Assembly: GCA_029563075.1 (NCBI GenBank)
Contig: JAKQTN010000052.1
Location: 1-64,000 of the forward strand
Origin: Pseudomonadota bacterium
GTDB lineage: Bacteria > Pseudomonadota > Gammaproteobacteria > Burkholderiales > Methylophilaceae
DNA: 64,000 nucleotides
Reading direction: 5' to 3'
Position numbers and translations under genes: made by a program. Under the pieces are notes generated by a model, which was not told the DNA's origin, made no database searches, and worked only from the letters and a program-made list of their open reading frames with translations. This document shows positions 1 through 64,000 of this stretch, in pieces. Numbering within the stretch: the stretch's first letter is position 1; each line of letters starts with the position of its first letter.

Positions 1-199
1 CTATTGTCAACATCTATTAGATATTCTTCTGTTCTCTGCAGTTAGTACAAGTTAAGCAATAATATTTGTTGACCGCTTTGTCCCATGTAGTTACCGAATA
101 CAACAACTTGGCAACAGGCGGCTATTGGCCGCTTTGGGCCCACTTCAGCCTGATAGTCTATCAATTTGGTCGCCATAAAGCGGACTGAAAAAATAACAC
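1..199. other. Non-coding stretch left of the integrase
   Basis: I see no credible coding sequence or RNA gene here. Several stop codons interrupt every frame. It lies downstream of the integrase stop and is probably element DNA. Confidence 0.4.
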
Positions 200-769
200 T
201 TAAATCATATTAACTGCCTGCCGCTTCATTTCATCGTTAACATCAATATATAACTGTGTCGTTGCAATACTTCTATGCCCAGCGAGTGACTGCAACACCC
301 TAACGCCAATGCCTTTACTAGCAAGTTGTGTAATGAAAGTTCTTCGTCCACTGTGGCTTGTTGCTCCATCAATTCCAGCTTTTTCAAACATTCGCCTGAA
401 TTTTTGGGCTAGTGCATTTGGATTAAAACTCCCATTACTCTTTTGGGAGAAGAAAAGTGGTGCGTTCAGGTTTCTAATAGGTATTGTTGATACATAATCC
501 GCTAACTCTTGGCTCAATCTTGACCCTATCATTACAGTTCTACCTTTATCACCCTTAGTCTGTTCTGGCTTTAGTCTGATTTCATCTTTGATTTTTCCAT
601 CAACGGAAAGTACATCACCGATTTTTATAGCTGCAATTTCACCAACACGCATCCCAGACCAAAAACTGAGCAACACCATTGCCCTATCTCTTGAATAATA
701 CCTACCTCCTGAAACAGATTTCAAAACATGTTCCAACTCGGCAATTTTTAGTGTTTTAGCTTGCGGCAT
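200..769 (-). CDS. Tyrosine recombinase/integrase, catalytic-domain-only form
   Basis: This is a 189-residue site-specific recombinase of the phage integrase/XerC-D family, which cuts and rejoins DNA through a covalent 3'-phosphotyrosine. The catalytic set is visible: Arg41 in SGMRVGE, Lys72 or Lys75 in TKGDKGR, His139 and Arg142 in SHSGRRTF, His165 in LAGHRS, and the nucleophile Tyr174 in TQLYID. Family members are usually about 300-400 residues with an N-terminal SAM-like core-binding domain. That domain is absent, so this is either a minimal integrase or a 5'-truncated one. It sits at the edge of the element that splits comM and is transcribed away from the junction, which makes it the likely integrase of that element. 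The ATG start at 769 faces a palindromic control region. Confidence 0.88.
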   Translation of the reverse strand: MPQAKTLKIAELEHVLKSVSGGRYYSRDRAMVLLSFWSGMRVGEIAAIKIGDVLSVDGKIKDEIRLKPEQTKGDKGRTVMIGSRLSQELADYVSTIPIRNLNAPLFFSQKSNGSFNPNALAQKFRRMFEKAGIDGATSHSGRRTFITQLASKGIGVRVLQSLAGHRSIATTQLYIDVNDEMKRQAVNMI

Positions 770-818
770 AATTACAACTATTATAATTAAATCAAGGGGT
801 TATGTAATATAATTATTT

Positions 819-858
819 TAGAAAATGTAACTTAATTATCAGTTTGTTACATTTTCTA
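819..858. promoter_or_regulatory. 13-bp perfect inverted repeat between integrase and DUF6641-like gene
   Basis: TAGAAAATGTAAC (819-831) is repeated inverted as GTTACATTTTCTA (846-858) around a 14-nt spacer. It lies between two divergent genes. This suits a dimeric repressor operator or a recombinase/excisionase arm site. It is not followed by a T-run, so it is not a terminator. Confidence 0.6.
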
Positions 859-916
859 GGAGGGTAATTGCTTCGGCTAATAATGAACAATCAATGACTG
901 AGCATTTATGGTTGTC

Positions 917-932
917 GCAGGTAATTACCTGC
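917..932. promoter_or_regulatory. 16-bp perfect palindrome upstream of the DUF6641-like gene
   Basis: GCAGGTAATTACCTGC is a perfect palindrome 28 nt before the start codon at 960, and a ribosome binding site (AAGGAAAG) follows it. Its position suggests a transcription factor operator, possibly autoregulatory. No matching regulator gene is visible. Confidence 0.55.
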
Positions 933-959
933 TAATAATTCAATGTGAAGGAAAGTTAA

Positions 960-1397
960 ATGGCATATTTAGATGCTTTAAAAGTTGTTATTGCAGTAAA
1001 ACCTATTCAACAATCACCTATCCTTAATAGACGCGCTAGGCTGGTAATGAAACTTCAAGAGCAAATTGAGTGCGTAAAGGCTAAAACTGAAGGTCGTGAT
1101 TATTTTGTGACTAAGTGGAAGTCTATGAAAAGTGATGATGGTGTACGCACTCAATATGAAGAGAAACGTAAAATTCGCCAATGGTGGTTTAATAGTGCCG
1201 AGGGTAAGATTGTGTTTGAGGTGAAATACGCTAATAAGAGAATTGAGCTTATTAAAGGTAAAACTGGAATTGAAATTGAAAATCTTGGGGCATTAGTGTC
1301 AGCTATTGAGTTGCTAAGAAAGGCGGTTGAAAACGGAGAGCTAGACAGTGGACTGAATATTGCGGCAGGCAATTTTAGACGTACAATAGCAAAATAG
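960..1397 (+). CDS. DUF6641-like hypothetical protein of the element
   Basis: This is a 145-residue soluble protein of unknown function. It has a basic N-terminal half with an RRARLVMKLQEQI helix, a central KIRQWWFNSAEGK segment and a C-terminal helix (ALVSAIELLRKAVENGEL). This pattern matches my recollection of the DUF6641 family, often found next to integrases on genomic islands; that assignment is from memory. The start is well supported by GAAGGAAAG just before the ATG. Base composition is AT-rich like the integrase and unlike the GC-richer comM remnant downstream. It has no signal peptide, membrane segment or obvious catalytic motif. Confidence 0.7.
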   Translation: MAYLDALKVVIAVKPIQQSPILNRRARLVMKLQEQIECVKAKTEGRDYFVTKWKSMKSDDGVRTQYEEKRKIRQWWFNSAEGKIVFEVKYANKRIELIKGKTGIEIENLGALVSAIELLRKAVENGELDSGLNIAAGNFRRTIAK

Positions 1398-1437
1398 CAG
1401 GTTGGCAAGTGCTAACTTCAACAATTGACAAGCCCCT

Positions 1438-2316
1438 ATGGAAATAATTGTACACAACGTCATGATGAGCGGCCCGCCGGGCACAGGTAAAAGTATGTTG
1501 GCTTCGCGCTTTGCCGGCATTTTGCCGAGCATGACAGAAGCTGAAGCGCTGGAATCTGCCGCCATACAATCACTCAATGGCAATTACAAACTAGAAAATT
1601 GGAAGCGCAGACCTTATAGAAGCCCGCATCACACCGCGTCTGGCGTAGCATTGGTGGGCGGCGGTGGTATTCCGCGGCCGGGCGAAATTTCACTGGCGCA
1701 TCACGGCGTGCTGTTTTTGGATGAACTTCCAGAGTTCGAGCGCAAAGTGTTAGAAGTGCTGCGCGAACCGTTAGAAAGCGGCAAAATCACCATTTCGCGC
1801 GCGGCGCGGCAGGCAGATTTCCCCGCTTCGTTTCAATTACTCGCCGCCATGAATCCCTGCCCGTGCGGCTATTTGGGGCATTTCAACAATAAATGTCGCT
1901 GTACTCCTGACAACATTGCGCGCTACAAAGCCAAAATTTCAGGCCCGCTGTTAGACCGTATTGATATGCACATCGAAGTGCCCGCGCTAAAAGAAGATGA
2001 AATGACTACCGCCGCAAATGCAGAAAATTCAGAAACCATCAGAAACCGTGTAGAAACCGCGCGGGCGCTACAACTCAAACGCCAAGGCAAAGCAAATTTT
2101 GCGCTAGGCAGTTTAGAGATTGATGAATTTTGCCAGCCTGACGCCGCGGGTATGGCTTTATTAAAAGCCGCAATCTCTAAATTAAACCTGTCCGCCCGCG
2201 CCTATCACCGTATTTTAAAAGTCGCCAGAACCATCGCCGACGTTGCGGGTGAGCCCGCAATTAAGCCCGCCCACATTGCTGAAGCAGTGCAATATCGACG
2301 TGGAGATGTAAATTAA
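1438..2316 (+). pseudogene. comM: comM/yifB Mg-chelatase-like AAA+ ATPase, N-terminal half missing
   Basis: The product is the C-terminal 290 residues or so of ComM/YifB, a hexameric AAA+ helicase-type protein that drives branch migration in natural transformation. Walker A (SGPPGTGKS, residues 11-19), Walker B (GVLFLDELPEF) and the cysteine-rich MNPCPCGY...CRC segment are intact. The family is usually about 500 residues. The N-terminal Lon-S5-like domain of roughly 200 residues is absent because DNA upstream of Walker A belongs to the inserted element. The ATG at 1438 is fortuitous and has no clear ribosome binding site; an in-frame TGA at 1426 closes the frame upstream. It is probably non-functional unless precise excision restores the gene. 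Confidence 0.88.
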
Positions 2317-2406
2317 TCATGCCCTGCGACCCGCATGGGTATTGGGCTGCAGAGCATTTATTATTTAACATAAATGCACAAAAAACAACGAATAATGATA
2401 ACGAAC

Positions 2407-2412
2407 GGAGGA
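2407..2412 (+). promoter_or_regulatory. Strong ribosome binding site that selects a GTG start
   Basis: GGAGGA lies 7 nt before GTG at 2420. An ATG at 2418 in another frame hits a stop after four codons, so the GTG is the real start of the following gene. Confidence 0.7.
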
Positions 2413-2419
2413 TTGCAAT

Positions 2420-2914
2420 GTGGGCGGTTTAATCGTGCTTTTTATTATTGGGTTATGGGTATTTTTAGTGACAAAGCTGACGAAGTTTTTGAGCAAATGG
2501 ATACCCGTGTGTAAATTTAGCCCAGCACTTAAAGTATTGTTATTTATATTGCTACTGGTGATGCCGTTTATGGACGAGATTATTGGCGGGTTTCAGTTTA
2601 GGGCTTTGTGTAAAGCTGAAGCGGTGGCGATTTATGATGAAGCGAAAGTGCGGGGTAAAATGGTGCATAACCAATCAGCCGAGGAGTACCATTTTACAAA
2701 CACAATTTTGCCCACATACAAGATTGTATCGCGATTTGCAGACCATACCACCAACGAAGAAATCCTAAGTTATGTGACTTTGCGTTCAGATGGTGGCTGG
2801 TTAAGCCGCTGGATTGATTTTAATGGTAATCATGGCCCTCAGACTTTTGATGGAAGCTGTAGTGGCGGTAATTATCTTTTTGAGAATTTAAATATTAAAT
2901 CTGTTAATAAATAG
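2420..2914 (+). CDS. Small membrane-anchored hypothetical protein
   Basis: This 164-residue protein starts with two hydrophobic segments (about residues 3-22 and 37-55) separated by a basic stretch, so it should be anchored in the inner membrane. The rest is a polar domain of about 105 residues carrying three cysteines, two of them in the final GSCSGGNY region and the start of the domain. I do not recognise the family. It begins with GTG behind a strong GGAGGA. It lies downstream of the comM remnant and upstream of a truncated gene and a repeat, a small accessory pocket before metH. Function unknown. Confidence 0.65.
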   Translation: MGGLIVLFIIGLWVFLVTKLTKFLSKWIPVCKFSPALKVLLFILLLVMPFMDEIIGGFQFRALCKAEAVAIYDEAKVRGKMVHNQSAEEYHFTNTILPTYKIVSRFADHTTNEEILSYVTLRSDGGWLSRWIDFNGNHGPQTFDGSCSGGNYLFENLNIKSVNK

Positions 2915-2923
2915 GATATAAAA

Positions 2924-3058
2924 ATGACAACAATTCACGACGCATATATTAACGCACTGCTTGCTGATGGAACTTACGCTTTAGCCCGCGTAGGGCGCAA
3001 TAGCTTGCGTATTGCGCCGCATGAAAAATGTTACTTTCGGCGTATTAAGTTTCACTAA
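2924..3058 (+). pseudogene. 5' remnant of a gene cut off by a palindromic repeat
   Basis: A 44-codon frame starts MTTIHDAYINALLADGTYA, which looks like a genuine protein N-terminus, then runs straight into the repeat at 2990 and ends at TAA inside that repeat (3056-3058). Residues from about 22 onward are repeat-encoded. I take it as the surviving start of a longer protein (possibly of a lipase or calcium-binding kind, judged only on the N-terminus) that lost the rest by deletion or repeat insertion. It follows the previous gene by 9 nt. Confidence 0.5.
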
Positions 3059-3068
3059 TACGCCCTAC
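2990..3068. repeat. REP-like bipartite palindromic element
   Basis: The element is bounded by inverted GTAGGGCG (2990-2997) and CGCCCTAC (3061-3068). Inside are two perfect 9-bp hairpins: GGCGCAATA/TATTGCGCC (2994-3002 with 3010-3018) and GGCGTATTA/TAATACGCC (3039-3047 with 3056-3064). A further CGCCCTAC half-motif follows at about 3085-3092. Two oppositely oriented hairpins with GTAGG-type ends are the hallmark of REP doublets moved by RAYT (IS200-like) transposases. Confidence 0.7.
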
Positions 3069-3165
3069 AAAAGTACAAATACATCCGCCCTACAACCTAA
3101 TATCCATGAGCTCCTAGAGCATCTGTTTTGAGGTTTATTTGCATTAAAAAGTCATAAAATTTTAA

Positions 3166-3214
3166 TTGCGGCGCGGTAATATATACAAACACCTACAAAA
3201 TCAAACCGCCGCAA
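3166..3214 (+). other. Inverted repeat in the metH leader
   Basis: TTGCGGCG at 3166-3173 can pair with CGCCGCAA at 3207-3214, extended by GGT/ACC with a small bulge. It sits about 50 nt before metH. It does not match the cobalamin or S-adenosylhomocysteine riboswitch consensus as I know them, and no T-run follows. Its role is unknown. Confidence 0.3.
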
Positions 3215-3262
3215 CATGATAAAATAAGCCATTATTAGCTAATTTATTCAAAGCCTTACTTA

Positions 3263-6200
3263 ATGCAATCACCAACCGAGAAAATACTCCGCGAATTACT
3301 CGCCCAACGCATCCTTATTTTGGATGGCGCGATGGGCACGATGATTCAGCGCTATAAGCTGACTGAGGCGGATTATCGCGGCTCACAGTTTAAAGACTTT
3401 GCCGCGCCAGCAGGCCAGCGCGAGTTGTTTGTTAAAGGCAATAACGAGCTATTAAGCCTGACGCAGCCGCAAATCGTTCAAGAAATTCACGAGCAATACT
3501 TGGCTGCAGGTGCGGATATTATCGAAACCAATACTTTTGGTGCGACCAGCGTGGCGCAAGACGATTACCACATGGCGCATTTGGTTTATGAGATGAACGT
3601 GCAATCCGCCAAGCTGGCTAAAGCCGCCTGCCAAAAATACAGCACGCCAGATAAACCGCGCTTTGTAGCAGGTGCGCTCGGCCCCACGCCAAAAACTGCC
3701 AGCATTTCGCCCGATGTAAATAACCCTGCCGCTCGCAATGTGAATTTTGACCAGTTAGTGAACGCTTACTTAGAGCAAACCCGCGCGTTGGTGGAAGGTG
3801 GCGCAGATATTTTGATGGTGGAAACCATTTTCGATACGCTCAATTGCAAAGCGGCTTTGTTTGCGATTGACACATTTTTTGAAGAAGTTGGCTATAAATT
3901 GCCAATTATGATTTCTGGCACCGTGACCGATGCATCTGGCCGTATTTTATCCGGCCAAACTGTCACGGCATTCTGGCATTCGGTGCGCCACGCCAAACCA
4001 CTCACCATTGGCTTGAACTGCGCGCTAGGCGCGACTTTAATGCGGCCTTATGTTGAGGAAATTTCCAAAATCGCCGATACATTTGTGTGTATTTACCCGA
4101 ATGCTGGTTTGCCGAACCCGATGAGCGACACTGGTTTTGACGAGACGCCAGATGTGACCTCGAGCTTGGTGAAAGAGTTTGCCGAGAGCGGATTTATTAA
4201 TATTGCAGGCGGCTGCTGCGGCACAACGCCGCCACATATTAATGCGATTTACGAACAAGTAAAAAATATTGCGCCAAGAAAGGTGCCTCAGCAGCCAATA
4301 TCCATGCGCCTTTCAGGCCTAGAGCCTTTTATCGTTGATGAAAGTTCTTTATTCGTTAATGTCGGCGAGCGCACCAATGTTACTGGCTCAAAAGCTTTCG
4401 CGCGGTTGATAATTAACGAGCAGTACGAAGAAGCCTTGAGCGTGGCGCGCCAGCAGGTGGAAAACGGCGCGCAAGTCATCGACATCAACATGGATGAAGG
4501 CATGTTGGACGCCGTAAAAGCCATGACGCACTTTTTGAATCTGATAGCGAGTGAGCCTGATATTGCGCGCGTGCCAATTATGATTGACTCCAGCAAATGG
4601 AGCGTGATTGAAGCTGGCCTAAAATGTGTGCAGGGCAAGTCGATTGTCAATTCCATTTCCATGAAAGAAGGCGAAGCAGAATTCTTACGCCAAGCCAAAC
4701 TGTGCCGTCGTTACGGCGCGGCAGTAATCGTGATGGCCTTTGACGAAAAAGGTCAAGCGGATACCTTTGAGCGCAAAATTGAAATCTGTAAACGTGCGTA
4801 TGATTTATTGGTAAGCACCGGTTTTCCGCCAGAAGATATTATTTTCGATCCGAATATATTCGCCATCGCCACCGGCATTGAAGAACACAACAACTACGCT
4901 GTGGATTTTATCGAGGCCACGCGCTGGATCAAGCAAAACCTGCCACATGCGAAAATCTCGGGCGGCGTGTCGAATGTGAGCTTCAGCTTCCGTGGCAACG
5001 AGCCTGCGCGCGAGGCGATTCATACCGTATTTTTGTACCATGCGATTAAAGCCGGTATGACCATGGGAATCGTCAACGCCGGCATGGTGGGCATATACGA
5101 TGACCTCACGCCGGAATTGCGGGAGCGCGTAGAAGATGTGGTATTAAACCGCCGGCCAGATGCGACTGAGCGCATGATTGAAATCGCTGGCACTTTGGTT
5201 GCGGGTGGCAAAAAAGAAGCTGCAACGCTGGAATGGCGGGGTACGCCGGAAAATCCTGTGAGCGTGAATAAGCGCCTTGAGCATGCCATGGTGCATGGCA
5301 TTACGGATTTTATTGTAGAGGACACCGAAGAGGCGCGTCAAACTATGATGGCGGGTGGCGGCAGGCCGATTCACGTGATAGAAGGCCCCCTCATGGATGG
5401 CATGAACGTGGTCGGTGATTTGTTCGGCCAGGGCAAAATGTTTTTACCACAAGTGGTGAAATCTGCCCGCGTGATGAAGCAAGCAGTGGCACATTTAATT
5501 CCTTTTATCGAGGCAGAAAAAGCGCTGGAACAAGAACGCACGGGCGTGGTCGCCAAACCAAAAGGCAAAGTTGTCATTGCCACGGTGAAGGGTGATGTGC
5601 ATGACATCGGAAAAAATATCGTTTCAGTAGTGTTGCAATGCAATAACTTTGAGGTGGTGAACATGGGCGTGATGGTGCCAGCGGCTGAGATTCTTGCCAT
5701 GGCAAAAGCTGAGAACGCCGATATTATCGGCTTGAGCGGCTTGATTACACCTTCGCTGGAAGAAATGACGCATATTGCAAGGGAGATGCAGCGTGACCCA
5801 TATTTCCATGGCTTAAAAACACCCTTGCTGATTGGCGGCGCTACGACTTCACGTGCGCATACCGCAGTGAAAATAGCCCCGCATTACGATGGCCCTGTGG
5901 TGTACGTGCCAGATGCGTCGCGTTCTGTGTCTGTGATGCAAAACCTTCTCACCCCCGAAAGCCGTGGAGCTTATTTGGCGGAGATTCAGGCGGATTACGA
6001 AAAGGCGCGTAAGCAACATGCCAACAAAAAAGGGACGCCATTGCTCACGCTGGCAGAAGCGCGTGCCAATAAGCCTAGATTTCAGTTTCAACCAGTCAAG
6101 CCTAAGTTCATTGGGCGGCGCGTGTTCAGGAACATTGATTTGAGACTGATCGCACAATACATTGATTGGTCGCCATTCTTCCAGACCTGGGATTTGGCAG

Positions 6201-7009
6201 GCAGTTATCCCGCGATTTTAAGCGACAAAGTTGTCGGCGAAGCCGCAACTAAAGTATTTGCGGAAGCACAAGCGATGCTGAAGAAAATTATCGACGGGCG
6301 CTGGCTCACAGCGAATGGCGTGATTGCGCTGATGCCTGCCAACACCGTGAATGACGACGATATTGAAATCTACACTGATGAAACTCGGAGCCAGGTCGCG
6401 TTTACCTGGTACGGCATGCGCCAGCAAAGCGTAAAGCCCGTTATTGATGGTATTGCCCGGCCTAATCAATGTTTGGCGGACTTTATCGCGCCAAAAGGCA
6501 CACCTGATTACATCGGACTGTTCGCCGTTACCGCAGGTCTGGGCATAGAAAAAATCGAGCAACGCTTTGCCGATGCGCATGATGACTACAGCGGCATTAT
6601 GTTCAAAGCGCTGGCAGATCGGCTCGCCGAAGCCTTTGCCGAATACATGCACGAACGCGTCCGCACGGATTTGTGGGGCTACGCGGCGGATGAGAAGCTG
6701 GATATTGATGCGCTCATTAAAGAGCAATACCAAGGCATCCGCCCTGCGCCTGGCTACCCTGCCTGCCCGGACCATACGATCAAACCCGATATGTTCAAGT
6801 TGCTACAGGCAGATGAAATCAGCATGCATTTGACCGAAAGCTTCGCCATGCAGCCTGCCGCTGCGGTTTCTGGCTTCTATTTAGCACACCCCGAAGCCAA
6901 ATATTTCAGTGTGGATAAAATTGGCAGCGATCAACTGGAAGACATGGCAAACCGTCGCGGCTTGCCGAAAGCGTATCTGGAGCGCTGGCTGGCGCCAAAT
7001 TTATCTTGA
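3263..7009 (+). CDS. metH: Cobalamin-dependent methionine synthase
   Basis: MetH transfers the methyl group of 5-methyltetrahydrofolate to homocysteine through methylcobalamin, making methionine and tetrahydrofolate in the cytoplasm. At 1248 residues it is full length. Domains in order are homocysteine-binding (1-330, zinc cysteines in GLNCALG and GGCCGTT), pterin-binding (about 355-620, [11 protein letters not shown]), cap plus B12-binding (about 650-890, DVHDIG with cobalt-ligand His780), and the AdoMet reactivation domain (about 915-1248, with [13 protein letters not shown]). The ATG at 3263 gives the expected N-terminus. mpl follows 17 nt later on the same strand. The C-terminal activation domain means it needs a flavodoxin-type reductase, not seen here. 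Confidence 0.98.
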
Positions 7010-7026
7010 ATAATTAAAACCACATT

Positions 7027-8406
7027 ATGCATATTCACATTTTAGGTATCTGCGGCACGTTTATGGGCGGCATTGCGGTGCTGGCAAAGGCCGCAGGGCA
7101 CAGGGTTACGGGTTGTGATGCCAATGTTTACCCGCCCATGAGCACGCAGCTTGAAGCGCAGGGCATTGAGCTGATTGAAGGGTTTTCACCCGAGCAGACC
7201 AAGCTCAATCCAGATATGTACGTGATTGGTAACGTGGTATCGCGTGGTAACCCGCTGATGGAGGAAATTCTGAATCAGGGTTTGCCGTATATCTCGGGCC
7301 CACAATGGCTGGCGGAGAACGTGCTGCAGGGTAAGTGGGTATTGGCCGTGGCTGGCACACATGGCAAAACCACGACATCATCTATGCTGGCATGGATTCT
7401 CGAATATGCAGGGCTGGCGCCTGGTTTCTTAATCGGCGGTGTGCCAGAAAATTTTTCAGTTTCGGCGCGATTACCACAAGCCCCTAAACAAGATGCAAAA
7501 AGCATTTCACCGTTTTTTGTGATTGAGGCGGATGAATACGACACAGCGTTTTTTGATAAACGTTCCAAATTCGTGCACTATCGTCCACGCACTGCGGTGC
7601 TGAATAACCTGGAATTTGACCATGCCGATATCTTTGAAGATTTGGCTGCCATCGAAAAACAATTCCACCATCTGGTGCGCACGGTGCCACAACAAGGGCT
7701 GATTGTGGCCAACGGCAAAGAGGCCAGTTTGCAGCGCGTTATCGAAAAAGGCTGCTGGACACCGGTAGAGCAGTTTGGGACCGATGATGATTGGCAAGCG
7801 GAGAATGCAAAAGGTGATGGGAGTTTTGATGTGTTATATCAAGGCAAGCCACAAGGCCGCGTGCAGTGGGATTTGCTGGGCGAGCACAACCGCATGAATG
7901 CGCTGGCCAGTATCGCCGCAGCGCGCCATGCGGGGGTTGCGGTGGAAACTAGTATTGCAGCGCTGACCGAGTTTAAAAATGTGAAACGGCGTATGGAAGT
8001 ACGTGGTGTGGTGAATGGCATTACTGTCTATGACGACTTTGCACATCACCCAACGGCCATTGAGACCACCGTGGCAGGTTTGCGTGCTAAAGTAGGCAAA
8101 GCGCGCATTCTGGCAGTGCTGGAGCCGCGCTCCAACACCATGAAACTGGGTGTGATGAAAGATGCTTTGCCAGGGAGCTTGAAAGAGGCCGATTTGGTAT
8201 TTTGCTATGGCGCGAATCTGGGCTGGGATGCAGCCGAAGCGCTTAAGCCGATTGCGACCAAATCACAAACCTTTGAGAACCTGGAGAATTTGGTACAAGC
8301 CATTGCAAAAATCGCAAAATCGGGTGACCATATTCTGGTGATGAGTAACGGCGGGTTTGGCGGCGTTCATCAGAAAATTCTTGATACATTGGGCGGGAAA
8401 ACCTAA
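7027..8406 (+). CDS. mpl: UDP-N-acetylmuramate:L-alanyl-gamma-D-glutamyl-meso-DAP ligase
   Basis: Mpl is a cytoplasmic Mur-ligase paralogue that attaches a salvaged murein tripeptide to UDP-MurNAc, short-cutting peptidoglycan precursor synthesis. The 459-residue protein starts MHIHILGICGTFMGG, diagnostic of Mpl rather than MurC. It has the ATP-binding loop GTHGKTTT (110-117), the EADEYDTAFFDKRSKF substrate segment and the C-terminal DDFAHHPTAI and EPRSNTMK motifs. With mrcA, mreBCD, dacC and an AmpG-like permease in the window it fits cell-wall recycling. A TonB-like gene follows after 2 nt, so the two are probably co-transcribed. Confidence 0.97.
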   Translation: MHIHILGICGTFMGGIAVLAKAAGHRVTGCDANVYPPMSTQLEAQGIELIEGFSPEQTKLNPDMYVIGNVVSRGNPLMEEILNQGLPYISGPQWLAENVLQGKWVLAVAGTHGKTTTSSMLAWILEYAGLAPGFLIGGVPENFSVSARLPQAPKQDAKSISPFFVIEADEYDTAFFDKRSKFVHYRPRTAVLNNLEFDHADIFEDLAAIEKQFHHLVRTVPQQGLIVANGKEASLQRVIEKGCWTPVEQFGTDDDWQAENAKGDGSFDVLYQGKPQGRVQWDLLGEHNRMNALASIAAARHAGVAVETSIAALTEFKNVKRRMEVRGVVNGITVYDDFAHHPTAIETTVAGLRAKVGKARILAVLEPRSNTMKLGVMKDALPGSLKEADLVFCYGANLGWDAAEALKPIATKSQTFENLENLVQAIAKIAKSGDHILVMSNGGFGGVHQKILDTLGGKT

Positions 8407-8408
8407 GT

Positions 8409-9398
8409 TTGAGTGCAGCACTTAAACAAACAGAAATGGTGCCTTTGGCGACATTAGCGGGCAAAGTAAGAACTGTCAGCGCAATCAGCGTGGCGATATG
8501 GGTTTCTATTCTCATTCATGTCGTGATTCTAAGTATTAAATTCCAGCCAGAGCTTAGAAAACTTGCTGATCGCATGCCTTCGCTGGACGTGGTTCTGGTG
8601 AATGCCAAAACCAAGCCGGCGCCTGATAAAGCTGAGCTGCTGGCGCAGGCCAATCTGGATCGTGGCGGCAATACCGAGGCGAACCGCAAGATGAAAACAG
8701 CGCTGCCCTCGCCTAAAGAACAAACTACCGAAGTCAAATTAAAGCCGAATTCAGAAGCGCGCAGTGCAGCCAAATCCGCCAAACTAAAAGCACAGGAAGC
8801 GCGTGAACAAAAGCGCGTAGACGATCTGGAAAAACAGGCGCAGGAGCTGCTCACACAGATTAATTCCAGCAAAAAAATCGAATCGAATCCTACGCAAAAT
8901 GCAGCCTCAGCCGAGCCGGAACAAGGCGAGCAGAAAGCCAAGGCCAAGGCGCTGGATCGTGCAGATTTAATCGCAGCGAGCCTGGAAATGGACAGGCTGC
9001 AGGCGCAGATCGCAAAACAGCAGGACGAGTATCAAAAACGCCCCAAGCGCAAGTTTATTGGCGCGCGCACCAAAGAATATCGCTTTGCCATGTACGTGGA
9101 ATCGTGGCGGCAAAAGGTGGAGCGCATTGGCAATATGAATTATCCGGAAGCGGCAAGAGCGCAAAAACTGTATGGTCAGCTTCGCATGACGGTATCGATT
9201 AAAGCGGATGGCACTCTTGAAAGCGTGGTAATTGACCAGGCATCACCCCATGAAGTATTAAATGAAGCAGCCAAGCGTATTGTAGAACTGGCTGCGCCTT
9301 ATGCCGTGTTTCCTGAGGATATCAAGAAAGATACTGACATTTTAAGCATCACCAGGACGTGGACGTTTACCCAAGAAGACGCCCTGCAGACGGAGTGA
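8409..9398 (+). CDS. TonB-family C-terminal domain protein
   Basis: This 329-residue protein has a cytoplasmic N-terminus, one transmembrane helix (about residues 26-45, VAIWVSILIHVVILSIKF), a long Lys/Glu/Ala-rich periplasmic region with coiled-coil character (about 75-215), and a C-terminal TonB-like domain (about 225-325, including NYPEAARAQKLYGQLRMTVSI). This is the energy-transducer architecture, but no ExbB/ExbD or receptor is adjacent. Similar proteins next to mpl or ferredoxin genes occur in betaproteobacteria without a defined role. The start is TTG at 8409, 2 nt after mpl; an ATG at 8436 is possible and would keep the membrane helix. Confidence 0.85.
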   Translation: MSAALKQTEMVPLATLAGKVRTVSAISVAIWVSILIHVVILSIKFQPELRKLADRMPSLDVVLVNAKTKPAPDKAELLAQANLDRGGNTEANRKMKTALPSPKEQTTEVKLKPNSEARSAAKSAKLKAQEAREQKRVDDLEKQAQELLTQINSSKKIESNPTQNAASAEPEQGEQKAKAKALDRADLIAASLEMDRLQAQIAKQQDEYQKRPKRKFIGARTKEYRFAMYVESWRQKVERIGNMNYPEAARAQKLYGQLRMTVSIKADGTLESVVIDQASPHEVLNEAAKRIVELAAPYAVFPEDIKKDTDILSITRTWTFTQEDALQTE

Positions 9399-9551
9399 TT
9401 TTCTGAAAATGCAAAAAACTCATCGTTGGCTGAGGTTCGCCGTACAAAAACGTACTGTCTTCACCTTGCCGCCTTGATTTTTTTGATTTTGAGAAAATCA
9501 ATGACTGTTTAATTTAAAGAATTTACATCTCGAGAATTGTTAAAAATTAAG
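9399..9551. other. Intergenic region with weak dyad symmetry
   Basis: The segment 9435-9480 contains GCCGTACAAAAACGTAC flanked by partly complementary arms (GGT...ACC). The surrounding text resembles intergenic motifs found in many betaproteobacteria, as far as I recall. No second copy is visible in this window. The following gene's promoter may lie at 9500-9545. Confidence 0.25.
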
Positions 9552-9863
9552 ATGACAAATTATTACCAATACCATGTCTTTTTCTGCTTGAATCAGCGTC
9601 CAGATGGCGAGGCGTGCTGCCAGGGTAAAGGCGCAGAGGCGGCGTTTGAGCATATGAAAGCGCGTGTCAAAAAACTGGGTTTGAATGGCCAGGATAAGGT
9701 GCGCATTAACCGCGCTGGCTGTTTTGACCGTTGTGGTGAAGGCCCCTTGCTCGTCGTATATCCACAAGCGGTCTGGTACACCTTTGTAGATAACGAAGAT
9801 ATAGATGAGATTATCGAAAGCCATTTGATGAATGGCAAAGTGGTGGGACGCCTCGTCGTTTAG
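9552..9863 (+). CDS. Thioredoxin-like [2Fe-2S] ferredoxin domain protein
   Basis: This 103-residue protein belongs to the small thioredoxin-fold 2Fe-2S ferredoxins (the (2Fe-2S) ferredoxin/NuoE-like group). Cysteines are at positions 12, 22, 23, 57 and 61, in FFCLNQ, EACCQG and AGCFDRCGEGP; four of these would bind the cluster. The ATG at 9552 gives the family-typical start MTNYYQYHVFFC; a TTG 15 nt upstream is less likely. The electron-transfer partner is unknown. It converges with the HIT gene and their stop codons overlap in the four bases TTAG. Confidence 0.88.
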   Translation: MTNYYQYHVFFCLNQRPDGEACCQGKGAEAAFEHMKARVKKLGLNGQDKVRINRAGCFDRCGEGPLLVVYPQAVWYTFVDNEDIDEIIESHLMNGKVVGRLVV

Positions 9864-10291
9864 CTAATAGATAAAGCGCATTCGGCATGCATTTTTATTT
9901 TGTCTTGCAGTAGCTTTTTTGATGCCCCAGAAAGCGCATGGATATTGCTCTGGCGGGCAGGTTCTCCCCAGTGTGAATTGGGAAAATGCCTGTCATCGCT
10001 AAAACGGGGCACAATATGCCAGTGTATGTGCGGCGTTTTGTTGCCCAGGCTGGCCAGGTTGATTTTATCCGGCTGCAGCACTTCCCGCATCGCGGTTTCT
10101 ACTGCAAATACCGTTTTCATCAACCGCTCGCGCTCAGGCGGCGGCAAATCGCTCATTTCCTTGACGTGTGCAATCAGTTCAACGCGGCAATAAGCCGGGT
10201 AATCGGCGTCATTCAGCAACACCACGCGGCAAAATCCATCCTGCCACAAGATCTCATGCGGTGTCGGCAAACAAAGTGCGCAGCTCTGCAA
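9860..10291 (-). CDS. HIT family (histidine triad) nucleotide-binding protein
   Basis: The 143-residue protein has the histidine triad HIHWHIVPR near residue 88-96, typical of HIT hydrolases acting on nucleoside phosphoramidates or dinucleoside polyphosphates. The N-terminal CALC pair and the C-terminal extension match small betaproteobacterial HIT proteins. It starts 8 nt after nadA and is co-directional with nadA and nudB, so it is probably the last gene of that operon. The substrate is unknown. Its stop codon shares bases 9860-9862 with the convergent ferredoxin gene's stop. Confidence 0.9.
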   Translation of the reverse strand: MQSCALCLPTPHEILWQDGFCRVVLLNDADYPAYCRVELIAHVKEMSDLPPPERERLMKTVFAVETAMREVLQPDKINLASLGNKTPHIHWHIVPRFSDDRHFPNSHWGEPARQSNIHALSGASKKLLQDKIKMHAECALSIS

Positions 10292-10299
10292 GAAGCGTC

Positions 10300-11397
10300 C
10301 TACGAAGCTGCCAGCATGCGGTCAAGCGTGAGCTTGGCAAGCTCTGCATCATGTCTGGGCACTTTAATCTGGTTGACCACATTGCCTTCAGCCAGGTTTT
10401 CAAGCGTCCAGGCTAAATGCTGCGGGTCGATGCGCGCCATGGTCGAGCATTCGCACACCACATGGCTCATAAATTGAACCAACTTGCCCTGCGGTTTCAT
10501 CTGTTCGGCCAGACGGTTGACCAGATTGAGTTCGGTGCCCACCAGCCATTTGGTATTGGCCGGCGCTTCTGAAACGGTTTTCAAAATATACTCGGTTGAC
10601 CCAACATAATCGGACTGCAGACATACTTCGAATGGACATTCCGGGTGCGAAATCACAAAGCCGTCAGGATGCTCGTTGCGGAATTTGATGATGTTTTGCG
10701 GGCGGAACATCTGATGCACCGCGCAATGACCCTTCCACAGCAATATCTTAGCGTTTTTGATTTGCGCTTCGGTGAGGCCGCCCAGCGGCTGGTCCGGATC
10801 CCACACGGGCATTTGCTCTAGCGGAATGCCCATTTTATGCCCAGACCATCTGCCCAAGTTCTGGTCGGGGAAAAACAACACTTTTTCGCGCTGCTTAAAG
10901 CCCCATTCCAGTATTTTTGTGGCGTTGGTGCTGGTGCATACGATACCGCCATGCTCTCCGCAAAAAGCTTTCAAATCAGCAGCAGAGTTAATGTAAGTCA
11001 CCGGTGTGATTTGTTCGTCAAAATTCAGCACTTTGTTGAGTTCGCGATAACTGCGCTCAACTTTGGCCAGGTTAGCCATATCCGCCATCGAGCAGCCTGC
11101 CGCAAGGTCTGGCAGCACCACTATTTGCTCGGGGCGACTCAGAATATCCGCTACTTCGGCCATAAAATGCACGCCTAAGAATACGATGTATTCGGCATCT
11201 AGATTTTCGGTATAGCGCGAAAGTTTGAGCGAGTCACCCGTAAAATCGGCGTGCCGATACACACTCTCATGCTGGTAATGATGGCCCAGAATCACCAGGC
11301 GCTTGCCGAGTTTGGTCCGCGCAGCAATAATGCGGCGCTGGCAGTCGGCGTCATCAACTGTCTGGAATTTTTCAAATTTAATCGTAGCAGTTTGCAT
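10300..11397 (-). CDS. nadA: Quinolinate synthase A
   Basis: NadA condenses iminoaspartate with dihydroxyacetone phosphate to quinolinate, an NAD precursor, using an oxygen-sensitive [4Fe-4S] cluster. The 365-residue sequence has ILGHHYQHESVYRHADFTGDSL near residues 36-57 (quoted pieces GHHYQ and FTGDSL), GGIVCTSTNA, HPECPFEVC and SHVVCECSTM, which supply the cluster cysteines and substrate residues. It is full length with a clean ATG. nadB and nadC are not in the window. It lies between nudB (39 nt upstream) and the HIT gene (8 nt downstream). Confidence 0.97.
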   Translation of the reverse strand: MQTATIKFEKFQTVDDADCQRRIIAARTKLGKRLVILGHHYQHESVYRHADFTGDSLKLSRYTENLDAEYIVFLGVHFMAEVADILSRPEQIVVLPDLAAGCSMADMANLAKVERSYRELNKVLNFDEQITPVTYINSAADLKAFCGEHGGIVCTSTNATKILEWGFKQREKVLFFPDQNLGRWSGHKMGIPLEQMPVWDPDQPLGGLTEAQIKNAKILLWKGHCAVHQMFRPQNIIKFRNEHPDGFVISHPECPFEVCLQSDYVGSTEYILKTVSEAPANTKWLVGTELNLVNRLAEQMKPQGKLVQFMSHVVCECSTMARIDPQHLAWTLENLAEGNVVNQIKVPRHDAELAKLTLDRMLAAS

Positions 11398-11436
11398 AAT
11401 CTTTTATGTAACGCACATGCTTTAAAAGCGTTTATT

Positions 11437-11889
11437 TTATAACTTTAACTGGTGCAATTCACCTAATCTTTTTAGTGCATCCACGTTTGTCCAGGAAAAT
11501 ACACGTTTTGCGGCTTCGCGCCAGTCCACCCATTCATAACGCACATGCTCATCCGGAGCCAGTTTGATAGGTAATTTTTCAGGGAGTTCTAAACCGAACA
11601 AATGTTCGGTGTTTTCAGTAACGCCCGGTGCATAACGATACCGCCAATGTGGATAAATTTCGTACACATTGGAGGCTTGCCAATCCTGCAAATCGTACTG
11701 GGCAGCATGCAGGCCGGTTTCTTCAAGCACCTCGCGGATGGCGGCTTGCAGGGGTGTTTCATCGCCTTCCACGCTGCCGGTGACCGATTGCCAGAAGCCA
11801 GCCTTATCGGCACGCTCCATAATCAGCACCTGCAAATCCGGGGTGTGGATCAGTACCAGCGCAGAAACGGGCATTTTGAATGTTTTCAT
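11437..11889 (-). CDS. nudB: Dihydroneopterin triphosphate diphosphatase (Nudix)
   Basis: NudB removes pyrophosphate from dihydroneopterin triphosphate in folate synthesis. The 150-residue protein carries a full Nudix box (G-x5-E-x7-REVLEETG, about residues 37-59) and the NudB-type ends MPVSALVLIHTP and HVRYEWVDWREA. Its ATG lies only 8 nt from the encoded CCA end of tRNA-Thr on the same strand, and that gap has no Shine-Dalgarno sequence. If co-transcribed, tRNA 3' processing would leave an almost leaderless mRNA. Confidence 0.93.
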   Translation of the reverse strand: MKTFKMPVSALVLIHTPDLQVLIMERADKAGFWQSVTGSVEGDETPLQAAIREVLEETGLHAAQYDLQDWQASNVYEIYPHWRYRYAPGVTENTEHLFGLELPEKLPIKLAPDEHVRYEWVDWREAAKRVFSWTNVDALKRLGELHQLKL

Positions 11890-11897
11890 GAATCAAA

Positions 11898-11973
11898 TGG
11901 TGCCGGAGAAGGGAATCGAACCCCCGACCTTTTCATTACGAATGAACCACTCTACCAACTGAGCTACACCGGC
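11898..11973 (-). tRNA. tRNA-Thr (anticodon CGU)
   Basis: On the minus strand the 76 nt run from GCCGGTGTAGCTCAG to the encoded CCA. The D-arm is GCTC-AGTTGGTAGA-G, the anticodon loop is TTCGTAA with anticodon CGT, the T-arm is GGGGGTTCGATTCCC, and the acceptor stem GCCGGTG pairs with the 3' side. The top pair of the anticodon stem is a G-A mismatch. It lies 23 nt after the ispH stop and 8 nt before nudB with no clear promoter of its own, so it is probably read through from ispH. Confidence 0.95.
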
Positions 11974-11996
11974 TGTATAAAATGTGAATAATTATT

Positions 11997-12989
11997 CTAC
12001 CCATTTTTACCGGGTGCAGAAGTTAAATTTTTAGGTAGCTGAAACACTACATTTTCTACCACGCCTTGCAATTCCTGCACTTGGTTTGCGCCAAGCTGCC
12101 GCAATTTTTCGATGACTTCTTTAACCAGAATCTCGGGTGCGGAAGCCCCTGCTGAGACGCCAATTTTATGTTTTCCAGTTAACCATTCGGCCTTCAAGTG
12201 GCTTGCGTTGTCCACCATGTAGGCTTCAACGCCCTGATTCTGTGCTACTTCGCGTAAGCGGTTGGAGTTGGAACTATTGGGCGAGCCGACAATAATGACC
12301 AAATCGCAATCGCGTGCCATGATTTTAACCGCGTCCTGACGGTTTTGCGTGGCGTAGCAGATGTCGTCACTTTTAGGTGCCTGAATGCTGGGAAATCTGG
12401 TTTTAAGCGCATGAATCACTTGCGCCGCATCGTCTATCGAAAGCGTGGTCTGCGTCACAAACGCGAGTTTTTCGGCATCTTTCACATCCAGATTCGCTAC
12501 GTCTTCAGGCATTTCTACCAGATACATTCCTTCATTAGATTGCCCCATCGTGCCCTCGACTTCCGGGTGGCCCTTGTGGCCAATCATCACAATTTCCAGG
12601 CCGGCTTTGCGCATTTTTTCGACCTCGATGTGTACCTTGGTCACCAATGGGCAAGTGGCGTCAAAAGCGGTCAAACCGCGCGATTCGGCCTCAATGCGCA
12701 CGGCTTTAGAAACGCCATGGGCACTAAAAATCACCGTGCTGCCAACGGGAATTTTATCCAGCTCATTGACGAAAATTGCGCCTTTTGCATGCAATTCATC
12801 GACGACGAATTTGTTGTGTACTACTTCATTACGCACATAAATTGGCGCACCAAATTTCTCCAATGCCTGTTCGACAATAATAATGGCGCGATCGACCCCG
12901 GCGCAAAAACCACGCGGGTTGGCGAGCACTACATCGGGATGCGTCATGTTGGGGGTAGCGTCAACTTTTTGGTCATCTCTTGATTGCAT
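11997..12989 (-). CDS. ispH: 4-hydroxy-3-methylbut-2-enyl diphosphate reductase
   Basis: IspH (LytB) makes IPP and DMAPP in the last step of the methylerythritol phosphate pathway with an iron-sulfur cluster. The three conserved cysteines are in [24 protein letters not shown] and [13 protein letters not shown]. The frame is open to a TTG at 13061, but that would put the start 20 nt from divergent purU; the ATG at 12989 leaves room for a promoter and is my choice. An ATG at 12947 ([13 protein letters not shown]) is nearer the usual family start. None has a strong ribosome binding site. The gene heads the row tRNA-Thr, nudB, nadA, HIT. Confidence 0.95.
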
Positions 12990-13081
12990 AGTATTCAAAT
13001 CGTTATCTCGACTAATATCAGTAATTGGTGCATCAGGTATAATTGCACAAATTTTTAACAAAATGTTTTAAAAAACAAGCC

Positions 13082-13936
13082 ATGAAAAACACTGCAACAT
13101 TACTGATTACCTGCCCCGATGCCAAAGGCATCGTAGCGGCGATCGCTGATTTTTTGTATCAGCACAATGCCAATATTTTACACGCAGACCAGCATCAGGA
13201 TGCAGAAAATAATCTGTTTTTAATGCGCGTGGAATGGGATCTGGCGGGTTTTAATCTGGATGAGGCCGGTTTTAACACGGCCTTTGCGCCAATCGCAGCC
13301 AAATTTAACATGCACTGGCAGTTAAAACTCTCGCAGCATAAAACGCGTGTGGCAATCATGGTGTCGCAATATGACCATTGCCTGGCAGATTTGTTGTATC
13401 GCCATAAAAGTGGCGAGCTGGCATGTGAAATTCCGCTGGTGATCAGTAACCATCGCGATACCGAAGCCTTGGTAAAGTTTTATGGCATCGATTTTCACCA
13501 TATTGCGGTGAATAAAGACAACAAGCCGCAAGCCGAAGCGGCGCAATTCAAGCTGTTTGACGATTACCAGATTGATTTGATCGTGCTGGCGCGCTATATG
13601 CAGATTTTGTCGCCAGATTTTGTCGCGCGCTATCCGCAGCGCATTATTAATATCCACCATTCTTTCCTGCCCGCGTTTATCGGCGCACGGCCCTATCACC
13701 GTGCGTTCGAGCGCGGCGTGAAACTTATCGGCGCGACCAGCCATTACGTGACCGAAGTATTGGATGAGGGTCCGATTATTGAGCAGGATATTGACCGGAT
13801 ATCGCATCGCGACCAGGTGGAAGACCTGATTCAAAAAGGCCGTGATCTGGAGCGTGTGGTGCTGTCAAAAGCGGTTAGCTGGCACATTGAAAATCGTATT
13901 TTGCTGTATGCTAATAAAACGGTGATTTTTGATTAG
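13082..13936 (+). CDS. purU: Formyltetrahydrofolate deformylase
   Basis: PurU hydrolyses 10-formyltetrahydrofolate to formate and tetrahydrofolate, balancing one-carbon units and supplying formate for purine synthesis; in methylotrophs it can also serve formate/C1 flux. The 284-residue protein has an N-terminal ACT domain (about 5-85) and a formyltransferase-type catalytic domain with NIHHSFLPAF, RPYHRAFERGVKLIGATSHY and DEGPIIEQD. The ATG at 13082 is chosen over an upstream TTG because it gives the family N-terminus. A consensus TATAAT lies at 13038-13043 but without a good -35. A strong terminator follows. Confidence 0.96.
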   Translation: MKNTATLLITCPDAKGIVAAIADFLYQHNANILHADQHQDAENNLFLMRVEWDLAGFNLDEAGFNTAFAPIAAKFNMHWQLKLSQHKTRVAIMVSQYDHCLADLLYRHKSGELACEIPLVISNHRDTEALVKFYGIDFHHIAVNKDNKPQAEAAQFKLFDDYQIDLIVLARYMQILSPDFVARYPQRIINIHHSFLPAFIGARPYHRAFERGVKLIGATSHYVTEVLDEGPIIEQDIDRISHRDQVEDLIQKGRDLERVVLSKAVSWHIENRILLYANKTVIFD

Positions 13937-13951
13937 CTTTAATCCGGACGT

Positions 13952-13983
13952 AAAAAAAGCGAAGTAGTAACTTCGCTTTTTTT
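13952..13983. terminator. Bidirectional rho-independent terminator (purU / small lipoprotein)
   Basis: GCGAAGT (13959-13965) and ACTTCGC (13970-13976) form a stem with loop AGTA, preceded by seven A and followed by seven T, so it can stop transcription on both strands between two convergent genes. Confidence 0.9.
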
Positions 13984-13990
13984 ATTTCAG

Positions 13991-14018
13991 CCAGCAGATC
14001 CGATTACATCTCTGCTGG
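13991..14018 (-). other. Hairpin across the stop codon of the small lipoprotein gene
   Basis: CCAGCAGA (13991-13998) and TCTGCTGG (14011-14018) are perfect inverted copies around a 12-nt loop that contains the stop codon of the minus-strand gene. It lies just upstream of the shared terminator and may stabilise the mRNA end. Confidence 0.45.
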
Positions 14019-14177
14019 AACCATATCTGGCAACGGTTCTACGACATCATCATCATAAGCAGCAATTTCAGGCAAGCCACCATTATCACCAGCACCAGCA
14101 GCGCTGCCACCTGATGAAGCGCAGCCAGCAATAAATAACATCATTAAAGCCATTAAAGCAATTACTGATTTATTCAT
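14004..14177 (-). CDS. Small predicted lipoprotein, 57 residues
   Basis: The gene is short but well supported: GGGGAG lies 8 nt before the ATG, and a type II signal peptide MNKSVIALMALMMLFIAGC has the lipobox FIAG-C with Cys19 as the lipid-modified residue. The mature part is only 39 residues, Ser/Gly/Ala-rich then acidic (AAYDDDVVEPLPDMVPAEM). I do not recognise it. Asp is absent at position +2, so outer membrane sorting is expected. It lies downstream of lysA on the same strand after 107 nt and ends at a strong terminator. Confidence 0.75.
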   Translation of the reverse strand: MNKSVIALMALMMLFIAGCASSGGSAAGAGDNGGLPEIAAYDDDVVEPLPDMVPAEM

Positions 14178-14284
14178 TCTACTTCTCCCCTTGTGTTAAT
14201 TAATATAATTTTAACAGCAAACCTCTCGACGATAATTTACGCCTAAGTACCGAATTCTGCAAACATTTTTGTATTTATTGGTTG

Positions 14285-15529
14285 TTATTTGAGCAAGGTT
14301 TCTAAAGCAAATAAATCCGTGATTTTTTCGCGCTGCCTAATCACAGAAGTTTTGTCGCCATCCACCATAATTTCAGCAGCCCGTGGCCGCGTATTGTAGT
14401 TGCTGGCCATACTCATGCCGTAAGCGCCTGCTGATTTTATAGCGAGCAAATCACCTTCTTGCAAATTAAGCGCACGGTCATGTCCCAGGAAATCGCCACT
14501 TTCGCACACCGGTCCAACAATCTCGTAGTTTGTAGTATCGCCTGCGCGCGGCGTCACTGCCGCAATGTCGTGATATGCGTCATATAACGCCGGACGCATC
14601 AGGTCGTTCATAGCGGCATCCACAATGGCAAAGTTTTTGGTTTCGGCGAGTTTCAGGTATTCGACTTTTGTCAGCAATACGCCTGCATTGCCCACCAGTG
14701 CCCGGCCTGGCTCTAACAGAAGTTTTACATTCCTGTTTGCTAATTTATCTAAAATCGCTTTGGCATACAGGCCGAATTCAGGCGGTGTTTCGTCGCTATA
14801 GGTAATGCCGATGCCGCCACCCACGTCAATGTGTGAAATGTGAATACCATGGGCCTCAAGCGCATCGACCAACCCTAATACGCGATCCAGCGCATCAATA
14901 AATGGCGATAGCTCGGTAATCTGTGAGCCGATATGGCAATCCACGCCATGTACGGCAATATTGGGCATGCGGGCGGCCTGCACGTAAACATCCACCGCAT
15001 CCTCAAATGCCACGCCGAACTTATTATTTTTTAGGCCGGTGGAAATATACGGGTGCGTTTTGGCATCCACGTTCGGGTTTACGCGCAACGATACTGGTGC
15101 GATTTTACCTATTTCGCCCGCCACAGTGTTCAAACGTGTCAATTCGCTGGCAGATTCCACGTTAAAACAAAAAATACCAGCCTTAAGCGCAGCGCGCATT
15201 TCATCCGCAGTTTTGCCCACACCGGAAAATACCACTTTTTGCGGGTCGCCACCGGCCGCGAGAACGCGCGCCAATTCGCCGCCAGAGACGATATCAAAAC
15301 CCGCTCCCAACTTGGCAAACAAATTCAGAATCGCAATGTTCGGGTTGGCTTTTACTGCAAAACAAATCAGATGGTTGGCATTCACCAACCCGGCTTGAAA
15401 GCTTTTAAAAGCTTGAGTAAGGGCGGCCTTGGAATATACATAGCATGGCGTGTCAAACTCCTGTGCGATTTGGCTGAGTGCGACATTTTCGGCATGCAAC
15501 TCGCCATTTTTTAGGTTAAAAGCATTCAC
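14285..15529 (-). CDS. lysA: Diaminopimelate decarboxylase
   Basis: LysA is a PLP enzyme that decarboxylates meso-diaminopimelate to lysine. The 414-residue protein has the PLP lysine Lys60 in CFAVKANPN, HIGSQITELSPF, the glycine-rich phosphate site HIDVGGGIGITY, EPGRALVGNAG and the C-terminal VCESGDFLG cysteine region. It lies 12 nt downstream of lptM, the usual betaproteobacterial pair. Confidence 0.97.
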   Translation of the reverse strand: MNAFNLKNGELHAENVALSQIAQEFDTPCYVYSKAALTQAFKSFQAGLVNANHLICFAVKANPNIAILNLFAKLGAGFDIVSGGELARVLAAGGDPQKVVFSGVGKTADEMRAALKAGIFCFNVESASELTRLNTVAGEIGKIAPVSLRVNPNVDAKTHPYISTGLKNNKFGVAFEDAVDVYVQAARMPNIAVHGVDCHIGSQITELSPFIDALDRVLGLVDALEAHGIHISHIDVGGGIGITYSDETPPEFGLYAKAILDKLANRNVKLLLEPGRALVGNAGVLLTKVEYLKLAETKNFAIVDAAMNDLMRPALYDAYHDIAAVTPRAGDTTNYEIVGPVCESGDFLGHDRALNLQEGDLLAIKSAGAYGMSMASNYNTRPRAAEIMVDGDKTSVIRQREKITDLFALETLLK

Positions 15530-15541
15530 GGTAATTTTTCT

Positions 15542-15727
15542 TTAGTATTCTTTTGATGGGGTTATAGCTTCAGGGCTGGCTTGCGGCGCGGTCTTAGGCA
15601 CTTCTTGCGTACTATTTTTTTGCGGGTAGCGCTGCTCAGGAATATACAACGGCCCTTTGGTGCCACAGCCGGTTAAAGCGCTGCAGCTTAAGCACATCGC
15701 TACAACACAAAAAAATAGTTTAGGCAT
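15542..15727 (-). CDS. lptM: LptM/YifL-type small lipoprotein
   Basis: This 61-residue lipoprotein has a signal peptide with lipobox ALTGC followed by GTKGPLYIPEQ, the signature of LptM. LptM binds the LptD-LptE translocon and helps LptD fold and form its disulfides for LPS export at the outer membrane. The tail is Pro/Ser/Thr-rich and low complexity. I start it at ATG 15727; the codon before is GTG. Its position directly upstream of lysA is the standard arrangement, which supports the call. Confidence 0.85.
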   Translation of the reverse strand: MPKLFFCVVAMCLSCSALTGCGTKGPLYIPEQRYPQKNSTQEVPKTAPQASPEAITPSKEY

Positions 15728-15840
15728 CACAATCTCGCAATAAAACTCAATGGCGATATTTTATCATTGAATGGCAAGTAAGGCGGAATGCTGAATAGGC
15801 TAAAATTTTAAGTCTATATTTGCCGCTCATTCTGCTAATT

Positions 15841-15857
15841 TATCCGATTGTCGGATA
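15841..15857. promoter_or_regulatory. 17-bp palindrome upstream of the pilin operon
   Basis: TATCCGA-TTG-TCGGATA is a perfect 7-bp inverted repeat with a 3-nt centre, 62 nt before the pilin start at 15919. It could be an operator of the pilus operon. I did not find a convincing sigma-54 (GG/GC) promoter near it. Confidence 0.45.
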
Positions 15858-15918
15858 CTGCTAGACATAGCCATCAAGGCTTTGGCATGATTCAATCAAC
15901 CGAAAAAGGGTATACAAA

Positions 15919-16335
15919 ATGAATACATCAAAAGTAATGCAAAAAGGGCTTACGCTCATTGAACTGATGATTGTCGTGGCGATTATCGGTATTTTGGCAG
16001 CGATTGTCGTACCAAGTTACAGAGAATATGTACAACGTGCTCGCGCGGCTGATGCCACCGGCACACTGGCAGATATGCGTATTCGTATGGAGCAATACTT
16101 TCAGGATAACCGTACTTATGCTGGCGGCCCATGTGCGGCACCAGCTGGAGCTGATATTGTACATTTTACCTTCAGTTGCACAGGCGTTCCAGATGGCACA
16201 ACTTATATGCTAAATGCACAAGGCCAGGCCGCTGGTAATATGGGGGCTTATAGCTATAGTGTTGATCAAAACAATGCCAAGAGCTCGGCTTTTAACGCTG
16301 GTTGCTGGTCGCTTAAACCTGATGGTTCTTGCTAA
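15919..16335 (+). CDS. pilE: Type IV pilin, PilE-like
   Basis: The 138-residue prepilin has a short leader MNTSKVMQKG and a class III cleavage site G|LTLIE with Glu at mature position 5, followed by the hydrophobic helix MIVVAIIGILAAIVVPSYREY. The C-terminal part contains cysteines including FNAGCWSLKPDGSC that probably form the D-region disulfide loop. It would be processed by PilD and assembled in the type IV pilus. It is first in a six-gene operon of minor pilin genes and pilY1. It could be a minor PilE rather than the main fibre subunit. Confidence 0.9.
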   Translation: MNTSKVMQKGLTLIELMIVVAIIGILAAIVVPSYREYVQRARAADATGTLADMRIRMEQYFQDNRTYAGGPCAAPAGADIVHFTFSCTGVPDGTTYMLNAQGQAAGNMGAYSYSVDQNNAKSSAFNAGCWSLKPDGSC

Positions 16336-16337
16336 TC

Positions 16338-16874
16338 ATGTTCACGCTTAAACAAACCGGTTTTTCACTGATAGAGGTGATGGTTGTCGTTGCCATTATC
16401 GGGATAACCGCGGCAGTCGCTGTTCCCAGCTATCGCACTTGGATTCAGAACACCAAAATTCGTACCGCAGCTGAATCGATACATAACGGCATCCAAAAAG
16501 CCCGTTCTGAGGCGCTCATGCGGAATACACCGGTGCAATTTACTTTGGGGGCCAATTCTGCCTGGACAGTTCAATGTGTCAATGCTGGCGCTTGCCCAGA
16601 TTTAGCCGGCGGTGTTGTGGAGTCGCGTGATAATCAAGAAGGCAATACAAGCGATGTTGTTATCAATGCAACCCCAGGTGGGGCGACAAACGTAGTGTTT
16701 GACAATTTGGGCATCAAGTCTACTGCCGTGGCTGGCCAACTAACCCAAATAGATGTGGATGTTGCAGACTTGGATGCTGCGGATAGCCGTGATCTAAGCA
16801 TCACCATCGGCGGAGGTGGCAATGTGCGTGTGTGTGATCCAAATGCCAGCGCTACAGATCCACGCAGGTGTTGA
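16338..16874 (+). CDS. fimT: Minor pilin FimT/GspH-like
   Basis: The prepilin has leader MFTLKQTG and mature start FSLIEVMVVVAIIGITAAVAVPSY. The C-terminal domain is of GspH/FimT type, which in several species helps DNA uptake and pilus priming. The 178-residue start at ATG 16338 is preferred over a TTG 9 nt upstream that would overlap the previous stop. The sequence carries VRVCDPNASATDPRRC at the end, a likely disulfide. It lies 2 nt after the PilE-like gene. Confidence 0.88.
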   Translation: MFTLKQTGFSLIEVMVVVAIIGITAAVAVPSYRTWIQNTKIRTAAESIHNGIQKARSEALMRNTPVQFTLGANSAWTVQCVNAGACPDLAGGVVESRDNQEGNTSDVVINATPGGATNVVFDNLGIKSTAVAGQLTQIDVDVADLDAADSRDLSITIGGGGNVRVCDPNASATDPRRC

Positions 16875-16895
16875 TTAAATTTTTTTGAGAAAAGC

Positions 16896-17300
16896 ATGAT
16901 GAAAAATATATCTTCAACTAGAGCTAACATGCAAAAAATGCACAAACAGCCTGGCTTGCAGCAGCAAGGGGCGGTTTTGTTAGAGGCATTAATTGCGGTA
17001 TTGATTTTTTCATTTGGCATATTGGCGATTTCCGGCTTACAGGGCGCGATGATGAAAAACACCGCCGATGCAACCTATCGTGCTGAGGCGAGTTACATTG
17101 TGCAGCAACGTATCGGCGCTATGTTGGTAGATCCAATCGCTCTTGGTGGAGGTTCGTATCCAGTTGCATCATTGCCAGCAGGCAATTTAACAATTACTCC
17201 GCTCAGCGCCAGCCGCTTGCAGTTTGTGGTGAACTGGCAAGTGCCAGGTGAAGCGCAGCATAAATATGAAGCAGTCACCACTGTCTTTACAGCGAGATAA
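16896..17300 (+). CDS. pilV: Minor pilin PilV
   Basis: This 134-residue prepilin has an unusually long basic leader of about 25 residues ending QQQG|AVLLEALIAVLIFSFGILAI, with Glu at mature position 5. The LEALIAVLIFSFGILAI stretch is characteristic of PilV (type IV pilus modification protein family). PilV joins PilW, PilX, FimT and PilY1 in the priming complex at the pilus tip. Two adjacent ATG codons (16896, 16899) can serve as start. It ends 2 nt before pilW. Confidence 0.9.
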   Translation: MMKNISSTRANMQKMHKQPGLQQQGAVLLEALIAVLIFSFGILAISGLQGAMMKNTADATYRAEASYIVQQRIGAMLVDPIALGGGSYPVASLPAGNLTITPLSASRLQFVVNWQVPGEAQHKYEAVTTVFTAR

Positions 17301-17302
17301 CG

Positions 17303-18520
17303 ATGAAAAAAATTACACAAACACTGCGTTATCAATCGGGCTTCACCATTGTCGAGCTGATGGTCGGGCTGGTAATCGGCTTGATTGCATCGTTGGTGAT
17401 TATGCAAACGTTTTCTGCTTTTGAGGGTAGCAAGCGCAGTACCACCGGCATTGCAGATGCGCAAACCAATGGCAGTATCGGGCTTTATATGCTGCAGCGC
17501 GAATTGCAGTTTGCCGGCTATGGTATCCCTGTGATCAGCGGCACCATGCCGCAAATTAATGTACGGCCTGATCAATTAACCTTCCAGGATTACACCAACA
17601 AAACGCAGGCAGAAATTGATGCCGCTTATGCGACGGCCTTAGCGAACTACAACACTAAAATTGCCGCAGATACTGCAACCGTGCAATCGGGCGAGGTTTA
17701 TTCCGCGCTTAAGTGCAACCCTGCGCCCACATTGGCGCTAGATGTAGATAACGACCCAGCCACTGCTGATGTAACAATCGACGTGATTACTCCAGTGGTG
17801 ATTACAGAAGGAGTTAGTAGCGACACAATTGCTATCCGCTACGGCACGACTACTCGCGGAGGAATGCAAACCAGAGTCGTTTCGCCTTTTGGTACCGACA
17901 CTGTAACGGTTGAAAACAATATGGGCTGTCGCGCTGGCGATGTGGTGCTGGTGACAAGAAATTCAAATTCAGGTGATACCACTTGCGTAGCTACTAAAGT
18001 AACTTCTACCAATGCTCAGCTTGATGCTGCACCTAATTCAATATTAGTGGTTTCTAATGCAGGTATGGCACTCAATAATCGGCTTGCTTGTTTAGGGCAG
18101 GTAAGACAAATGACTTTTGCTGTCAATGGTAACCAATTACAAAAAAATGGTCAAAATGTAATTGGCGACATTGTCAGTTTGCAGGCGCAGTATGGCATTG
18201 CAGCCACTGCCAATAGTGAAATTGTAAATCAGTGGGTAGATGCCTCGGGCGGTACTTGGGCAGCACCAACAGTCGCAAATCGCAATCGTATCAAAGCGGT
18301 GCGCATAGCGCTTGTGGCTAGAAATAATCTACTGGAAAGAAACGTGGTAAGCCAGGCTTGCACAGGCGCGGCAACCGGGCCGGGCAGAGTGTGTGTATTT
18401 GGTGGTGATATTAATTTAGCTGCTACAGACGTTGGCGCGGATTGGAATCGCTATCGCTACCGTACTTATGAAGTGATTGTGCCGCTTAGAAACGTGCTGG
18501 CTGCTAGCCCGCAACTATAA
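17303..18520 (+). CDS. pilW: Minor pilin PilW
   Basis: PilW, 405 residues, has the prepilin site YQSG|FTIVELMVGLVIGLIASLV and the PilW-type helix followed by SIGLYMLQRELQFAGYGIP, the family hallmark. The large C-terminal globular domain has paired cysteines (LKCNPA, MGCRAG, TTCVA, RLACLG, QACTG, RVCVFGG). It forms part of the tip-priming minor pilin complex with PilV, PilX and PilY1. The gene is 33 nt from pilX, and that gap holds a short duplicated sequence. Confidence 0.93.
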   Translation: MKKITQTLRYQSGFTIVELMVGLVIGLIASLVIMQTFSAFEGSKRSTTGIADAQTNGSIGLYMLQRELQFAGYGIPVISGTMPQINVRPDQLTFQDYTNKTQAEIDAAYATALANYNTKIAADTATVQSGEVYSALKCNPAPTLALDVDNDPATADVTIDVITPVVITEGVSSDTIAIRYGTTTRGGMQTRVVSPFGTDTVTVENNMGCRAGDVVLVTRNSNSGDTTCVATKVTSTNAQLDAAPNSILVVSNAGMALNNRLACLGQVRQMTFAVNGNQLQKNGQNVIGDIVSLQAQYGIAATANSEIVNQWVDASGGTWAAPTVANRNRIKAVRIALVARNNLLERNVVSQACTGAATGPGRVCVFGGDINLAATDVGADWNRYRYRTYEVIVPLRNVLAASPQL

Positions 18521-18553
18521 GAGCCATAACGATGAAAGCCCAAGTAATGAGTA

Positions 18554-19252
18554 ATGAAGGCTAAAGTAATGAAAGACGGTGATTTTATGTTGAATAAACT
18601 TGATACGCAAAAAAGCGATATGCGCAAAAGCCATGCATTTAAAGACTGTGGTTTTAAAAACTATGGCTTGGCCAAGCGTCAACAAGGTTTGGTGTTATTT
18701 ATCGCCTTAATTGCTTTGGTTGCGATGTCGCTGGCTGCTGCTGCGTTGGTTCGTTCGGTAGATAGCGGCGTATTGGTAGCAGGCAATCTGGCGTTCAAGC
18801 AATCTGCAGTTATGTCAGCAGAATCAGGCGTTGCGGATGCCTATAAATATATTACCGATAACGCTGCTACCTTAACGGCCAATTCAGCCGGATATTTTGC
18901 CAGTTTTGATCCTGTTTTTGATGATAACCGTATGGCAGTCGATTCAAGTACATGGGGTAGCGGCAACTCTTTTGCAGTCACTAAAGATGTATATGATTTA
19001 AGCGGAAACGAAACCCGCTATATTATCCAACGCATGTGCCGTACTACGGGCGCGGTAGATCGCGATAAATGCCTGGTGGGTACGGGTAATGCGGCAGCCA
19101 ACTCCAAAGGCGGTAAGAGCGAAGGCGGCGGTGCTGGCGGCGGCGGTTACGATGCAGCCACAGGCGGTTCAGATGCCGTGGTGTATCGCGTGACTGCGCG
19201 TGTAGCGGGGCCTAAAAACACTTTTAGCTATATACAGGCCTTTTTATATTAA
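18554..19252 (+). CDS. pilX: Minor pilin PilX
   Basis: The 232-residue protein has a long basic leader and then KRQQG|LVLFIALIALVAMSLAAAALV, with no Glu at position 5, as is normal for PilX. The SGVLVAGNLAFKQSAVMSAESGVADA motif region (18-residue core GNLAFKQSAVMSAESGVA) is typical. A glycine-rich loop (about residues 190-205) precedes the C-terminal beta region. The start is uncertain: ATG at 18554, 18569 and 18587 are in frame, and the upstream 22 nt (18532-18553) are an imperfect copy of the first 22 nt of the gene. Confidence 0.88.
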   Translation: MKAKVMKDGDFMLNKLDTQKSDMRKSHAFKDCGFKNYGLAKRQQGLVLFIALIALVAMSLAAAALVRSVDSGVLVAGNLAFKQSAVMSAESGVADAYKYITDNAATLTANSAGYFASFDPVFDDNRMAVDSSTWGSGNSFAVTKDVYDLSGNETRYIIQRMCRTTGAVDRDKCLVGTGNAAANSKGGKSEGGGAGGGGYDAATGGSDAVVYRVTARVAGPKNTFSYIQAFLY

Positions 19253-19299
19253 TTTTTTATCGATAGATATTTTTACCAGATTTTTTAAGGGGTCTCAAA

Positions 19300-22200
19300 A
19301 TGACATCCACAACTAAAACCAATATTCAAGCCAAATTTAAAAACATGTTTACGCAGATAACCAGTCTGCTAATTGTGGGCATAGCGTCACTCACCTTTTC
19401 TGTGGGCGTCAATAACGCAAACGCGACTGATCTTGGGTCTGCACCGCTGGTGAGCGCCACTACGGGGGATGTATTGCCCAACCTCATGTATATATTGGAT
19501 AACTCAGGCAGTATGAGCTGGGATTACATGCCGGATTATGTGAATGATAGTAATAAATGTAAAAGTACTACGAGTGACATATTTAGCGCCAGTTGTGTAT
19601 TTGGTGACCCGCCTTATATGACAAAAGATTTCAATTCAATCTATTACAACCCGGACATTACTTACACCCCAGCCATCAATGCCAATGGCACTTTAAGAAC
19701 GTCCATGACCAGTGCCAATACCGCAGGCTGGACTGCCGTACCTGTTGATGCTTATGGGATTTACAGCACAAGTAATACCAGCTTGGTGCCCAATCTGGCT
19801 AGAACTGTGGGCTACCCAGACCGTGTTTGGTGTAACACAAATGCCGCCAGCAGTGCAGATTTAGTTAATCCACTGGTATGTAAGAAAAATAGCCAATACA
19901 TTTATCCAAATTTCGTTTCTGGTAATCAATTAGCGTCATTTAACCAACCCTATACTTTGCGTGATTACCCTTATTACTACACGGTGGCTGCGGGCGAATA
20001 CTGTACCGATAAAAACTTAACGAGTTGTGTTGTTTCAACAGTACCCGTCGGAGCTAATACATTTCCTGCCAAGCTACGCTGGTGTAACTCTTCTGCACGT
20101 ACAACATGCCAGGCAAAATATAATGAAACAACGAGCTATACCTATGCAAAATGGTCTGGTATTAGCAGTGCAACCGGAGCTACGGGAAAAATTAAAATCA
20201 ATGCAGATACGGCCAATGGTACTTCACCAGTTGTGTTAAGCGTTACCAACATCACGGTAGATGGGGTCAGGATTATTCCAACCACACCTAGCCCAGCTTT
20301 AACAATTACAGATACCATTAATGCTACGCAGCGCAACTCATTAGCAGCTAATATTGCAACTGCAATTAACACGTTTGTACCTGGTAGTGGAGACGACTTT
20401 ACGGCAACTGCTTCAGGTGATGAGGTGACCATTGCCCGCGTGGCGCCTGGTACTTTTAATGGAACTATAGTTCTAACTGCATCAACCGGACCTGCAGCAA
20501 CCATACCCGGCACCAAGGCGGCGGGCAGTATTACCTTTAGCCGTGCGCGAAACAGTGCCACGATGAGCAGTATTACCGTTACCACCAGTGCCGGCCCGGT
20601 GGTGATCATGAACAGTACGGTTACTGCATTGCCAGGAAATAGTACTGGTCAAAATAGCGATTTGGCCACTAAAGTAAAAAATGCGATCAATACGTTAACT
20701 GCAACCTCTGGTTACTCCGCCAGTTGTACCGGCGGCACCACTTGTACAGGCGCTACGGTGAATATCGCGGCGGTTAATTTCGGGCCACAATATAATGGCC
20801 CGATTTCGACCAGTATTGGGGGTAGTTCTGTAAGCTCCGGTGACATAAGATACAGCACATCTGCATTAGCAGGGGGCGCCAACCAAATTAATCCCGGTAC
20901 CTTCACAATACCTAACACGATTACCCAGTTTGCCGGCGGCACAGCAGTGGTGAATAGTTTTAGCCGTGTGGATATTGTGCCTACCACGCTAAGTTATGCT
21001 AAAGCGGCTACCAGAACCGATTGTGCAGGCTCAACTTGTACTTATGACGAAGAAATGACCAACTTTGCTAACTGGTATAGCTATTACCATACCCGTATGC
21101 AGATGATGAAAACCTCCACCAGCCATGCGTTTAAACCCATTGATACGCGCTTCCGTGTTGGGTTTATTACGATTAGTAATATGTCTACCTATTACTTACC
21201 GGTAGCGCAGTTTGATGCAACACAAAAAGCCAGCTGGTATACCAAATTATTTTCAGCCGGCGGTAGTAGTGGTACACCGCTCAGATCTGCATTGACTACT
21301 GTTGGCCGCATTTATGCAGGTAAAAATCCAGTTTCTGGCTTTACTGCAGACCCGGTGCAGTATTCATGCCAGCAAAACTTTTCAATTTTAACCACAGATG
21401 GTTACTGGAATACAGACAGTGATTCAAATGTGGTGGGTATAAGTGGTAGTGGTTCGGTAGGCAATATGGACGGTGGCACAACGCCAAGGCCGATGTTCGA
21501 AGGCCCCACTGCAGTTTCTAACAGTTTGGCGGACGCGGCTAAATATTACTATGACACCGATTTGCGCACCTCTGCCTTAAGTAATTGTACCGGCAGCACA
21601 AGGCCAGATGGCTCCACAGGCGATGTTTGTGCAAACAATGTGTTTGTTACCTCGACAGATAACAATAGCAAGCAACATATGACAACCTTTACATTGGGAC
21701 TGGGGGTGGATGCTTCGCTTGCTTACACTTCTGATTATAAAACAGCCGAGTCAGGCGATTTTTTCGAGCTTAAACAAGGTACACGCAATTGGCCAGTGCC
21801 GGTTGCAAACTCACAAACGGCGGTAGATGACTTGTGGCATGCGGCAGTGAATGGACAAGGTACCTACTTTAGCGCGAAAGACCCTAATCAACTAGCGACT
21901 TCTTTAAGTGATGCCTTGAGTTCTATCAAAGCAAAAGTGGGGGCGGGTGCAGCAGCAGCGACCAGTACGCTAAACCCGGTTTCTGGCGATAACTTTACTT
22001 ATGTGGCCAGTTATACCAGTGTGAAATGGATTGGTAATCTGGAGGCAAGAACGGTTAATACCAATACAGGTAAAGTGAGTGAAGATGCGACATGGTGTCT
22101 GGAAAACGTGATTGCTGATTCCTGTGCTGCGCCTAGCAGTATTGTGTCAATTCCTGGAACCGCAGCAACTGGCAACAGCACGACCTATCAGTGCGTTACC

Positions 22201-24060
22201 CCTGGTGCGACAACTGCTACCTGTGCTGCACCAAGCATATTGGATGGCACAGATTGCAAGACTGAAATTGCTACATTCTGCACCGGCACTTTGCAAAGTT
22301 TGGTGAGCGATGCTACAGATACACGCACCATTTTCATGAATGTAAATGGTGCACTGGGTAGCTTTAGCAGCAGCAATTTGTCAGTAGTTGGTAAAAGCAC
22401 TAACTTTGATAACGCCTTTTTGGCAACAAAATTAAGCCAGTGGAGCAGTCTAACCACTGCACAGCAAGCATTGGCGAACAGCACCAGCTTGGTGAGCTAC
22501 CTGCGCGGCAATACTGGCTTTGAGGACCGTGCAAGCAATGCTCCACCAACTACCGCTACGGACAATAGATTATATCGCTTCCGTGAAGCCACTTTGGGTG
22601 ATCTGGTGGACTCCACTCCCGTGTATGTGGGTGCGCCCAAGGCTAACTTTAGCGACCCGGGTTACGGTACCGCTACTACACTGGGTTCATTTAAAGCGAC
22701 GCATGCAACCCGCGCGGGCACGGTATATATTGGCGCTAACGATGGCATGTTGCATGCGATCAATGCGGTGGATGGTACAGAGCGCTGGGCATATGTGCCC
22801 ACCATGGTGTTAGATAATATGTGGAAGATTGCAAGTAAAAACTACGATATTTCTCACTCTTACTATGTAAATGGTGACATTGTTGTGAACGATGTGTGTA
22901 CTGCAGGCTGCACCTCAGCAAGCACTGCCGTCTGGAAAACAATCTTGGTGGCAGGCCTGAATGGCGGTGGCAAAGGTTTCTTTGCCTTAGATATTACCAA
23001 CCCGAATTCGCCGGCTTTGCTGTGGGAGTTTGATACTACAGACGATAGTGATATCGGTTATTCTTACGGAAACCCGATTGTGACCAAAAAAGCCGATGGT
23101 ACCTGGGTTGTGCTGATCACCTCCGGTTATAACAATACAACCGGCAGCACCCCGGGTAAAGGCTTCCTGTATGTACTGAATGCGGCTACTGGTATAGTCA
23201 TTAGCAAATATGACACGGGCGCGGGTGATGCAACAACCCCTAGCGGGCTGGCCAAGATTAATACTTATGTGCCGGATGCGATCATTAACAACACGGCAGA
23301 GTTTGTGTACGGTGGTGACCTGTTAGGTAATCTGTGGCGTTTTGATATTAATAGTGCACAGTCAAGCACAAATCCATTCAAGGTTGCCGTGCTTAAAGAC
23401 CCTGGCGGAAATACACAACCAATTACCGTGCGCCCTGAATTGGCAGAGGTTAATGGTAAGCGCGTTCTTTATGTGGGTACAGGCAGATATTTGGGTACGA
23501 GCGATTTGACGGATATGCAACAGCAGACTATTTATGCTATTGCTGATGATGCATCTGCAACACCTGCTACATTGGATAATCCACGCAGCAGCTCATTAAT
23601 GGTAAAACAAGTGTTGGTAAATGACACAGGAACTTCAACTAGAAGTATCCAACAGCCTCCTAATCCAGTTAGTTTTGCTACTGGCAGAGGATGGTATATT
23701 GATTTTCCGGATAGCGGTGAGCGTCAGAATGTACCAGCGCAGTTAGTGTTCGGTACTTTACTGTTACCGACTACGGTGCCGTCCAATACTGTCTGTTCTC
23801 CTGGCGGTTACGGCTGGCTTAACTTCCTGGACTATAAAACAGGTGCCTCTGTTGCCGGCAATGTGGTTGCAAGCAAAACCAATGCACCAATTGTGGGTAT
23901 CAACGTGTTGTATGTTAAAGGCAAGCCGGTGGTTAATATCGTGACTGCGGATAACCCGACGCCAACATTCCCACCGGAGCAGCCTAAGTTTACTGGAGGT
24001 AGCGAATCCGGCTTTACAAACCATCGGGTGATTTGGCGAGAATTGCTAGACGAGCAGTAG
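19300..24060 (+). CDS. pilY1: Pilus tip adhesin/mechanosensor PilY1
   Basis: PilY1 caps the type IV pilus, promotes extension and mediates adhesion. At 1586 residues it is longer than the roughly 1160 of Pseudomonas aeruginosa. It has a signal peptide (1-42, ANA|T), a von Willebrand A MIDAS motif DNSGSMS at 67-73, conserved EEMTNFANWYSYYHTRMQMM (about 585-605) and a C-terminal beta-propeller from about 1090 with VYIGANDGMLHAINAVDG and a DTTDDSDIGYSYG calcium-type loop. Between the MIDAS and the rest of the A domain lies an insert with two related modules (about 295-396 and 407-507). AAGGGG precedes the ATG, and a strong terminator follows. Confidence 0.95.
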   Translation: MTSTTKTNIQAKFKNMFTQITSLLIVGIASLTFSVGVNNANATDLGSAPLVSATTGDVLPNLMYILDNSGSMSWDYMPDYVNDSNKCKSTTSDIFSASCVFGDPPYMTKDFNSIYYNPDITYTPAINANGTLRTSMTSANTAGWTAVPVDAYGIYSTSNTSLVPNLARTVGYPDRVWCNTNAASSADLVNPLVCKKNSQYIYPNFVSGNQLASFNQPYTLRDYPYYYTVAAGEYCTDKNLTSCVVSTVPVGANTFPAKLRWCNSSARTTCQAKYNETTSYTYAKWSGISSATGATGKIKINADTANGTSPVVLSVTNITVDGVRIIPTTPSPALTITDTINATQRNSLAANIATAINTFVPGSGDDFTATASGDEVTIARVAPGTFNGTIVLTASTGPAATIPGTKAAGSITFSRARNSATMSSITVTTSAGPVVIMNSTVTALPGNSTGQNSDLATKVKNAINTLTATSGYSASCTGGTTCTGATVNIAAVNFGPQYNGPISTSIGGSSVSSGDIRYSTSALAGGANQINPGTFTIPNTITQFAGGTAVVNSFSRVDIVPTTLSYAKAATRTDCAGSTCTYDEEMTNFANWYSYYHTRMQMMKTSTSHAFKPIDTRFRVGFITISNMSTYYLPVAQFDATQKASWYTKLFSAGGSSGTPLRSALTTVGRIYAGKNPVSGFTADPVQYSCQQNFSILTTDGYWNTDSDSNVVGISGSGSVGNMDGGTTPRPMFEGPTAVSNSLADAAKYYYDTDLRTSALSNCTGSTRPDGSTGDVCANNVFVTSTDNNSKQHMTTFTLGLGVDASLAYTSDYKTAESGDFFELKQGTRNWPVPVANSQTAVDDLWHAAVNGQGTYFSAKDPNQLATSLSDALSSIKAKVGAGAAAATSTLNPVSGDNFTYVASYTSVKWIGNLEARTVNTNTGKVSEDATWCLENVIADSCAAPSSIVSIPGTAATGNSTTYQCVTPGATTATCAAPSILDGTDCKTEIATFCTGTLQSLVSDATDTRTIFMNVNGALGSFSSSNLSVVGKSTNFDNAFLATKLSQWSSLTTAQQALANSTSLVSYLRGNTGFEDRASNAPPTTATDNRLYRFREATLGDLVDSTPVYVGAPKANFSDPGYGTATTLGSFKATHATRAGTVYIGANDGMLHAINAVDGTERWAYVPTMVLDNMWKIASKNYDISHSYYVNGDIVVNDVCTAGCTSASTAVWKTILVAGLNGGGKGFFALDITNPNSPALLWEFDTTDDSDIGYSYGNPIVTKKADGTWVVLITSGYNNTTGSTPGKGFLYVLNAATGIVISKYDTGAGDATTPSGLAKINTYVPDAIINNTAEFVYGGDLLGNLWRFDINSAQSSTNPFKVAVLKDPGGNTQPITVRPELAEVNGKRVLYVGTGRYLGTSDLTDMQQQTIYAIADDASATPATLDNPRSSSLMVKQVLVNDTGTSTRSIQQPPNPVSFATGRGWYIDFPDSGERQNVPAQLVFGTLLLPTTVPSNTVCSPGGYGWLNFLDYKTGASVAGNVVASKTNAPIVGINVLYVKGKPVVNIVTADNPTPTFPPEQPKFTGGSESGFTNHRVIWRELLDEQ

Positions 24061-24075
24061 ATTCAAGGTTGTAAG

Positions 24076-24113
24076 AAAAGCCACTGTGAGATCAACCACA
24101 GTGGCTTTTTTAT
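24076..24113. terminator. Bidirectional rho-independent terminator (pilY1 / Gx transporter)
   Basis: AAAAGCCACTGTG (24076-24088) pairs perfectly with CACAGTGGCTTTT (24097-24109) around an 8-nt loop and runs into further T. It lies between convergent genes. Confidence 0.93.
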
Positions 24114-24123
24114 TTGTTTCTAA

Positions 24124-24636
24124 TTAATTATTTTTAATTAATTTAGCTGTAATGAGGCCATTGATTAACCCAAAAACCAGGGCAGCAAGTGCAAAAATGG
24201 GGATTAAATAAATAATTCCTGTATGCGGTATCAGCCATAAGCGCACCACAATCAATTGTCCGGCAATATGCGCGAAGGCTGCGAGAATGCTGAGCGTGAT
24301 GGCACTAAAGTATTTTTTTGGCAGGTATTGTGCTAAAGACAAGGCAGTTAGACTCAAAAGCGCGCCAGATAAGCTGAGTACGAATGTAGGTGACAAAAAC
24401 TGGCCAAGCAGCAAGCTGCTGGCAAATACGCGCAGCAGGCTTACCCAGGCGGCGGTGGCAAAGCCGTATTCGTACAGCACGAATAACGTCACAATATTGG
24501 CGATGCCTGGTTTTACGCCGGGCAATGGCGACGGAATGACAGCTTCAATCATGTGCAGCCCAATCGCCAGCGCGGTGAGTTTGGCGATGTGGTGATCTTC
24601 AGCCGTGGTGCTGATATTAATAGTTGAGTGAGTCAT
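24124..24636 (-). CDS. Gx transporter family membrane protein
   Basis: This 170-residue polytopic protein has about five or six transmembrane segments and the motif HMIEAVIPSPLPGVKPGIAN. That is typical of the Gx transporter family, once annotated as heptaprenyl diphosphate synthase component I, which has an ECF S-component-like fold. It overlaps the NusG-domain-II gene by 20 nt and lies downstream of apbE. In other bacteria this trio goes with ApbE-dependent flavinylation of exported proteins, so a flavin- or precursor-related transport role is likely but unproven. Confidence 0.8.
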   Translation of the reverse strand: MTHSTINISTTAEDHHIAKLTALAIGLHMIEAVIPSPLPGVKPGIANIVTLFVLYEYGFATAAWVSLLRVFASSLLLGQFLSPTFVLSLSGALLSLTALSLAQYLPKKYFSAITLSILAAFAHIAGQLIVVRLWLIPHTGIIYLIPIFALAALVFGLINGLITAKLIKNN

Positions 24637-25003
24637 AGCTGCTTTTTTCGCCCATCAATTGCAGGCTGATCTGGTTGGGTAAACAAATGGCCACTTGACC
24701 TGCACGGCTTAACCAGCCTTGATGTACACAGTACTGGTTGCGGCACGGCGATTGTTTGAAGCGCACTTTACCCTGGTTGATGACAATAATGGATTCACCA
24801 ATCGGGCCTTTGATATGCAGCTCGCGGGTCTGGTTTAAATCGAACGTGCCGACAATTTGATTGCCTTGCCTGATTTTAAGATTACTTGCCTGTTCAAATA
24901 CCCAAAAGCTCTGGAACATGAAAATAACCAGCGCAAAGCTGGCAAAAATAACCAGCCAGTCGCCGATAAGCGGTTTAGGGTGATGGCTGAATTTGAACGG
25001 CAT
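24617..25003 (-). CDS. NusG domain II-containing membrane protein
   Basis: The 128-residue protein has one N-terminal transmembrane helix (about 14-36, LVIFASFALVIFMFQSFWVF) and a periplasmic NusG domain II. That domain carries the conserved SPCRNQYCVHQGWLSRAGQ and VAICLPNQI segments with three cysteines. The fold resembles the second domain of NusG but has no transcription role here. It overlaps apbE by 29 nt at its start and the Gx gene by 20 nt at its end, so the three are translationally coupled. Its association with ApbE suggests a part in periplasmic flavoprotein maturation. Confidence 0.82.
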   Translation of the reverse strand: MPFKFSHHPKPLIGDWLVIFASFALVIFMFQSFWVFEQASNLKIRQGNQIVGTFDLNQTRELHIKGPIGESIIVINQGKVRFKQSPCRNQYCVHQGWLSRAGQVAICLPNQISLQLMGEKSSYDSLNY

Positions 25004-26024
25004 GTTTAGCAGCCTCTTTGTCTAACCAGATAATCCGTTTTGACATCGTTTTGCTCACCAAAATCTTGTCTGCAGATTCAATCACAAGATAATTTTCTAC
25101 CCCCATTGCTTTGGCGGCTTCAGCACGCGCTTCCGGGTTGGCGATGAAAATGGGCTTGGAGGCCACATCGGACAACGTTCCTGCATTGTTTTGTGGTGGA
25201 ATCAATACGGTCACCGACTCTACACCTTGCACCGGGTAGCCGGTAGCAGGGTCGATAACGTGGCAGTAACGCTTACCATCAAGTTCAAAGTAGCGCTGAT
25301 AATCACCTGAGGTGCCAATCGCCCAGCCGCTTTCGAGATCCAGCGTAGCAATCGCATTAGGTTTGCGTGGGTGTTGGATGCCCACGCGCCAGGGCTTATC
25401 GCCGTGTTTGCCGAGTGCAATAATGTTGCCGCCAATATTGATAAGAGCATTTTTAGCGCCCTGCTGGCGTAAATAAGCTAAGGCAATATCCAGTGCATAG
25501 CCCTTGGCATAGCCGCCCAGATCTAGTTGTACTGCCGGATTGTTGCTATAAGCGGTGTTACTTTGAATGACAATATCAGCCATTTGCGGGTTGGCTTGCA
25601 CTAAGTTGTGCAGCTTATTTGCATCCACTTTAACCGGCTTGAATTCATCGTGATGAAACCCCCATGCTTCAATCAGACTGCCAATTGCGGGGTTGAAAGC
25701 ACCTTTAGATTGAATGGATAGCTTGGCTGCATCGGCAATCATCTTTGCAACATCGGGCTGGATGGAGACAGGTGTTTTGCCTTGCGAAAACGCCTGGTTT
25801 AGCGTCTTAAGCTCACTCGGGTGCCAGGTGTGCAAGCGATTATGCAGCGACTGAAAGTTGCGGATAATTTCATTGGAAAGCATTTGCGCTTTTGCTTCTG
25901 ATTCGCCGTAAATGGTGATATCAACCAATGTGCCAAACACATAGCTTTGGGTGTTGTAGAGCGGTTCTGGTTTTGTGCAGCCAGCCAGCAAAAAGCCAAG
26001 CAAGAAAATGAGAAATAAGCGCAT
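24975..26024 (-). CDS. apbE: FAD:protein FMN transferase (lipoprotein)
   Basis: ApbE attaches FMN from FAD through a phosphoester bond to Thr/Ser in exported or membrane proteins such as NqrC and RnfG. The 349-residue protein has a lipoprotein signal peptide MRLFLIFLLGFLLAGC, so it should sit in the periplasm on a lipid anchor. It has the ApbE motifs VFGTLVDITIYG, QLDLGGYAKGYALD, NIGGNIIALG, and RYCHVIDPATGYPV with the metal-binding region. Its target is not among the neighbours: no FMN-binding-domain gene lies in the window. gshB lies 16 nt upstream. Confidence 0.95.
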   Translation of the reverse strand: MRLFLIFLLGFLLAGCTKPEPLYNTQSYVFGTLVDITIYGESEAKAQMLSNEIIRNFQSLHNRLHTWHPSELKTLNQAFSQGKTPVSIQPDVAKMIADAAKLSIQSKGAFNPAIGSLIEAWGFHHDEFKPVKVDANKLHNLVQANPQMADIVIQSNTAYSNNPAVQLDLGGYAKGYALDIALAYLRQQGAKNALINIGGNIIALGKHGDKPWRVGIQHPRKPNAIATLDLESGWAIGTSGDYQRYFELDGKRYCHVIDPATGYPVQGVESVTVLIPPQNNAGTLSDVASKPIFIANPEARAEAAKAMGVENYLVIESADKILVSKTMSKRIIWLDKEAAKHAVQIQPSP

Positions 26025-26040
26025 AGGCGTAACTATATTT

Positions 26041-26973
26041 CTAACTTCCTTCTAGCGCCTGCATGAAAACTTGAGCGGGCTTGCAGGAGGTTTGCGCGGC
26101 AATTTCTACCATGCCTGTCGGGCTAGTGACGTTGATTTCGGTGAGATATTCGCCAATCACATCAAGACCCACCAAAAACAGGCCTTCCTGTTTAAGTGTT
26201 TTGCCGATGCTTCTGGCGATTTCCAGATCGCGCTGCGTAAGCGGTTGTGCAACGCCGGTGCCACCCGCAGCCAGATTGCCGCGCGTTTCTCCTGCCTTGG
26301 GGATGCGTGCTAAAGCATACGGTAGCGGCTCGCCATTAATCACAATGATGCGTTTGTCGCCTTGTTTGATTTCTGGCAAATAGCGTTGCGCCATGACGGT
26401 TTGCGTTTCAAACTTCGTAATCGTTTCCAGAATCACGCCGATATTGGGATCAGTCTGCGTGAGCCGGAAAACTCCGCTACCACCCATGCCATCAAGTGGT
26501 TTTACTACAATATCCTGATGTGTGGCCAAAAACTCGCGAATTAGGCCATTGCGGCTTGTGACTAGAAACTCAGGCGCAAATTGTGGAAATTTAGCGATGG
26601 ATAATTTCTCATTCCAGCTACGCACCGCGCTGGGGTTATTGATCACGTGGGAGCCTTGCTGAACGGCCAGTTCAAGTAAATAGGTGCTGTACAAGTATTC
26701 GTTATCAAACGGCGGGTCTTTGCGCATTAAGATTGCGTCAAAATGCTTAGGTAAAACTTCTTCAGGTTCATTGAGCGCATACCAATTTACCGTATTCGAA
26801 AATTGAAACTTTTTGGCATTAACCTTGACCGATTCATTGCGCAAAAACACATCATGCTGCTCGCACACATACAAGGCATGCCCGCGCCCACTGGCCTCTC
26901 GCATGATTGCCAGGCTGGTGTCTTTATAGCTTTTTAGACTTTCCAGCGGGTCGAGAATGATTAGTAGTTTCAT
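26041..26973 (-). CDS. gshB: Glutathione synthetase
   Basis: GshB is an ATP-grasp ligase that adds glycine to gamma-glutamylcysteine. The 310-residue protein has the N-terminal MKLLIILDPLESLKSYKDTS, an RKDPPFDNEYLY substrate segment, VVKPLDGMGGSGVFRL (ATP-binding loop) and EINVTSPTGMVEI near the C-terminus. It lies 6 nt downstream of gshA in a two-gene glutathione unit. In formaldehyde-oxidising bacteria glutathione also serves detoxification. Confidence 0.97.
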   Translation of the reverse strand: MKLLIILDPLESLKSYKDTSLAIMREASGRGHALYVCEQHDVFLRNESVKVNAKKFQFSNTVNWYALNEPEEVLPKHFDAILMRKDPPFDNEYLYSTYLLELAVQQGSHVINNPSAVRSWNEKLSIAKFPQFAPEFLVTSRNGLIREFLATHQDIVVKPLDGMGGSGVFRLTQTDPNIGVILETITKFETQTVMAQRYLPEIKQGDKRIIVINGEPLPYALARIPKAGETRGNLAAGGTGVAQPLTQRDLEIARSIGKTLKQEGLFLVGLDVIGEYLTEINVTSPTGMVEIAAQTSCKPAQVFMQALEGS

Positions 26974-26979
26974 AAATAG

Positions 26980-28275
26980 CTATTGATTTAGCGGATCATT
27001 TTCCTGCAGCTCAATGGCTGCAGCAAGCAAAGCCAGGCGGGCAACCACGCCGTAAGCATAAAAACGGTTTGGCGCTGTGTCCGGTGCGTCAGTACAGTCC
27101 GGCAGAGTGCAGGGCTTTTCAAACGCCAATGGCACAAAGTGGGAGCCTGGCGCATTAAGATTCTCATCCACACCGCGCCCAGTATGCACGCGGTAAAAAC
27201 CGCCAATCACAAAGTGATCCATCATATACACTACTGGCTCGGCAACCGCCTCATTGATGCTCTCAAAGGTATACACACCCTCTTGAATAATCACCTCCGA
27301 GACTTGCAAACCTTCTTTGACCACCGACATTTTATTGCGCGCCTTGCGGTTTAAGTCACGTACATCATCTGGGGATTTTACCGTCATAATGCCCATGCCG
27401 TAGGTGCCGGCATCGGCTTTTACAATCACAAACGGGTCTTGTGTGACGCCATATTCTGCATATTTGGCCTTGATTTTTGTCAGCAATTGTTCAACTCTTA
27501 AGGCCAGACATTCTTCACCAGTGCGTGCGTGAAAATCAATTTCACCGCAGGTCTCAAAATAAGGGTTAAGCAGCCATTCATCAATTTCTAACAACTTGGC
27601 AAACTCAGCTGCTACGCGGTTATAGGCGGAAAAATGTTGCGACTTGCGGCGCGTGCTCCAGCCGGCATGCAGCGGTGGAATTAGATTTTGCTCCAGATTT
27701 TCAAGGATGTCCGGAATACCTGCCGACAAGTCGTTATTCAGTAGAATCGCACAGCTGTCAAAGTCGCCAAGCGCTTTGTGAATGAGCTTAATGCGGTTAC
27801 CAACACGCACTACAGGCTCAAGCAACAAGTGATGTCCATCGTGCGTTTCCAGCGTGGTAGGCTGGGTAATTTCGGGCGAAATACTGCCAACACGCACATC
27901 CAGACCCGCCGCTTTCATGATATTGACCAGCTCAACCACATTGCGCAGATAGTAAGTGTTGCGTGTATGATTTTCGGGGATGATGAGCAAGCGGTGCGCC
28001 TCAGGGCATACTTTTTCAATGGCCACCATCGCGGCTTGTACGCTTAAGGGTAAAAATTCCGGGTTGAGGTTGTTAAAGCCGCCAGGAAACAAATTGGTAT
28101 CGACCGGGGCGAGTTTAAAGCCGGAATTCCGCAAATCGACACTGGCATAAAACGGCGAGGCATATTCCAGCCACTGTGTGCGAAACCAGTGTTCAATCAT
28201 CGGCATCGCTTCCAGCATGCGCTTTTCCAGGCTAAGCAGCGGGCCGTTCAGTGCGGTGGTTAAATGTGGAACCAT
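26980..28275 (-). CDS. gshA: Glutamate-cysteine ligase, proteobacterial (Acidithiobacillus) type
   Basis: GshA makes gamma-glutamylcysteine, the first step of glutathione synthesis. This 431-residue form belongs to the ATP-grasp-like family seen in Acidithiobacillus and betaproteobacteria (TIGR02049 type), not the E. coli GshA fold family. Recognisable segments are DTNLFPGGFNNLNPEF, LIIPENHTRNTYYLRN, IVKADAGTYGMGIMTV and VYMMDHFVIGGFYRVHTGRG. The start ATG at 28275 has no strong ribosome binding site. lipA ends 9 nt upstream, so glutathione genes may be read from the cell-shape and lipoate block as well. Confidence 0.95.
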   Translation of the reverse strand: MVPHLTTALNGPLLSLEKRMLEAMPMIEHWFRTQWLEYASPFYASVDLRNSGFKLAPVDTNLFPGGFNNLNPEFLPLSVQAAMVAIEKVCPEAHRLLIIPENHTRNTYYLRNVVELVNIMKAAGLDVRVGSISPEITQPTTLETHDGHHLLLEPVVRVGNRIKLIHKALGDFDSCAILLNNDLSAGIPDILENLEQNLIPPLHAGWSTRRKSQHFSAYNRVAAEFAKLLEIDEWLLNPYFETCGEIDFHARTGEECLALRVEQLLTKIKAKYAEYGVTQDPFVIVKADAGTYGMGIMTVKSPDDVRDLNRKARNKMSVVKEGLQVSEVIIQEGVYTFESINEAVAEPVVYMMDHFVIGGFYRVHTGRGVDENLNAPGSHFVPLAFEKPCTLPDCTDAPDTAPNRFYAYGVVARLALLAAAIELQENDPLNQ

Positions 28276-28284
28276 GTTGTCTTT

Positions 28285-29235
28285 CTATGTTAATTGATGC
28301 GCTTGCAAATCCGCATGATAGCTACTTCTTACCATGGGGCCGCTGGCGGCATTATTAAAGCCCATGGCGTGAGCTTTTTGTTTTAATGCATCAAAAATGG
28401 CAGGTTCAACATAACGCGTCACCGGTAAATGATGCACGCTGGGTTGCAGATATTGGCCCAGCGTGAGCATGCTGACGTGATGCGTGCGCAAATCCTGCAT
28501 GACCTGTAAAATCTCGTCATCAGTTTCACCCAGGCCAAGCATGAGGCCAGATTTGGTGGGAATGTGCGGGTACAACTGGTTAAAGGTTTTAAGCAAATTG
28601 AGCGAGTTCTGGTAATCCGACCCTGGGCGTGCTTGCTTGTACAGGCGCGGCACGGTTTCAAGATTGTGGTTCATCACATCGGGCGGCGCTTTGCGCAGTA
28701 TTTCCAGTGCGACATCCAGCCGGCCGCGGAAATCCGGCACTAGAATTTCAATTTTGATGTTGGGCGATTGTTCACGCACGGCGTGGATACAATCGACAAA
28801 ATGTTGCGCACCGCCGTCTTTTAAATCGTCACGGTCGACACTGGTGATGACCACGTACTTAAGCTGCATTTGGGCTATAGTACGGGCCAGATTTCCGGGC
28901 TCTGCAGAATCAGGCGGCAACGGCTTGCCATGCGCCACATCGCAAAATGGGCAGCGGCGAGTGCAAATGTCACCCAGAATCATGAAAGTCGCGGTGCCGC
29001 CGCTGAAGCACTCGCCGATATTCGGGCAGCTCGCTTCTTCACACACGGTGTGCAGGTTATTTTCGCGCAATACGCGTTTGATCTCCTGAAAGCGCGCCGA
29101 ATCCGGCGCTTTCATGCGTATCCATTCCGGTTTGCGCAGCATGGGCTGCGGAACGATTTTGATGGGGATACGCGCAGTTTTTTCAGCATCAATCTGTTTG
29201 ACGCCTGCGACTTTCTTTAAGGTTGGTTCGGTCAT
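28285..29235 (-). CDS. lipA: Lipoyl synthase
   Basis: LipA is a radical SAM enzyme that inserts two sulfurs into protein-bound octanoyl groups. The auxiliary cluster motif [12 protein letters not shown] and the radical SAM motif CTRRCPFC are both present, with the C-terminal SSYHA region (Ser ligand of the auxiliary cluster). The start at 29235 is fixed by a 4-nt ATGA overlap with the lipB stop, although the frame stays open upstream. The product is 316 residues. LipB precedes it in the same operon. Confidence 0.97.
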
Positions 29236-29837
29236 TGATTCAAATTCCCGGATAATTTTTGCAGCAATTGTTTGCCTAATTCCTGCGCGGTTTTGGTAAT
29301 GCCTAAGTCTTTGGCTTGCGTCATTAGCAGGCCCACATAGCCGCAAGGATCAATGGCTTCGAATGGGGATAAATCCATGTCCACGTTCAAACTCAGCCCA
29401 TGATAACAGCAATTATTTTTTAGGCGTAAACCAAGCGAGGCGATTTTTTTACCGTCAATATAAACTCCCGGTGCGTCTTTTTTGGTGACAGCATTGATTT
29501 GATATTGAGCTAATAGCTCAATGATAGTCGTTTCGATAATATTGACGAGCTGCCGCACATTCAAATTGCGGCGTTTTAAATCGATGAGTATATAAATAAC
29601 AGCCTGGCCTGGGCCGTGGTAAGTAATTTTACCGCCTCTATCTACCAATACGACCGGGATATTGTTTTTCGGGAAACATATATCCCTGCGGTTTAATCCG
29701 AGCGTATAAACTGCATCGTGCTCTGTAAGCCATATTTCATCAGGAGTTTGAGGAGTGCGGCCGGCGGTGAACGCTTGCATGGTCTGCAGCGTTTTTTGGT
29801 AATCGGTGCGGCCCAGATCCCGGCTAATGACTGCCAT
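29232..29837 (-). CDS. lipB: Octanoyl-ACP:protein octanoyltransferase
   Basis: LipB moves octanoate from acyl carrier protein to the lipoyl domains of 2-oxoacid dehydrogenases and GcvH. The 201-residue protein has [18 protein letters not shown], the catalytic lysine region KKIASLGLR and the nucleophile cysteine in DPCGY. It sits between DUF493 (9 nt upstream) and lipA (4-nt overlap), the standard order. Confidence 0.97.
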
Positions 29838-29846
29838 GGTAAACTG

Positions 29847-30143
29847 TTAAAGCACGACTTTTACCATGCTATGGCGGGTCAAAGCGCGGTAGATATCATC
29901 CAGTTGCGGCTTGGATGTCACGTAGACGGTGCAAGTCAGGCTGATATATTTGCCGCTAGAACTACCGCGCATTTCAATCTGGGCTGCATTAAAGCCTGGG
30001 TTAACCATTTGAATGGTTTTGATAATCTCAGCGCTGAAATCTGCATGCGTTTCACCCATGACCTTAATGGGAAAATCGCAGGGAAACTCGATTAATGTTT
30101 CCTGGGGCATTGCGTTTTCACTGGTTTTTTTGTCTGTGGACAT
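29847..30143 (-). CDS. ybeD: DUF493 (YbeD/UPF0250) family protein
   Basis: This small cytoplasmic protein of 98 residues has an ACT-like ferredoxin fold in its family. Visible marks are IEFPCDFPIKVMGE and SSGKYISLTCTVYVTSKPQLDDIYRAL. The start at ATG 30143 is 7 nt after the dacC stop; the longer open frame would overlap dacC. The gene is conserved between dacC/dacA and lipB in many proteobacteria. A link to lipoate metabolism is suspected from that position but not established. Confidence 0.92.
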   Translation of the reverse strand: MSTDKKTSENAMPQETLIEFPCDFPIKVMGETHADFSAEIIKTIQMVNPGFNAAQIEMRGSSSGKYISLTCTVYVTSKPQLDDIYRALTRHSMVKVVL

Positions 30144-30150
30144 ATCGGTT

Positions 30151-31290
30151 TTATTGAAGAAGCAATCTAATGCTATCAGGTATTCTGCCAAAAAAGCCTG
30201 CCTCATCCACTGCCGTAGCGGCTACCAGTTTTTGTTCGCTAATGGTTTTTCCATCCAGAGTGAATCTTACTTTTCCGATTTCCTGCCCCGCTTTAATGGG
30301 TGCGATTAAGGGTTGCTGGCTGATCATGCTGGCCTTCACGCGCGCGTAGTCGCTTTTAGGTAGCGTTAAATAAAAATCTTTAGTAACCGTGCCTGCCACC
30401 GTTTTACTTTGACCTTTGTAAACTCGCAAGGTATTGATGGTCTGCGCCTGTTTATAGACTAAAGTGGATTCGTAAAACTGAAAGCCGTAATTGAGCAGTT
30501 TTTGGCTTTCAGTCGCGCGCATGGCTTCCGAAGCAGCACCTAATACCACGGAAATCAAGCGTGAGTGGTCACGTTTTGAAGAAGCAATCAGGCAGTAGCC
30601 TGCAGAATTGGTATGTCCGGTTTTCATGCCGTCCACGCTGGCGTCCAGCCATAGCAGGCGGTTGCGGTTTGGCTGAGTAATTTTGTTGTAAGTGTATTCT
30701 TTTACCGAATATAGCCGCTGGTATTCCTGTGGGAAATCGCGGATTAACGCGTTGGCCAATATGGCTAAATCATTCGCGGTGGTGTAGTGGTTTTGGTCTG
30801 GCAGGCCAGTGGCATTCATGTAATGCGTATTGGTCATGCCTAGTTTTGCCGCTTGCTTGTTCATCATATCAGCAAACTGTTCTTCTGACCCTGCTACACC
30901 AATTGCTAATGTTACTGATGCATCGTTACCAGATTGAATAATCATGCCATGCAAAAGCTCGTCTACGGTGACAGGCTTGTTTGGCTCAATAAACATTTTT
31001 GAGCCCTCTGTTTTCCAGGCCTTTTCGCTTACTGGCAATATTTGATCGAGCTTCAAATGTCCATGCTTAATCGCGTCGAATGCGAGGTAAGCAGTCATAA
31101 TCTTGGTAAGCGATGCGGGTTCGACACGCTCATCTTTTTGATAAGAAGCAATGATATTGCCACTATTAAAATCGCGTAGTAAATAAGCTTTTACTGCCAA
31201 GGCAGGCGGTGGGGCAATTTGTGCTGCCAATCCAGACAATGGCAACATGAGCAAGGAAATAAAAAATGAAATACTAAAAGGTAGGCGCAT
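30151..31290 (-). CDS. dacC: D-alanyl-D-alanine carboxypeptidase (PBP5/6 family)
   Basis: This low-molecular-mass PBP trims the terminal D-Ala from peptidoglycan pentapeptides in the periplasm. The 379-residue protein has a cleavable signal peptide (about 1-22), the SxxK motif S60-L-T-K63, SGN in IQSGNDASV, and KTG in DGMKTGHTNSAGYC. The C-terminal PBP5 domain and amphipathic membrane-anchoring tail (SIRLLLQ) are present. It could be called dacA or dacC; sequence alone does not separate them. It follows rlpA by 15 nt. Confidence 0.95.
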   Translation of the reverse strand: MRLPFSISFFISLLMLPLSGLAAQIAPPPALAVKAYLLRDFNSGNIIASYQKDERVEPASLTKIMTAYLAFDAIKHGHLKLDQILPVSEKAWKTEGSKMFIEPNKPVTVDELLHGMIIQSGNDASVTLAIGVAGSEEQFADMMNKQAAKLGMTNTHYMNATGLPDQNHYTTANDLAILANALIRDFPQEYQRLYSVKEYTYNKITQPNRNRLLWLDASVDGMKTGHTNSAGYCLIASSKRDHSRLISVVLGAASEAMRATESQKLLNYGFQFYESTLVYKQAQTINTLRVYKGQSKTVAGTVTKDFYLTLPKSDYARVKASMISQQPLIAPIKAGQEIGKVRFTLDGKTISEQKLVAATAVDEAGFFGRIPDSIRLLLQ

Positions 31291-31305
31291 AAGTTGAATG
31301 GTCAG

Positions 31306-32277
31306 TTATTGATTGGTCGTGATTGTGGATATATTAAGTTGTCTGCGAATACTCGCGGCAACTTTATCGGCCTCTAGCTTGTTTTCGTAAGGTCCAAGCT
31401 TTAAGCGGTACAGGCCGTTATTATACACTTTGTTGATGCCAGCATTTTGCTCAATATCCAGGCTCTGGATTTTTTTTACCAACAATTCTGCGTTAGTTTC
31501 GTTTTTGAACGCACCGGCTTGTACAAAGTATTCAGTCGCTTGTTTGTTTGAGTTGTTATTAGCTGGCAGCGGGTTGGCTGGTTTCGTGGTAACCGTTTGT
31601 GTTGAAGCGGGTGTGGTTGTAGCAGGAGATGTCGTTGCAGCTACGGGCGTAGTGTTAACAGCCTGTGTATAGCTGGCCACGTAGCCTGAAGTGGTATTGT
31701 TCGCGTCAATGGCCTCCACTTGCACCACCGTGCTGCCTTGTGCCGAGAAGCGTAGTTTATAGGCTGCCGCATAAGACAGATCAATGATACGGTTGTTTTT
31801 GAAAGGCCCCCGGTCGTTTACACGCACAACCACAAAGCGGCCATTGGCCGGGTTGGTAACCTTGACGTAGCTGGGCAATGGCAGCGTGGGATGTGCCGCC
31901 GACATGCTGTACATATCGTACACCTCGCCACTGGAAGTGTTTTTACCGTGATAGCGTTTGCCATACCAGGATGCAACCCCAACCTGCTTGTAAGGCTGAT
32001 AGCTGGTCATGGGCGTGTAAACCTCACCAAGCGCTTTGTAAGGTTTGTTGGAGCGCTCCAGTAAAGGTTCTTTTTTGGGGACGGCATTGGGAATGCTGTC
32101 AATATCGTTGGGCGGATTGTCGCCAGGGCCATCGTCCAGATAGTACCCGCCCGGTTTGGTTGTAGCAGGCTTGCTGGCAATGTCGGGCGGGGCGGGTGTA
32201 GGCTTTACAGCGCGCGTTCCGCCACAAGCGACTAAAAATGCGCAACAAAGCAAAACAAAATACGTCTTAATTTTCAT
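31306..32277 (-). CDS. rlpA: Septal-ring lytic transglycosylase RlpA family lipoprotein
   Basis: RlpA acts on denuded glycan strands and binds them through its SPOR domain. The 323-residue protein has a lipoprotein signal peptide (LLCCAFLVAC), a proline-rich linker, a double-psi beta-barrel domain (about 95-190, GVASWYGKRYHGKNTSSGE and VRVNDRGPFKNNRIIDLSYAAA), a Thr/Ala/Pro-rich linker and a C-terminal SPOR domain (about 245-320). The catalytic Asp of VNDRGPF is present. It lies between rodA and dacC. Confidence 0.95.
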   Translation of the reverse strand: MKIKTYFVLLCCAFLVACGGTRAVKPTPAPPDIASKPATTKPGGYYLDDGPGDNPPNDIDSIPNAVPKKEPLLERSNKPYKALGEVYTPMTSYQPYKQVGVASWYGKRYHGKNTSSGEVYDMYSMSAAHPTLPLPSYVKVTNPANGRFVVVRVNDRGPFKNNRIIDLSYAAAYKLRFSAQGSTVVQVEAIDANNTTSGYVASYTQAVNTTPVAATTSPATTTPASTQTVTTKPANPLPANNNSNKQATEYFVQAGAFKNETNAELLVKKIQSLDIEQNAGINKVYNNGLYRLKLGPYENKLEADKVAASIRRQLNISTITTNQ

Positions 32278-32315
32278 TTTGAAATTCTCAACTTGTGATT
32301 TTTTCCGAGGCTGCT

Positions 32316-33413
32316 TTATCCTGAAGCAACGAGCTTCTTATGCGTTTGTATACTCATCAAAATACCAAAGCCTAGCAATAAGCTTACCATAGACGTGCCA
32401 CCGTAACTAATCAGCGGTAAAGGCACGCCAACTACGGGCAATATGCCGCTAACCATGCCGATATTCACAAACGCATAAGTAAAAAAGGTAAGCGTGATAC
32501 TGCCGGCTAATAATCGCGTGAATGTGCTCTTGGCCTGTGCGGCGATCATCAGGCCGCGTCCGATAATCAGGCTGAATAGTACCAGCAGCATGAGATTGCC
32601 CGCCATGCCAAACTCTTCGCCAAATACTGCAAAAATAAAGTCAGTGGTGCGTTCAGGTAAAAAGTCCAATTGGGATTGAGAGCCATTGAGCCAACCCTTG
32701 CCTGTCATGCCGCCAGAGCCCAGCGCAATGGTCGCCTGTATGGTGTGGTAACCCGCACCCAGCGGGTCCTGTGTTGGGTCAATCAGGATTTCGATCCGTC
32801 TTCTTTGATAATCATGCAGCATTGACCAAAAGACGGGTGTAAGGGCCCCAATGAGAATTCCTCCGCCGACTATAAACCGCCAGCTCAGGCCCGCTAAAAA
32901 AATCACAAAAAAACCAGAGGCGCTAATCAGTAAAGCAGTTCCCAAATCTGGCTGCTTCATGATTAAAGCGACCGGAATTAACAGCAGCACGGCAGCGATG
33001 ACAAAATCAATAATGCGTGGGCTGGCTTCATGTCTGGAAAAAAACCAGGCCAACATCATAGGAACTGCGATGCGCATGATTTCTGAAGGTTGAATTTTAG
33101 TAAAGCCTAAATCCAACCATCTTTGCGCACCGTGGCTAATATGCCCAAAGATTTCTACTGCTAATAATAATAAAACACCAAGTAAATAGACGGGCACAGC
33201 AATACGCTCAAGCAGTTGCGGTTGCACATTGGCGACCAGCCACATAATGCTTAATGCAATGGCTATGTTGACCAGTTGTGCGCTGACACGTTCAAAGTTT
33301 TGTCCAGATGCACTATACAGCACAAACAGTCCCACTAATACCGTAAACAGCAGACAACCCATCAAAAATGAATCAATATGCTTGAACAAACCTTGCAGCA
33401 ATTGACTAATCAT
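32316..33413 (-). CDS. rodA: Rod-shape SEDS glycosyltransferase RodA
   Basis: RodA (MrdB) is the inner-membrane peptidoglycan polymerase of the elongasome, working with PBP2. The 365-residue protein has about ten transmembrane helices and the SEDS motifs WLDLGFTKIQPSEIMRIAVP, KQPDLGTALLI, RTTDFIFAVFGEEFG and LISYGGTSMV. It lies 8 nt after mrdA. Confidence 0.97.
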   Translation of the reverse strand: MISQLLQGLFKHIDSFLMGCLLFTVLVGLFVLYSASGQNFERVSAQLVNIAIALSIMWLVANVQPQLLERIAVPVYLLGVLLLLAVEIFGHISHGAQRWLDLGFTKIQPSEIMRIAVPMMLAWFFSRHEASPRIIDFVIAAVLLLIPVALIMKQPDLGTALLISASGFFVIFLAGLSWRFIVGGGILIGALTPVFWSMLHDYQRRRIEILIDPTQDPLGAGYHTIQATIALGSGGMTGKGWLNGSQSQLDFLPERTTDFIFAVFGEEFGMAGNLMLLVLFSLIIGRGLMIAAQAKSTFTRLLAGSITLTFFTYAFVNIGMVSGILPVVGVPLPLISYGGTSMVSLLLGFGILMSIQTHKKLVASG

Positions 33414-33421
33414 GGCGTTTC

Positions 33422-35392
33422 TCAGTCATAGGGTTCTTCCTCGGGCACGTTTTCAGTGGGTTCAACTGGCGCAGTAACCGTATTTCCACTGGGGGTTGCA
33501 GCATTTTGTGCTTCTGCGGGCGGTTCAGCCATCGGCAATTTCCCTAGTAAGTAATAATCCATGACCTTGCGCGCAATCGGTCCTGCGGCAGAGCCGCCAT
33601 GGCCGCCATTTTCCACAATCACAGCCAGCGCGATTTTTGGGTCGTCTGCGGGAGCGTATGCAATAAATAAGGCGTGGTCACGGTGGCGTTCATGGATGTT
33701 CTTCTCGATATATTTTTCGTTTTGTTTAATGCCTATCACTTGCGCCGTCCCCGTTTTTGCAGCAATGCTATAGCCCGCATTAGCGCCGACACTCACCGCC
33801 GTGCCCCCAGGCAGGGTGACGTCTATCATGCCGAGTTTAACAATCTCCAGATTTTTTTCATCCAGTGATATTTTGTCGGTCACCACGGCTTTGGTCAGAC
33901 TGGTTGCGCCTGTTTTAGCGTCCGTAATAGCCGAAACTAGACGCGGGCGCATGGTAACGCCTTTATTGGCCAGAATGGCCGTGGCCTGGGCTAACTGCAT
34001 CGGTGTCACTAGGGTGTAGCCCTGGCCGATTCCGGTAATGACCGTTTCGCCCATATACCAGGGTTGTTTGAAGCGGCGCATCTTCCACTCAGGCGTCGGC
34101 AAGAGGCCGCCGATTTCGTGAGCGATGTCGATGCCGCTTTTTTGGCCAAATCCGAAATGGCGCACGAAACTGGTTAATCTCTCAATGCCTAACTCCATCG
34201 CCAACCCGTAAAAGAAAGTGTCGCATGAAACGGTAATTGCGCGGCGCATGTCCACATTGCCATGGCCGCCGGGCTTCCAATCGCGATAGCGGTGCCTGCT
34301 GTTTGGCAGCGTGAAATAACCTGCATCGCTGATGCTAAAGGGCGGCTGGCGCTTGGCATTCTCCAATCCTGCCAATGCCACGAAAGGCTTGAATGTTGAG
34401 CCCGGTGGGTACACGCCACGCAAAGGCCGGTTAATCAAGGGTTTGTCCAATGAATTATTAAGTGCATTCCAGCTTTCGAAATCAATGCCGTCCACAAATA
34501 AATTGGGATCAAAAGTTGGCATGCTGGCAAAGGCCAGCACTTCACCGGTGCTCGGTTTAATGGCGACCAGTGCGCCTCTGCGTTCTCCGAAAGCGGTTTC
34601 TGCAATCTCCTGTAATTTGCCATCTATAGATAGGATGAGGTTATTGCCTGGAATGGGTGCCTGGCTGGAAAGTATCCTGAGGGCCCGGCCATCTGCATCG
34701 ATTTCGACCTGCTGGAAGCCTGTAGTGCCGTGCAGCACAGTTTCGTAGGACTGTTCTATACCACTTTTGCCAATATGGTCAGACCCTTTGTAGTTGGAAA
34801 GGAGGTTGGTTTCTTCTAAATTTTTCAGATCTTTATCGTTGATACGGCCGATATATCCTACGATGTGTGAGCCCTGCTTGCCTAAGGGATAGTGCCGGAA
34901 CAGGCGTGATTTGAGCTCTACTCCGGGAAAGCGGTAACGGTTAACTGCAAATCTGGCGGCTTCAACCTCATTGAGGTGTGTACGGAGCAGAATGCTCTCG
35001 AAGTTATGGCTTTCGTTTTTCTGCTTATTAAAACGCTTAAGATCGGTAGGGCTTACTTCTACTAATTTTGAGATATCAGAGATGGTGGCTGCTAAATTTT
35101 CCACTTTAGAAGGTGTGATCTCCAGGGTGTAAACAAAGAAATTATGTGCAAACACCACACCGTTTCTATCGGAAATTAGGCCGCGATTGGGTGCAATCGG
35201 CACAATGGAGATGCGATTATTTTCGGCCAATGTCTGGTAGTAATCGTAGCGCTGGATTTGCAAATAATAAAAGCGGATTGCCAGCAAACCAAATGCGATG
35301 AGTACCAGCAAACCAAGCACGCCAAGTCTCAGCTTGAAATTGTGTTGTTCGTTCTGGTAGTTTTTAAGTTCGCGACTGGATTTCATCAGCAT
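33422..35392 (-). CDS. mrdA: Penicillin-binding protein 2
   Basis: PBP2 is the class B transpeptidase of cell elongation. It has a short cytoplasmic tail, one transmembrane helix (about 22-42), a pedestal domain and a transpeptidase domain with SxxK in PPGSTFKPF (Ser near 332), SCDTF in place of SxN, and AKTGTAQV. The C-terminal 45 residues are Pro/Glu-rich. I start at ATG 35392; ATG 35386 is equally possible, and the in-frame TTG upstream is less likely. It lies 17 nt downstream of mreD and 8 nt upstream of rodA. Confidence 0.96.
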   Translation of the reverse strand: MLMKSSRELKNYQNEQHNFKLRLGVLGLLVLIAFGLLAIRFYYLQIQRYDYYQTLAENNRISIVPIAPNRGLISDRNGVVFAHNFFVYTLEITPSKVENLAATISDISKLVEVSPTDLKRFNKQKNESHNFESILLRTHLNEVEAARFAVNRYRFPGVELKSRLFRHYPLGKQGSHIVGYIGRINDKDLKNLEETNLLSNYKGSDHIGKSGIEQSYETVLHGTTGFQQVEIDADGRALRILSSQAPIPGNNLILSIDGKLQEIAETAFGERRGALVAIKPSTGEVLAFASMPTFDPNLFVDGIDFESWNALNNSLDKPLINRPLRGVYPPGSTFKPFVALAGLENAKRQPPFSISDAGYFTLPNSRHRYRDWKPGGHGNVDMRRAITVSCDTFFYGLAMELGIERLTSFVRHFGFGQKSGIDIAHEIGGLLPTPEWKMRRFKQPWYMGETVITGIGQGYTLVTPMQLAQATAILANKGVTMRPRLVSAITDAKTGATSLTKAVVTDKISLDEKNLEIVKLGMIDVTLPGGTAVSVGANAGYSIAAKTGTAQVIGIKQNEKYIEKNIHERHRDHALFIAYAPADDPKIALAVIVENGGHGGSAAGPIARKVMDYYLLGKLPMAEPPAEAQNAATPSGNTVTAPVEPTENVPEEEPYD

Positions 35393-35409
35393 TGGCAAAG
35401 GTTAAGGCG

Positions 35410-35886
35410 CTAGTTGGTCTTGGGACGTGTAAGCCCGCCAAACATTAATATCATGAATTGCCACAATAATAAGCCTGTGATGATGGGCCAGAAATAATGC
35501 CAGCCAGGATTTTCGTTGCCTTCGAACAACTTAAGCAGCAGTATGACAATGCGCTCGATCATGAGCAAAGCAAACACGTAGCCGGCCAGTTGCCAACTGT
35601 TAAACAAGACCAATCTACGCTGATAGCTCAATGCAACAAATGCGGTGATGCTGAAGCTTAAGGCGTGCTGACCTAATAGGCTGCCGGTAGCCAAGTCTAC
35701 CAATAGGCCGGCAAACCAGGCGGTGCCTATATTGCACAGATGCGGCGCACGCAAAAGCCAGTACAAGATGACTACAAGCATGAAATCAGGGCGGAAAATA
35801 ATTCCCTGCCCAACCCAGGGAAAGAGCTGGCATAACATCGCAATTAACAGTGTCAGGTAGACGGTAACAGGGCTAGTGTGGCGCAT
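35410..35886 (-). CDS. mreD: Rod shape-determining membrane protein MreD
   Basis: MreD is a small integral inner-membrane protein that links MreC and MreB in the elongasome. The 158-residue protein has five or so transmembrane helices and the characteristic FRPDFMLVVILYWLLRAPH followed by GTAWFAGLLVDLATGSLLGQHALSF in short conserved pieces. The ATG at 35886 lies inside the last codons of mreC (14-nt overlap), consistent with translational coupling. Confidence 0.94.
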   Translation of the reverse strand: MRHTSPVTVYLTLLIAMLCQLFPWVGQGIIFRPDFMLVVILYWLLRAPHLCNIGTAWFAGLLVDLATGSLLGQHALSFSITAFVALSYQRRLVLFNSWQLAGYVFALLMIERIVILLLKLFEGNENPGWHYFWPIITGLLLWQFMILMFGGLTRPKTN

Positions 35887-36835
35887 TGGTTTTTGCCTTA
35901 TTGTTACTGTCGTTGATATTGTCTTTTTTGTGTTCGGTAGTTTCCGCTGCGGCTGGTTGGGGGACAGCACTTTCTTTTGCGTCTGGCAATTGCAGCAACA
36001 AAAGCTGTAAGTGGTTGCTAACCCCGGCCACTGGCGTACTGACAATTTTGGCGAATGGCGATTCAGGATTTTGCTGCACTTTTGTGACGATAGCAACGGC
36101 CAGGCCCGCCGGGTAAACTCCATCAATCCCCGAAGTCACTAATTTATCGCCCACCTTGATATCTACATTGGTAGGCAAATAGGGAATATCCAGCGTGTTA
36201 TTGCCCTCACCAAAGGCAATCGCGCGTAACTGGTTGCGCTCAATCTGGATCGGGATCGAAAGTTCTTTATCGGTGATCAGGGTGACTTCGCTGGTGAAAG
36301 GATACACACGCGTCACCTGGCCGATGACGCCTTTGGAATCTACGACGGCCTGGCCCGCTTTGATATTGTGCCGGCTGCCCCGGTTGACGACAACGACATG
36401 CGTAAATGGGTCGCGCCCCATGTGCGAAATCTCTCCAAGCACGGCATTGGGTTGAAGGGGAACATTGCCGTTGAGCAAACTGCGTAAATGCTGGTTTTCC
36501 GCCTGGATAGTGTCTAATCTCTGCAACTTGACCTGCTGCTCAAATGCCTGTTGCTTCAGAGCGTAATTTTCCTGTACCAGCTGATTATGCGCAGAAAAGT
36601 ATTTCTTGATATCGCGATACCAATCGCTGGGGGCGTTGGCCATGACTTCCAGTGGATGCAGCGCGGCAATAAAGGCCTGGCGCAAATGCGACAGGTAATT
36701 AAAACGTGCGTCTATCGCCATAATGCTGACAGAAAGCGCACAAAAGAATATCACTCGGGAAAATAGACTGGGTCCGCGAACGAAAAAAGCTGGAGTCTGT
36801 TGTGCTTCTAGTTTTTGATGAACGCCCTTAAGCAT
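35873..36835 (-). CDS. mreC: Rod shape-determining protein MreC
   Basis: MreC spans the inner membrane once (about residues 24-44), forms a periplasmic coiled coil (about 70-118) and has two beta-barrel domains that bind PBP2 (ARVIGRDP-like region AVLGEISHMGRDPFTHVVVV, SGIDGVYPAGLAVA). At 320 residues it is full length with a polar C-terminal tail rich in Glu, Lys and Asn. It lies 38 nt after mreB. Confidence 0.95.
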   Translation of the reverse strand: MLKGVHQKLEAQQTPAFFVRGPSLFSRVIFFCALSVSIMAIDARFNYLSHLRQAFIAALHPLEVMANAPSDWYRDIKKYFSAHNQLVQENYALKQQAFEQQVKLQRLDTIQAENQHLRSLLNGNVPLQPNAVLGEISHMGRDPFTHVVVVNRGSRHNIKAGQAVVDSKGVIGQVTRVYPFTSEVTLITDKELSIPIQIERNQLRAIAFGEGNNTLDIPYLPTNVDIKVGDKLVTSGIDGVYPAGLAVAIVTKVQQNPESPFAKIVSTPVAGVSNHLQLLLLQLPDAKESAVPQPAAAETTEHKKDNINDSNNKAKTNAPH

Positions 36836-36873
36836 GCCAACGCGATAGAATGATTTTTTTGAATGAAAAAGCC

Positions 36874-37923
<1,050 letters not shown>

Positions 37924-37949
37924 TTATCCTGTGCTTTGAGCAAACGTTC

Positions 37950-37979
37950 GCAAGCCTTCACCAGCAACTCAGGGCTTGC
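37950..37979 (-). other. Inverted repeat in the mreB 5' leader
   Basis: GCAAGCC (37950-37956) and GGCTTGC (37973-37979) form a 7-bp stem with a 16-nt loop about 33 nt upstream of the mreB start. It may shape the mreB leader mRNA. There is no T-run, so it is not a terminator. Confidence 0.35.
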
Positions 37980-37992
37980 CTTAAAATCAAGG

Positions 37993-37998
37993 TATAAT
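37993..37998 (+). promoter_or_regulatory. Consensus -10 box for the gatCAB operon
   Basis: A perfect TATAAT lies 100 nt before gatC. A well-spaced TTGACA-like -35 is not obvious; TTGCCT occurs but only 11 nt upstream. Promoter activity is therefore probable but unproven. Confidence 0.4.
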
Positions 37999-38038
37999 AG
38001 CGTATATTGCAGCTAAAATTAAGATGCATTTACATATT

Positions 38039-38061
38039 GTTACAAACAAAGTTACAAACAA
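38039..38061. repeat. Tandem GTTACAAACAA repeat in the mreB-gatC interval
   Basis: GTTACAAACAA occurs at 38039-38049 and 38051-38061, a 12-nt period, with a weaker third copy start GTTAAATTG just after. It could be a protein-binding array between the divergent operons. Confidence 0.4.
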
Positions 38062-38097
38062 GTTAAATTGATTTAAATAAAAATTTGAAAATTCGTC

Positions 38098-38412
38098 ATG
38101 GCACTCAATATCACCGATATTAAACGCATTGCGCACTTGGCGCGGCTCGAAATTAACGAACAGGAAGCCGCCGCAACACTCACCAAACTTTCCGGCATTT
38201 TGGGCTTAATCGAGCAGATGCAGGCTATCGATACCACCGGCATTACGCCAATGTCGCACTCGCAGGATGTGGTGCAGCGCTTGCGCGAAGATGTTGTTAC
38301 CGAAACCAACCAGCGTGAAGCGTTTCAGAAAATTGCACCCGTTCTAGGTAATGGTTCGGCTAAACAGGCGGTAGATGGGGGACTGTATCTTGTGCCACAG
38401 GTCATTGAGTAA
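38098..38412 (+). CDS. gatC: Asp-tRNA(Asn)/Glu-tRNA(Gln) amidotransferase subunit C
   Basis: GatC wraps around GatA and GatB and stabilises the heterotrimer that converts mischarged Glu-tRNA(Gln) or Asp-tRNA(Asn) to the amidated form. The 104-residue protein has [17 protein letters not shown] at the start and the C-terminal [25 protein letters not shown]. It is first in gatCAB, with 8 nt to gatA. Confidence 0.97.
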
Positions 38413-38420
38413 GAAATAAC

Positions 38421-39905
38421 ATGATTAACAGCAGCCTAAAAACGCTTAGCCAGATGCTGGCTAAAAAAGAGATTTCCAGCGTTGAAATGACGCAGACTTT
38501 TTTAAATCGCATCCATCAATTTAACCCAACGATCAATGCTTATATCGCACTGGATGAAGCTAAAACGCTTGCGCAAGCCAAAGCGGCTGATGCACGCATT
38601 GCGGCAGGAAATGCCGAGCCCCTAACCGGGATTCCGTTCGCACAGAAGGATATTTTTTGTGCCAAAGGCTGGCGAACTACCTGCGGCTCAAAAATGCTGG
38701 AGAACTTTATCGCACCTTATGATGCGCATGTGATTTCTCAATTTGATAACGCTGGCGCGGTGAATTTGGGCAAAACCAATATGGATGAATTCGCCATGGG
38801 TTCGTCGAATGAAACCAGCTATTTTGGCGGCGTAAAAAACCCTTGGAATTTTGACCGTGTGCCGGGTGGCAGTAGTGGAGGTAGCGCAGCTGCAGTGGCG
38901 GCAAGGCTTTGTGCGGCCGCAACAGGAACGGATACCGGCGGCTCGATACGCCAGCCAGCCAGTCTTTGCGGCTTTACCGGTTTAAAACCGACCTATGGCT
39001 TGGTTTCACGCTACGGCATGATCGCGTTTGCGTCTTCACTCGACCAGGCCGGGCCGATGGCGAAAAGTGCCGAAGATTGCGCCATGATGCTGAACGTAAT
39101 GGCCGGTTTTGATGAGCGTGATTCTACTAGCCTGAATCACCCCAAAGAAGATTACACACGCGGCTTGGCAGGCATGTCAGGCGACAAGCCGCTCAAAGGT
39201 CTTAAAATTGGCTTGCCAAAAGAGTATTTTGCCGATGGCCTGGATGCGGGTGTGGCAAAAGTGGTGCAGGACGCGATTGTGGAATACAGAAAACTTGGCG
39301 CAGAAACGGTGGAGATTTCACTGCCTAACACCAAGCTTTCTATTCCGGTTTATTACGTGCTCGCACCGGCTGAAGCCAGCTCTAACTTGTCACGCTACGA
39401 TGGGGTGCGTTACGGGCACCGTGCCGCAGAATATACCGATTTAACGGATATGTACTGCAAGAGCCGCGCTGAAGGATTTGGGGCGGAAGTGAAGCGCCGT
39501 ATTCTAATCGGCACTTATGTATTAAGCGCTGGCTATTACGATGCCTATTACCTTAAAGCTCAGCAAATCCGTCATTTGATAGCGGATGACTTCAAGCAGG
39601 CGTTTAAAGAATGTGACATCATCATGGGGCCAACCGCGCCTTCAACCGCGTTCAGGGCAGGCGAAAAAGCTGACGACCCTGTCGCCATGTATCTGCAGGA
39701 TGTATATACCATCGCTACCAATCTGGCTGGTTTGCCGGGCATGAGTATTCCAGCGGGCTTTGATAAAGGCTTGCCCGTTGGCTTGCAGCTGATGGGAAAT
39801 TATTTTGATGAGGCACGCATGCTTGATGTTGCGCATGCTTATCAACAAGTGACAGATTGGCATCTGCAAATGCCTGATTTAAAAGCGCCAGAAGGTTTGA
39901 AATAA
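38421..39905 (+). CDS. gatA: Asp-tRNA(Asn)/Glu-tRNA(Gln) amidotransferase subunit A
   Basis: GatA is the amidase-signature glutaminase that supplies ammonia to GatB. The 494-residue protein has the catalytic lysine in PFAQKDIFC, the cis-serine and nucleophile in [16 protein letters not shown] and [13 protein letters not shown], and the GatA C-terminal [11 protein letters not shown]-like segment ([12 protein letters not shown]). It is full length and ends 1 nt before gatB. Confidence 0.98.
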
Positions 39906-39906
39906 T

Positions 39907-41367
39907 ATGGAATGGGAAGTCGTCATTGGGTTGGAAACGCATACCCAGTTAAAAACCAACACTAAAATATTCAGCGGTGCCAGCACGGCGTTTGGTGCAG
40001 AACCTAACACCCAGGCCTGCGAAGTGAGCATTGCATTGCCGGGCGTGTTGCCTGTGCTGAACAAACAAGCCGTGGAATGTGCGATTAAATTCGGGCTTGC
40101 AGTAAATGCAGAAATTGCGCGGCGCTCGGTGTTTGCGCGTAAAAACTATTTTTACCCGGATTTACCAAAAGGCTACCAGATAAGTCAGTATGAGCTGCCT
40201 GTAGTGGGTAAAGGCGCGGTGACCATTCAAGTACCGGCAGTAGGTAAAAATGCCGCGTATGAGAAAGTCATTAATATCACGCGTGCGCATCTGGAAGAAG
40301 ATGCGGGTAAATCTGTTCACGGGCTTTCTAATCAAAGCATAGAAGGCATGAGCGGCATCGACCTAAACAGAGCAGGTACGCCGTTGCTGGAAATTGTGAC
40401 CGAGCCGGATATGCGCTCTGCGGCTGAGGCAGTAGCCTATGCCAAAAAACTGCACGAGCTGGTGCAATGGATCGATATTTGCGACGGCAATATGCAGGAA
40501 GGTAGCTTCAGGTGTGACGTGAACGTGTCAGTCCGCCCAAAAGGCACGGAAAAACTGGGCACTCGGCGCGAGATTAAAAACCTCAACTCGTTCAAGTTCA
40601 TGCAACAGGCGATTGAATATGAAACGCGCTGGCAGATTGAAACACTTGAAGACGGTGGGACTATTCATCAGGCAACTGTGCTTTTTAACCCTGATACCGG
40701 CGAAACCCGTGTCATGCGGAGTAAAGAAGAAGCCAACGATTATCGCTACTTCCCTGATCCTGACTTGTTGCCATTAGAAGTGACAGAGGCGGATAAAGCG
40801 CGTGTAAAAGCAGAAATGCCGGAGCTGCCGGAAGTGATGAAAGCAAGGTTTGAAGCGGAATACGGCTTGACCAGTTACGATGCGAGCACATTGACCTCAA
40901 GTCGTGATCTGGCAGATTATTTTGTAGCAACCGTCAACGCGGGTGCCGACGCCAAGCCTGCCGCGAACTGGGTGATGGGCAGCGTTTCAGCAAAATTGAA
41001 TGCAGAAGATAAGCCAATCAATGCTTCGCCGGTGACAGCCTTGCAGTTGGCGCAACTGCTCAAGCGTATTAATGACAACACAATTTCAAACAATGCTGCC
41101 AAGCAAGTGTTTGAGGCGATGTGGGCGGGTGAAGTTGATGTGGACGCGATTATTGAGAAACTTGGCCTCAAACAAGTCTCCGACAGCGGCGCGATCGAAG
41201 CGATGATTGATGAGGTGTTAGCCGCAAACCCAGCCATGGTGGCCGAGTTTAAGGCGGGCAAGGAAAAAGCCTTTAATGCGCTAGTGGGTCAAGCCATGAA
41301 AGCCTCAAAAGGTAAAGCCAACCCGGCGCAGGTGAATGAAATCTTGAAGAAAAAACTAGCTAATTAA
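39907..41367 (+). CDS. gatB: Asp-tRNA(Asn)/Glu-tRNA(Gln) amidotransferase subunit B
   Basis: GatB binds the mischarged tRNA and performs the ATP-dependent amidation. The 486-residue protein has the GatB start [39 protein letters not shown], the HLEEDAGKS motif and a C-terminal YqeY-like tRNA-binding domain. Its last residues KKLAN are encoded by the left half of a 30-bp palindrome shared with the convergent DUF4124 gene, and the two stop codons overlap in TTAA (41364-41367). Confidence 0.98.
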
Positions 41368-41380
41368 TTAGCTAGTTTTT
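41351..41380. terminator. 30-bp perfect palindrome, bidirectional terminator over two stop codons
   Basis: The arms AAAAACTAGCTAAT and ATTAGCTAGTTTTT flank a TA centre, making a perfect 30-bp palindrome. A-run and T-run edges give a U-tail in both directions. It covers the end of gatB and of the convergent DUF4124 gene, and both proteins therefore end in KKLAN. Confidence 0.85.
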
Positions 41381-42086
41381 TAGTTGGCTGGTCCGGTGTT
41401 ACCGCACCAGCAGCGGTCGGTGCTGCGGTGAGTGTGGCCTCTAGCGAGCCTGCTCCAGAATCAACGCTGGCGGGCTGTTTTAATGCGATAAATCTTTCTT
41501 TATCCTCTGCGTAGCGCTTACGCGTGGCTTCCATGTTCAATTTACGTTGAGCCATTTGTTTGTCGATATTGGCAGACTCTATTTTTGACAGCCGTAATTC
41601 CTCACTTAAGTAAGGCGGCAGCGGCTTGTTGCGGGCGCGAAAACTTTGTGCAGTCTTGTTGTTGCGCGCGGCTCTATTCGCGGTGCTTATTTTTTGCTGT
41701 GAAAGTGCCTGGATAGCAGCCAAGTCAGTTTGTAAATTGCGGTCACGTGCCAAATCAATCTCTTCAGCATTGGTGTAAGAGGCCAATAAAATTTTGTCTT
41801 TACGTTCTTTTTCAAGTTTTTGTTGATCCAAAACTTCATTTTTTTGGTCAATTTTTACATTGTGTTTTAGCACAATACCCTGGCCATTCATCTCAGAGTT
41901 ATTACGCCCGGCTTCCTGCGCAGGCAATTTGTCGCCATAATGCGTCACGCCGTTACTATCCACCCATTTTACGATTTTTTTACCGCTTCCAGCACTTGAG
42001 GACGCGGCTTCATTTTTATTGGCAGCATGCGCAATATTCGAAATTGCAAATGCGGCCGCAATTAAAGTAAAAAGTATTTTTTGCAT
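41364..42086 (-). CDS. DUF4124 domain periplasmic protein
   Basis: The 240-residue protein has a Sec signal peptide ([21 protein letters not shown], cleaved around residue 21) and a DUF4124 domain (about 36-60, [20 protein letters not shown]). A long Lys/Arg/Gln-rich helical region (about 85-205) looks like a coiled coil, and the Ala/Pro-rich tail is short. DUF4124 proteins are common in beta- and gammaproteobacteria with no assigned function. It converges with gatB and shares its terminator and stop bases. Confidence 0.88.
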
Positions 42087-42100
42087 TTAAACTTAACCAT

Positions 42101-42742
42101 TTATATTACGCCATACCGTTGGCGATATTGCTGAATGTTAAGCAAGTGTTGTGCCATATCTTGTTGATTTGATGCAAATTCCAGTAAATCTTGCAAATTG
42201 GCAATGGCGCAAACAGGTAAATGATGCAGGGTTTCCACTTCCTGTACGGCCGAAAGTTCACTTAAGCCCTTCTCTTGCCGGTCCAGCGCAATGGCTACGC
42301 CGCAAGGCTCTGCGCCGTGCTGCCGGATTATATCAATGGATTCGCGCACCGAAGTACCTGCCGAAATAACATCATCAATGATGAGTACGCGGCCTCGCAG
42401 TGGTGCCCCGACAATGATGCCGCCTTCCCCATGGTCTTTGGCCTCCTTACGGTTGTACGCATAGGGGAAATTGTGACCATTTTTGGCAAACGCGATGGCA
42501 ATACTTGCTGCCAAAGTGATGCCTTTGTAGGCCGGACCGAACAGCATGTCGAACTGAATGCCTGATTTTTTAATGCTATTGGCGTAGAATTCGCCTAGCT
42601 TAAGCAGGCTTTCGCCGTCATTGAACAGGCCCGCATTGAAGAAATACGGGCTTAGGCGGCCAGCTTTAGTTTTGAATTCGCCAAACTTTAGCACCTGTTT
42701 TTTGATTGAAAACGCGATAAACTCTTGGCTGATTTGTGACAT
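42101..42742 (-). CDS. pyrE: Orotate phosphoribosyltransferase
   Basis: PyrE joins orotate to PRPP to give OMP in pyrimidine synthesis. The 213-residue protein has the start MSQISQEFIAFSIKKQVLKFGEFKTKAGR, quoted in part as FGEFKTKAGRLSPYFFNAG, the FGPAYKGITLA loop and the PRPP-binding VLIIDDVISAGTSVRES. The frame is open 198 nt upstream, but ATG 42742 is the family start and leaves a 24-nt gap to divergent xthA. A DUF4124 gene follows 14 nt downstream. Confidence 0.97.
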   Translation of the reverse strand: MSQISQEFIAFSIKKQVLKFGEFKTKAGRLSPYFFNAGLFNDGESLLKLGEFYANSIKKSGIQFDMLFGPAYKGITLAASIAIAFAKNGHNFPYAYNRKEAKDHGEGGIIVGAPLRGRVLIIDDVISAGTSVRESIDIIRQHGAEPCGVAIALDRQEKGLSELSAVQEVETLHHLPVCAIANLQDLLEFASNQQDMAQHLLNIQQYRQRYGVI

Positions 42743-42766
42743 AACAGAATGAATTGAAAGTAGATA

Positions 42767-43537
42767 ATGCGCATTATAACTGCGAATTTGAATGGAATAC
42801 GCTCTGCCGCTAACAAGGGTTTTTATGGCTGGCTGCAAAAGCAGCAGGCTGATGTGGTTTGCCTGCAGGAACTCAAGGCGCAGGCGGCTGATATGACGCC
42901 AGAGATGCTGGCGCCCACGGGCTATCATGGCAATTTTCATTATGCGGAAAAAAAGGGCTACAGCGGCGTAGGCATCTACAGCAAAACAAAACCTGACGCG
43001 GTAATTGAGGGATTGGGCATTGGCGACATTGATAGCGAAGGCCGCTATCTGGAGTGTCAGTTTGGCAACCTGAGCGTGGTGTCGCTGTATTTGCCATCCG
43101 GCTCAAGCGGTGAAGAGCGCCAGGCGTTCAAGTTCAGCGTGATGGCGCGCATCCTGCCACATCTGGAGACACTTGCGAACAATGGTCGTGACGTAGTGAT
43201 TTGTGGTGACTGGAATATCGCGCATCAGGAAATAGATCTGAAAAATTACAAGGGCAATAAAAAGAATTCGGGTTTTTTGCCTGAAGAACGGGCCTGGCTG
43301 GGCGATTTATTCAGCCGTGTCGGTTGGATTGATGTCTATCGCAAACTGCATCCTGAAACCACGGATGAGTGCTACACGTGGTGGAGTAACCGCGGCGCGG
43401 CTTACGAGAAAAACGTGGGCTGGCGGCTTGATTACCAGGTTGCAACACCAGACTTGGCAAAAAGAGCTTTTCAGTCAACTATTTACAAAGAGGAGCGTTT
43501 CAGTGATCATGCTCCTTTGATCATTGACTATCAATAA
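42767..43537 (+). CDS. xthA: Exodeoxyribonuclease III / AP endonuclease
   Basis: This is a DNA repair enzyme of the exonuclease III family that cuts at abasic sites and digests 3' ends. The 256-residue protein shows NLNGIRSA, CLQELKAQ (catalytic Glu), YSGVGIYSK, the GDWNIAH metal/substrate motif, WRLDYQV and SDHAPL with the catalytic Asp-His pair. It is divergent from pyrE across 24 nt and is followed after 8 nt by an M48-like gene. Confidence 0.97.
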   Translation: MRIITANLNGIRSAANKGFYGWLQKQQADVVCLQELKAQAADMTPEMLAPTGYHGNFHYAEKKGYSGVGIYSKTKPDAVIEGLGIGDIDSEGRYLECQFGNLSVVSLYLPSGSSGEERQAFKFSVMARILPHLETLANNGRDVVICGDWNIAHQEIDLKNYKGNKKNSGFLPEERAWLGDLFSRVGWIDVYRKLHPETTDECYTWWSNRGAAYEKNVGWRLDYQVATPDLAKRAFQSTIYKEERFSDHAPLIIDYQ

Positions 43538-43545
43538 TTGATACT

Positions 43546-44427
43546 TTGCTAACAAAGACCTCAAAAAAACAAGCCGGTTGTATTTCTTTGCTGTTGTTCG
43601 CGATGCTGCAATTTGCGACTGAGCATGCAGTGGCTGGTGCAGCAGATATACCCTCGGGTATTAGCGATGTGTATTCAGATATCGACATGCGGGTCAGGCT
43701 TTCTGCAAAATCGAGCGCGCCAGCCTGTACAGCTGAGCGATGCGCAGAAAACCTGACCTTTGATGCGCGCGTGCAGTCTTTGGGGCGCTACCTGCGCAAG
43801 GCCGCTGCCGTGCTGTATCCGCAGCATGAAAAAGTCATCACCAGCTTTAATTTCGAGGTAGCTGAAAAGCGGGAGGCCGGCACGGCTTCTAATAACAGAG
43901 GGCTGGTGGTCGTGTTTCGCGGCATACAAGATCTACAGTTGAGCGATGATGCGCTGGGCTTCGTGATTGCGCGTGAGATGGCACATGTTATCGCCGGACA
44001 TCACGTGACCAACACCTCTACCAAGCTCGTTATTTCTGCTTTGGCAAGCGTGCTGTTTCCTGCTGTGGCGATTATTGGCGCCTCTAGCGCCGCTGCTCAG
44101 GCCAGCACGGCCACCTCACTCATTACCAGTGCGGCATCCACCGCCACATCGATGGTGGGCAGTGAGGTCGCCATGGCAAAAATGAAGCCAACGCAACTCA
44201 GTCAGGCTGACGAAATTGCATATACCATTATGGAAAAATGTGAATGGGACATGCGTTCAGCTGAAAGTGTGCTGACACAAGGCGATGTGCCACAAACCCC
44301 ATGGATGCTGGATTTGCAGGCAAGCCAGAATTATTTGCTAGGTGTCATTGAAAAAGAAGATGCCGCAAATTTGCCGCTTGTGGAGGATGCTCCAACGGAA
44401 TTAGCTGAAATCAGCAAAACAATGTAA
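43546..44427 (+). CDS. M48 peptidase-like protein with altered zinc motif
   Basis: The 293-residue protein has a signal peptide (about 1-31) and a region FVIAREMAHVIAGHHVTN that lines up with the M48 HExxH site (HEMAH or HEMGH in active relatives). Here the first His is Arg, giving REMAH, so one zinc ligand is lost. A hydrophobic Ala/Ser-rich segment (about 165-205) follows, as in BepA/LoiP-type proteins, then SQADEIAYTIMEKCEWD in place of the usual E-x-E-A-D third-ligand motif. I infer a non-catalytic or unusual member. The start is a TTG 8 nt after xthA with no clear ribosome binding site; it is needed to complete the signal peptide. Confidence 0.72.
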   Translation: MLTKTSKKQAGCISLLLFAMLQFATEHAVAGAADIPSGISDVYSDIDMRVRLSAKSSAPACTAERCAENLTFDARVQSLGRYLRKAAAVLYPQHEKVITSFNFEVAEKREAGTASNNRGLVVVFRGIQDLQLSDDALGFVIAREMAHVIAGHHVTNTSTKLVISALASVLFPAVAIIGASSAAAQASTATSLITSAASTATSMVGSEVAMAKMKPTQLSQADEIAYTIMEKCEWDMRSAESVLTQGDVPQTPWMLDLQASQNYLLGVIEKEDAANLPLVEDAPTELAEISKTM

Positions 44428-44473
44428 GTTTTTTTTAGTGGCGCATGACCTAAGTTCAGCCTGAGGCAATGGC

Positions 44474-45259
44474 TTAGGAATTACAGAATTTCAGCGCCAG
44501 ACTCTGCAGAATTTCCCCGGTTTGGCTGTTCTGCACAAAGATCACCGCGCCCAGGTTTTCTAATTTATAGCCGCGATTTTTCCATTCCGGACTCAGCGTA
44601 AAGTTTTTGCGGAATTCATTTTGGTTATTGATCTGATATGCACCAAAAAACTCGCGCACTACGTAATCATGCTTGAGCTCGCGGCCACTGTTTTCACCCG
44701 TATTTACTTGACTCGCTAATTTGTTTTCATAAATTGCTACAAAAACATCGGCATTTTTTGCATCAGCCGGCTTCACCGCTTGTGCGCTGGCTTTTAAGGT
44801 AATCTCACCGCTGGCTTGAGTAACAGCGTCCAAGCTTAAACTGGCGCGCGATGCCAATTTTTGCGTGGCTTCAATGCGTTGATTCAGGCGTGAATTGTCC
44901 CAACTCTTGAAATCCCGGCCGTTGAATACAAGCTGCGGGGTGTACACATACCCGCTGCCTGCAAATGCCGCAGTTTTGCGTTGCCGCTCGCTGTATTCGG
45001 CTTTAGCGAATCTGTCTTTCCAACCGATGTAATCCCAGTAGTCCACATGAAACGCCAGTGGAATCACTTGATTGGAATTGTGCTTCAATCCGCTTAGCCA
45101 TTTATCGGCAGGTGGACAGCTGCTGCAACCTTCAGAAGTATAAAGCTCCAGCAAGGGAACGGTTTGCGCGCCGCTTTTGGCGCTACATTCGGCGGCTATT
45201 GCAGATTCGTTCATTCCTAGCGTGCTCATCACTATCACCGCCAATAATTTTTTCATCAT
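44474..45259 (-). CDS. DUF1223 thioredoxin-like secreted protein
   Basis: The 261-residue protein has a signal peptide (MMKKLLAVIVMSTLGMNESAIA, quoted in part), then a thioredoxin-like domain beginning LLELYTSEGCSSCPPADKWL with a CSSC redox pair. FHVDYWDYIGWKDRF and GYVYTPQLVFNG complete the DUF1223 signature. A periplasmic thiol role is likely but not shown. ATG 45259 or 45256 is the start; a TTG upstream is less likely. An 18-bp palindrome lies 13 nt upstream. Confidence 0.88.
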   Translation of the reverse strand: MMKKLLAVIVMSTLGMNESAIAAECSAKSGAQTVPLLELYTSEGCSSCPPADKWLSGLKHNSNQVIPLAFHVDYWDYIGWKDRFAKAEYSERQRKTAAFAGSGYVYTPQLVFNGRDFKSWDNSRLNQRIEATQKLASRASLSLDAVTQASGEITLKASAQAVKPADAKNADVFVAIYENKLASQVNTGENSGRELKHDYVVREFFGAYQINNQNEFRKNFTLSPEWKNRGYKLENLGAVIFVQNSQTGEILQSLALKFCNS

Positions 45260-45271
45260 ATTGCCCAAAAA

Positions 45272-45289
45272 GACTAATGAGCATTAGTC
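45272..45289. promoter_or_regulatory. 18-bp palindrome in front of the DUF1223 gene
   Basis: GACTAATG-AG-CATTAGTC is a perfect inverted repeat located 13 nt upstream of the DUF1223 start and 62 nt upstream of the AmpG-like gene on the other strand. Position and symmetry suggest an operator for one or both. Confidence 0.5.
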
Positions 45290-45350
45290 GCTAAAATCAA
45301 CGGAGGCTTACAAATTATTCTACGCAGAGCTTAGGTACTTTCGTTAGAAT

Positions 45351-46886
45351 ATGTTTTTAAGTCTAAAAACTAGAATAACGCTACTCATGTTAAATCAAAT
45401 TCAGCGCATACAACGGCTTACCGCAACATTGTTTCTAGGGATTGCTTCTGGCCTGCCGCTGGCGCTCACAGGGCAGGCGATGCAGGCCTGGCTTACCATG
45501 GATGGCGTGGCTATTGCTACTATCGGATTTTTAGCGCTGGTGGGAGTGCCTTATACATTCAAATTTTTATGGGCGCCGTTGATGGATCGTTTTGAGCCGC
45601 CATTGCTCGGCCGGCGCCGGGGTTGGCTAGTGCTCACCCAGCTGGTGCTGGCTGCCAGCATCTATTATCTTTCAACAATATCCTATGTAATCAACCCCGT
45701 CGCATTCGCGGCGGTGGCATTATTAGTGGCGTTTTTATCTGCTTCGCAAGATATAGTGATTGATGCTTACCGCACGGATTTATTGCCGGTTAATGAACGC
45801 GGCATCGGCGCATCCATGTCAGTTTTGGGATACCGCATCGGCATGATTTTATCCGGGGGCATTGCCCTGATATGGGCAGATCAATGGCATAGCTGGAACC
45901 GCGTTTATGCCATGATGGCAGGCATTATGCTGTTTGCAGCCATATTTTCCTTTGTGTTTTTGCCAGCTGTAAAAAGTGATATTAAAGCGCTGAATTCGGA
46001 CCCCAAAAAAGAATTGTTAGGTTTTTTTGCGCTGGTGGCAGGGGTGCTGGTCGGAGTATATCTCACGCGGCTAGCCTTTGTTTTTGCTGGAGTGGATTTG
46101 GATGGCGCAAATAAATGGATGCAACTGGCTTATGTGCTGGTCAGTCTGTGCGTGGCACTGCCCATGGGTGTAAAAGCGGCGCAAAGCGTAGGTTTCGCTA
46201 CGCTGACGCAATCGCTGTCTAATTACTTTAGCCAAAAAAGCGCATGGGCGTTTCTGATTTTAATTATTCTCTATAAGCTCGGTGACGCTTTTGCCGGCAG
46301 CTTATTTACGCCGTTTTTACTTAAAGGCATGTTGTTTACCCAAGTTGAAGTGGGCATTGTAAATAAAATTATCGGGATATGGCTTACCATTATTGGCGCA
46401 TTTCTTGCCGGCCTGCTGATGATGCGCCTTTCGCTGTTTCAGGCACTCATGAGCTTTGGTGTGCTGCAATTAGTTTCGAACTTTGGTTTTTACGCATTGG
46501 CGGTGTTGGGCAAGGGGGCGTGGGGAAGTTTTACTTTAATGCCGTTTGATCTGGGCTTTGTGGCCGTGGCTACTGCCACTCCGATTGATGGTTTGCTGAT
46601 GAGCGCGATTGCATTGGAAAACATTACCAGCGGTATGGGCACGGCAGCTTTTGTGGCGCTGCTGATGAGTTTATGCAGCAATCAATTTAGCGCCACACAT
46701 TATGCGCTGCTTTCGGCACTGGCTGCCGTGGGGCGCATTTACGTGAGTCCGGTTGCCGGCGTGCTGTCAGAAAGCTTCGGCTGGCCAAACTTCTTTTTGT
46801 TTTCTGTCGCAACGGCTGTGCCGGGGATCGTGATGCTCTGGTGGATGCGGCAATCCATCCATCAAATCAGTCAAAAATCCAGTTAA
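45351..46886 (+). CDS. ampG: AmpG-like muropeptide permease (MFS)
   Basis: AmpG imports GlcNAc-anhydroMurNAc peptides from the periplasm for cell-wall recycling. The 511-residue protein has 12-14 transmembrane helices. The AmpG motifs are FLGIASGLPLALTGQAMQAW, GVPYTFKFLWAPLMDR, RRGWLVLTQ and ASQDIVIDAYRTDLL. Mpl, its usual downstream partner, is at 7027. Start at ATG 45351 or ATG 45387, with the latter giving the more usual N-terminus. It converges with metW, the stops overlapping in TTAA. Confidence 0.9.
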   Translation: MFLSLKTRITLLMLNQIQRIQRLTATLFLGIASGLPLALTGQAMQAWLTMDGVAIATIGFLALVGVPYTFKFLWAPLMDRFEPPLLGRRRGWLVLTQLVLAASIYYLSTISYVINPVAFAAVALLVAFLSASQDIVIDAYRTDLLPVNERGIGASMSVLGYRIGMILSGGIALIWADQWHSWNRVYAMMAGIMLFAAIFSFVFLPAVKSDIKALNSDPKKELLGFFALVAGVLVGVYLTRLAFVFAGVDLDGANKWMQLAYVLVSLCVALPMGVKAAQSVGFATLTQSLSNYFSQKSAWAFLILIILYKLGDAFAGSLFTPFLLKGMLFTQVEVGIVNKIIGIWLTIIGAFLAGLLMMRLSLFQALMSFGVLQLVSNFGFYALAVLGKGAWGSFTLMPFDLGFVAVATATPIDGLLMSAIALENITSGMGTAAFVALLMSLCSNQFSATHYALLSALAAVGRIYVSPVAGVLSESFGWPNFFLFSVATAVPGIVMLWWMRQSIHQISQKSS

Positions 46887-47500
46887 TTTGACTTCAGGCG
46901 GTACATCGCCAGATTGCCCAGTAAGTTCGGCATGAAGCTCATTTCGTCGCCATCGGTAATCACTTTGCGTTCTAGAATGGAAATTTTGTGATTTTTACAA
47001 AATTGGTCGAAATCATTTATTGTGCAAAGGTGCACATTGGGCGTATCGTACCATTGATATGGCAGGGTTTTTGAAACAGGCATATTGCCGCTGATGATTT
47101 GCAGGCGATTGCGCCAATAGCCAAAATTCGGGAAAGTGACGATGATTTCTCGACCAACGCGCAACATTTCCTGCACGATTTCCTCAGTTTTGTGCATGGC
47201 TTGCAGGGTTTGCGAGAGAATCACGGTGTCGAATGACTGGTCTTCAAAACCAGACAACCCGTCTTCCAGGTCCATTTGGATCACATTGGTGCCGTTTTGC
47301 AGGCAAGCCAGCCAATTGGCATCATCCTTTTCTACGCCATAGCCTTTTACTTCAAGTGAATCACGCAAGTAGACCAGCAACTCACCATCGCCACAACCCA
47401 AATCGAGCACTTTTGAGCCAAACCCGACCCATCCTGCGATAATCGCAAAATCCTGCCGGTATTTCTGGTTTGTATTTGTAATATTTACATTATTTTGCAT
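46883..47500 (-). CDS. metW: Methionine biosynthesis protein MetW
   Basis: MetW is a SAM-methyltransferase-fold protein always found beside metX, and it is needed for or stimulates homoserine acylation by MetX in several proteobacteria. The 205-residue protein has VLDLGCGDGELLVYLRDS (SAM loop), QMDLEDGLSGF, VILSQTLQAMH and FPNFGYWRNRLQI. It follows metX by 3 nt. Confidence 0.96.
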   Translation of the reverse strand: MQNNVNITNTNQKYRQDFAIIAGWVGFGSKVLDLGCGDGELLVYLRDSLEVKGYGVEKDDANWLACLQNGTNVIQMDLEDGLSGFEDQSFDTVILSQTLQAMHKTEEIVQEMLRVGREIIVTFPNFGYWRNRLQIISGNMPVSKTLPYQWYDTPNVHLCTINDFDQFCKNHKISILERKVITDGDEMSFMPNLLGNLAMYRLKSN

Positions 47501-47503
47501 GAT

Positions 47504-48637
47504 TTATAGTGTTGACGTGTCAATTTTTTGTAAATAATTGCACAAAATGCTGTGATAATGTGCATCCGGCATTAAAAACGCATCGTGGCCATGCAGTGCA
47601 GTGACTTCGGCATAGCTGACGGTCCGCTCATTATCCAGCAAGGCTTTCACAATCTCGCGCGAGCGGTCAGGTGAAAAGCGCCAGTCGCTGGTGAACGAAA
47701 CGACCAGGAACTTGGCTTGAACCTTGTTCAGGGCTTTGCTTAAATCGCCGCCGTATTCAAGCGCGGGATCGTAGTAATCCAATGCGCGCGTCATGCGCAG
47801 ATAAGTATTGGCGTCGAACTCGCCGGCAAATTTATCGCCTTGATAGCGCAGGTAAGATTCCATCTCAAACTCCACATCAAAGCTATATTTGATGGTGTCT
47901 TTAAGTTTTCGGCCGAATTTTTCGCCCATCGCGTCGTCACTTAAATAGGTGATGTGACCAAGCATACGCGCGATACGCAACCCTCTGCGCGGCACCGTAT
48001 TGTGCGCATAGTAATCACCATCGTAAAATTCCGGATCGGTAATAATCGCCTGGCGCGCCACCTCGTTAAACGCCATATTCTGTGCGGTCAGGTTGGGTGC
48101 AGAGGCGATGACCAGCGCGTGCTTTATTCTTTCCGGGTAAGCAATCGTCCACTGCAAAGCCTGCATGCCACCCAGACTGCCGCCGATGATAGCGGCCAAT
48201 TGCTGAATGCCCAACAGGTCTAACAAACGCGCTTGCGAATTAACCCAATCTTCTACTGTCACGATGGGAAAGCTGGCGCCATAAGGTTTTTTGCTGTCAG
48301 GATTGATGCTGCTGGGGCCGCTGGAACCATGGCAGCCACCCAGATTATTGACGCCGATCACAAAAAATTTGTTGGTATCCAGCGGCTTTCCTGGGCCGAC
48401 CAAATTATCCCACCAGCCAGCGTACTTGTCGCCTTCAGCGTTCTTTCCAGCGACATGATGGTTGCCAGAAAGTGCATGGCAGACAAGCACGGCGTTGCTT
48501 TTTGCGGCATTGAGCGTGCCATAGGTTTCATACACCAACTCGAATTGCGGCAATACTTCTCCGCTTTTTAGCGTGAACGGTTCGCTAAAATGGGCAGTTT
48601 GCGGTGCGACGATGCCAATAGAGTTATTTTCAGCCAT
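47504..48637 (-). CDS. metX: Homoserine O-acyltransferase MetX
   Basis: MetX is an alpha/beta-hydrolase that acylates homoserine (acetyl or succinyl donor) to start methionine synthesis. The 377-residue protein has the oxyanion region YETYGTLN, the nucleophile elbow [24 protein letters not shown] with the catalytic Asp, and LHGHDAFL with the catalytic His. The acyl donor cannot be told with certainty; many betaproteobacterial MetX use succinyl-CoA. It forms metXW and complements metH at 3263. The start is 21 nt from divergent gamma-carbonic anhydrase. Confidence 0.96.
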
Positions 48638-48658
48638 TTCGTGATTATACTATGTGTT

Positions 48659-49222
48659 ATGGCACAAACTAACGTTCACAATATACAAAGCTTTCAAGGT
48701 CATACACCACAACTGGCGGCCGGGGTTTATGTACATCAAGCCGCAACCGTGATCGGTGAGGTTGCGCTGGGTGAGGATGTCTCCGTGTGGCCAGGAGCGG
48801 TGATTCGCGGCGACATTAACTTTATTCACATTGGGGCAGGCTGCAATATTCAGGATTGTGCTGTATTGCACGTGAATCACAAGTCTGCCCAAGACCCAAT
48901 AGGGGCGCCGCTGGTGATAGGCAGCAATGTTACCATCGGCCACAGCGTGATTCTGCATGGCTGTACTATTGAAGACGAATGTTTAATCGGCATGGGTAGC
49001 ATCGTAATGGATAAAACCATTGTGCAAAAACATGTGCTGGTGGCAGCGGGTAGCCTCGTGCCAGCGGGAAAAGTCCTGGAAAGCGGTTATCTTTATATGG
49101 GCAGCCCGGTCAAGAAAATACGTGCTTTAACGGAGCAGGAAGTCGCATTTTTTATGACATCGGCAGCGGGGTACGTGAAGTTAAAAGATGCATACTTGCA
49201 GGATGAAAACAAGGCTGGCTAA
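48659..49222 (+). CDS. Gamma-class carbonic anhydrase-like protein (left-handed beta-helix)
   Basis: The 187-residue protein is made of hexapeptide repeats typical of gamma-carbonic anhydrases and YrdA/PaaY relatives: VIGEVALGEDVSVWPGAVIRGD, quoted in part as GEDVSVWPGAVIRGD, then CNIQDCAVLHVNHKSAQ, IGHSVILHGCTIEDECLIG and MGSIVMDKTIV. The metal-binding histidines in VLHVNH and IGHSVILHG are present. It may hydrate CO2 or act on a thioester; activity is unproven. ATG 48659 is chosen since an upstream frame would overlap metX. Confidence 0.93.
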   Translation: MAQTNVHNIQSFQGHTPQLAAGVYVHQAATVIGEVALGEDVSVWPGAVIRGDINFIHIGAGCNIQDCAVLHVNHKSAQDPIGAPLVIGSNVTIGHSVILHGCTIEDECLIGMGSIVMDKTIVQKHVLVAAGSLVPAGKVLESGYLYMGSPVKKIRALTEQEVAFFMTSAAGYVKLKDAYLQDENKAG

Positions 49223-49245
49223 TAGGCTTGAAGCGGTGTGAGCTG

Positions 49246-50022
49246 TTAAAGCAGGATATTTGGCAAATCCGCAACAGAGTCCAGTAGCAGGTCCGGCTTG
49301 ATAGCTGAAGCCTCTGCGTAGGCTTGGCGATATTTCCCCGTGCGTACCAATGCACTCTTGATGCCGGCTTGCTGTGCGCCGCCTACATCGGAATCGATAT
49401 CATCCCCTATCATCAACGCTTGCCCGGCGCTTAGCCGCATGTCTGCCAGTGCAATGTTGAAAAAATCTGCGGATGGCTTGCCAATCATCATGGCCTGGCT
49501 GTTGCTGGCGTACTCAAGCCCATGAATAAAGGCGCCAATGTCCATCTGCAAGCCATGCTCAGTCTGCCAGAAACGATTTTTATGAATGGCGATGAGTCTC
49601 GCGCCGCGCATCAGGCATGCAAACACTTCGTTTAACATCTGGTAAGTCCAGGCATTGCCAATATCGCCAACGACAATATATTCTGCCTCGGTGTCCGATT
49701 GCTTAAAGGCTGCAAAATCTTTTTTAACGTCATCTGCAAGCAGAAAACGGCATATCGGATCACTCAGCGTTTTAAGAAAATTAAGCGCTGCCTGAGGTGC
49801 GCTGATGATTTCTGCCTGCGGAATATCGAAGCCAAGCGCGTTGATTTTATTTTGCAGCGATTGCAGAGAAAGCGTGCTGGTATTGGTGATAAACCGACAT
49901 ATAAGTGCACTGTTGCGAATTTTATTGACTGCCTCAATCGCGCCAGCCACAGGTGTGTTGCCTACATAAAGCACGCCATCCAAATCGAACAACACGCCTT
50001 TTATTGATGTAAAGTCTTTCAT
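49246..50022 (-). CDS. HAD-IIA family phosphatase (NagD/LHPP-like)
   Basis: The 258-residue protein is a haloacid dehalogenase subfamily IIA hydrolase. Motif I is LFDLDGVLYVG, motif II is FITNTSTL, motif III is MIGKPSADFF and motif IV is MIGDDIDSDVGGAQQAG. The sequence is nearer the LHPP/phospholysine phosphohistidine phosphatase-type group than NagD, as I judge by FITNTSTLS and the short cap. The substrate is unknown. ATG 50022 has GAGGTG 6 nt upstream. Confidence 0.9.
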   Translation of the reverse strand: MKDFTSIKGVLFDLDGVLYVGNTPVAGAIEAVNKIRNSALICRFITNTSTLSLQSLQNKINALGFDIPQAEIISAPQAALNFLKTLSDPICRFLLADDVKKDFAAFKQSDTEAEYIVVGDIGNAWTYQMLNEVFACLMRGARLIAIHKNRFWQTEHGLQMDIGAFIHGLEYASNSQAMMIGKPSADFFNIALADMRLSAGQALMIGDDIDSDVGGAQQAGIKSALVRTGKYRQAYAEASAIKPDLLLDSVADLPNILL

Positions 50023-50093
50023 TACACACCTCACCGCCTAAGTACAGTCGTTTGACAGCACATGCTTCATTTTATCAATAATTCTGGCAAAAT

Positions 50094-50936
50094 TTATACA
50101 ATGCAGCCCTGGGTGACACGCTCGTTGCCGCCGAAATCCTTTACTGAGCTAACGGCTATGAACCCGTGTTGAGTAAGCAGCTTTCTCACTTCACTTGCCT
50201 GATTGTAGCCATGCTCCAGCATCAGCCAGCCATGCGGGTTTAGGTGTCGCGGTGCGGTTTTTATAATATGGCGGATAGCATCTAAACCATCCTTGCCCGA
50301 GGCCAGCGCGCTGATTGGTTCAAAGCGCAAGTCGCCTTGTTGCAGGTGCACGTCATCCTGCTCGATATACGGCGGATTGCTGACAATGACATCAAACTTT
50401 TCATCTTCTAAAGCGGAAAACCAATCGCTCAAAAAAAAATTGATATTCGTGATATTTAAGTTTTGTGCATTCTCAACTGCTATATTTAATGCGGCCTGCG
50501 AGGCATCTGTGGCGGTTACATATACTTGCGGGCGATGTCTGGCAATCGCCAACGCTATAGCGCCGGTACCGGTGCCGAGGTCCAGTATCTTGCTAGTTGA
50601 ATTGTGCGGAATTTTCGCCAACGCAGCTTCTACCAAGGTTTCCGTGTCAGGCCGCGGAATCAGCGTGTCTGGCGTCACTTTAAGTTTTAAGCCATAAAAC
50701 TCGCGATAACCTAAAATATAAGCGATCGGCTCGCCTTTTAAGCGACGCTTAAGCAGTGCCTGAAACCCAGCATGGATATTGGGCTGCAGGGCATCATTTT
50801 CGTGTGAAATCAGCCAAGCGCGATTGACTTTCAGTATGTGCTGTAAAAGATATTGTGCCTCATGTTTCGCTTCGCCGGAACTAAGAAACCCGGCAAGCGC
50901 AGTTTGGGCTTCATGCAGGACTGCATGAATGTTCAT
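50094..50936 (-). CDS. prmC: Release factor glutamine methyltransferase
   Basis: PrmC (HemK) N5-methylates the GGQ glutamine of peptide chain release factors. The 280-residue protein has an N-terminal helical domain, SAM motif KILDLGTGTGAIALAIA, and the NPPYIEQDD catalytic motif. It directly follows prfA, its substrate gene, in the conserved hemA-prfA-prmC row. Confidence 0.97.
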   Translation of the reverse strand: MNIHAVLHEAQTALAGFLSSGEAKHEAQYLLQHILKVNRAWLISHENDALQPNIHAGFQALLKRRLKGEPIAYILGYREFYGLKLKVTPDTLIPRPDTETLVEAALAKIPHNSTSKILDLGTGTGAIALAIARHRPQVYVTATDASQAALNIAVENAQNLNITNINFFLSDWFSALEDEKFDVIVSNPPYIEQDDVHLQQGDLRFEPISALASGKDGLDAIRHIIKTAPRHLNPHGWLMLEHGYNQASEVRKLLTQHGFIAVSSVKDFGGNERVTQGCIV

Positions 50937-50954
50937 GTCTAGAGTTCCACAAAT

Positions 50955-52037
50955 TTAGTTGTCTTCACCCAGGCTTGCCAGCAAATCTGCCTGATGTTCA
51001 GCCGATAGCGCGTTGATGAGTTCGTCCATATCGCCCTCGGTAATCGCATCGATTTTATATAGCGTGAGGTTGATACGGTGATCGGTAATGCGGCCTTGCG
51101 GATAGTTGTAGGTGCGGATACGCTCACTGCGGTCGCCACTGCCGATCAGGCTTTTGCGCTCGCTGGCGATTTTCGATTGCTGCTCATCCACCTGTGCGGC
51201 TTTGATGCGCGCGGCCAGCACGGCCATGGCTTGCGCCTTGTTGGCATGTTGGCTGCGACCTTCTTGGCATTCCACCACAATGCCAGTTGGGGCATGGGTA
51301 ATGCGCACCGCAGAATCGGTTTTGTTGATGTGCTGGCCGCCTGCACCTGAAGCCCTATAAGTATCAATCCGAATATCAGCTGGGTTAATCACCACATCGT
51401 TAATTTCATCGGCTTCTGGCAGCACTGCCACGGTACACGCGCTGGTATGGATGCGGCCTTGCGTTTCGGTGTCCGGCACGCGCTGTACGCGATGGCCGCC
51501 GCTTTCAAATTTCAACTTGGAATACGCACCATAACCAATAATTTTAGCGATGATTTCCTTGTAGCCGCCCATTTCGCCTTCGTTGGCGGACATCACTTCT
51601 ACCTTCCAGCCCTGGCGCTCAGCATAGCGCGAATACATGCGGAACAAATCGCCCGCGAACAGGCCGGATTCGTCGCCGCCTGTACCTGCACGGATCTCTA
51701 AAAAGATATTCTTCTCATCGTTTGGATCTTTAGGCAGCAACAGTTTTTGCAGCTCAAGCTCAACGGCCTCCAGCTTGGCTTTTCCTGCTTCGATTTCTTC
51801 CTGTGCAAATTCCTTCATGTCCGGGTCGCTCAACATCTTTTGCGCTTCTGCCATGTCGGCTTCGGTTTGCTCAAAAACGTGATATTGCTCTACGATTGGC
51901 GTAATTTCAGCGTGCTCTTGGGTAAGTTTGCGATAATTATCCATATTATCGGTCACGCCCTCAGAGCTCATCAGGCGGTTCAGTTCTTCTAAACGCTCGC
52001 TCAACGTGGCGAGCTTTCTAATCATGCTGGGTTTCAT
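50955..52037 (-). CDS. prfA: Peptide chain release factor 1
   Basis: RF1 reads UAA and UAG stop codons and triggers peptide release. The 360-residue protein has the betaproteobacterial start MKPSMIRKL, the codon-recognition P-x-T motif as PDT in [12 protein letters not shown], and the peptidyl-transferase motif [15 protein letters not shown] with Gln methylated by PrmC. It lies 17 nt after hemA and 18 nt before prmC. Confidence 0.98.
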
Positions 52038-52054
52038 TGGCGGGCTTTGTTAAA

Positions 52055-53299
52055 TTAATTTTTGATTTGATAGAGATTACGTAACAGTGCTTCCAGTTTT
52101 ACGTGTTCGTCACCGTGCGACTGATGCAATGCATGACTGGGGGCATGCAGGAATTTGTTGGTCAGTGCGTTGCTTAAGGTCTCTAGGGCTTTTTCCGGGC
52201 TTTCGCCTTTTTGAATGAGTTTGAGCGCTTTTTCAAGCTCGGTTTTGCGCATTTCTTCTGCCTGGTCGCGCAAAGCTTTGATGGTGGGCACCGAATCGCG
52301 TTTTTTAAACCAGTGCATAAAGCTTTCAACGCGCGCCTCCACTATCTTTTCGGCGCTCATTGCGGCCTCCTGGCGGTTCACCATGCCGTCATTCACTACC
52401 TGTGCCAAATCGTCTACGGTGTATAAAAACACATCGTCCAATTCAGCGACTTCAGGTTCGATGTCGCGCGGCACGGCCAAATCGACCATAAACATAGGGC
52501 GGTGGCGGCGAGCTTTGACCGCGCGCTCTACCATGCCTAAGCCGACAATCGGCAATTGGCTGGCGGTGCTGGTGATGACGATATCAAAGTCGGCCAGATG
52601 GTCAGGTAAATCATGCAGTAAAATGGCTTTTCCGCCGATTTTTTCGGCTAAATCAGAGCCGCGCTCGATGGTACGGTTGGCCACCGTCATGGATTTTGGT
52701 TTTTGTGCGGCAAAATGATCTGCGCAAAGTTCTATCATCTCTCCCGCGCCGATAAACAGCACGCTTTGCCCGCTGAGGTCACCGAAAATGCGCTGTGCCA
52801 GCTTGACAGCTGCAGCCGCCATCGAAATGGAACTGCTGCCAATGTCGGTGTTGGTACGCACTTCTTTAGCGACTTCAAATGTGCGCTGAAACAATTTATG
52901 TAGCAATGTGCCCAGCGTGCCAGCATCTTGCGCGATTTTGACTGACTGCTTGAATTGCCCCAGAATTTGCGGCTCGCCCAGCACCATGCTATCGAGGCCG
53001 GAAGCCACGCGGAAAGCATGTTTCACCGCATCCTGGTTGCTTAGCGTATATGTATAAGGTTGAACATTGTTTAAATCGAGGTGGTGATACTGCGCGAGCC
53101 ATTTGACGACAGTCTCAGGCGTACTCGATTGCACGTAAATCTCCGTGCGGTTGCAGGTGGACAAAATCGCCGCTTCGGTGGCGTTTTTTTCGGTTAAATC
53201 GTTGAGCGCATGGCGGATAATCTCATTATTAAACGCCACGTGCTCGCGGATGGAAATAGGTGCGGTGTTGTGATTGACACCAATCGTATAGAGCTGCAT
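52055..53299 (-). CDS. hemA: Glutamyl-tRNA reductase
   Basis: HemA reduces glutamyl-tRNA(Glu) to glutamate-1-semialdehyde, the committed step of C5 heme synthesis. The 414-residue protein has [17 protein letters not shown], the nucleophile cysteine in [21 protein letters not shown], an NADPH loop [13 protein letters not shown] and the C-terminal dimerisation domain. The first gene of hemA-prfA-prmC, it is divergent from rpe across 199 nt that contain several inverted repeats. hemB lies further along at 59433. Confidence 0.98.
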
Positions 53300-53310
53300 A
53301 AGCGTATTTT

Positions 53311-53402
53311 ATCAACTCATTAATAAAGTTTTAAATTTTATTGCTATTAAATCAGGCATGGAGTAAAGAAATCTTCGAGATAGTCGGCAGCAATGAGTTG
53401 AT
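53311..53402. promoter_or_regulatory. Long-range inverted repeat in the hemA-rpe interval
   Basis: ATCAACTCATT (53311-53321) recurs inverted as AATGAGTTGAT (53392-53402), separated by 70 nt. This may be a pair of binding sites for one regulator or a cruciform. Direct repeats GCGTATTTT (53302 and 53414) and GGCTTATC (53422, 53430) lie nearby. Confidence 0.4.
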
Positions 53403-53451
53403 GAAATTACATCGCGTATTTTGGCTTATCGGCTTATCTTAAGCAAGAAAT

Positions 53452-53468
53452 AGCGTTAAAATAACGCT
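53452..53468. promoter_or_regulatory. Palindrome upstream of rpe
   Basis: AGCGTTA-AAA-TAACGCT is a perfect 7-bp inverted repeat 30 nt before the rpe start. It could be an operator or a 5' leader hairpin. Confidence 0.4.
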
Positions 53469-53498
53469 TTATCCATTAACTAGATGACAGGATTAGCC

Positions 53499-54206
53499 AT
53501 GAGTAAAACTTTTAGAATCGCCCCCAGTATTTTATCTGCTAACTTCGCCAAACTTGGACAAGAAATTGACGATGTGATTACCTCAGGTACAGATCTTGTG
53601 CACTTTGACGTGATGGATAACCACTATGTGCCGAATCTGACCATTGGCCCATTGGTTTGTGAAGCGATTCGTGAGACCGCCAAGCGCGTGGGCGGCATCA
53701 TCGACGTGCATCTGATGGTAAAACCAGTCGATCGGATTATTCCTGATTTTGCCAAGGCGGGTGCGAATATTATCACTTTCCACCCGGAGGCGTCTGAGCA
53801 TATCGACCGCAGTCTGGCCATGATTCGTGATTTGGGCTGTAAATCCGGCTTGGTGTTTAACCCGGCTACGCCTTTAAACTATCTGGATCACGTGATGGAT
53901 AAAGTGGACATGGTGCTGTTAATGTCTGTGAACCCGGGCTTTGGTGGGCAAAAATTCATTCCGGAAACACTCAATAAATTACGTCTTGCACGCGCCAAAA
54001 TTGATGCTTATACCAAGGCGACCGGCCGTGAAATCTGGCTGGAAGTAGATGGCGGCGTGAATGCGCAGAATATCGCAGAAATCGCGAAAGCGGGTGCAGA
54101 CACATTCGTGGCGGGTAATGCCATCTTTACTCAAGGTAAAGATACGGATAAAAATCGCTATAACAGTATTGTGGCAGATTTGCGCGCGGCTTTAGCTACG
54201 GTTTAG
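53499..54206 (+). CDS. rpe: Ribulose-phosphate 3-epimerase
   Basis: Rpe interconverts ribulose-5-phosphate and xylulose-5-phosphate, serving the pentose phosphate pathway and, in methylotrophs, the ribulose monophosphate cycle. The 235-residue TIM barrel has [34 protein letters not shown] with metal-binding residues, VDIHLMV-like [10 protein letters not shown] and [14 protein letters not shown] 53499 has AGGA 8 nt upstream; an upstream ATG at 53484 is less likely. It starts the rpe-gph-trpEGDC row. Confidence 0.97.
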
Positions 54207-54222
54207 AAAGCTTGGAAAACCA

Positions 54223-54915
54223 ATGCGAGCAGGTTTTCGCGTTAAAGCCGTCATGTTCGACCTTGACGGCACCTTGGTTCACACGGCACCGGAGATTGCG
54301 GTAGCGGCAAATTTGATGCTGGCTGATTTGAATCGGCCGGCATTGCCGTACAACCAAATCGAAGGCTACATAGGTGAAGGCGCGCAAACTTTAATTAAGC
54401 GCTGTTTAGCAGAAAAACCAGGCTTAACAGAACAACAAAACGCGGAATCCGATGCAGCGTTATTCGAACAGGCGGAACATTTGTTTTTTATGCATTACGC
54501 CAATAATGTGGTGGAGAGTAAGCCGTATGCCGGTGTGATTGATGGCTTGCAAGCCATATTTAATAAGGGTTTCAGGCTGGCCTGTGTGACGAATAAACCC
54601 GAAAAGTTTACTTTGCCTTTGCTGCAGAAATGCGGATTGGCCGATTTTTTTGAAATGGTGGTTTCTGGAGATACGTTGCAAAAAAAGAAGCCAGACCCTA
54701 TACAATTACAGCACATTTGTGCAAAATTCGATGTGCCGGTGTATGAGGCGATGCTGATAGGCGATTCGGCTACCGATATACGCGCTGCGCAGGCGGCGGG
54801 TTGTTTTATTGTGACAGTGCCTTACGGTTACAATCAAGGCAAGGCGATTGACGCATCGCAAGTCGATGCAACGATTGAAGATTTAACGGATTTAACTACA
54901 CTCATTTATACGTAA
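54223..54915 (+). CDS. gph: Phosphoglycolate phosphatase
   Basis: Gph removes phosphate from 2-phosphoglycolate, arising from DNA repair ends or oxygenase activity. The 230-residue HAD subfamily I protein has motif I MFDLDGTLVHTAPEI, a helical cap, VVSGDTLQKKKPDP (motif III Lys) and MLIGDSATDIRAAQAAG. It lies between rpe and trpE, a common order in betaproteobacteria. Its stop is 5 nt from the trp leader peptide start. Confidence 0.95.
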   Translation: MRAGFRVKAVMFDLDGTLVHTAPEIAVAANLMLADLNRPALPYNQIEGYIGEGAQTLIKRCLAEKPGLTEQQNAESDAALFEQAEHLFFMHYANNVVESKPYAGVIDGLQAIFNKGFRLACVTNKPEKFTLPLLQKCGLADFFEMVVSGDTLQKKKPDPIQLQHICAKFDVPVYEAMLIGDSATDIRAAQAAGCFIVTVPYGYNQGKAIDASQVDATIEDLTDLTTLIYT

Positions 54916-54920
54916 ACAAT

Positions 54921-54968
54921 ATGATTTTTCTAAACAATAATTTTCTAGGTTGGCGTCGCTCTTGGTGA
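54921..54968 (+). CDS. trpL: Candidate trp leader peptide
   Basis: A 15-codon frame encodes MIFLNNNFLGWRRSW, with Trp codons at positions 11 and 15, the last immediately before the TGA stop. It lies 94 nt upstream of trpE and starts 5 nt after the gph stop. Two Trp codons in such a short frame just ahead of trpE, followed by hairpins, fit attenuation by ribosome stalling at low Trp-tRNA. It lacks an obvious ribosome binding site and may depend on coupling to gph. Confidence 0.65.
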   Translation: MIFLNNNFLGWRRSW

Positions 54969-55034
54969 AGCTAGGACAAAGTCTGCCTAAATGAGGCAGA
55001 GCGATACTGGCGGTTAGCAAAAATCTCTAACCGC
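54955..55034 (+). promoter_or_regulatory. Candidate trpE attenuator hairpins
   Basis: The Trp-codon region GTCGCTCT (54955-54962) can pair with AGAGCGAT (54998-55005, one G-T pair), enclosing CTGCCT/AGGCAG (54983-54988 with 54994-54999). A second hairpin, GCGGTTAG/CTAACCGC (55010-55017 with 55027-55034), follows. A ribosome stalled at the Trp codons would cover the first arm. The second hairpin lacks a proper T-run (GAATTTAAG follows), so termination there would not be classical rho-independent. A mutually exclusive fold is plausible but not computed. Confidence 0.5.
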
Positions 55035-55062
55035 GAATTTAAGAAAATTATCAGGAAGAATT

Positions 55063-56571
55063 ATGTTTACCACCATCAATCAAATCGAGTTCAACACGCT
55101 AGCCCAGCAAGGCTACAACCGCATCCCGCTGGTGTTGGAGACGTTTGCCGATCTGGATACCCCGCTATCGCTTTATCTTAAACTTGCCAATGTGCCGTTT
55201 TCCTACTTGCTGGAAAGCGTGCAGGGCGGCGAACGTTTTGGACGTTATTCTATTATTGGCCTGCCCGCTAAAACACGCATTGTCGCGCATGGTTTTACAG
55301 TGCAGGTGTTGCAAGAAAACAAAGTATTAGAAACGCACGAAAATGCCAATGCGCTGGACTTTGTAAAACAATTTCAAGCACGTTTCAAAACCCCGCCTTA
55401 TGAGGGGTTGCCGCGCTTTACCGGCGGTTTGGCGGGTTATTTTGGTTATGAAACCATCCGTTATATTGAAAAGCGCTTAGCTAACACACAAAAACCTGAC
55501 GCAATAGGCACGCCGGATGTATTGCTAATGGTGTCAGAAGAAATAGCTGTGGTGGATAACTTAAGCGGCAAACTGTATTTTATTGTTTATGCCAACCCGA
55601 GTGACGCCGATGCGTATGAAAACGCGCGCAAGCGCTTGAACGATTTAGTCGCGCAATTGCGCAAAACCGTGGCGATTCCAGAATCCGCGCCCACAGCAAG
55701 AACGCAAGCCAACTCCGAATTTGGCGAGGATAATTACAAAGCAGCCGTTAAGCGCGCGCAGCAATATATTCTGGATGGCGACATTATGCAGGTGGTGCTG
55801 TCGCAGCGCATGACGCAGGAATTTTCTGCGCCGCCATTGTCGCTGTATCGCGCGTTACGCAGCTTAAATCCATCTCCTTACATGTTTTATTATGATATGG
55901 GCGATCACCACGTGGTGGGTGCGTCACCGGAGATTCTGGTGCGACTGGACGACGGCGTGGTCACCTCGCGCCCGATTGCAGGCACGCGTCCGCGCGGCAA
56001 AACACGTGAGCAGGATCTGGCCTTGGCAGATGAATTGTTGGCCGATCCGAAAGAACGTGCCGAGCATGTGCAACTGATGGACCTGGGCCGCAATGATGTC
56101 GGCCGTGTCGCGCAAATCGGCACGGTAAAAGTGACCGATAACATGACGATAGAGCGTTACTCGCACGTGATGCATATTGTGAGCAATGTAGAAGGCAAAC
56201 TCAAGCCGGGCATGGATGCGATTGATGTGCTGAAAGCAACCTTCCCCGCAGGCACGGTTTCGGGGGCGCCAAAAGTACGGGCGATGGAAATCATTGACGA
56301 GCTGGAGCCGAGCAAGCGCGGCATTTACGCCGGGGCAGTGGGTTATCTCGGCTTTAATGGCGACATGGATGTGGCGATTGCGATTAGAACGGGTGTGATT
56401 AAAGACAACAAGCTTTATGTGCAGGCTGGGGCGGGTATCGTGGCCGATTCTGTACCGCTCTCTGAATGGATTGAAACGCAAAACAAAGCCAAAGCCGTGC
56501 TGCGTGCGGCCGAACTGGTGCAGGCTGGTCTGGATTCAAATTCAGAGCCTGATTCGAAAGAAGGTAATTGA
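55063..56571 (+). CDS. trpE: Anthranilate synthase component I
   Basis: TrpE converts chorismate to anthranilate with ammonia from TrpG. The 502-residue protein has the feedback-binding region [18 protein letters not shown] (with the LLES motif) and the catalytic core [34 protein letters not shown], and [22 protein letters not shown] lies 8 nt before the ATG. It is followed by trpG after 1 nt. Confidence 0.98.
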
Positions 56572-56572
56572 T

Positions 56573-57139
56573 ATGTTACTCATGATAGATAATTACGACT
56601 CTTTTACCTATAACCTGGTGCAGTATTTGGGCGAGCTTGGGCAGGATGTGCAGGTATACAGAAACGACGAAATTGATTTAAAAAAAGTCGCTGAACTCAA
56701 ACCGCGATATATCGTGATTTCGCCTGGCCCTTGCACACCGAATGAGGCAGGTATCAGCGTGCCGCTGATTCATGAATTTGCAGGCAAGATTCCACTACTG
56801 GGCGTGTGTTTGGGGCATCAAAGCATCGGCCAGGCTTTTGGTGGCAAGATTGTTCATGCTAAACAGCTCATGCACGGCAAAACCTCGCTCATTCATCATA
56901 AAAATATCGGCGTGTTTAAAGACTTGCCTAACCCTTACACAGCAACGCGCTATCACTCGCTGGTGATCGAGCGTGAAACGATTCCGGACTGCCTGGAAAT
57001 TACCGCATGGACGGATGATGGCGAGATTATGGGCGTGAAGCATAAAACGCTGGCGGTAGAGGGTGTGCAGTTTCATCCGGAATCCATCCTTACGGAGCAT
57101 GGGCATGATTTGCTCAACAACTTTTTGAAGGCCTATTAA
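56573..57139 (+). CDS. trpG: Anthranilate synthase component II (glutamine amidotransferase)
   Basis: TrpG releases ammonia from glutamine for TrpE; the enzyme can also serve p-aminobenzoate synthesis (pabA). The 188-residue protein has [16 protein letters not shown], the nucleophile in [15 protein letters not shown] and the His/Glu pair in [10 protein letters not shown]. The start is ATG 56573, 1 nt after trpE. trpD follows with no gap. Confidence 0.97.
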
Positions 57140-58171
57140 GTGGTTTTTAAGCAAGCATTAGAGCAAATTCTGGCTGGCCAAGATTTAAGCCATACCGGCA
57201 TGCTTTCGCTGATGCAGCAAGTGATGGGCGGCGAGCTCACGCCGGCGCAAATCGCCGGCCTGGTGATTGCGTTGCGCCAGAAAGGCGAGAGTGTCGATGA
57301 AATCACCGCCGCTGCGACTGTGATGCGTCAGCTTTCAACCAAAGTGGAAATCCGGGATAGAACGCATCTGATTGATACCTGCGGTACCGGTGGCGATGGC
57401 ATTCAAACTTTCAATGTTTCTACCGTTTCCGCGATTGTCGCGGCCGCTGCAGGCGCAAAGGTCGCCAAGCATGGCGGGCGCTCGGTGTCATCCACCTGCG
57501 GCAGTGCCGATGTGCTGGAAGTGCTGGGTGTGAACGTGAATTTAACACCAGAACAAGTTGCCAGATGTGTGGATGAAATCGGTATCGGCTTTATGTTTGC
57601 ACCCAATCACCATAGCGCCATGAAACACGCCGCGCCTGTACGCCGCGAGCTGGGCGTGCGTACCATTTTCAATCTGCTTGGCCCGCTTACCAACCCAGCC
57701 AATGCTAAACGGCAAGTGATGGGTGTTTTTCACAAAGACTTAACATTAAAGCTCGCCCAAGTGTTGCAAAAACTAGGCTCCGAACATGTGCTGGTGGTGC
57801 ACGGTTCGGATGGCATGGATGAAATCTCATTCACAGGTGATACTTTTGTGGCCGAACTCAAGGACGGAAAAATTGCGGAATACACAGTTAACCCTGCCCA
57901 GTTTGGCTTGAGTTTACATGCCTTAAAAAGCATTCGCGTGGAAAATGCGGAACAATCAAAAGCCATGATCCTGGATGTGCTTGACGGCAAAACGAGCGCG
58001 GGTAAAAGTAGCGCAGCTCGCGACATTGTGCTGATGAACGCGGGTGCGGCGATTTATGTGGCGGGAGTGGCAGATAGCTTGCAGGCAGGCATCAACAAGG
58101 CGGCAGCCGTCATCGATAATGGTGCGGCACTTGCCAAACTGGAGGCGCTTAAACAAAGCACCGCAGCATGA
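57140..58171 (+). CDS. trpD: Anthranilate phosphoribosyltransferase
   Basis: TrpD joins anthranilate to PRPP. The 343-residue protein has the PRPP motif DTCGTGGDGIQTFNVST, KHGGRSVSSTCGSADVLE, FMFAPNHHSAMKHAAPVRRE and FNLLGPLTNPA. The start is GTG directly adjoining the trpG stop. Its TGA overlaps the ATG of the next gene (ATGA), giving tight translational coupling. Confidence 0.97.
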   Translation: MVFKQALEQILAGQDLSHTGMLSLMQQVMGGELTPAQIAGLVIALRQKGESVDEITAAATVMRQLSTKVEIRDRTHLIDTCGTGGDGIQTFNVSTVSAIVAAAAGAKVAKHGGRSVSSTCGSADVLEVLGVNVNLTPEQVARCVDEIGIGFMFAPNHHSAMKHAAPVRRELGVRTIFNLLGPLTNPANAKRQVMGVFHKDLTLKLAQVLQKLGSEHVLVVHGSDGMDEISFTGDTFVAELKDGKIAEYTVNPAQFGLSLHALKSIRVENAEQSKAMILDVLDGKTSAGKSSAARDIVLMNAGAAIYVAGVADSLQAGINKAAAVIDNGAALAKLEALKQSTAA

Positions 58172-58629
58172 AAAAACATCTTTTCTATTTCTTGTTACTT
58201 AGCCTGCTGGCTGCCTGCAAGCAATATGAGGCAAGCAATGCAGATGTTGGTGAATCCCAAAAATCTGCGCAATTACAAGGCGCCGCCCAATCACAGGACG
58301 ATAATGCCGCCCTTATTCAGGCATTTCAAAACAAAAAGAGCAATATTTTTGTAGAAGGCCGCGGAGTCGTTAAAAAGCGGCTGCCTGATGATAGCAAAGG
58401 TTCGCGGCATCAAAGGTTTTTAGTCAGTATTTCACCGGAGCAAACATTATTGTTTGCGCATAATATCGATTTGTCCTCAGTGGTTCCATTGGCTGTGGGA
58501 GATAGTATCCAATTCAGAGGTGAATACGTCTACAACCCCAAGGGCGGCGTGGTGCACTGGACGCACCATGACCCCAAAGGTGAAATTGAAGGCGGCTGGA
58601 TTAAACATAACGGAAAGACCTACCAATAA
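58168..58629 (+). CDS. DUF3465 lipoprotein inside the trp operon
   Basis: The 153-residue protein has a lipoprotein signal (MKKHLFYFLLLSLLAAC, Cys17) and a C-terminal DUF3465 domain (about 55-150). Its marks are EGRGVVKKRLPDD, GSRHQRFLVSI, LLFAHNIDLSS and EYVYNPKGGVVHWTHHDP with a closing GGWIKHNGKTY. DUF3465 is a small predicted OB-fold-like domain of unknown function. It is expected to be membrane-anchored and periplasmic. It overlaps trpD by 4 nt and precedes trpC by 3 nt, so it is embedded in the trp operon. Confidence 0.9.
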   Translation: MKKHLFYFLLLSLLAACKQYEASNADVGESQKSAQLQGAAQSQDDNAALIQAFQNKKSNIFVEGRGVVKKRLPDDSKGSRHQRFLVSISPEQTLLFAHNIDLSSVVPLAVGDSIQFRGEYVYNPKGGVVHWTHHDPKGEIEGGWIKHNGKTYQ

Positions 58630-58632
58630 ACA

Positions 58633-60431
<1,799 letters not shown>

Positions 60432-60438
60432 TTTATTA

Positions 60439-60729
60439 ATGATGAAAAAGGTTGTTTATAAAATTACATATCCTAATGGCAAGATCTATGTAGGTAAGGA
60501 TTTAACAAACACTCTTACTTATTTTGGCAGCGTAAATGATGTGTTGGTCAAAAAAGACTTTACTGAAGGGCAAATGAAATTTTTTACCGTAACAAAAGAA
60601 ATACTTTTTGAGTCAGAAGATACTGAAGAAGTTAATAAAGTAGAAGCAAAGCTTATTGTTGAATTGCAAGCCAATAATCCAAAAATAGGCTACAACGTGT
60701 GGCCTAAGTTTAAAAAAGTAATTAAATAG
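60439..60729 (+). CDS. GIY-YIG nuclease-like small protein
   Basis: The 96-residue protein begins MMKKVVYKITYPNGKIYVGKDL, where YKITYPNGKIYVGKD fits the two-strand GIY-YIG core. The expected catalytic Arg and Glu are not evident: after YVGKD there is no R, while several Glu occur later (EVNKVEAKLIVE, the last being in an E-A-x-L-I position typical of the core helix). It is much AT-richer than hemB 7 nt upstream, so it may be a later arrival. A repeat follows. Confidence 0.68.
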   Translation: MMKKVVYKITYPNGKIYVGKDLTNTLTYFGSVNDVLVKKDFTEGQMKFFTVTKEILFESEDTEEVNKVEAKLIVELQANNPKIGYNVWPKFKKVIK

Positions 60730-60738
60730 TCTAATTTT

Positions 60739-61006
60739 TCGCCTCTTGGCGAGTTACTTTACTTTTGCTTGCTCAAAAGAAAGTAACCAAATAAAAGAGC
60801 ACCCCGCTGCCGCTTGTTTCCTTCGGTCTTAGCGCCGCATCTGGGCGGCTGCGGAACTCACTTCGTTCAGACAGTCCTCGCCGCTACCCCTCTGCCGGCT
60901 CAAGCCGAAGGCGCGGCAAGGGGGATTGAAAGTCAAAACCATGCGAATGAGACGATAAAATGGATGCTCTGGGAGGCGCATGGATATTGCCTCGCAGGGC
61001 ATGTGT
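60739..61006. repeat. Interspersed-type repeat with a 14-bp hairpin
   Basis: GTTACTTT-A-CTTTTG (60753-60767) pairs with CAAAAG-AAAGTAAC (60774-60787) apart from one bulged A, with loop CTTGCT. The segment from CGCCTCTTGGCGAG through TTCCTTCGGTCTTAGCGCCG and onwards resembles a GC-rich repeat I have seen scattered in other proteobacterial genomes. It has open frames on both strands but none with conserved protein signs. No second copy lies in this window, so its repetitiveness is inference. Confidence 0.5.
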
Positions 61007-61630
61007 TTAAACATTTAAAAGTGCTTGTAAATCGCTAATATCTGCGCGCTCTGCGTTGCTGCCATCAACCGTTCTTTTAACTGCGACGCGCATATCATCC
61101 ACATCAAATACGCTGATTTTCTGGATTCCAAATTCAGTTTCCAGCGTAAACACCGGCACGGTTTTGCGAACTTTTTCTTTTTTGTCTTTGCTGGGTCTAT
61201 CAGAAACGCGATAGGATTTTTCGCTGCTTTCAAACGGGATTTGCTGGTTTAGCAGAAACATTTCCACGTCTTTAGCGCTATCGGCAAACAGGTGAATATC
61301 CGTTTGTGAGTACTTGCTTGCGGTGCCATCCAGTACGCTGCCGGTGAGATGCGGGTTAAAGCGTTCGAACAGTTGCATGGTGATCAGCGCGGCCTTTCTT
61401 TGCTGTGCGAGCATCAGCGGTTGCTCATCGGCGTTGTATATTTCGTGATACAGCCGGATTTCTTCTTCAATCTCTGCATTGGTGGGCAATACGCTGTTTT
61501 CGCTTACACCTAATTGCCGCCCGGCTTTCTTTTTGGCATAGGCAAAATCATGTATGCCCTCCTCCGCCATCATACGTGCGGCTTGCTGGGCGATCATTTG
61601 CCGGATATGGTCTAAATTTTCACGTGCCAT
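61007..61630 (-). CDS. Conserved uncharacterised protein, nucleotidyltransferase-like
   Basis: The 207-residue protein is conserved next to mrcA/ponA in betaproteobacteria as far as I recall but has no known function. The N-terminal part is helical (MARENLDHIRQMIAQQAARM). The centre holds TGSVLDGTASKYSQTDIHLF, which resembles a minimal nucleotidyltransferase G-S...D-x-D/H motif; the second acidic position is His. The C-terminal third is basic then beta-rich (VPVFTLETEFGIQKISVFDV). It follows mrcA by 24 nt on the same strand. Confidence 0.72.
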   Translation of the reverse strand: MARENLDHIRQMIAQQAARMMAEEGIHDFAYAKKKAGRQLGVSENSVLPTNAEIEEEIRLYHEIYNADEQPLMLAQQRKAALITMQLFERFNPHLTGSVLDGTASKYSQTDIHLFADSAKDVEMFLLNQQIPFESSEKSYRVSDRPSKDKKEKVRKTVPVFTLETEFGIQKISVFDVDDMRVAVKRTVDGSNAERADISDLQALLNV

Positions 61631-61654
61631 GGTAATTGCGAAATAAAGCTAAAA

Positions 61655-64000
61655 TCAAAACCCGGATGGATTCAGCATGCGCGAGACAGAATCGGCATTG
61701 TCGGAGCTGTCGTTATTGGGACTTGGATGCTGTCTAACAGGACGTTCTGCATTGTTTTCAGACGGTGCCGGCCTTGTTGGCGGATGCGGCTGCAGCGGGT
61801 TATCGAGTATACTGTCGGGAAAATATGACTCACCCGGGTCTTCCATGGCAGGCAGAAAGGTATCCACTGATGGTGGAGGATTTTCATGATAGAAGTATTC
61901 ATACATGCCTTCTTCATCTTCATTGATCAGCGTTCCTGTGAGGGGATCAATTTTGACTTGCATCACACCATCCGGCATTTTGTAAGACACGTCCGGCACG
62001 CCTTGCAGCGCGGTCGCCATGTAACGTATCCAGATCGGCAATGCAGCTCTACCGCCGGTTTCATCTCTGCCCAGTGTACGGGGCTGGTCGTAGCCTATCC
62101 ACGCAATAGCCACCTGTTTCGGGTTATAGCCTGCAAACCATGCGTCAACCAGATTGTTCGTGGTGCCCGTTTTGCCGGCCAGATCCTGGCGACCCAGCTG
62201 CCTGGCCCTTGTCGCCGTGCCTCTGGTCACCACATCTTGCATCATGGAGGTCATCAAAAACGCGTTGCGGCCATCAATGACCCTCGGCGCATCCTGGCGA
62301 GCGCGCGGATAGCGCATTTCTTCAATCACCTTGCCGTTGCTATCGGTAATTTTGCTGATGATGTGCGGTGTAATCCGATAACCGCCATTGGCAAATACCG
62401 CATAGCCACCCGCCATGCCCCAGGGAGTGACTGCACCCGCCCCCAGCGCCATGGTGGGGTAAGCAGGATGGTCTTTGCGTGAAAAACCGAATTTGGTGAC
62501 GTAATCCTGTGCGTAACGCGCGCCGATGGCCTGCATTACGCGGATTGACACCATGTTTTTCGATTTGGTGAGCGCGGTGCGTAAGCGAATCGGCCCGTCG
62601 TAGTGGCCATCAAAGTTTTTGGGTGCCCAAACCTTGTCGCTCCCCGTTTCGCTTGCCGACATCAATAACGGCTCATCTTCTACGATGGTGGCGGGTGTAA
62701 AGCCTTTTTCCAGTGCGGCCGAATAAACAAATGGCTTGAAGCTGGAGCCAGGCTGGCGCCAGGCTTGTGTTACATGATTAAATTTGTTTTTATTGTAGTC
62801 AAAGCCGCCTACCAGGGCGGTCACCGCGCCATTTTCCGGATCAAGCGCTACAAGCGCGGATTCCACTTGCGGCAGCTGCACGATGTGCCATTCGTTCTGG
62901 CTTTTAATTACGCGCACGACAGACCCGGGTTTGATTTTATGGGCTTTAGGATCTTTATCTGCCAGGTTCTTTTGTAATAAGCTTAAGCCTGCGCCGCTTA
63001 TATCAAGGCTGTCACCGTTTCTGGTGAATACTTTGACCAGTTTTGGAGAAGTTTCGGTGACAATGGCAGGTATAAAACCGTTATATACCTCAATATCATC
63101 TAATGCGATTTGCATGCCTTCAGTATGGTCGGCGGATTTAAGTCGGCCTAAATCAATATTTTTCTCAGGTTTTTGATAACCCTGCCGGCGCTGATACTCC
63201 AGAATGCCCTGCAGTACAGCCTTGTTAGCTGCCTCCTGATTGGCTTTTTTAATGGTGGTGTACACTTTCATGCCGCTGCTGTAAATGGCATCTTCATAAC
63301 GCTCATAGAGCATCTGGCGCACGATTTCAGCCACATAATCTGCATTAAGATCTCTCGATTGCTTGGAAGCCTTGAATGTCAATTTTTGTTGCATGGCTTC
63401 GTTATACTTGGCTTCATTAATAAAGCCATAGCGGCGCATATCACGCAATACCTCATGCTGCCTGTCCATTGCGCGCTTGAGGTTGACGTAAGGATTGTAG
63501 CCGGAAGGCGCTTTAGGCAGGCCCGCTAGAAGCGCTGATTCAGCCAGTGTCAGCTTGCCCAACGGTTTGCCGTAATATACCTGCGCGGCGGCGGCAAAGC
63601 CATACGCACGTTGGCCTAAATATATCTGGTTCAAATAAAGCTCAAGAATCTGGTCTTTACTTAGAGCCTTTTCAATCTTCATGGCCAGCAGTGCTTCTTT
63701 GACTTTGGTCACAATGGTGCGTTTTCCGCCGGGTACGGTAAAAAAGTTTTTGGCCACCTGCATGGTAATGGTGCTGGCACCCTCGTGGCTTCTGCCGGTC
63801 AGATTGTTCTTAATGGCGCGCGCAATCCCTTTAGTGTCTATGCCGCCATGCTGATAAAAACGGCGGTCTTCAATTGCCAATACCGCATCTTTTAAATTCT
63901 TTGGAACATCCTGGATTTTGACAAAGGCGCGTCGTTCCTCACCAAACTCGCTAATTAAATAACCATCGGCAGAATATACGCGTAATGGCAGTTTAGGCTG
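61655..64000 (-). CDS. mrcA: Penicillin-binding protein 1A, bifunctional (N-terminus beyond window)
   Basis: This class A PBP both polymerises glycan strands and crosslinks peptides. The visible 781 residues contain the glycosyltransferase domain (AIEDRRFYQHGGID and GASTITMQVAKNFF), an OB-like insert, and the transpeptidase domain with PGSSFKPFVYSA, SKNMVSI and AGKTGTTNNLVDAWF. The C-terminal tail is Pro/Ser/Asn-rich. The frame is open to the right edge: QPKLPLRVYSADGYLISEFG is readable before AIEDRR. So the first 40-60 residues with the membrane anchor lie outside the window. In related genomes pilMNOPQ often starts divergently from this gene. Confidence 0.97.
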   Translation of the reverse strand, partial: QPKLPLRVYSADGYLISEFGEERRAFVKIQDVPKNLKDAVLAIEDRRFYQHGGIDTKGIARAIKNNLTGRSHEGASTITMQVAKNFFTVPGGKRTIVTKVKEALLAMKIEKALSKDQILELYLNQIYLGQRAYGFAAAAQVYYGKPLGKLTLAESALLAGLPKAPSGYNPYVNLKRAMDRQHEVLRDMRRYGFINEAKYNEAMQQKLTFKASKQSRDLNADYVAEIVRQMLYERYEDAIYSSGMKVYTTIKKANQEAANKAVLQGILEYQRRQGYQKPEKNIDLGRLKSADHTEGMQIALDDIEVYNGFIPAIVTETSPKLVKVFTRNGDSLDISGAGLSLLQKNLADKDPKAHKIKPGSVVRVIKSQNEWHIVQLPQVESALVALDPENGAVTALVGGFDYNKNKFNHVTQAWRQPGSSFKPFVYSAALEKGFTPATIVEDEPLLMSASETGSDKVWAPKNFDGHYDGPIRLRTALTKSKNMVSIRVMQAIGARYAQDYVTKFGFSRKDHPAYPTMALGAGAVTPWGMAGGYAVFANGGYRITPHIISKITDSNGKVIEEMRYPRARQDAPRVIDGRNAFLMTSMMQDVVTRGTATRARQLGRQDLAGKTGTTNNLVDAWFAGYNPKQVAIAWIGYDQPRTLGRDETGGRAALPIWIRYMATALQGVPDVSYKMPDGVMQVKIDPLTGTLINEDEEGMYEYFYHENPPPSVDTFLPAMEDPGESYFPDSILDNPLQPHPPTRPAPSENNAERPVRQHPSPNNDSSDNADSVSRMLNPSGF

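Follow-up and report, generated by a model that had tools for sequence, protein, structure and literature searches.

Close to the left end of this contig, a comM (yifB) reading frame opens near its ATP-binding loop and is preceded by AT-rich DNA with a recombinase gene, which raises the question of what interrupted comM here and by means of which enzyme. The window, by which we mean the whole 64-kb stretch of DNA that was analyzed, coincides at position 1 with the start of contig C31, in a genome (G000) assembled into 82 contigs (2.11 Mb). Its C-terminal comM reading frame (1438-2316, plus strand) matches the TIGR00368 profile over positions 212-499 (E 6.7e-118), and the P-loop, or Walker A motif, SGPPGTGKS starts about 10 codons into it; the initial annotation had the ComM frame beginning at the ATP-binding loop, and the profile match, starting at position 212, bears this out. 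GC content is 0.34-0.41 up to position 1500 and about 0.50 beyond. The AT-rich DNA upstream of comM does carry the two genes described in that annotation, a minimal tyrosine recombinase of 189 aa (200-769, minus strand; Phage_integrase, E 2.1e-25) and a DUF6641 protein of 145 aa and unknown function (960-1397, plus strand; PF20346, E 1.5e-9; phrog_31551, E 9.4e-19).

The 5′ fragment of comM, which was expected elsewhere if an element had split the gene, lies on another contig of the same genome. A TIGR00368 search of the G000 contigs found profile positions 1-217 at C44:2917-3576 on the minus strand (E 3.9e-67), and the only two other matches had E-values of about 1e-4. In same-genus genomes comM is uninterrupted, and a relative with intact comM, G160, keeps both flanks together on its contig C5 in the order metH-comM-ubiK-glnK-amtB. 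In G000, metH follows the comM 3′ half on C31 and ubiK-glnK-amtB stand beside the 5′ half on C44. Since these flanking genes are split as they are arranged around the intact gene, C44 and C31 would flank a single locus. The proposal of an integrative element within comM at the Walker A motif is supported by these findings. The right-hand part of the element is window 1-1461, which has the contig end at 1, is AT-rich, ends in an inverted half-site, and has a right end also seen in another genome (G120); the left-hand part, on the other side of the same comM insertion, is C44:1-2923. Together they make up 4.4 kb of assembled element. No contig joins C44 and C31, and the middle of the element is missing from the assembly. 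The break at C44 is attributed to a 141-bp repeat (C44:1-141; L006) that recurs, identical at the starts of C7 and C8 and over 140 bp at C28. By eye, this repeat is IS21-like.

Comparison of the junctions places the boundary between element and host at 1461-1464 and not at the start of the reading frame at 1438. Read in the sense of comM, the junction is CACAGCGTG-AT-GACGTTGTGTACAATTA on the N side and TAATTGTACACAACGTC-AT-GATGAGCGG on the C side. The element half-site of attR, AATTGTACACAACGTC (1446-1461, plus strand), is an inverted match to C44:2907-2923; it is followed by the predicted crossover core AT (1462-1463, plus strand) and then by the host part of comM (1464-2316, plus strand), which opens just before the P-loop SGPPGTGKS and joins the C44 5′ part in frame. 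The ATG and codons that open the 3′ reading frame (1438-1461, plus strand) are derived from the element; they are in frame and may or may not be translated. The idea of a split protein, with an AAA+ half made from this ATG, was set aside, its sole support being the in-frame position.

The ends of the element are inverted repeats which, when joined, give a perfect 34-bp palindrome centered on AT, the predicted attP. It is self-complementary at 34/34 positions in G000 and at 32/34 in the equivalent element of a second genome, G159, while 34-mers across the 64-kb window score at most 32/34. Near-perfect 34-bp palindromes occur in the window at about 41349-41382 (32/34) and 13951-13984 (30/34), and are perhaps terminators. 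The G159 junctions read CATAGTGTG-AT-AATGTTGTGTACAATTA and TAATTGTACACAACGTT-AT-TATGAGTGG, and the crossover was placed at AT because these are the only bases they have in common. At the G000 junctions, identity in direct orientation is limited to ATGA (4 bp). A direct repeat of part of 1450-1490, anticipated at the far end by the initial annotation, was accordingly not found; the ends are inverted instead. A short 2-bp core, the lack of a long direct repeat and a pseudo-palindromic attP are the anatomy of a large serine recombinase (LSR) element.

The half-site pattern ATNAYGTTGTGTACAATTA occurs five times in 187 family genomes, always at a comM P-loop junction (two in G000, two in G159 and one in G120), and 0 times in the reversed control. 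Other P-loop insertions, in G173, in Accumulibacter (L064) and in an alphaproteobacterial locus (L065), have other half-sites and the cores TT, CT, and CT, respectively; read by codon, these cores coincide in codon and in base positions with that of G000. Their predicted attP symmetry is lower (28/40, 28/34, and 28/38). AT at the core position is uncommon, being present in 3 of 38 comM loci without a P-loop insertion (L032, L042, L047), a set that includes one locus (L147) with an in-frame stop elsewhere. As for a free attP, viral_contigs gave no exact match to the palindrome when its 8 central bases were left free, and window 1-1475 had no match among phages.

An LSR gene stands at the junction. 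It encodes 577 aa (C44:1142-2875, minus strand), adjoins the comM 5′ half, and has Resolvase (PF00239, E 3.7e-17), Recombinase (PF07508, E 7.7e-13), and zinc-ribbon (PF13408, E 4.6e-7) domains. With its start codon at C44:2875 and the core at C44:2924-2925, 48 bp separate the two, so that the integrase gene lies next to the junction. A directionality factor was not found. In G159 the element is complete on a single contig, with about 4.8 kb between the comM halves holding an LSR, a small ORF, and an IS21 pair. The G159 LSR is 52% identical to that of G000, and the two elements have the half-site type and the AT core in common; the complete G159 element has no tyrosine recombinase. When flanks are joined at the core, an open comM frame is restored in 5/5 genomes (536 codons in G000, 524 in G159, 509 in both L064 and L065, and only 365 in G173, whose comM has a second insertion), which is the precise empty site expected of an LSR element. 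In a decay test, pN/pS of both G000 comM halves was similar to that between intact relatives.

Taken together, these observations make it very probable that the window element was inserted into the comM P-loop by the LSR, through a palindromic attP at AT and in either orientation, with the tyrosine recombinase and DUF6641 genes as accessories. The LSR would recombine the predicted attP, AATTGTACACAACGTC-AT-GACGTTGTGTACAATT, with an attB consisting of comM P-loop coding sequence, CACAGCGTG-AT-GATGAGCGGCCCGCC, with strand exchange at the central AT. This would cut comM just before Walker A, and precise excision would restore the gene. From sequence we infer that the LSR is active and that the element can excise.

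The initial annotation had named the minimal tyrosine recombinase as the inserting enzyme, which would make the LSR its cargo. The recombinase gene does lie about 690 bp from the right end of the element, and minimal tyrosine recombinases accompany LSRs at two other loci (L065 and L067, the former 34% identical to the one in the window) and are present in an island in comEC (G177) where no LSR was found. However, the complete G159 element has equivalent ends and no such gene, no long direct repeat is seen at the junctions (the bases in common are 4 bp in G000 and 2 bp in G159, where a tyrosine-recombinase element should have a direct repeat at its ends and the gene in every complete copy), and the gene occurs in many islands without a G000-type LSR (19/187 family genomes against 7/187 for the LSR, G000 being in both). 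With an LSR at the junction and ends of the LSR type, the tyrosine recombinase was rejected as the integrase, and its having inserted the element is extremely unlikely. A DDE transposon, either Tn7-like or making a 2-bp target duplication, could instead have inserted and brought the LSR along. Perfect terminal inverted repeats would suit such an element, Tn7-like islands in comM are known (PMC11472951), and an interrupted comM in G140 has a TnsA-like fragment. Against this, the complete G159 element has no DDE transposase apart from its IS21 pair, the bases common to both junctions number 2 (G159) or 4 (G000) and lie at the center of a palindrome, and unrelated genomes again have an LSR gene beside the junction. 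A scan of proteins from the assembled 4.4 kb of the G000 element, the middle of which is missing, found no Tns or Tni genes, and none were found in G159 apart from IS21. Neither the genes nor the junctions seen support a Tn7-like origin, and insertion by a DDE transposon is very unlikely.

The split could also reflect misassembly or faulty binning, with C44 and C31 coming from different loci or strains. The assembly is in 82 contigs, and the locus is broken over two of them; in addition, G160 has an intact comM together with a contig carrying an interrupted comM start, as would be found in mixed strains. On the other hand, matching inverted half-sites are present on both C44 and C31, gene order in G000 agrees with that of the intact G160 locus, and single contigs carry the equivalent arrangement in G159, G173, L064, L065, and G806. 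An artefact is therefore an exceedingly improbable explanation, and insertion by the LSR is the reading kept here.

The tyrosine recombinase and the DUF6641 gene, for their part, look like an accessory module. The minimal tyrosine recombinase was matched in 19/187 family genomes, G000 included (E 1e-20). In tblastn comparisons, 9 of 11 other genomes had a DUF6641 match in the same stretch (in G104 at one of its three loci), and G177 and G042 had no match in the stretch. By eye, integrase-like genes of greater length (335-424 aa) are also present in several of these stretches. The recombinase recurs in islands without a G000-type LSR. On G160 contig C30 (L089), the pair lies beside the first ~35 codons of comM. 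As intact comM is on C5 of that genome and the interrupted start on C30, the assembly may contain two strains. The island interrupting comEC in G107 contains the pair together with an LSR, and in G177 the tyrosine recombinase occurs alone, 2 kb from an interrupted comEC, with no LSR found. Searches with the DUF6641 protein gave no match among phages and one among plasmids. Phage structural genes were likewise not found among the five proteins scanned from the assembled G000 element, whose middle is missing; PHROGs returned integrase, invertase, helicase, or unknown families. Relatives of the LSR were not found in viral_contigs.

The element appears to occur both ways round. In G000 the LSR end of the element adjoins the comM 5′ half, with the DUF6641 end at the 3′ half. 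In G120, which belongs to another genus, the 71 bp after the comM 5′ half agree with the DUF6641 end of G000 at 70/71 positions; the DUF6641 end thus sits at the opposite comM junction, from which the element is taken to be reversed. The G159 element, judged by the position of its LSR, is also reversed relative to G000. This evidence comes from three loci (G000, G120, and G159), the G120 part being a 71-bp contig end. No LSR was found in G120, a genome that is 82% complete. Studies of other LSRs report that orientation is determined solely by the central 2 bp and that mutated symmetric cores allow both (PMC3556126, PMC3783163). With a symmetric core and symmetric arms, the enzyme would not distinguish the two orientations, and insertion could thus occur either way round; on the predicted sites, the symmetric AT core predicts both orientations, as observed. 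A search of the open-access literature found no natural symmetric core with both orientations. If the AT core is functional, it would be a natural counterpart of the symmetric cores mutated into the A118 integrase. However, P-loop LSRs with asymmetric cores also vary (L064 is in comM sense, and L065 and G173 are antisense), so that across distant LSRs, either-way insertion is not unique to AT cores.

To place this enzyme among its relatives, the LSR was searched against family genomes (187, E 1e-20; 7 matched, G000 included), order genomes (3/399, 1e-90), class genomes (2/369, 1e-60; G000 among the matches in both), and genome_contigs (6 loci). Counting G000 once, 16 distinct LSR loci resulted, of which 12 are in comM or comEC; another 2 are probably in comM, and the last 2 are in neither gene. 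As the search started from a comM LSR, 12/16 is no unbiased target rate. In seven of the loci the insertion is at the comM P-loop and the 5′ end of the LSR gene lies at the junction (G000, G159, G173, G806, L064, L065, L069), the LSR gene being in comM sense in G000 and L064 and antisense in the remaining five (G159, G173, G806, L065, L069). Three are at comM codon ~35 (G168, G063, G419) and two at comEC codon ~280 (G107, G452); in L069, G419, and G452, one comM or comEC half is seen. The probable cases are L066, where about 1 kb separates the LSR 3′ end from the comM P-loop half, and G033, where comM runs from codon ~25 with foreign DNA upstream and the LSR is on another contig. Neither gene was matched in the LSR loci L067 and L068. 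Among 36 phage and plasmid records that matched, five regions from the plasmid collection were examined, and none (0 of 5) had comM or comEC in the stretch. A tree of 19 LSRs groups G000, G159, and L064 in one clade (100/100) and the two comEC LSRs in another (100/100); the remaining comM LSRs join neither these clades nor each other with good support, and several branches are long. comM may have been acquired repeatedly as an LSR target.

Insertions into the same genes take other forms as well. comM was matched in 113/187 family genomes (E 1e-30), and in seven of them (G065, G068, G073, G080, G136, G172, G173) it is split at profile position ~304, at an LFLDE motif, by insertions of 28-31 kb where both halves are on one contig. 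In G065 (L057/L058) the genes beside the comM 5′ half encode proteins of 768, 709, 174, and 472 aa, of which the 472-aa one is a tyrosine recombinase, and the cargo is for metal transport. A tyrosine-recombinase gene does therefore adjoin a comM split in relatives, but at a different site and of a different type. G173 has two comM insertions (L017; G173:C1:1028893-1064307), a 6-kb LSR element at the P-loop with SIR2-like and HerA-like genes and a second of 28 kb at profile position ~304. Other comM LSR elements carry restriction-modification genes (L018 and L064; MmeI-type and an N6 methylase). In G140 (L051), comM lacks profile positions 217-281 and is accompanied by the TnsA-like fragment and a phosphorylase-superfamily protein, with no LSR match; in G137, the contig ends where the comM 5′ half reaches the P-loop. 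Three genomes, G107 (L015/L125), G452 (L063), and G177 (L130), have comEC interrupted at one and the same position (HLM-S/R-I, codon ~280), with an LSR beside it in the first two. G107 has lost most of the 3′ part of comEC, and its island carries an NCBIfam DS8 anti-phage protein. A search of the open-access literature found no LSR in comEC, although interruption of comEC by transposable elements is described in Piscirickettsia (PMC12955456).

We put only slightly better than even chances on the broader reading, in which an orientation-indifferent LSR with a palindromic attP and an AT core would belong to a set that repeatedly lands in the uptake genes comM (two sites, at codons of conserved motifs) and comEC (a single position), with accessory genes common across LSRs and targets and the integrase as a swappable part. 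It is rated no higher because LSRs with asymmetric cores also vary in orientation.

LSR elements in comM have already been published, and the G000 element adds one more. The initial annotation described comM islands as mainly Tn7-like; such islands are indeed known, but the statement is incomplete, since LSR insertions into comM have been reported (PMC10083194, PMC9203015). According to the available text of Durrant et al. (2022; PMC10083194), diverse LSRs integrate into a “magnesium chelatase/ATP-dependent protease” gene, which accounts for 12.4% of predicted site-specific LSRs, and competence genes are enriched among LSR targets. The target gene is the same as here; in that text the codon, the orientation, and the G000 element are not given, and the word “palindromic” occurs 0 times. 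In the sr1WO prophages of Wolbachia, insertion by a serine recombinase splits the Mg-chelatase gene, with one half on either side, like G000 (PMC9203015); sr1WO is a phage genome, whereas no phage structural gene was seen in the assembled parts of the G000 element, from which the middle is missing. The integrase of Listeria phage A118, which targets comK, is also an LSR with a competence-gene target and a 2-bp core that alone sets orientation (PMC3556126), but its native core GG is asymmetric and therefore gives one orientation, whereas the G000 core AT is symmetric. Tn7-like AbaR islands and elements with a CF65_00446-type integrase interrupt comM too, using different recombination enzymes (PMC11472951, PMC4774983).

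ComM is reported to help integrate heterologous DNA, and in Acinetobacter transformation is one to two orders of magnitude lower when ComM is lost (PMC11472951). It has been argued that islands in comM benefit the element because they lower transformation (PMC11472951, PMC4774983), and they are discussed as a case of intragenomic conflict (PMC4774983). In G000, dprA and comEC are intact, and since comM is interrupted just before Walker A, there would be no intact ComM while the element is present. Loss of transformation in the host is plausible by analogy; we infer a transformable host in which transforming DNA is integrated more weakly and an element that gains from the block. For this locus, the enzyme behind the comM insertion is corrected to an LSR, with exact predicted att sites for a new member of that class. 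More broadly, insertions into comM and comEC by different LSRs offer material on whether such elements aim at transformation or find in conserved codons a reliable landing place.
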